In this document: in pieces, positions 1-20,744 of the stretch
Layout: every line of letters begins with the position of its first letter
Position numbering within the stretch: the first letter of the stretch is position 1
From: a virus
Direction: 5' to 3' (one strand)
Length of the DNA stretch: 20,744 bases
IMG/VR virus record: IMGVR_UViG_3300025138_000476
Span: 1 to 20,744 of that record
The notes under the pieces: generated by a model
Seen by the model: only the letters and a program-made list of their open reading frames with translations
Databases searched by the model: none
What the model was told of the DNA's origin: nothing
Translations under genes and position numbers: made by a program

Positions 1-2274
1 CTGTCCCTCTCTACCAAGATTCGAAAGTTCTATCTCTCTTAATCTTCTTTCGTGTTGAGCTTGTTCAAACTGTTCTTTTAATTGATAATCAAGTTGCTTT
101 AACTGCATATCATATTGAGACTTAGCCTGTACTCTAGCCTGTTCTATCTGCATTTCTGATTGTAGCTCTTGTTGTTTTAACTGAGCAGATTGTTGTGCAG
201 ATTGTTGTTGTAACTCAGCGTTTTGCTGAGAAGCTTGTTGAGCTTGAGCTTGTTGTTCTTTTTGATATTTAGTCCTACGAAGAATTAGCATCTGATTAGC
301 CATCTTAATATTTCTTATAGATCTAATCATGATAGCATCTTCAAGTCTAAGCTCTTTTTGAGCTAATGATACTTGAATATTCTGCTCCATCATTTGTTTT
401 TCTTCCTCGTTAGGAGCAACATCTAGAGTTATTCCAAACTCGTGTATAGATAATTTCTTCATCATATCTATACTTTTCATGGAAGTATCTCCTATAACGT
501 TTGTGTACATTTTATGCAAACCTTTAAAGTTAATAAGGTCCTGCATGCGTACAGTAATGCTTTGAGATACTCTTTTTGTTACGTTAAGGTAAGCGTCATT
601 TATGTCTCTAGTAGCGTTATTAGAAGCTAATAAAGATAATTTCTGAACACCCACTAAGGCTTCGCTAGATGGTTTAGAAGCGTCACGAGCTTCGTTAACA
701 CCAGTCACATCTCTAATCATTTGCATGTTATGATTATAGACACCTATCAAAGTTCCAAAATCCCTACCAATACCATTTTCCAATTCTTGTATAGGCATAG
801 CCCCAGTCATTTGACCTTCATCATCTATACGTCTATAATATATATTACCAGTTTGATCGTAAATCTCTTGAAGCTCCATAGGAGTAAAAGTACCCCCATC
901 ACCTTTAGATACATTCTCTAAAGAACCAACTTCAAACGCTGCACCTTTTGGTCTAGCTTTAGCCAGAACATGTTGTATTTTAAGGTGAGCTAATTGTATT
1001 TGATCAGCAAAAGGAATCATTCTATCAACTAAAGAACGACTCTTCATTTTATATAGATTAGGTTGGTATATAATATAAGACAACTTTGTTTCAGATAAGT
1101 TAGACTTAGGTCTAGGCATATCTTTCATCATACCGTAATTAAAAACATAATCAGTACCTACTATATATTTACCTTTATAAACAACTTTTACTGTAGAACC
1201 TATATCTTCTCTTTTAGTTTTAGACTTCTTAGGCTTCTTGTAGTTAGATGCTTTTTTGTTTACAGAGTACCCACCAAACTTGTTTTCTTTTTTCTCATAC
1301 TTTAAAGAGTGACTAGTAATAAACTCAGCATCTAATATGTTAACGCTAAACTTATCGTAATCATAAGTTTCGTTACCATTATCATAATAAGGTTGTGTAC
1401 CGTAATTGGATGGGTTATTATTTTTACCAGCATACTCTGTGGCTATCTTAATATAATCATCTTCACTTAAGTCATCTCCTGCCTGTTGTTTTAAATCAGC
1501 AATTGTAATAGAATAAATTTCTCCTGCGTGACGTATATTTTTAAAGTCTGACTTAGCAGAAAAAGAAGTTATAAGATTTGCGGGATCTACGTGGCGTATT
1601 TTAACACCTTCTGTTTTAGATATTTCTGTTTTAGCAGCACAAAGACCTAAAACAACAAGATCACGAATCATATAACGCTTTGTCTCGTCATAATCATTAA
1701 CACCTAAAGTGTACTCTATAGCTTTTTCTAAAGCTATTTCTACATTTTGTTTGTAGTTAAGAGCCATAAACATTTCTATCTCTTCAGCATTCTCAGCAAT
1801 AAACCCTTCAGGAGCTAATGGTATACCTGTTTCATCTTCTAATCCTTCAATGAAATCTTTGGAAATCATTTCACCATACATCTTTTTCTTCTTCTCCAAT
1901 CTTTCGTTTGCAGCAATAGGATCTATGGACTCAGCCTTTATGTCGTAATCTTGGTTAACCATACCGTTAACAATAACGTCAACAAACTTAGGTACAATAG
2001 ATACGGGAGTCCAGTCTATATTAAGGTAAGAAGTATCTCCACCTACGTCAAGTAAGTCTTTGTACTTACCTACGTCTTGATTACCCTCAGCGTAAGATCT
2101 GTTACGATTATATCTCATCTTACGATCTCTAAAGAATACGTCACCATTATTGTGCCACTCGTAGTACATGTTTTTAAAGTACTCAAGTCCGTACCCAACA
2201 GCAGCCTTCTCCTCATTAGTTGCTAGAGGTGATGGGTAACCATTTAGTTTTGTTTTATTGTTGTTGTAATTCAT
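1..2274 (-). CDS. Phage portal protein (3' end beyond window)
   Basis: The minus-strand frame is open for all 758 codons from the ATG at 2274 to the window edge, so the stop and extreme C-terminus are missing. Portal proteins form the dodecameric ring at the capsid vertex through which DNA enters and leaves. The assignment rests on position directly after the large terminase, on length, and on a layout I associate with portals of Bacteroidetes phages: an alpha/beta core, then a region with VYNHNMQMIRDVTGVNEARD and a helical stretch starting EALVGVQKLSLLASNNATRD. The last roughly 100 residues are a Gln-rich coiled coil (many QQ, QAQ and LKQQ steps), typical of a portal crown or barrel extension. 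The start codon overlaps the terminase stop as ATGA, implying translational coupling. No single invariant motif proves the function, so it is inferred from context plus fold-like layout. Confidence 0.85.
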   Translation of the reverse strand, partial: MNYNNNKTKLNGYPSPLATNEEKAAVGYGLEYFKNMYYEWHNNGDVFFRDRKMRYNRNRSYAEGNQDVGKYKDLLDVGGDTSYLNIDWTPVSIVPKFVDVIVNGMVNQDYDIKAESIDPIAANERLEKKKKMYGEMISKDFIEGLEDETGIPLAPEGFIAENAEEIEMFMALNYKQNVEIALEKAIEYTLGVNDYDETKRYMIRDLVVLGLCAAKTEISKTEGVKIRHVDPANLITSFSAKSDFKNIRHAGEIYSITIADLKQQAGDDLSEDDYIKIATEYAGKNNNPSNYGTQPYYDNGNETYDYDKFSVNILDAEFITSHSLKYEKKENKFGGYSVNKKASNYKKPKKSKTKREDIGSTVKVVYKGKYIVGTDYVFNYGMMKDMPRPKSNLSETKLSYIIYQPNLYKMKSRSLVDRMIPFADQIQLAHLKIQHVLAKARPKGAAFEVGSLENVSKGDGGTFTPMELQEIYDQTGNIYYRRIDDEGQMTGAMPIQELENGIGRDFGTLIGVYNHNMQMIRDVTGVNEARDASKPSSEALVGVQKLSLLASNNATRDINDAYLNVTKRVSQSITVRMQDLINFKGLHKMYTNVIGDTSMKSIDMMKKLSIHEFGITLDVAPNEEEKQMMEQNIQVSLAQKELRLEDAIMIRSIRNIKMANQMLILRRTKYQKEQQAQAQQASQQNAELQQQSAQQSAQLKQQELQSEMQIEQARVQAKSQYDMQLKQLDYQLKEQFEQAQHERRLREIELSNLGREGQ

Positions 2275-4364
2275 GCTTTTATTTGTTTGCTAAACATTCC
2301 TTTGTTACTATATCTTTTAACTAAAGGGGATGAGACCTTTAATTCTACTTTTGCTTTAATATATTTTTGAGAAGCCAACAAAGCTAATGATGAAGATATA
2401 CTAGCATCATATTTTGTTCTATTGTCTATCTCAAACCTACTCCAATCATCGAGTAAGGTATTAAAAAAACACCTTCCTATCTCACCTGTATTTGCATCGT
2501 AACCAACGTGGTCATATATATAGGTTGCTATAGCTTCTGCTTGAGCATTTATTACTGCAGCTCCAGAGCCAGGTATTCCTTTTGTTTTTTGTTTTCCTCT
2601 ACTCCACTCTGTATGTGTCATGTCAGGTCTATCCATTAAGTACTCGTAATAACCTCTGTTTTCAAAGTACTTTAGTATACCAACTTTGTTGTTCTCCACT
2701 AATATTTGACACCCATAAAATACACACATCTTAATCATGTCTTCGTAAAATATCTCCGCTTTAGGTGGTCTATTAATGTACTCACAAACAAATTGCATAG
2801 ACGCATCACTTCCCATGCTAAATTTATGAAAAACATGAGCAGCAGCATCAGATCTCCTACCATCAGTAGTGGTGTCATGATCATAAGGGTCGCAACCTGC
2901 AACCAAGCTGTCTGCTTTACCAGGAAATTTCTTACTAAACCTAGAAGAAATAATATTTTGATCTTGAGTTTCTGGAACCCAAGTAACTTCCCATCTACCT
3001 TTTCTGTGAGGTATCCACATAACTTCAGTATCACGTACTCCATTTTTCCAAACAAACTCACCCCTTGTTGTAGGAGTATTATTAACTTCGTTATAATCCA
3101 TCTGTTGATATATTCTTTCTACATCAAATATACAACTTTGTGTATCATTTCTAAAAGCCTCCTCCATAGTAAAGGGAAATTGTCTTTTAAATTCAGATAA
3201 AGCAGTAGTATCGTTTTTTAAAGCGTTTCTTCTATTTTGTATATAATCCTTAGCTCCAACCTCTATAGGCATATCATCAATACCCATTACTGATTTTTTT
3301 GGAGTGTCAACAACACTATACCCATACTCATCAATAAAACCTTCTAAGTTATCAAAGGCAGGTATAAATAATTTATACAAACCACTTTTAGTTCTACCGT
3401 TAAGATCTTTTTCATCAGTATTAGAGTCATAAAATATATCTTTAAACTCCGCACCACCATCTTGTTGTTTGTTAGCAGTAGATCCCATCATACATTTACC
3501 TACAACCTTTCTACCTAGAAGTAAACAAGTCTGAGTTACACTCCAATTTTTTTTTATAGAGTTTTGACCCGTCCACTTACCAGCCTCATCATGTACTAGA
3601 AGTTTAAGCTTCATACCATCATAGCTGTTATCAGAAGTATTCTTCCAGTCTATGGTAGAGTTTAAAGCTTCAGATTCCTCTATGTGTTTTTGATTTCTTG
3701 TTATCTTCTTAGCAGGCTCTCTAAATGCTAGCTCTACACGAGGATTACTAGAACCATCTTGTATAGGCTGAAAAAAGAAAGGGTAGTTACGATATATACG
3801 AACTACCTTATCAGTAAACATTGTCTTGGCATCTGAACCAGTTTTAGATAACAACCCAAAGTTACTGTCGTATACTTGAGTTGCTAAATTTACTATCTCA
3901 CCACTAGCCATATAAGAAAAACCACTACGTCTGTTTTTAAGAAAACACATACCGTAAGAGTTTTTATCTTTTTTGCACGCTTCCCAAAAAATAAAGAACG
4001 TTCTGTTAGCGTCTCTGTAATCAGGATAACCAACATCAATTTTACTCCACTGGATAAACATATAATGAGATCCAGTAATGTAGGTAGGAACACCGTTGTT
4101 ATAGAACCACAACCCGTCCCTTCTACGCCTAAATTCTTCGTCTATGTAATCAACATAGTCAGAACCGTTTTCTCTTGTTAAACCCTTTGGTATAGCTTGC
4201 CTTTTCCACATCTGTTGTTTCTTAGGCAGTCCGTAATAAAGTATATCTTTTTTATATCTAGGTTTCTTGGGTAGAACTATCTTTAAGTTATCAAACTCTA
4301 AGACCTCTCCTTCGTTACCCTCTATTAAATATACACTACTACTTTCTTGCATACCTTTCTGCAA
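2271..4364 (-). CDS. terL: Terminase large subunit (ATPase-nuclease)
   Basis: This is the 697-aa DNA-packaging motor, which docks on the portal, hydrolyses ATP to translocate DNA and cuts the concatemer. The N-terminal ATPase has a degenerate Walker A at about residues 142-150 (LKNRRSGFS), a Walker B at 255-260 (LLVHDE; D259, E260) and a coupling motif MMGSTAN at 292-298. The C-terminal RNase H-like nuclease shows its acidic triad in order: D492 in LVAGCDPYDHD, E557 in ILVENN, and D653 in TKYDASIS. Length fits the larger terminases of marine phages. A second in-frame ATG lies four codons in (4352), so the exact start is uncertain. The upstream gene overlaps by 26 nt and the portal start overlaps its stop. 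The Walker A lacks the canonical GKS/T lysine position but has arginines there, which is common in phage terminases. Confidence 0.95.
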   Translation of the reverse strand: MQKGMQESSSVYLIEGNEGEVLEFDNLKIVLPKKPRYKKDILYYGLPKKQQMWKRQAIPKGLTRENGSDYVDYIDEEFRRRRDGLWFYNNGVPTYITGSHYMFIQWSKIDVGYPDYRDANRTFFIFWEACKKDKNSYGMCFLKNRRSGFSYMASGEIVNLATQVYDSNFGLLSKTGSDAKTMFTDKVVRIYRNYPFFFQPIQDGSSNPRVELAFREPAKKITRNQKHIEESEALNSTIDWKNTSDNSYDGMKLKLLVHDEAGKWTGQNSIKKNWSVTQTCLLLGRKVVGKCMMGSTANKQQDGGAEFKDIFYDSNTDEKDLNGRTKSGLYKLFIPAFDNLEGFIDEYGYSVVDTPKKSVMGIDDMPIEVGAKDYIQNRRNALKNDTTALSEFKRQFPFTMEEAFRNDTQSCIFDVERIYQQMDYNEVNNTPTTRGEFVWKNGVRDTEVMWIPHRKGRWEVTWVPETQDQNIISSRFSKKFPGKADSLVAGCDPYDHDTTTDGRRSDAAAHVFHKFSMGSDASMQFVCEYINRPPKAEIFYEDMIKMCVFYGCQILVENNKVGILKYFENRGYYEYLMDRPDMTHTEWSRGKQKTKGIPGSGAAVINAQAEAIATYIYDHVGYDANTGEIGRCFFNTLLDDWSRFEIDNRTKYDASISSSLALLASQKYIKAKVELKVSSPLVKRYSNKGMFSKQIKA

Positions 4365-4626
4365 AAGACCCTTTAAAGTCTTTCTTTTCTTCTATTAAGG
4401 ATTCACCTTCTTTTATTCTATCTTCAAGATTTTTTATTCCTAACAAAATCTCTTGACAGTCTTCAAAGCACTCTCTCTTTGCTTTAATTGCTTGCCTTCT
4501 CTTAGCGTCATCTTCTTCTATTAAAGGCTTACCTATCTCTTCTATTAAAAGATCTACAGCTCCTTTACTTGCTTCTATCAGCTTCTCTAAAGTTTCAAGA
4601 GCGTAATTATTATTGCTACTCTTCAT
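4339..4626 (-). CDS. Small charged coiled-coil protein, terminase small-subunit candidate
   Basis: A 95-residue protein starting MKSSNNNYALETLEKL. It is almost entirely helical in appearance, rich in Glu, Lys and Leu, with heptad-like spacing (LIEEIGKPLIEE, LLGIKNLEDRIKEGESLIEE). I chose the ATG at 4626, which overlaps the upstream gene by 11 nt. An in-frame ATG at 4641 would add five residues (MLSVS) and is not excluded. It lies immediately before the large terminase and overlaps it by 26 nt, the usual place for a small terminase subunit, which recognises DNA and forms an oligomeric ring. No helix-turn-helix is obvious and the protein is shorter than most TerS, so the role is a positional inference. 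It could equally be a scaffold or chaperone-like coil. Confidence 0.7.
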   Translation of the reverse strand: MKSSNNNYALETLEKLIEASKGAVDLLIEEIGKPLIEEDDAKRRQAIKAKRECFEDCQEILLGIKNLEDRIKEGESLIEEKKDFKGSFAERYARK

Positions 4627-5185
4627 ACTTACAGATAACATCTATGTTTCGCATGCGTAGAAGTTTTCTGCCTTCTATATCCATGTCGTACTCAGAGTTT
4701 TCAGTCCACATAACTCTATCCCCTTTCTCAACTCCTTGCTCCTTAATCCAATCGTTAATAATAACTGCGTGACCATGTAGCTCTACTTCTGATGCTGAAG
4801 CCTCTAAGAGTATTCCAGACTCAGACTGCTCTGGTTCTTTCATCTCTTGCTCCATAAAATTCCAAACACCAACAGGTATGTACTCATCATTCCTTTTAAC
4901 AAGGTATATCTGTTCTGCAGACGATTGATATATATTCTTTCTATCTGCGTGTTTTACTTCGTTTACAGGTGTTGCTATAAAATGGTGAAACCAAACTTTA
5001 TCACCTTCTTGTATTCCTGTTTCTTTAGAGTCGTGGATTGGTGTTTTATACACCGTACCATATTGTCTAGCTAACTTCATTGGATCGTAAGATGTATCTC
5101 TGTACATCTCCTTACCATTTATTGTTATTGTATCCTCTGTTTCTTTTTCTACCTCTATCCAGTAGATGTCTCTAATTGGCTTCAT
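4616..5185 (-). CDS. Tandem GroES-like (Cpn10 fold) co-chaperonin
   Basis: A 189-residue protein that I read as two GroES-like beta-barrels in series. The second half (about 120-189) follows Cpn10 order closely: SESGILLEAS at 121-130 in place of the mobile loop with its I-V/L-L hydrophobic triplet, then HGHAVIIN, then GVEKGDRVMW at 151-160 (compare VKVGDIVIF in GroES), an EYDMDIEG stretch, and a C-terminal LLRMRNIDVI (compare VLIMSESDIL). The first half (about 5-108) repeats the pattern with YGTVYKTP, GIQEGDKVWFHHF at 57-69 and AEQIYLVKRNDEYIPVG. GroES caps the GroEL chamber; phages such as T4 (gp31) encode their own to fold the capsid protein. It lies among packaging genes, 30 nt downstream of the 92-aa gene, and overlaps the next gene by 11 nt. 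The assignment is by motif order read by eye, not by a search. Confidence 0.62.
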   Translation of the reverse strand: MKPIRDIYWIEVEKETEDTITINGKEMYRDTSYDPMKLARQYGTVYKTPIHDSKETGIQEGDKVWFHHFIATPVNEVKHADRKNIYQSSAEQIYLVKRNDEYIPVGVWNFMEQEMKEPEQSESGILLEASASEVELHGHAVIINDWIKEQGVEKGDRVMWTENSEYDMDIEGRKLLRMRNIDVICKYEE

Positions 5186-5215
5186 TTTATTGTCTTAAAT
5201 TTAATTGTATTTCTT

Positions 5216-5494
5216 TTACTTAACCTCGTACCCTTCTTCCAGTACCGCAGTGTTATACTCTATAGCTGTAGGTTGAGAGAAAAATCTCTTCCATGGCTTA
5301 GAAAACTCTTCACCATCCATTTTAATATACACATCGTATACTACCTGTTGATGTTTATACCAAGCTCTTTCGTCTTGAATTATTGCTGTAACTTTTAAAG
5401 AACCTCCAAGCATCTTTTGACCTACCTGATAAGTCAATCCTTGCTTTAGGTCCCCTATGGTTATCTTCCTTATAAGGGGATTTGTTGTTTCCAT
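5216..5494 (-). CDS. Small beta-rich phage protein of unknown function
   Basis: A 92-residue protein I do not recognise. It opens METTNPLIRKITIGDLKQG and looks beta-rich, with a central VTAIIQDE strand and a YDVYIKMDGEEF strand, and an aromatic/basic patch KPWKRFF near residue 70. There is no signal peptide, membrane segment or cysteine. It is separated by 25-30 nt from its neighbours in the leftward operon, between the fibre-like gene and the GroES-like gene. The leader is an A/T-only run without Shine-Dalgarno, as elsewhere in this window. The tight operon and good codon continuity support a real gene; its role may be in virion assembly by context only. Confidence 0.75.
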   Translation of the reverse strand: METTNPLIRKITIGDLKQGLTYQVGQKMLGGSLKVTAIIQDERAWYKHQQVVYDVYIKMDGEEFSKPWKRFFSQPTAIEYNTAVLEEGYEVK

Positions 5495-5519
5495 TTTTTC
5501 TTTAATTTAAATTTAATTT

Positions 5520-7061
5520 TTATTCGTATAAGTTTCTTGAAAGCTTTATAAATCCAACCTGTATGTTTTTAGATGCTGTTGTTCGTGTAGCAACACCAAT
5601 TTGAGGTTTTAAATTAATATCATCAGTTAAAGCTAAAGATTTTGTTGTAGCTACAGCTTGAGTTGCTCCACCTGTTGTTGCAGATGTAACTAATCCATAT
5701 TGTACATTATTTACAAAGACACTAACTTTTCTATTTGAATCTATTTCAATTCTTAATCTGTATACAGTATTTACAGCAACAACAACACTTAAGTTTGTTA
5801 TGTAATCAGTTCCAGAAACACTGTAACCAAAATGTAGGTTAGCATTTGTAGTTAATGTAGCTATAGTATCTGTTGTGTCATAAAAAAAGAAAGCTTGATT
5901 AGCATCTGATGCAATATCAAATATGTCTGACCTTATTTTTAATCCAGCTAAAAAAGCCATAGCAGCTACGCTAGAACCTGTAGCTATAGATGCGTTAAAT
6001 ATTACTTGATTTTCTGTACCAAAACCAACAGAACCCCAAGCAGAAGGACTAAATCCATCTGGCAACTCAGTATCTGTTCTTGGTGCTAATATAGTTCTAT
6101 CATTATTAGAAGTACCAGTAAGCAATTTTATACCAGCAAAATCTGAATGTCTTGTTACTTTATCACCTCCTATAGATGATACACCTGCATCTAATCCAAC
6201 TATACCTAAATTTTGATTAGCAATAATATGAGGGTCTATATCAAAAAGAAGAGTATAAATCATAGCAGAAACGTCTGTTGCGTTAGTTCCTAATCTAATC
6301 TTGCAAGAACCAGCAGTAACATCATTTACCATTACATTTATAATAGCATTATCTGCAATAGCAGATGCACCATCTTTTAATGTTACCACAACATTAGATG
6401 AGTTTGTTATTAAGTTATTATTTAAAGTAAACTCTACAGTATCTGTAGCTGATAAATCAACAGACTGCATAGTAATTTGACCATGCTTTGCGTTTAAAGT
6501 TACAGCTGTTGTTGCATTACTTGCTTGACCAACTGTAGCACTTTGAGTAGTTGGTATTTGAACAAAATTTTCTATAAGTTCATATCTATCATCAGACTGA
6601 GATAAAGATCCACTTATGTTAAGATTACCATTTTGATCTAACCTCATCTTTTCAGAACCATTGGTACTAAAAGACATGTTATTGTCAGAATGATTATATA
6701 CTATTTTTCCTGCGTCATTATCGCTAGCGTCACCAAAATATATATTACCAGAAGAAGAAGCACCAGAAAGTATAGATAAACCTGAATCCGTAGAGTTCTC
6801 TAAAGTTAAGGTGTTTGCAAAAACGCTAGACGTGACAGATCCTGCACTAACAGAAACTACATGAAGTAATCCGTCAGGAGCATTACCACCTGTCCCTATA
6901 CCTACTTTTAAAAACTCAGCCTTATCAGTAGATAGACTCATAGACGTTAGGTTACCAGCACCTGTTTCTACTCTCTTTAATGAAGTATCTAATACTTCGC
7001 TAGATGTTTGAATTAAGTTTTTATACGTAGACGATATTGATTTTCCTTTTAACGTAGACAT
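5520..7061 (-). CDS. Tail-fibre-like structural protein
   Basis: A 513-residue Ser/Thr/Ala/Asn-rich protein with the low-complexity beta style of phage fibres. Residues about 1-45 form a helical lead-in. From about 50 to 160 there are fibre phrases shared with the plus-strand fibres: LKVGIGTGGNAPDGLLHV, GNIYFGDAS, and SEKMRLDQNGNLNISGSL. The rest (about 165-513) looks like a compact beta-sandwich with GFSPSAWGSVGFGTENQVIF, VYRLRIEIDSNRKVSVFVNN and IQVGFIKLSRNLYE, reminiscent of LamG/concanavalin-like carbohydrate-binding folds. It probably forms a trimeric virion appendage that contacts the cell surface. It begins one nucleotide after the holin stop, so it shares the late operon with lysis and packaging genes although the other fibres are on the opposite strand. 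No intramolecular chaperone domain with a clear cleavage motif is seen. Confidence 0.75.
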   Translation of the reverse strand: MSTLKGKSISSTYKNLIQTSSEVLDTSLKRVETGAGNLTSMSLSTDKAEFLKVGIGTGGNAPDGLLHVVSVSAGSVTSSVFANTLTLENSTDSGLSILSGASSSGNIYFGDASDNDAGKIVYNHSDNNMSFSTNGSEKMRLDQNGNLNISGSLSQSDDRYELIENFVQIPTTQSATVGQASNATTAVTLNAKHGQITMQSVDLSATDTVEFTLNNNLITNSSNVVVTLKDGASAIADNAIINVMVNDVTAGSCKIRLGTNATDVSAMIYTLLFDIDPHIIANQNLGIVGLDAGVSSIGGDKVTRHSDFAGIKLLTGTSNNDRTILAPRTDTELPDGFSPSAWGSVGFGTENQVIFNASIATGSSVAAMAFLAGLKIRSDIFDIASDANQAFFFYDTTDTIATLTTNANLHFGYSVSGTDYITNLSVVVAVNTVYRLRIEIDSNRKVSVFVNNVQYGLVTSATTGGATQAVATTKSLALTDDINLKPQIGVATRTTASKNIQVGFIKLSRNLYE

Positions 7062-7062
7062 A

Positions 7063-7449
7063 TTATTTTTTCTTTATTTTTTCTATAGACCTACCAGCAA
7101 AGTAAGCTCCGTATACTGTTATTAATAATGTTTGATATATTGGTATGTAGCTTTCTTGAATTGCAAAATCTCCTATATTACCGTCAAACATTGACAAAAC
7201 TACAAAAATTGCTGTTAAGAAGATGCAAATCAGAGGTCTAATGTTTTTACTAAGCCAATTGTCAGACTTCATGTCAGCTTCCCATCGCCTTGTAACTTGT
7301 TCTTGAGCCTGAGACTCTGCCTTAATTAAAACCTCTTCCATGGCTTTTTTTGCAGCCATCTTTTCATCTTTAGACGTGGTAAGGTTATCAAGTATATCTC
7401 CTACTTGTTTTACAACTCCTCCCCCTAGTATGTCTAAAAGTTTACTCAT
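7063..7449 (-). CDS. Holin, GTA_holin_3TM-like
   Basis: A 128-residue membrane protein. A helical, charged N-terminal half (about 1-62) is followed by the motif DNWLSKNIRPL at 63-73, which is characteristic of the gene-transfer-agent type 3TM holin family as I know it. Two hydrophobic segments follow, about 73-88 (ICIFLTAIFVVLSMF) and 104-118 (IYQTLLITVYGAYFAG), then a basic tail EKIKKK. It should accumulate in the inner membrane and open it at lysis time. It follows the endolysin directly: the endolysin stop and this start share one base (TAATG). This placement supports the holin call. Confidence 0.8.
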   Translation of the reverse strand: MSKLLDILGGGVVKQVGDILDNLTTSKDEKMAAKKAMEEVLIKAESQAQEQVTRRWEADMKSDNWLSKNIRPLICIFLTAIFVVLSMFDGNIGDFAIQESYIPIYQTLLITVYGAYFAGRSIEKIKKK

Positions 7450-7919
7450 TATATGTTAGGTAAATCTTCTGGTGCGTACTTATACTTAGTGTCGTTGTCC
7501 TCATCCTTATAAGCAATGAGAACTTGCTTTCTATTTTTTTCTTCTTTGAGGGATAGGTGAATCCAAGAATAATCAAACTCGTTAATCATTTGATCAAACT
7601 CAATATCACTTTCTAAAACCCAATCGTAAATTTCTTTATTACACATATTGCCTTCTTTCCAAAATTGCAGGTCAAGTGCTTGACCCTTAGTATGTTGCGA
7701 CTTATTACTTCCATTAATAGCACGATTGAGTGACGGGGAACGATAACCACTACTAATCCTAATAGGACCAAGATCGTCACGCATAGGTTGAATAATACTT
7801 GTAATGATTCTTTGCAAATTTTTAAGGTGTTCCTTTTTCGGTTCATTGCTTATTCCTAATCTTTTAGCTGTATTGCTTCTTATAATTTCTGATAATACAA
7901 AATTCTTACTTAGTCTCAT
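7449..7919 (-). CDS. Endolysin, M15 family peptidase (D-Ala peptidase type)
   Basis: A 156-residue peptidoglycan peptidase. The Peptidase_M15 signature is complete: ISSGYRSPSLNRAI at 56-69, then SQHTKGQALDL with zinc ligands H76 and D83, a catalytic acidic residue around E114 in INEFD, and the third ligand H121 in WIHLS. It would cleave peptide cross-links in the host wall once the holin lets it through, since there is no signal peptide. The length is typical of single-domain phage M15 endolysins without a wall-binding module, as expected for a Gram-negative host. Its start lies 14 nt inside the preceding gene and its stop overlaps the holin start, so the three are translationally coupled. 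Confidence 0.92.
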   Translation of the reverse strand: MRLSKNFVLSEIIRSNTAKRLGISNEPKKEHLKNLQRIITSIIQPMRDDLGPIRISSGYRSPSLNRAINGSNKSQHTKGQALDLQFWKEGNMCNKEIYDWVLESDIEFDQMINEFDYSWIHLSLKEEKNRKQVLIAYKDEDNDTKYKYAPEDLPNI

Positions 7920-8235
7920 AATTATCTTTTTCGTGTTTAGACATTAAATGAAAATCTTCATATATTTTTAATCTAAGCTCTTCTATGTCTTTGTTGATTT
8001 GTTCTATGTCTTTTTCAATTTCTTGAAAGTTTTGTAAAGTTAGTTTACTATTTAAATCAACCTCTAACCTAGTAACCTCTACTTGCTCTGGAACAGGAAG
8101 TCTTTTAGCTTCTTCAATATCTCCTTGCAAAACTATATATTCTCCCACAAGTAATACAATAGCAGCACCTACAGCAAAGAAAGACTTAACACTAATTACA
8201 AAAGTTTGATCTTGTATTTCTTTTTCTACTTCCAT
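7906..8235 (-). CDS. Single-TM coiled-coil protein, candidate inner-membrane spanin
   Basis: A 109-residue protein with a short N-terminal cytoplasmic segment (1-15), one hydrophobic helix at about 16-38 (FFAVGAAIVLLVGEYIVL), and a long charged coil at about 60-95 (IEKDIEQINKDIEELRLKIYEDF). That layout, with position directly upstream of the endolysin, matches Rz-type inner-membrane spanins, which disrupt the outer membrane of Gram-negative hosts after wall degradation. No nested or neighbouring lipoprotein partner with a lipobox was found, so the spanin call is tentative. It could also be a holin regulator. It overlaps the upstream small ORF by 10 nt and the endolysin by 14 nt. Confidence 0.7.
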   Translation of the reverse strand: MEVEKEIQDQTFVISVKSFFAVGAAIVLLVGEYIVLQGDIEEAKRLPVPEQVEVTRLEVDLNSKLTLQNFQEIEKDIEQINKDIEELRLKIYEDFHLMSKHEKDNYETK

Positions 8236-8396
8236 TTTTTAAATTCTTTAACTATTTTTATAACGGTAAATATAAAAGCAGCAGCCATGGATAAAACCTG
8301 AAGCCCTTCGTTAATATTAGTTAGAGAAAGCGATAACGCCCCTGCGTTAGCTAATATTGTTTCAGTAGTATCTTTGTCTAGTAACAAGAGCAACAA
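8226..8396 (-). CDS. Small membrane protein with TTG start
   Basis: A 56-residue reading frame that any ATG-only search misses. The protein begins (TTG) LLLLLDKDTTETILANAG, followed by LSLTNINEGLQVLSMAAAFIFTVIKIV and the basic end KEFKKWK. One hydrophobic helix with a Lys/Trp tail resembles small holin-like or accessory proteins of Bacteroidetes phages. The only in-frame ATG would leave 20 residues, and a TAA stop sits two codons upstream of the first TTG, so initiation must use one of two adjacent TTG codons (8396 or 8393), or ribosomes must slip in from the upstream Cys-rich ORF. It fills what would otherwise be an unexplained gap in the operon and overlaps the next start by 10 nt. Confidence 0.6.
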   Translation of the reverse strand: MLLLLLDKDTTETILANAGALSLSLTNINEGLQVLSMAAAFIFTVIKIVKEFKKWK

Positions 8397-8485
8397 AAAT
8401 TAAAAAGTTTACAAAAAAATCTTTTAATTTTAGAATCACTGCACTTACAGTTATTACACTTCATATGATTATTATTTTTTAACAT
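8378..8485 (-). CDS. Cys-rich microprotein ORF
   Basis: A 35-codon frame starting at the ATG that overlaps the stop of the 177-aa gene (ATGTTAA). Alternative in-frame ATGs are at 8491 and 8464. It contains CNNCKC near the middle and ends CCSCY, seven cysteines in about 28 residues, with a basic centre (KIKRFF). Cys spacing suggests metal binding. It overlaps the TTG-started membrane protein by 19 nt. Evidence is limited to coupling geometry and the non-random cysteine content, so it may be a genuine microprotein, a leader peptide coupling translation across the gap, or the 0-frame part of a frameshifted fusion. Confidence 0.4.
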   Translation of the reverse strand: MLKNNNHMKCNNCKCSDSKIKRFFCKLFNFCCSCY

Positions 8486-9012
8486 TTCCATCGTCTTCTA
8501 GCCTGTCTTATTCTTGAATCGGGATCGTTTTGAGTCTTTTGACTACTTCTTTTTAATTGACCTAGAGATCTAGCACAGTAAGACTTACGTCTATTAGCTG
8601 ACCTACTACCAGGCTTTACTTTACCAGTAACAGCAGTTTTAAGTTTGCTTCCAGGATTGGCTCTTCTGTAAGCTTTTACACCTTGAGAAGTCATTCCAGC
8701 ACCAGATTTAGTAGGTCTAAAGTTTCCAGATTTAATGCTGGTCTTTATACCCATCCCTTTCTTTGCTTTCTTTACTACTTTCACTTTTTTATATCTAGAT
8801 ACCCTTCCCTTAGTGTTCTTCTCGTTTTGAGCTCTTCTTTTTTCTGATGGAGTAACTTCACTCCAGGTTGAGGGTGTGTCTTTGCTAATTTTTTTAGTAG
8901 GGCGAAAGGTGTTCTCTCCACCCTTGTAATCTTTTTTACCTGAAGGTGTCTTCCAGTTTTCTTTAAACCATCTCTTAAGGTTAAGTCCTGCTTTTGTTTT
9001 CCTAACAGCCAT
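8479..9012 (-). CDS. Basic DUF5872/DUF6321-like virus protein
   Basis: A 177-residue, strongly Lys/Arg-rich protein with two conserved blocks and a basic linker. The N-terminal block has LKRWFKENWK at 12-21 and FRPTKKISKDTPSTWSEV at 36-53. The C-terminal block has GVKAYRRANPGSKLKTAVTG at 111-130 and RRKSYCARSLGQLKR followed by DPDSRIRQARRRWKC at 163-177. From memory these blocks recur in marine phages and also in nucleocytoplasmic large DNA viruses, under DUFs of unknown function; the exact DUF number is uncertain. Two cysteines (C146, C177) are inside conserved motifs. Charge suggests nucleic-acid binding or packaging with DNA in the virion. It begins 3 nt after the stop of the 56-aa basic gene. 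Confidence 0.75.
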   Translation of the reverse strand: MAVRKTKAGLNLKRWFKENWKTPSGKKDYKGGENTFRPTKKISKDTPSTWSEVTPSEKRRAQNEKNTKGRVSRYKKVKVVKKAKKGMGIKTSIKSGNFRPTKSGAGMTSQGVKAYRRANPGSKLKTAVTGKVKPGSRSANRRKSYCARSLGQLKRSSQKTQNDPDSRIRQARRRWKC

Positions 9013-9015
9013 ACC

Positions 9016-9186
9016 CTATCCTCTTTTCTTTCTACACTTAGCTATAGCACCAGAGGCGTAAGCACTTGGGAATACTTTGTAACTTGCTTTTACTTTATGA
9101 TAACAAGCATCCTTTACAGATCCACCTTTTTTCATAGTCTTAACCTTCTTTCGCTTTACAGCTTTGCAAGTACAACTACCCTTCAT
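9016..9186 (-). CDS. Small basic protein with YKVFPSAYASGAIAKCRK motif
   Basis: A 56-residue ORF below usual length cut-offs. It reads MKGSCTCKAVKRKKVK, then MKKGGSVKDACYHKVKASYK, then VFPSAYASGAIAKCRKKRG and a stop. The C-terminal motif (Tyr-Lys-Val-Phe-Pro-Ser-Ala-Tyr-Ala-Ser-Gly) is one I recall as strongly conserved in small basic proteins of marine phages and giant viruses, usually near the family represented by the next gene. Four cysteines (two in CTC, one in DAC, one in KCRK) hint at a structural zinc site. Its start overlaps the upstream stop as TAATG and the next gene follows after 3 nt, so it is a coupled operon gene. Function is unknown; nucleic-acid binding is an inference from charge. 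Confidence 0.75.
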   Translation of the reverse strand: MKGSCTCKAVKRKKVKTMKKGGSVKDACYHKVKASYKVFPSAYASGAIAKCRKKRG

Positions 9187-9359
9187 TACTTACCTACTTT
9201 TTTCATTGCTACTGTGTGAGCTTGAGTAAAAGACTTCCCAGATAACATAGCTTCTTTCATGGAAGCCATGTGTTTAGCACTATGATGAACTGAGTGTTTT
9301 TTCATAGTTGCTTTTTGTCTATCTGTTAAACCTTTTGATTTCTTAATTACTTTAGCCAT
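9186..9359 (-). CDS. Small basic His/Met-rich protein
   Basis: A 57-residue ORF, MAKVIKKSKGLTDRQKATM followed by KKHSVHHSAKHMASMKEAML and a C-terminal SFTQAHTVAMKKVGK. It is basic and helix-forming with a KHSVHHSAKHM core. I recall similar short phage proteins with an MKKHSxHHxxKHM core but no known function. The start follows the two-TM gene's frame by only 3 nt, and its TAA overlaps the ATG of the next gene (TAATG). Together with the next two genes it forms a set of three consecutive basic proteins. Confidence 0.72.
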   Translation of the reverse strand: MAKVIKKSKGLTDRQKATMKKHSVHHSAKHMASMKEAMLSGKSFTQAHTVAMKKVGK

Positions 9360-9362
9360 AAC

Positions 9363-9575
9363 TTATTTTTTAGAAAATTTCTCTACCCCAGATATACCAA
9401 ACGATCCTAACACAACCCATACAAATGAGTCGTATACAAACTCGTTTATAACTAAGTCAGTTCCTACCCACCCTGTAACAAGGTCGGCTACCATTATAAG
9501 ACACATTATAGCAAAGGCTATAAACCCTACGATAGCTTTCTCGTTCCAGTTATTATCGTTCTTAAAGATTTCCAT
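9363..9575 (-). CDS. Small two-TM membrane protein
   Basis: A 70-residue protein with an N-terminal charged segment (1-13), a hydrophobic helix at about 15-34 (VGFIAFAIMCLIMVADLV), a short loop, and a second helix at about 49-62 (DSFVWVVLGSFGISG) ending in VEKFSKK. The GSFGxxGxEKF ending and two-helix hairpin resemble small phage holin-like proteins. It lies far upstream of the endolysin but in the same operon, so it could be a second holin, an antiholin or an envelope-modifying protein. There is a 2-nt gap from the upstream gene and a 3-nt gap to the next. Confidence 0.7.
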   Translation of the reverse strand: MEIFKNDNNWNEKAIVGFIAFAIMCLIMVADLVTGWVGTDLVINEFVYDSFVWVVLGSFGISGVEKFSKK

Positions 9576-9577
9576 TA

Positions 9578-10051
9578 CTATAGAACTTCAAACCCAAGTG
9601 TAAGATTGATACCAGAAGCTGTGTAAGTTTTTGTAGCAGTCGCTACTCCAGCAACATATATTGCTCCTTCCTCGTTATCATCTGAATCAGACTGCATAAC
9701 TAAGTCTATACCAGCAAGTGTGCTTATCCCTCCCAATACGTAGTCTCCTAAACCAGAAACTGCAGGCATGGTTACGCAACCTAAAGGTTTTGCTAATAAA
9801 AGGTTGGCGTCTGTAATAGATATTACAGCACCCAAGGTGCCTAAAGGTTTGTTTACTTGTAAAAAGTATAATTCTATAGCTATTTTGTTATCATCATTGT
9901 CTGTAAGAACTATGGATTTTAATAAAGAAGAACCATCTCTAGTACAAGCACCAGGAATTTTAGTTGGATTAAATATTATCATTCCATTCTCCACTTCAGT
10001 TGCGTCACAAACAGGTGTCACAGTTACTGAATGATATTTTCTGTGTGCCAT
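9578..10051 (-). CDS. Small beta-rich structural protein (probable virion protein)
   Basis: A 157-residue protein, first in the leftward operon. It is beta-rich with short Gly/Thr/Val strands: VTVTPVCDATEVENG near the N-terminus, LLKSIVLTDNDDNKIAIELYFL around 43-64, GAVISITDANLLLAKPLG around 74-91, a Gly/Asp/Asn patch, and a C-terminal YTASGINLTLGFEVL. Single-domain proteins of this style are frequent in marine phage structural modules and are often candidates for decoration or minor virion proteins. I cannot name the family. No signal peptide or TM. The leader is A-rich, without Shine-Dalgarno, preceded 32 nt upstream by a Bacteroidetes-type promoter core. Confidence 0.72.
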   Translation of the reverse strand: MAHRKYHSVTVTPVCDATEVENGMIIFNPTKIPGACTRDGSSLLKSIVLTDNDDNKIAIELYFLQVNKPLGTLGAVISITDANLLLAKPLGCVTMPAVSGLGDYVLGGISTLAGIDLVMQSDSDDNEEGAIYVAGVATATKTYTASGINLTLGFEVL

Positions 10052-10082
10052 AATTTTTTAATTTTAATATTTTATTTATACG

Positions 10083-10090
10083 CAAATGTA
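10083..10090 (-). promoter_or_regulatory. Promoter core (-7 TAnnTTTG) for leftward operon
   Basis: On the minus strand this octamer reads TACATTTG, matching the Bacteroidetes primary sigma -7 consensus TAnnTTTG. Expected transcription start is around 10075-10078, leaving a leader of about 25 nt before the ATG at 10051. No clear -33 TTTG is visible. It sits in the only gap between divergent gene sets. Confidence 0.6.
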
Positions 10091-10120
10091 AGGATAATTT
10101 TCTAATTATAATAAATTTAT

Positions 10121-10128
10121 TATCTTTG
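10121..10128 (+). promoter_or_regulatory. Promoter core (-7 TAnnTTTG) for rightward operon
   Basis: TATCTTTG matches TAnnTTTG. A start around 10134-10137 would give a leader of about 12-15 nt before the regulator gene's ATG at 10149. The upstream DNA is AT-only with no convincing -33 element. The core is 30 bp from the leftward core, so the two promoters share one small control region. Confidence 0.65.
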
Positions 10129-10148
10129 AACTAATTTAATTCAATCAA

Positions 10149-10475
10149 ATGAGGAATTACTTGAAGTATCTTAGCGATACCATGTACTCATTCCAGCGAA
10201 AGTACAATCTTACTGATAACCAGTTGAAGTTTATTTTGTTTATAAATGACGAAAAAGGTTCCTTCACTAAAAGATCTATAAAAGAGAGTATTTACGTTAG
10301 TAAAAACTTTTACGATAGGAAACTTTCAGAGCTTGTAAAAAGAGATTATATATTTATATTTGAAAAAAGAGCATTTAAAGGTTCAAAGCTACCTAACCTT
10401 TATAGAGTAACTAATAAAACAAATAGGTTGGTGAAAAAATTTTATAACGTCCTAGAAGGGCAAGAACAAATTTAA
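10149..10475 (+). CDS. Winged-helix (MarR-like) DNA-binding regulator
   Basis: A 108-residue protein with a winged-helix pattern: a helix at about 7-17 (LSDTMYSFQRKYN), a second helix with LTDNQLKFILFIND at 21-34, a turn and recognition-like helix FTKRSIKESIYVSKNFYDRKL around 39-59, then LVKRDYIFIFEKR and KLPNLYRVTNKTNRLVKKFY as the wing and final helix. That order resembles MarR-type regulators. It is the first gene of the rightward operon, so it may control the divergent promoters. It starts at the first ATG after the promoter and ends 1 nt before the next gene. Function as a repressor or activator cannot be told from sequence. Confidence 0.7.
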   Translation: MRNYLKYLSDTMYSFQRKYNLTDNQLKFILFINDEKGSFTKRSIKESIYVSKNFYDRKLSELVKRDYIFIFEKRAFKGSKLPNLYRVTNKTNRLVKKFYNVLEGQEQI

Positions 10476-10476
10476 A

Positions 10477-11541
10477 ATGGCAAACAAATTAAACAAGAGT
10501 ACTGGTCTTTTTGGAATGGGAGGCGGTAGAAGAAAAGCTTCAGGAAGTAATGCTGCTTATAACAAGTCCGTTAGAGTTAAGGCTCGTAATAAAAGAAAAG
10601 AAGAAAGAGAAGAAGCAAGGGAAGATCGGAAAGATATTAGATCTTTATCAAAAAAGACTAAAAGAAATCTTATAGATAAAGGAATGAAAAGAAGTATTGC
10701 TAAGAATGTAGCAAAATCTTCAGCACCTGAAATGATTAAATCTCAAAAAGATGAGAGAATGAAGAGGCTAAAAAGTAAAGTTGCACTTGGACGAGTTAAA
10801 AGATCTACAATTGATGCTGCCAAAAAAGGAGAAAGTAAGGGTTCTGTTGTTAGTAGTAATACTATTAATAATAAAAGTAATAGTACATCTTCAAATAGTG
10901 AAAGGGGTAATATAAATAAAAAAGCTAAATTTAACGCAGGACCAGGTGGTATTTATACAAGAATAAATGCTGATGGAACTACGAGTAGAGTGAAAAATCC
11001 ATCAAAAGCAATGCATGGTGCTAAAGTAAAAGCCATGAAGGGGTCTAAAGTTATGTATAAAGATGGGGGGGCTTTAAAGTCAGTACCATCAGAAGCTAAA
11101 GGTTTATCTAAACTGCCAACAAGTGTACGAAACAAAATGGGTTATATGAAGAATGGTGGTAAGCTTAAAAAGAAGCAAGCAGAACTAGATGCTAGAGCTA
11201 AAAAACTTCAACAAGATAATAAACCTAAAAACCCATTACTTAAAACCCTAAAAGTACCATCTTCAAGAAGAGGTGAGGCTGTTCAAGCTCCAGAAGGTAT
11301 AGCAGAGCAAGCAACATCAGGTCCACGCTTAATGAAATACTACATGTCAAAAGCTGGTGGAGGGATGTCTCGTGATCAAGCTTCAGCTAAAATGGTGAGA
11401 GCAAAACTTGGTAAGATTCCTTCTGATGACGGTAAGTCAATGGTAAAAATGAAGCATGGTGGTAAAGTAAAAGCCATGTATGGTGCTAAGATGAAAAAAG
11501 CAATGTACGGAGCTAAAGTAATAAAGAAAAGTAAAAAATAA
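10477..11541 (+). CDS. Lys/Gly-rich basic protein with YGAK/GGK repeats
   Basis: A 354-residue protein without a recognisable enzyme fold. Residues 1-110 are Lys/Arg/Glu-rich and probably helical (ARNKRKEEREEAREDRKDIR). A low-complexity Ser/Asn linker follows around 120-145 (SSNTINNKSNSTSSNSER). The rest carries short repeats: AMHGAKVKAMKGSKVMYKDGG at about 178-198, YMKNGGKLKKK, a MKYYMSKAGGGMSRDQA stretch near 290-315, and finally MKHGGKVKAMYGAKMKKAMYGAKV at 325-348. The repeat is visible in DNA as CATGGTGSTAAAGTAAAAGCCATG at 11014 and 11455. It is highly basic, so DNA or RNA binding or a virion-interior role is plausible. It belongs to the rightward operon, 1 nt after the regulator and 10 nt before the next gene. 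Function unknown. Confidence 0.7.
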   Translation: MANKLNKSTGLFGMGGGRRKASGSNAAYNKSVRVKARNKRKEEREEAREDRKDIRSLSKKTKRNLIDKGMKRSIAKNVAKSSAPEMIKSQKDERMKRLKSKVALGRVKRSTIDAAKKGESKGSVVSSNTINNKSNSTSSNSERGNINKKAKFNAGPGGIYTRINADGTTSRVKNPSKAMHGAKVKAMKGSKVMYKDGGALKSVPSEAKGLSKLPTSVRNKMGYMKNGGKLKKKQAELDARAKKLQQDNKPKNPLLKTLKVPSSRRGEAVQAPEGIAEQATSGPRLMKYYMSKAGGGMSRDQASAKMVRAKLGKIPSDDGKSMVKMKHGGKVKAMYGAKMKKAMYGAKVIKKSKK

Positions 11542-11551
11542 ATAAACCTAA

Positions 11552-12013
11552 ATGAAGTCACCAAAATTAAAAGGAGTAGGTGAGGTCGTTACCGAATACG
11601 GTGCTAAAGTCATGAAGGTTGTAAAGGAAGGGCTACTAGGACGTAGTCTTTTCGATTTTTATGGGGACGTGAAAGCCCTAACTTTCAAGACTAAAGAAGT
11701 AACTACTGTTCCAAAAACACCTATTGATGGGAAGGGTGGGGTTATATACACCAAGTCTGCAGACGGTAAGCTGTATTACAAAAGTAACGAGGTTTTAGAA
11801 ATTGAGCTTAGTAATACAGATAAACATTTTGTGCATACACAAGGTACTTCTTCTGCTTCGTGGGTAGTAGATCATAACTTAAAGAAATTTCCTAGCGTTA
11901 CAGTTGTTGACTCAGCAGGAACAGTTGTGATTGGGCAGGTAGATTACGAGTCTTTAAATCAAGTAACTTTAATATTTAAAGCTTCTTTTTCAGGAAAGGC
12001 ATATTTTAATTAG
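11552..12013 (+). CDS. Short fibre/adhesin protein with tail-fibre head domain
   Basis: A 153-residue protein. The N-terminal 60 residues start MKSPKLKGVGEVVTEYGAKVMKVVKEG, helical and basic. A short GGVIYTKSADGKLYYKSNE segment (about 62-80) matches the phage-fibre phrase for a repeated beta unit. The C-terminal 91-153 region (FVHTQGTSSASWVVDHNLKK, then VTVVDSAGTVVIGQVDYES, NQVTLIFKASFSGKAYFN) is a small beta-domain I know from many phage tail fibres and a paralogue of the end of the next gene. It would sit at the tip of a fibre or be a small adhesin attached to it. The N-terminal YGAKVMK echoes the repeat of the preceding gene. Confidence 0.78.
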   Translation: MKSPKLKGVGEVVTEYGAKVMKVVKEGLLGRSLFDFYGDVKALTFKTKEVTTVPKTPIDGKGGVIYTKSADGKLYYKSNEVLEIELSNTDKHFVHTQGTSSASWVVDHNLKKFPSVTVVDSAGTVVIGQVDYESLNQVTLIFKASFSGKAYFN

Positions 12014-12022
12014 TACACAGGT

Positions 12023-12043
12023 ATAAAATAAAAAACAAAAAAA
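12023..12043 (+). promoter_or_regulatory. A-rich translation initiation region
   Basis: The 20 nt before the ATG at 12044 are nearly all A (aaaataaaaaacaaaaaaaa style) with no GGAGG. The same kind of leader precedes the genes at 10477 and 18765. A-rich, SD-less starts are the rule in Bacteroidetes hosts. Confidence 0.6.
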
Positions 12044-14368
12044 ATGGCTATTAAATTTTTACATGATCTTGACGTTGCAGGTAACATAGATCTTAACAAC
12101 AACCAAGCACTAAATTTAGTTGTTCAACACTTATCATCTAACCCGTCAGCGGAGGAAGGTAAACTTTATTACAACACTACTAATAATGTGTTAATGGTGT
12201 GTCTTGATAGCACTTACACTGAGTTGTCTACTGCTACAGGAGACATAACATCTGTAGTAGCAGGAGCTGGTATGACAGGTGGTGGTAATAGTGGAGACGT
12301 TACGCTAAATGTTATTGGTGGTAATGGTATAACTGCTAACGCTAATGATGTAGCAATTACTGCTGCTCAAACAACTGTTACTTCAGTATTAAATACTGGT
12401 TTAGTTTTAGGTAGAGACGCTGACAATCAAATTAAGTTTGCCACAGATAACCAGATGATATTTAGAGTTGGTGCTGGTGATGGTGTAACTTTTAAAGCTT
12501 CTGGAGAGATAGAGGCTACTAAGTTTGATGGAGCATTAGAAGGTAATGCTGATACAGCTACAATTTTAGCAACTGCTAGAGCTATCAATGGAGTTGATTT
12601 TGATGGTAGTGCTGCGATAACAGTCACAGCTGCAGGGTCAACTTTATCAGATACAGTTACTGTAGCTAAAGGTGGTACTGGTCAAACATCTTTAGCGGCT
12701 AACAACGTTCTTACAGGTAATGGAACTAGCGGTATTACTGCAGAATCTAACTTTACTTATGATGGTACAAGCATGGCTGTTACTGGTGATACGTTTACGT
12801 TTCAATCAGCCAATTCACAAGATCCTCAATTTATTTTAAAAAATACTACAAATGACAATAAAGGTGCTTCATTTAGTTTAATAAAAGATAAAGGTGCTGC
12901 AGCTGCAGATGGCGATAATGTAGGAAAGATTTTTTTTATAGGAGACAATGATGCTCAACAACAGACTAACTATGGTGAAATAATAGTTTCGATTGTTGAC
13001 GCTTCTGACGGAGCTGAAGAATCATCAATGCAATTAAAAGTAGCTTCTCATGATGGGGAACAAAGGAATGGTTTACTTATGGCTAGCGGTAATGCAGAAG
13101 ACGAAGTAGACGTTACTATAGGTGATGCTGCAACATCTGTAACTACAATAGCAGGTACACTTACTATGGGTAGTACAGCTGCAATGACAAATGCAGGTTT
13201 ACTATCTGTAGCTAATCAATCAAACATTACTGGTGTTGGTGCTTTAAATGGTGGAACTATAACTTCAGGTTTTGGAACAATAAACAATGGAGCTTCAGCT
13301 ATTACTACTACTGGTCTTATTAGCGGTGGTTCTTTAGATATTGATAACGTACTTATAAATGGAACTACTATTGGTCACACTGATGATACTGATCTAATAA
13401 CGTTGGCTGATGAGCTAGTAACTATTACAGGTTCATTAGTTGTTACTGGTACAACAACAACAAATAATGTTGAGACGGTATCTACATCTAGTGGTGTAAT
13501 ATTTGAAGGAGCTGCTGCTGATGGTCACGATGCTACTCTTAAATCAGTTGTTGCTTCTTCTGATAAAACATATACACTACCAAACACAACTGGTTTCATT
13601 GGTATATTTACAACTGATCCAGGCACAACAAATGTAACTGCTACAACTGCAGAGTTAAACGCTTTAGATCTTGGAAGTACAGCTGTTGGTAACGCAATAG
13701 CTAGTAAAGCAGTGGTGCTAGATTCAAGTAAAGATTTTACTGGATTAAATAGTATAGGCTCAACAAGCTTCGTGATAGGTGGTCATACAATAAATGACGT
13801 TGATCTTGCTGGAGAATTTGTTGATTCAGCAGAGCATTTAATAACTTCTGCAGCTGCTCTAGATAAATTTTCATTAATTGCTGGTAGCACTAGTATAACT
13901 ACTTTAGGTACTATAGGAACAGGTGTATGGAACGGAACAGTAATAGCAACAAGTAAAACTGCTGCTAAAGTAACCTCAATAGTTGCTGGTGCTGGTATAG
14001 ATGTAAACAACTCTGGAGTTGGAGATGTTACCGTAACAGCTGAAACTGCAAGTGCAACAAATCCAGGAATCGTAGAACTAGCTACAACAGCTGAAGCATT
14101 AGCTGGTAGTGATACCACAAGAGCTGTAACAGCTGCTGGATTAGCGGCAAGAAGTTATAAAGAAATAATTGGTGATGGTAGTGCTACAGCTTTCAACGTT
14201 GATCATGGTTTGGCAACAAGAGATGTTATAGTTCAACTATATGACGCAAGTTCTTATGATACTGTTTATGCACAAATAGTTAGAACTACTGCAGACAGAG
14301 TAGTAGCAACATTTAATACCGCACCAGGTAATGATGACATCATCATACTGATAACCAAAGTTGATTAA
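12044..14368 (+). CDS. Tail fibre protein with shared N-terminal anchor
   Basis: A 774-residue fibre. The N-terminus reads MAIKFLHDLDVAGNIDLNNNQA, followed by PSAEEGKLYYNTTNNVLMVC (about 35-55), an anchor-like segment seen in marine phage fibres. A long low-complexity beta shaft follows with GITSVVAGAGMTGGG, VAKGGTGQTSLAANNVLTGN near 205-225, and repeated GTITSGFGTINNGASAIT-type steps. The last 60 residues (FNVDHGLATRDVIVQLYDAS, then RVVATFNTAPGNDDIIILI) form a small C-terminal beta-head related to the end of the previous gene. Such proteins trimerise and bind host receptors. It starts 30 nt after the previous gene and ends 3 nt before the 1449-aa fibre, so they are co-transcribed and probably co-assembled. 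Confidence 0.85.
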   Translation: MAIKFLHDLDVAGNIDLNNNQALNLVVQHLSSNPSAEEGKLYYNTTNNVLMVCLDSTYTELSTATGDITSVVAGAGMTGGGNSGDVTLNVIGGNGITANANDVAITAAQTTVTSVLNTGLVLGRDADNQIKFATDNQMIFRVGAGDGVTFKASGEIEATKFDGALEGNADTATILATARAINGVDFDGSAAITVTAAGSTLSDTVTVAKGGTGQTSLAANNVLTGNGTSGITAESNFTYDGTSMAVTGDTFTFQSANSQDPQFILKNTTNDNKGASFSLIKDKGAAAADGDNVGKIFFIGDNDAQQQTNYGEIIVSIVDASDGAEESSMQLKVASHDGEQRNGLLMASGNAEDEVDVTIGDAATSVTTIAGTLTMGSTAAMTNAGLLSVANQSNITGVGALNGGTITSGFGTINNGASAITTTGLISGGSLDIDNVLINGTTIGHTDDTDLITLADELVTITGSLVVTGTTTTNNVETVSTSSGVIFEGAAADGHDATLKSVVASSDKTYTLPNTTGFIGIFTTDPGTTNVTATTAELNALDLGSTAVGNAIASKAVVLDSSKDFTGLNSIGSTSFVIGGHTINDVDLAGEFVDSAEHLITSAAALDKFSLIAGSTSITTLGTIGTGVWNGTVIATSKTAAKVTSIVAGAGIDVNNSGVGDVTVTAETASATNPGIVELATTAEALAGSDTTRAVTAAGLAARSYKEIIGDGSATAFNVDHGLATRDVIVQLYDASSYDTVYAQIVRTTADRVVATFNTAPGNDDIIILITKVD

Positions 14369-14371
14369 AAG

Positions 14372-17300
14372 ATGGGAATAAAGATTCTACATGATATAGA
14401 TACAGACGGTGAAGTACAAGGAACTTCTTTAGATATAAATGGTAACGCTGATATTTCAGGTAACACAGTTGCTGGAGGACAATTAACATTAGACCTAGAC
14501 CAGATAACAACAAATATTGGTACTACTTCTGCTATAAGTTTGCGACCAGGTGCTACAACAAATACAACTGGTAAATCTTCTATATTCTTAGGTACTTCAA
14601 CTGATGATAATTATGGTATATCATTAAGAGGCGCGAGATTAGGTACTAATGGAATACCAACTTTTGAGATAGGAACACATAGTAATTCTGCAAATGGTAC
14701 TTCCACGTTTGTACTTGACGCAGGGACACTTACCCTAGACACCAATATGGGGACGGCTGGTAATTTTTCTGGAGCTCAACTTCGTATTGACTCACTAAAT
14801 ACCACTAACACCACTGGTTTTCAAGGTATGAGGTTTGCTACTAGTACTTCTGCTAATTATGGTTGGTCGATGGGCGCTAATAGAAGTAGTAGCGGTAGAG
14901 GCTCTTTAAGGGTCTATGAGCATATTAATTCTGATACTGGATTAGAAAGGTTTACTATACTTCAAGATGGTAACGTAGGTATTGGGACGGCTAATCCTGC
15001 CGTAAAGTTAGACATAGCTGCAGCAACAGGTGGAGTTATTAGATTAACGTCTACTGATACTACTGTTCAAGCTGGAGAATCTATAGGTAAAATAGAGTTT
15101 AAATCTAGTGATGCAAGTACAGGTGGAAATAATGTAATGGGATTCATAAATTCTGTTGCGATAGATGTAGGCACAAAATACGCTCTATCTTTTGGAACAG
15201 GAAGCGGCAGTGCTGCAGTAGAAAGAATGCGTGTTGATGATTTAGGAAACGTTGGTATAGGAACGACTAGTCCTGCATCCCCACTTCACGTAGCAGGTAC
15301 AATCCAAGTTGGTGTAGATGACACAGGACATGACGTTTTCTTTTACGGAGCTACATCTGGAAAAAAAATGCAATGGGATCAAAGTGCTGATACGTTAATA
15401 GTTGATGGTGCTTTAGACATAAACGGTAACGCTGATATATCAGGTAATATAACAGTTGGAGACAGCCATGTCATAGGTGATGATGGAGATGACAATCTAT
15501 TAATTCAAAGCTCTGCCAATGAAAATATACTTATAGATAGTGCTGACGATATAATACTTGATGCTGACGGTGGTGATGTTATTTTTAGAGATGGCGGAAC
15601 AGAGTTTGGTAGAATTACTAATTCATCTGGAAACTTAGTTATTAAAAACAACCTTGATGACGGTGACATTATCTTTCAATCGGATGATGGTAGCGGTGGA
15701 GTTGCTACATATCTTTATTTAGATGGTGGTGGATCCATGACAAGGTTATCTAAAAAACTAAGAGCAGACGACAACGCTAACATCGAAGTAGGTTCAGCAG
15801 GCGATTTAAAAATAAAACATGATGGTACTAATAGTCTCATAACTAACGAAACGGGTAATTTAACAATTATAAATAACACAGACGACGGTGATATAGTATT
15901 TCAGTCTGACGATGGTTCTGGTGGTATTGAAGCTTACGTGACTGTTGATGGTGGTGTTGGAAGAACTTACTTCCATAAACATCTAAACATGGTGGATGAT
16001 GCTAAAGTAATGGTTGGAACAGGCAGTGACTTGCAAATATATCATGATGGTAGCAATAGTTTTGTCAAACAACTAACTGGTAATTTGACTTTCGAGCAAA
16101 ACTCCGATGACGGCGACATTATATTTAAATCTGATGATGGTGCTGGAGGCGTTGCCACTTACTTTTCATTAGATGGTTCAGCTGCCACCCACGACGGGTC
16201 TGCTACTACAGCCTTACATACAGTATTTCCAGACAAGTCTTATGTAAACTTAGGTACAGGTAGCGATTTTCAAATGCATCACAACGGTGTTGATACTATT
16301 TTAGGTAACCAGACTGGTGATTTAAAAATACGTCAGTTTGCAGATGATAAAGATATAATCTTAGAATCGGATGATGGTAGTGGAGGCGTTACTCCCTACT
16401 TAACTTTAGACGGTAGTGATGCCAACATGAAGGTGGCTAAAGACATGGTGTTTTCAGATAGTGTTTATGCTAAATTTGGTACTAGTGAAGATTTTGCTAT
16501 TGGTCATGATGGTACTAATACTACCATAGCGAATTATACTGGTGATTTAACAATTACAAACAACGCTAACGATAAGGATATTGTATTTAAATGTGATGAT
16601 GGAAGCGGTGGAGTTGAAACGTATTTAATAATGGATGGTTCTGCTTCTGCTGGAAATCCTGTAATGTATATGTTAGACGGTGGGTTTATGGGTTTTGGAA
16701 ACTCTGCAGATTTAAAAATAACTCACGATGGTACTAATAGTATTATAACTAACGAAACAGGTAATTTAACAATTACAAACTCAGCTAATGACGGTGATAT
16801 AGTATTTCAGTCTGACGATGGTTCTGGAGGTGTTGAAACGTATTTCTTTTTAGATGGTAGTGCTAGTGCAGGTAATCCAATAACTAGTTTTCCAGATAAT
16901 TCTATTTTATCTTTTGGTACTGGTGGTGATATGCGTTTAACTCATAACGCTACTGACAGTACTATTTTTAATTACAACGGTGATTTAAGAATAAGGCAAG
17001 AGGCTAACGACAAAGATATATTATTTCAATGTGATGATGGTTCTGGTGGGGTTGCCACTTACTTCTACTTAGATGGTAGTGTTGGTTATACTATAACTCA
17101 AAAACATATTAGATTCAATGATAACGTTCAAGCTTTATTTGGTACTGGTTCTGATTTAAAAATATACCACGATAGTAATTTTTCTCGCATAGACGCTGAT
17201 GGAACTGGTGATTTAATTATTTCACAAAAAACAGCAGATAAAGATATTATTTTTGCATCAGACGACGGTTCAGGTGGTGAGACTGCTTACTTAACTTTAG

Positions 17301-18721
17301 ATGGTAGTACAGTTACTTCAATTTTTTCAACAGATGTAACTTTTAATGGAGATATAACTATTGATAACAGTTCAGGAGACCCATTCTTAAGACTTGCAAC
17401 TTCTGCTCAAGAATACGTTATAAGAATTGACCAGAGTGATTCTGAAAAATTTCAAATAAGAGATACAACAGCTGGTGTTACTGCTTTAAGTATAGATACT
17501 TCACAGAATGCAACTTTTACAGGAACATTAACATCAGGATCATTTGTAGCTAATGGAGAAACCTTAACAATAGGTGATGATGATAATGGTATAGCTAGTA
17601 TTACTAGGTTAGCTCATAGCGACGACGCAGGAGGTAGGCTGCAAATACAATCAGGTAACGCTACAGGAACAAACAAGTCAGGTGGTGATATGATGATAAT
17701 AGCAGGTCTAGGTACTGGATCTGGAGCGGGTGGAGAAATTCAGTTTTACTCTTCTGCTGCAGGCAGTAATGGTACAACACTAAGATCGGCTGTTGAGATT
17801 GCAGTAATTGATAATGTAGGTAATCTACAGATTGATGGAGATCTAACTGTATCAGGTAACGATATAAAAGACTCAGGAGGTAACTCAATCATATCATCTG
17901 ATGGTAGTGGTGTAGTTACTATGTCTACAGGTAATATTCTTATTGGTGGTAGTAACGCTAACGTAACAATGAATGCTGGCTCTGATATTGTATTAGAAGC
18001 AGATAACGCAGGTGGTGGATTCGCATCATCTATACAGTATCTAGATGCAGCTGGTGGTAATAAAATAATGTTAGGTGCAGACAGTGGTGTTGTAGTATTA
18101 GCTAACAGGGCAGCAAACGGTACAGTTCAAATTAGAGCTAACACTTCTACTGCTGGTTCAGGCGGTGAGACAACAGTTGTTACTGTTGAAGACACTAAAG
18201 TTGATATAGCTAAAGATTTAAATGTTGTAGGTATAGTTACAGGTAAGCAAAAACAAGCTTACAACAATAACTTTGTTGATGATTTAGGCACTACAAAACA
18301 TTACATACCTTTTCAATCGCAGTCTGAACAAACAACTATATACCAAGAAGAAGCTGCGTCACTTATGCCTTGTGATGGTAGAATTGTTTCTGTTACCGTA
18401 AGAGTATCTAGTGTTACAGGAAGTGGTAATATGACAATAGGTGTGAATACTATTGCTCCAAATGGGAATCCTTTTTCTACTAGTAACTGGACTGAAGAAG
18501 AAACAGAGGTATTAGCTGTAGCATCTACTGATGATTATCACGTTTTTCATTTTGCTTTTTCTAATGCTAAACATTTTGACTCTGGAGACTTGCTAGCTAT
18601 ATCAATACAAAACTCTGCCGACTTAAGTAGTAATACGTTTTGGTATGCAACTACTGTAGTTGAGTATGATTGGAATACATTCCTAGGAGGAACAAGTGCA
18701 GAATTCGATAGTAATCCTTAA
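14372..18721 (+). CDS. Very long repeat-bearing tail fibre protein
   Basis: A 1449-residue fibre. It starts MGIKILHDIDTDGEVQG, closely resembling the previous fibre's N-terminus (MAIKFLHDLD). Then come shaft phrases DGNVGIGTANPAVKLDIA near 206 and LGNVGIGTTSPASPLHVAGT near 297. Residues about 400-985 hold eight copies of a unit ending in D(G/K)DIxFxSDDGSGG, alternating with LKIxHDGTNSxI and TGNLTI (see the repeat entry). After this the shaft changes (GITSITRLAHSDDAGG, GNILIGGSNANVTM). The C-terminal about 150 residues form a globular head with KHYIPFQSQSEQT, EEAASLMPCDGRIVSVTVRV, DYHVFHFAFSNAKHF and FWYATTVVEYDWN, similar to receptor-binding ends of long phage fibres. There is a 3-nt gap from the preceding gene. 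Confidence 0.88.
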   Translation: MGIKILHDIDTDGEVQGTSLDINGNADISGNTVAGGQLTLDLDQITTNIGTTSAISLRPGATTNTTGKSSIFLGTSTDDNYGISLRGARLGTNGIPTFEIGTHSNSANGTSTFVLDAGTLTLDTNMGTAGNFSGAQLRIDSLNTTNTTGFQGMRFATSTSANYGWSMGANRSSSGRGSLRVYEHINSDTGLERFTILQDGNVGIGTANPAVKLDIAAATGGVIRLTSTDTTVQAGESIGKIEFKSSDASTGGNNVMGFINSVAIDVGTKYALSFGTGSGSAAVERMRVDDLGNVGIGTTSPASPLHVAGTIQVGVDDTGHDVFFYGATSGKKMQWDQSADTLIVDGALDINGNADISGNITVGDSHVIGDDGDDNLLIQSSANENILIDSADDIILDADGGDVIFRDGGTEFGRITNSSGNLVIKNNLDDGDIIFQSDDGSGGVATYLYLDGGGSMTRLSKKLRADDNANIEVGSAGDLKIKHDGTNSLITNETGNLTIINNTDDGDIVFQSDDGSGGIEAYVTVDGGVGRTYFHKHLNMVDDAKVMVGTGSDLQIYHDGSNSFVKQLTGNLTFEQNSDDGDIIFKSDDGAGGVATYFSLDGSAATHDGSATTALHTVFPDKSYVNLGTGSDFQMHHNGVDTILGNQTGDLKIRQFADDKDIILESDDGSGGVTPYLTLDGSDANMKVAKDMVFSDSVYAKFGTSEDFAIGHDGTNTTIANYTGDLTITNNANDKDIVFKCDDGSGGVETYLIMDGSASAGNPVMYMLDGGFMGFGNSADLKITHDGTNSIITNETGNLTITNSANDGDIVFQSDDGSGGVETYFFLDGSASAGNPITSFPDNSILSFGTGGDMRLTHNATDSTIFNYNGDLRIRQEANDKDILFQCDDGSGGVATYFYLDGSVGYTITQKHIRFNDNVQALFGTGSDLKIYHDSNFSRIDADGTGDLIISQKTADKDIIFASDDGSGGETAYLTLDGSTVTSIFSTDVTFNGDITIDNSSGDPFLRLATSAQEYVIRIDQSDSEKFQIRDTTAGVTALSIDTSQNATFTGTLTSGSFVANGETLTIGDDDNGIASITRLAHSDDAGGRLQIQSGNATGTNKSGGDMMIIAGLGTGSGAGGEIQFYSSAAGSNGTTLRSAVEIAVIDNVGNLQIDGDLTVSGNDIKDSGGNSIISSDGSGVVTMSTGNILIGGSNANVTMNAGSDIVLEADNAGGGFASSIQYLDAAGGNKIMLGADSGVVVLANRAANGTVQIRANTSTAGSGGETTVVTVEDTKVDIAKDLNVVGIVTGKQKQAYNNNFVDDLGTTKHYIPFQSQSEQTTIYQEEAASLMPCDGRIVSVTVRVSSVTGSGNMTIGVNTIAPNGNPFSTSNWTEEETEVLAVASTDDYHVFHFAFSNAKHFDSGDLLAISIQNSADLSSNTFWYATTVVEYDWNTFLGGTSAEFDSNP
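15590..17330 (+). repeat. Eight tandem protein repeats of about 70 residues in the long fibre
   Basis: Eight copies of a unit of roughly 200-230 nt. Each has a HDGTNS-type segment, a TGDL/TGNL segment, and a final DIxFxSDDGSGGVxTYxxLDGS segment. Spacer length between copies varies, and several carry copy-specific insertions (ASAGNP twice, AATHDGSATTAL once). The Asp-Gly and Asp-Asp-Gly loops suggest Ca2+-binding turns in a beta-helix or beta-prism shaft. Copies 2 and 6 are nearly identical at DNA level. Confidence 0.85.
15884..16827 (+). repeat. 38-bp perfect direct repeat (copies 15884-15921 and 16790-16827)
   Basis: The 38-nt stretch beginning gacggtgatatagtatttca is identical at both places, 906 bp (302 codons) apart and in the same frame. 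The preceding roughly 60 nt (tactaatag ... taactaacgaaac.ggtaatttaacaatta) also match with few changes. This is a recent in-frame copy within the repeat array. Confidence 0.9.
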
Positions 18722-18733
18722 TAAATAATTTCA

Positions 18734-18741
18734 TATATTTG
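18734..18741 (+). promoter_or_regulatory. Promoter core (TATATTTG) before the 128-aa gene
   Basis: TATATTTG matches TAnnTTTG. It lies in the 43-bp gap after the long fibre gene, about 24 nt before the ATG at 18765, giving a start of transcription near 18748. It would let the small 128-aa protein be made in excess of the fibre, as expected for a high-copy virion protein. Confidence 0.6.
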
Positions 18742-18764
18742 TACAATTAATAAATTAAAACAAA

Positions 18765-19151
18765 ATGGCAACAGTAACAACAAAATTAACACTAACTAGT
18801 ACAGACTTATTGTCTCAGTCGCTAAACCTTTCTTTAAGTAAAAGTATTACAGCGTCTCACACTACAGGTCTTGCTCGTGCACCTATTACTTCAACAGCTA
18901 TAGGGACGACATCTGGTCAAGTAACTATATACACAGCGGATGACTACGCAGCAACAGCTTATATCTATATCAAAAATACAGATACTACAGCTACAGACTA
19001 CATATATGTGTATACAGGATCTAACAACTTATTGAAACTTGGTGGTGGGGAGTTTGCTTTTATACCATCAATAGCTGATGATACTCTTAAAGCTTACGCT
19101 ACTACTAGCGGAACTATCGTAGAGTTTATGGTATTCGGTACAGATCAATAA
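18765..19151 (+). CDS. Small Thr/Ser-rich virion-like protein
   Basis: A 128-residue beta-rich protein, MATVTTKLTLTSTDLLSQSL at the start, with QVTIYTADDYAATAYIYIKN and DYIYVYTGSNNLLKLGGGEF strands near 50-97 and IVEFMVFGTDQ at the end. Similar short proteins are common beside fibre genes in marine phages; I read it as a probable structural protein but cannot name the family. It has its own promoter core upstream. Its stop overlaps the stop of the convergent HNH gene by 7 nt (19145-19151). No signal peptide or TM. Confidence 0.72.
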   Translation: MATVTTKLTLTSTDLLSQSLNLSLSKSITASHTTGLARAPITSTAIGTTSGQVTIYTADDYAATAYIYIKNTDTTATDYIYVYTGSNNLLKLGGGEFAFIPSIADDTLKAYATTSGTIVEFMVFGTDQ

Positions 19152-19516
19152 GATTTAGCGTACTGATCTCTTTTAATTTTCTTGCAACCTTCACATCGGC
19201 AGCCTTTTCTATAGGCTGTTGAGGAGGGGCAAGGTTTTCCAACCCTAGGTCTCGCAGCCTTGTAATTACAACTCTTATGCGAGAAAGCAATATTATCTAA
19301 ATCAAAGTACAGATCCGAAGGGTCTTTTGAGTGTAGCCAAGGAACCTTGTGCTCTATGCTCATATCCTTATAACTTTCTATTCTAGCGGCACAGTGAAAG
19401 CACCAGTCCATATCTAATTTCTTACCAAGGGAGAACAACAAAGCTTTGCCTAATCTATTTGACGCAGTGCCAGGGTCCATACCTAGCTGCCTTACTTTCT
19501 CATCCTTGATTCCCAT
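19145..19516 (-). CDS. HNH endonuclease
   Basis: A 123-residue nuclease. The N-terminal MGIKDEKVRQLGMDPGTASNR and LGKALLFSLGKKL are typical of free-standing phage HNH proteins. The core has CFHC at 39-42, SIEHKVPW with catalytic H56, DLDNIAFSH at 72-80 (N75 and H80 as the N and H of the motif), and KSCN with C83. A C-terminal Cys cluster (C96, C106, C108, C111 in KPCPS and GCRCEGC) probably binds a second zinc. It is convergent to the fibre operon, overlapping the neighbouring gene's stop by 7 nt, and reads away from the non-coding end. Such genes are often homing-type selfish nucleases, though small HNH proteins can assist packaging; being far from the terminase favours homing. The leader is A-rich with no promoter core seen. 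Confidence 0.85.
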   Translation of the reverse strand: MGIKDEKVRQLGMDPGTASNRLGKALLFSLGKKLDMDWCFHCAARIESYKDMSIEHKVPWLHSKDPSDLYFDLDNIAFSHKSCNYKAARPRVGKPCPSSTAYRKGCRCEGCKKIKRDQYAKSY

Positions 19517-19630
19517 GATTAACTTTTTTGCAAGTTAAAAAATTTTCTGAGAAATAAAAAGGTGGGGGGTTATATAATTAATCTGCGTGCGTGATTCCAT
19601 TCCCGAAACCGAAATCCGAAAATGGTGTGG

Positions 19631-19671
19631 GTCGATTTAAAATTCAATGTATGCATTGTAAATGTCGATTT
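19631..19671. repeat. GTCGATTT direct repeats flanking a palindrome
   Basis: GTCGATTT occurs at 19631-19638 and 19664-19671. Between them is CAATG-TATG-CATTG (19645-19658), a 5-bp dyad with a 4-nt loop. The symmetric layout suggests a protein-binding site rather than chance. Confidence 0.5.
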
Positions 19672-19758
19672 CTATTTATGACCTACTCTATCTACTACTT
19701 GCAACTCAGGTGCGTTTAATAATGTATACACCCCTACATGATGATGGTCAAAAGAATT

Positions 19759-19808
19759 CAATGCAATGAATAGTACTTTCTAGCTGACAAATACAATGCA
19801 ATGAATAG
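19759..19808. repeat. 15-bp direct repeat CAATGCAATGAATAG
   Basis: Perfect copies at 19759-19773 and 19794-19808, 35 bp start to start. Each contains CAATG twice; CAATG also forms the palindrome at 19645-19658, so the interval is enriched for this pentamer (iteron-like). Confidence 0.75.
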
Positions 19809-20054
19809 CATATTTAAACCATGTAAACCATACACCTTACTAATGGCTATCATTAAGCCCTCTAATGCATTATCTACCTTCTATAGTACCAATACACCTA
19901 AAATAATAGTTCGTACAATCCCTTTGATGGCAAGGGCTGTAGGGAGGGAGGGAGTAATGCACCCTTTAAAATACCATATCCCAAACCCCCACAACTACTG
20001 ATTAAAAAAATTACACCTCTGTATCCCTCGCTATCAGTACATTTGTTAAATTAG

Positions 20055-20100
20055 TGTAAAAAAACTTTACAAAAGATTAGGATTGTAAAATATCTTTACA
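20055..20100. promoter_or_regulatory. Twin operators TGTAAA-N5-TTTACA
   Basis: Two perfect 6-bp dyads with identical 5-nt spacers lie at 20055-20071 and 20084-20100, 29 bp centre to centre (about 2.75 helical turns). The second covers the -33 to -7 spacer of the promoter at 20102-20109. This is the classic geometry for a dimeric regulator that represses by blocking RNA polymerase. The likeliest partner in this window is the winged-helix protein at 10149-10475, but no such dyad is seen near its own promoter. Confidence 0.65.
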
Positions 20101-20109
20101 TTATATTTG
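20083..20109 (+). promoter_or_regulatory. Promoter of the large non-coding RNA
   Basis: TATATTTG (20102-20109) matches TAnnTTTG, with TTG at 20083-20085 sixteen bases upstream as a -33 element. Predicted start is around 20113-20116, exactly where the first hairpin of the RNA begins. Confidence 0.65.
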
Positions 20110-20113
20110 CCTT

Positions 20114-20744
20114 GCAGTTGAGATAATAACTGCATCGTTCTTTACATACTGATTCATATACATACACATTGAGGCAATGGCAATCCGTAAGACCATTCTT
20201 TATCTAACAAGAAAATCGCCCTATGATATATGAACATACCTTTAGCTTGATTGAGGGTAGTAAGTCTTAATAACGATACATGGAAGTAGCATTGCCTACC
20301 TAAATGTATTAGAGCAATAATTCAATCAGCGTTTGTCAGTATCGAATCAACTGAACGGAAACTATCGCCGACAACTAGATAGGCTTGGGCAAGTCAATAG
20401 ACTGCCAATACAAGTTAGGTAAAGCACTACAGAGGATGTAAGAAATCCGTACCGATTAATGTACTAGGAAAGTCTATCAGAGGGGACGCTGATGATAGGT
20501 AGTAAGCAATCGAAGTACTACCTTGACAAGGCGTGAGAGTAAGTGACATATGCTCTGAAGCAAGATAGACAACACGCTAAGGTTTGTTAGAGAGACCATG
20601 TTGGGCGTGATTTAATACAACTAAAAAACTATCTGATTTGATGGGACAATGCAAGGGTTACTCGCAGTAACTTAATATGGTGGTGCTTTAGCCTACCTTG
20701 TAAAATCTCTTTATGGGAATGTATTGGATGCCTAAATATATATA
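20114..20744 (+). ncRNA. Large structured non-coding RNA candidate (3' end beyond window)
   Basis: More than 630 nt with no ORF above background, more GC-rich (one sampled 60-nt line is 45%) than the AT-rich interval before it. Complementary segments I can verify: 20114-20119 with 20128-20133; 20248-20254 with 20322-20328, enclosing 20256-20260 with 20296-20300; 20336-20340 with 20350-20354; 20362-20366 with 20378-20382; then a domain closed by an 8-bp stem 20405-20412 with 20720-20727. Inside it are GGAT/ATCC 20434-20448, ATCAG/CTGAT 20476-20493, GGTAGTA/TACTACC 20498-20522, GCGTG/CACGC 20531-20577, and TGCAAGG/CCTTGTA 20650-20702 holding a 6-bp CGC-triloop hairpin 20657-20671. Alternative pairings (20173-20179 with 20290-20296; 20276-20281 with 20304-20309) may be pseudoknots. 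Size and phage context fit ornate RNAs such as GOLLD or ROOL; class membership is unproven. It is not a tRNA, tmRNA, RNase P RNA or group I/II intron by motif. Confidence 0.65.

Follow-up and report, generated by a model that had tools for sequence, protein, structure and literature searches.

A large, intricately folded noncoding RNA behind an rRNA-type leader at the head of a phage early operon

Comparative sequence analysis confirms that a conserved noncoding RNA with an intricate fold is encoded at the 3' end of the window (20102-20744). The window is the whole stretch of DNA analyzed, a 20,744-base contig of a marine phage (IMG/VR record) whose ends are not closed; the RNA region covers about 600 bases and extends beyond the contig end. 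Among named phages, the large terminase of the window is closest to those of Flavobacteriia phages (Maribacter, Flavobacterium and Cellulophaga), with 36-48% identity. We think it likely that the region specifies a stable large noncoding RNA produced by a unit resembling an rRNA operon, which sits as a cassette between an early promoter and the first early gene, and that the RNA is released and acts in trans. The parts of the unit and its neighbor gene are listed in Table 1.

Table 1. Features of the RNA unit and its neighbor in the window
Feature	Position	Strand	Remarks
Divergent neighbor gene	19145..19516	-	small zinc-cysteine/HNH-type protein, 123 aa
Bacteroidota-type promoter	20083..20109	+	TTG + TATATTTG; two GTAAA-n-TTTAC palindromes before it
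5' hairpin at RNA start	20113..20134	+	position of boxB in rrn leaders
boxA-like element GTTCTTTACA	20137..20146	+	same place in relatives; consensus match
5' domain, helices 1-7	20137..20315	+	alignment and covariation
Core A, helices 8-21	20320..20642	+	closed by helix 8; alignment and covariation
3' three-way-junction domain	20648..20704	+	common to core-A and core-B RNAs; other hairpin domains in some relatives
5' part of tRNA-like element (GGGAATG TA...)	20715..20744	+	aligns with L161 3390-3419; cut by contig end

Folded structure and covariation

An earlier note on this DNA had proposed a large structured phage RNA, possibly of a new class, in a region of raised GC content that is free of ORFs. 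There is indeed no ORF of at least 50 aa on either strand within 20102-20744; the GC content is raised only mildly, at 0.35-0.43 against 0.31-0.39 just upstream of the RNA region. When folded as a single sequence, the window RNA scores modestly better than shuffles (energy z of -2.2), and the structural claim therefore needed comparison with relatives. Searches with the terminase, with the divergent HNH-type neighbor and with DNA patterns derived from conserved blocks yielded members of the same phage group. Their alignment features strongly conserved unpaired blocks and hairpins that vary in length, with no shared reading frame and no coding-type signal.

The RNAalifold consensus of 12 sequences contains 128 pairs, with 97.5% of cells paired. 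Forty of the 128 pairs have changed on both sides, compared with a mean of 16.5 in shuffles (0/500 reach 40) and 1-6 in slid-partner controls; the structure was derived from the same alignment, so that the slid control leans in its favor, but the gap is large nonetheless. This covariation, together with the lack of a coding signal and of a credible Rfam match, strongly supports the proposed structured RNA and its possible status as a new class. The nested set of stems that had been drawn is likewise borne out by the comparison of the 12 sequences and not by the window fold alone. A decayed coding sequence or chance folding, to which the modest single-sequence z of the window would lend itself, has practically no probability left, given the compensatory changes across 12 relatives, the hairpin-length indels and the absence of a shared ORF; covariation already refutes it.

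Helix 8 corresponds to the closing stem of 8 bp described earlier. It joins 20320-20329 to 20633-20642 with nine pairs in 12/12 sequences, and its changes are one-sided (G-U type) only. An alternative 10-bp pairing is available between the 3' strand of helix 8 (UGAUUYGAUG, alignment A2 columns 613-622) and the loop of helix 9 (UAUCGAAUCA, columns 310-319). It is kept less well than helix 8 and was set aside as the main fold; from the sequences, the complementarity is a possible switch or pseudoknot. The three-way-junction element suggested from the window is recovered in its own alignment of six sequences, where 6/18 pairs show compensatory change.

Promoter and rRNA-type 5' leader

The promoter is of the Bacteroidota type that had been claimed, with TATATTTG at 20102-20109 and TTG at 20083-20085, and TAnnTTTG stands at the same place in most RNA-bearing relatives. 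The hairpin behind it is found in 16/16 RNAs folded, in which the sequence changes and the pairing is kept (UGCAGUU/AACUGCA, GAGCAGU/ACUGCUC, ACAAUGAUU/AAUCGUUGU). It is followed in the RNA-bearing relatives by GTTCTTTnACAtAyTGA, of which GTTCTTTaACA is the boxA part. The boxA consensus GYTCTTTAANA (PMC5725501) is matched exactly in 4/12 type-A relatives, the rest agree with it at 9-10 of the 11 positions, and the element never changes place; the boxA of the window is one A short. For a random 60-nt window, the chance of scoring at least 10 is 1%, and that of scoring 11 is 0.14%.

The leaders of rrn operons have boxB, then boxA and then boxC shortly after the promoter, and what boxA does there has been described (PMC10250234). 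The phage unit has the order of an rrn-type antitermination leader, a hairpin and then boxA just behind the promoter. For comparison, six Bacteroidota 16S leaders from plasmid-collection records were inspected. Four of them (Rufibacter, Persicobacter, Hymenobacter and Aureibacter) contain GTTCTTTGA at 144-186 nt before the conserved 16S marker motif, with a hairpin directly in front. The Flavobacterium leader carries the variant GTTCCTGCAGACATATTGAA, and no clear boxA is seen in that of Chryseobacterium; by the pattern used, 2/6 leaders inspected are without a clear boxA. The phage leader thus resembles the boxB-boxA leaders of Bacteroidota rRNA in its succession of a promoter ending in TTTG, a hairpin and GTTCTTT(G/A)A before a long untranslated structured RNA. 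Unlike a Bacteroidota rRNA operon, the unit is phage-borne, its RNA is not rRNA (no Rfam match) and protein genes lie behind it.

Under the reading that we favor, a strong early promoter would start the unit and boxA would bind host Nus factors (NusB-S10 and partners). The Nus-bound polymerase would be Rho-resistant, and the roughly 600 untranslated bases as well as the early genes behind them could be transcribed. Another explanation is that the RNA is a decoy that lowers host rRNA synthesis by sequestering NusB/S10 or other ribosome-assembly proteins of the host on its boxA or its folded domains. The rRNA-type leader is compatible with this, as is helix 1, which pairs the boxA bases themselves (20137-20141 with 20311-20315), so that access to boxA could be regulated. 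A boxA that protects in cis against Rho accounts for the same facts more simply, however, and we consider a decoy rather improbable.

Several repeats lie upstream of the leader. One or two GTAAA-n-TTTAC palindromes are present at 20050-20101 of the window and at the equivalent place in L124, L146, L147 and L137, each just before a TAnnTTTG-like box, and such palindromes occur in RNA-less relatives too. Palindromes and boxes are possibly tandem early promoters with an operator. Farther upstream, ACAATGCAATGAATAG motifs are repeated in the intergenic region before the promoter (window 19758-19811), as they are in L126. A segment just upstream of the HNH-type gene (window 19524-19677, AGAAATAAAAAGGTGGGGGGTTATATAATT...) shows good conservation in nearly all relatives and is found twice in L133.

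Distribution, modules and 3' ends

The RNA or a core-swapped version of it is found in 17 further viral contigs, where it is flanked by the divergent HNH-type gene and the first early gene; this number takes in two near-identical copies, one partial copy and four contigs with a different core. Most relatives are without the RNA, which is therefore not essential for the phage group. Cultured phage genomes searched by DNA similarity with the window and L124 yielded no homologues. Among the pattern matches, L162 and L163 (genome contigs matching a core pattern) are in unrelated bacteria and are taken as chance, and the viral matches L139-L142 and L144, all to one pattern, are unrelated sequence on reading and were discarded. 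A link between the RNA and the HNH-type gene was also rejected: the gene is conserved in many relatives both with and without the RNA, most of those that have it are RNA-less, and it is therefore not tied to the RNA.

The unit is modular. Four contigs (L136, L157, L158 and L159) have a type-B core, with the leader kind and 3' end of core-A RNAs. When scanned over four core-A RNAs (that of the window and three others), all of which were in its training set, covariance model R1 (20320-20468) scores 161-180 bits. The core-A covariance model finds no match in type-B RNAs or in RNA-less relatives, and the two cores are therefore either different or related beyond detection. The 3' hairpin domain is exchanged as well: its three-way-junction form is combined with either core, and a different form is shared by L146 (core A) and L157 (core B). 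Three RNA-less relatives have an empty site, in which the promoter (AATATTTG) is directly joined to the early mRNA leader CAACATCAATCA...ATG and both hairpin and boxA are absent. RNA, leader and 3' element therefore look like one removable cassette.

At the 3' end of the RNA, the twister-P1 model (Rfam RF03160) matches over its full length in 14/15 RNA-bearing records and in 0/35 records without the RNA (50 whole records screened, many of which are fragments). The scores of 39.5-44.9 bits (E 1e-8 to 1e-11 per record) are below the Rfam gathering score of 67.2. All 14 copies contain the U-A cleavage step and the conserved UAA, CAAG, UAAA and GAG nucleotides. With the published twister topology (PMC6154101), P1, P2, P4 and the pseudoknots T1 (L1-L4) and T2 (L2-L4) are kept, with 99.5% of cells paired. 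Compensatory changes are seen in P1, P2, P4 and T1, and T2 is invariant among the relatives. In T1, the CCC/GGG of the Rfam consensus is replaced by UAC/GUA or UGC/GCA, and in T2 its GC/GC is replaced by AC/GU; pairing is retained in each case. Judged by its sequence, the 3' element of the relatives is a probable twister ribozyme for which self-cleavage is predicted. It differs from type P1 as described in RF03160 in being a short form without P3, located at the 3' end of a large RNA; the window contig, as far as it goes, contains none (no match at E<=1). After the predicted cleavage, the RNAs of L147, L150 and L152 would end in ...CCUCCUUU, which resembles the anti-Shine-Dalgarno end of 16S rRNA. 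This likeness may be due solely to the P1 stem of the twister.

The 15th RNA-bearing record, L161, has no twister and carries a tRNA-like element at the same spot (3390-3541). The element features a GGGAAU/AUUCCC acceptor pairing, a 5-bp T-arm (AGUGG-UUCGAUU-CCACU, loop TTCGATT) and the 3' end AAUUCCC. A scan for T-arm plus acceptor pairing gives five matches in 3.8 Mb, of which four are tRNA genes by reading and the fifth is the L161 element; none of 20,000 shuffles matches. ARAGORN calls the element neither tRNA nor tmRNA, and folded as a whole it does no better than shuffles (z -0.9). It is complete in one contig only, L161; the alignment of its 5' part with the end of the window predicts an RNase P site between 20714 and 20715, at the 5' end of the element. 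In the MALAT1-mascRNA system, RNase P generates the 3' end of the RNA by cleaving just upstream of a tRNA-like element. The phage arrangement is similar in that a tRNA-like element stands directly behind a long noncoding RNA, and differs in that the RNA belongs to a phage and a ribozyme can take the place of the element.

In the trans-acting reading, the twister would cut itself at the U-A step, or host RNase P would cut before the tRNA-like element. Either cut would release the RNA, at an expected length of about 580-640 nt, and leave the early mRNA with a short leader; the free RNA could then have a structural or binding role in trans. A rival reading is an RNA that works in cis only. It would be a leader that confers processivity on the polymerase, as the put RNAs of phage HK022 do, or that regulates the first early gene, with the ribozyme merely trimming the mRNA. 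Its place directly behind the early promoter and ahead of the early operon, together with boxA, is what such a leader would show. However, a boxA leader needs tens of bases and not 600 covarying ones, the predicted cut separates the RNA from the mRNA, and relatives that lack the RNA have retained early genes and a promoter of this kind. We regard a purely cis-acting role as unlikely.

Comparable units are seen in cultured Cellulophaga phages. In Calle_1, 1.7 kb with no annotated genes lie directly before gp082 and contain two tandem promoter-hairpin-boxA leaders, an arrangement that recalls rrn P1-P2; in Calle_1 and phi38:1 the leader hairpin stands behind TACATTTG. The RNA behind the second Calle_1 leader has a 634-nt fold with a z of -4.0 relative to shuffles. 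Its phi38:1 homologue is 93% identical and keeps all 169 predicted pairs, seven of which have changed on both sides. By these sequence comparisons, both phages carry an RNA that is missing from the annotation, differs in sequence and has a leader of the same kind. A search for core A in Calle_1 gave nothing credible; since the RNA is not recognizably core A by sequence, it is a counterpart and not a proven homologue. There are tRNAs near the RNA in both phages. In addition, an unannotated tRNA-like element, seemingly without a D-arm, lies behind gp082 at 2965-3026 of Calle_1 (L260; GGTAATT...GTGG-TTCGATT-CCAC...AATTGCC), and the annotated gp057 and gp058 inside the structured RNA of phi38:1 (L261, 2834-3251) look like spurious calls. 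The cultured relatives MW202828, Maribacter phage Panino and elemoF have neither a twister match nor a convincing promoter-hairpin-boxA leader.

Relation to known large RNAs and proposed role

No Rfam family reaches its gathering score in the window, and no match to any family is credible. The RAGATH-33 model (RF03102) gives 22.2 bits at 20383-20499 (E 0.03-0.07, gathering score 120.4); the match is not reproduced in relatives, including those that are better conserved, and is probably due to chance. The earlier note had suggested a divergent GOLLD or ROOL and a search with covariance models. The GOLLD, ROOL and OLE models find no match in the window at E<=10 or in eight relatives at E<=5, and that assignment is not supported. 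Nor are there tRNA genes in the window or in the 17 loci scanned; nearby tRNAs are common, if not strict, for GOLLD and ROOL.

The RNA shares with GOLLD, ROOL and OLE a large size (about 600 nt or more) and an intricate noncoding fold, and with GOLLD and ROOL its residence in phages or prophages and its variable modules. It is set apart from all three by the lack of a covariance-model match, the boxA leader, the twister or tRNA-like 3' end and the early-operon location. GOLLD and ROOL form RNA-only nanocages (PMC12286853), and the present RNA could be a cage-forming member of that group, diverged beyond recognition, that builds homo-oligomers in infected cells. The similar size, phage location, many junctions and modular ends would fit. 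Even at loose thresholds, however, no model matches, and the context differs, being the head of an early operon with no tRNA island in the window; we give this possibility a low probability.

The released, trans-acting RNA thus remains the reading that we prefer. A more speculative proposal, which we put forward tentatively and which may well be wrong, is that the phage has copied the plan of the rRNA operon. The large RNA would then act on the ribosome-making or transcription machinery of the host, or form an RNA assembly of its own, with the twister and the tRNA-like element as interchangeable makers of its 3' end. To our knowledge, no function has been assigned to large phage RNAs such as GOLLD and ROOL.

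The reason for the presence of self-cleaving ribozymes close to phage genes has been stated to be unknown (PMC10085705). The position of the ribozyme described here suggests a plain role, namely to form the 3' terminus of a large noncoding RNA and detach it from the mRNA that follows. Where other phages have a tRNA-like element in its place, that element would solve this problem independently. The rRNA-type boxA leader, in turn, suggests a way in which a long untranslated phage RNA could be transcribed in spite of Rho. With phi38:1 and Calle_1 in culture, units of this kind are open to experiment.
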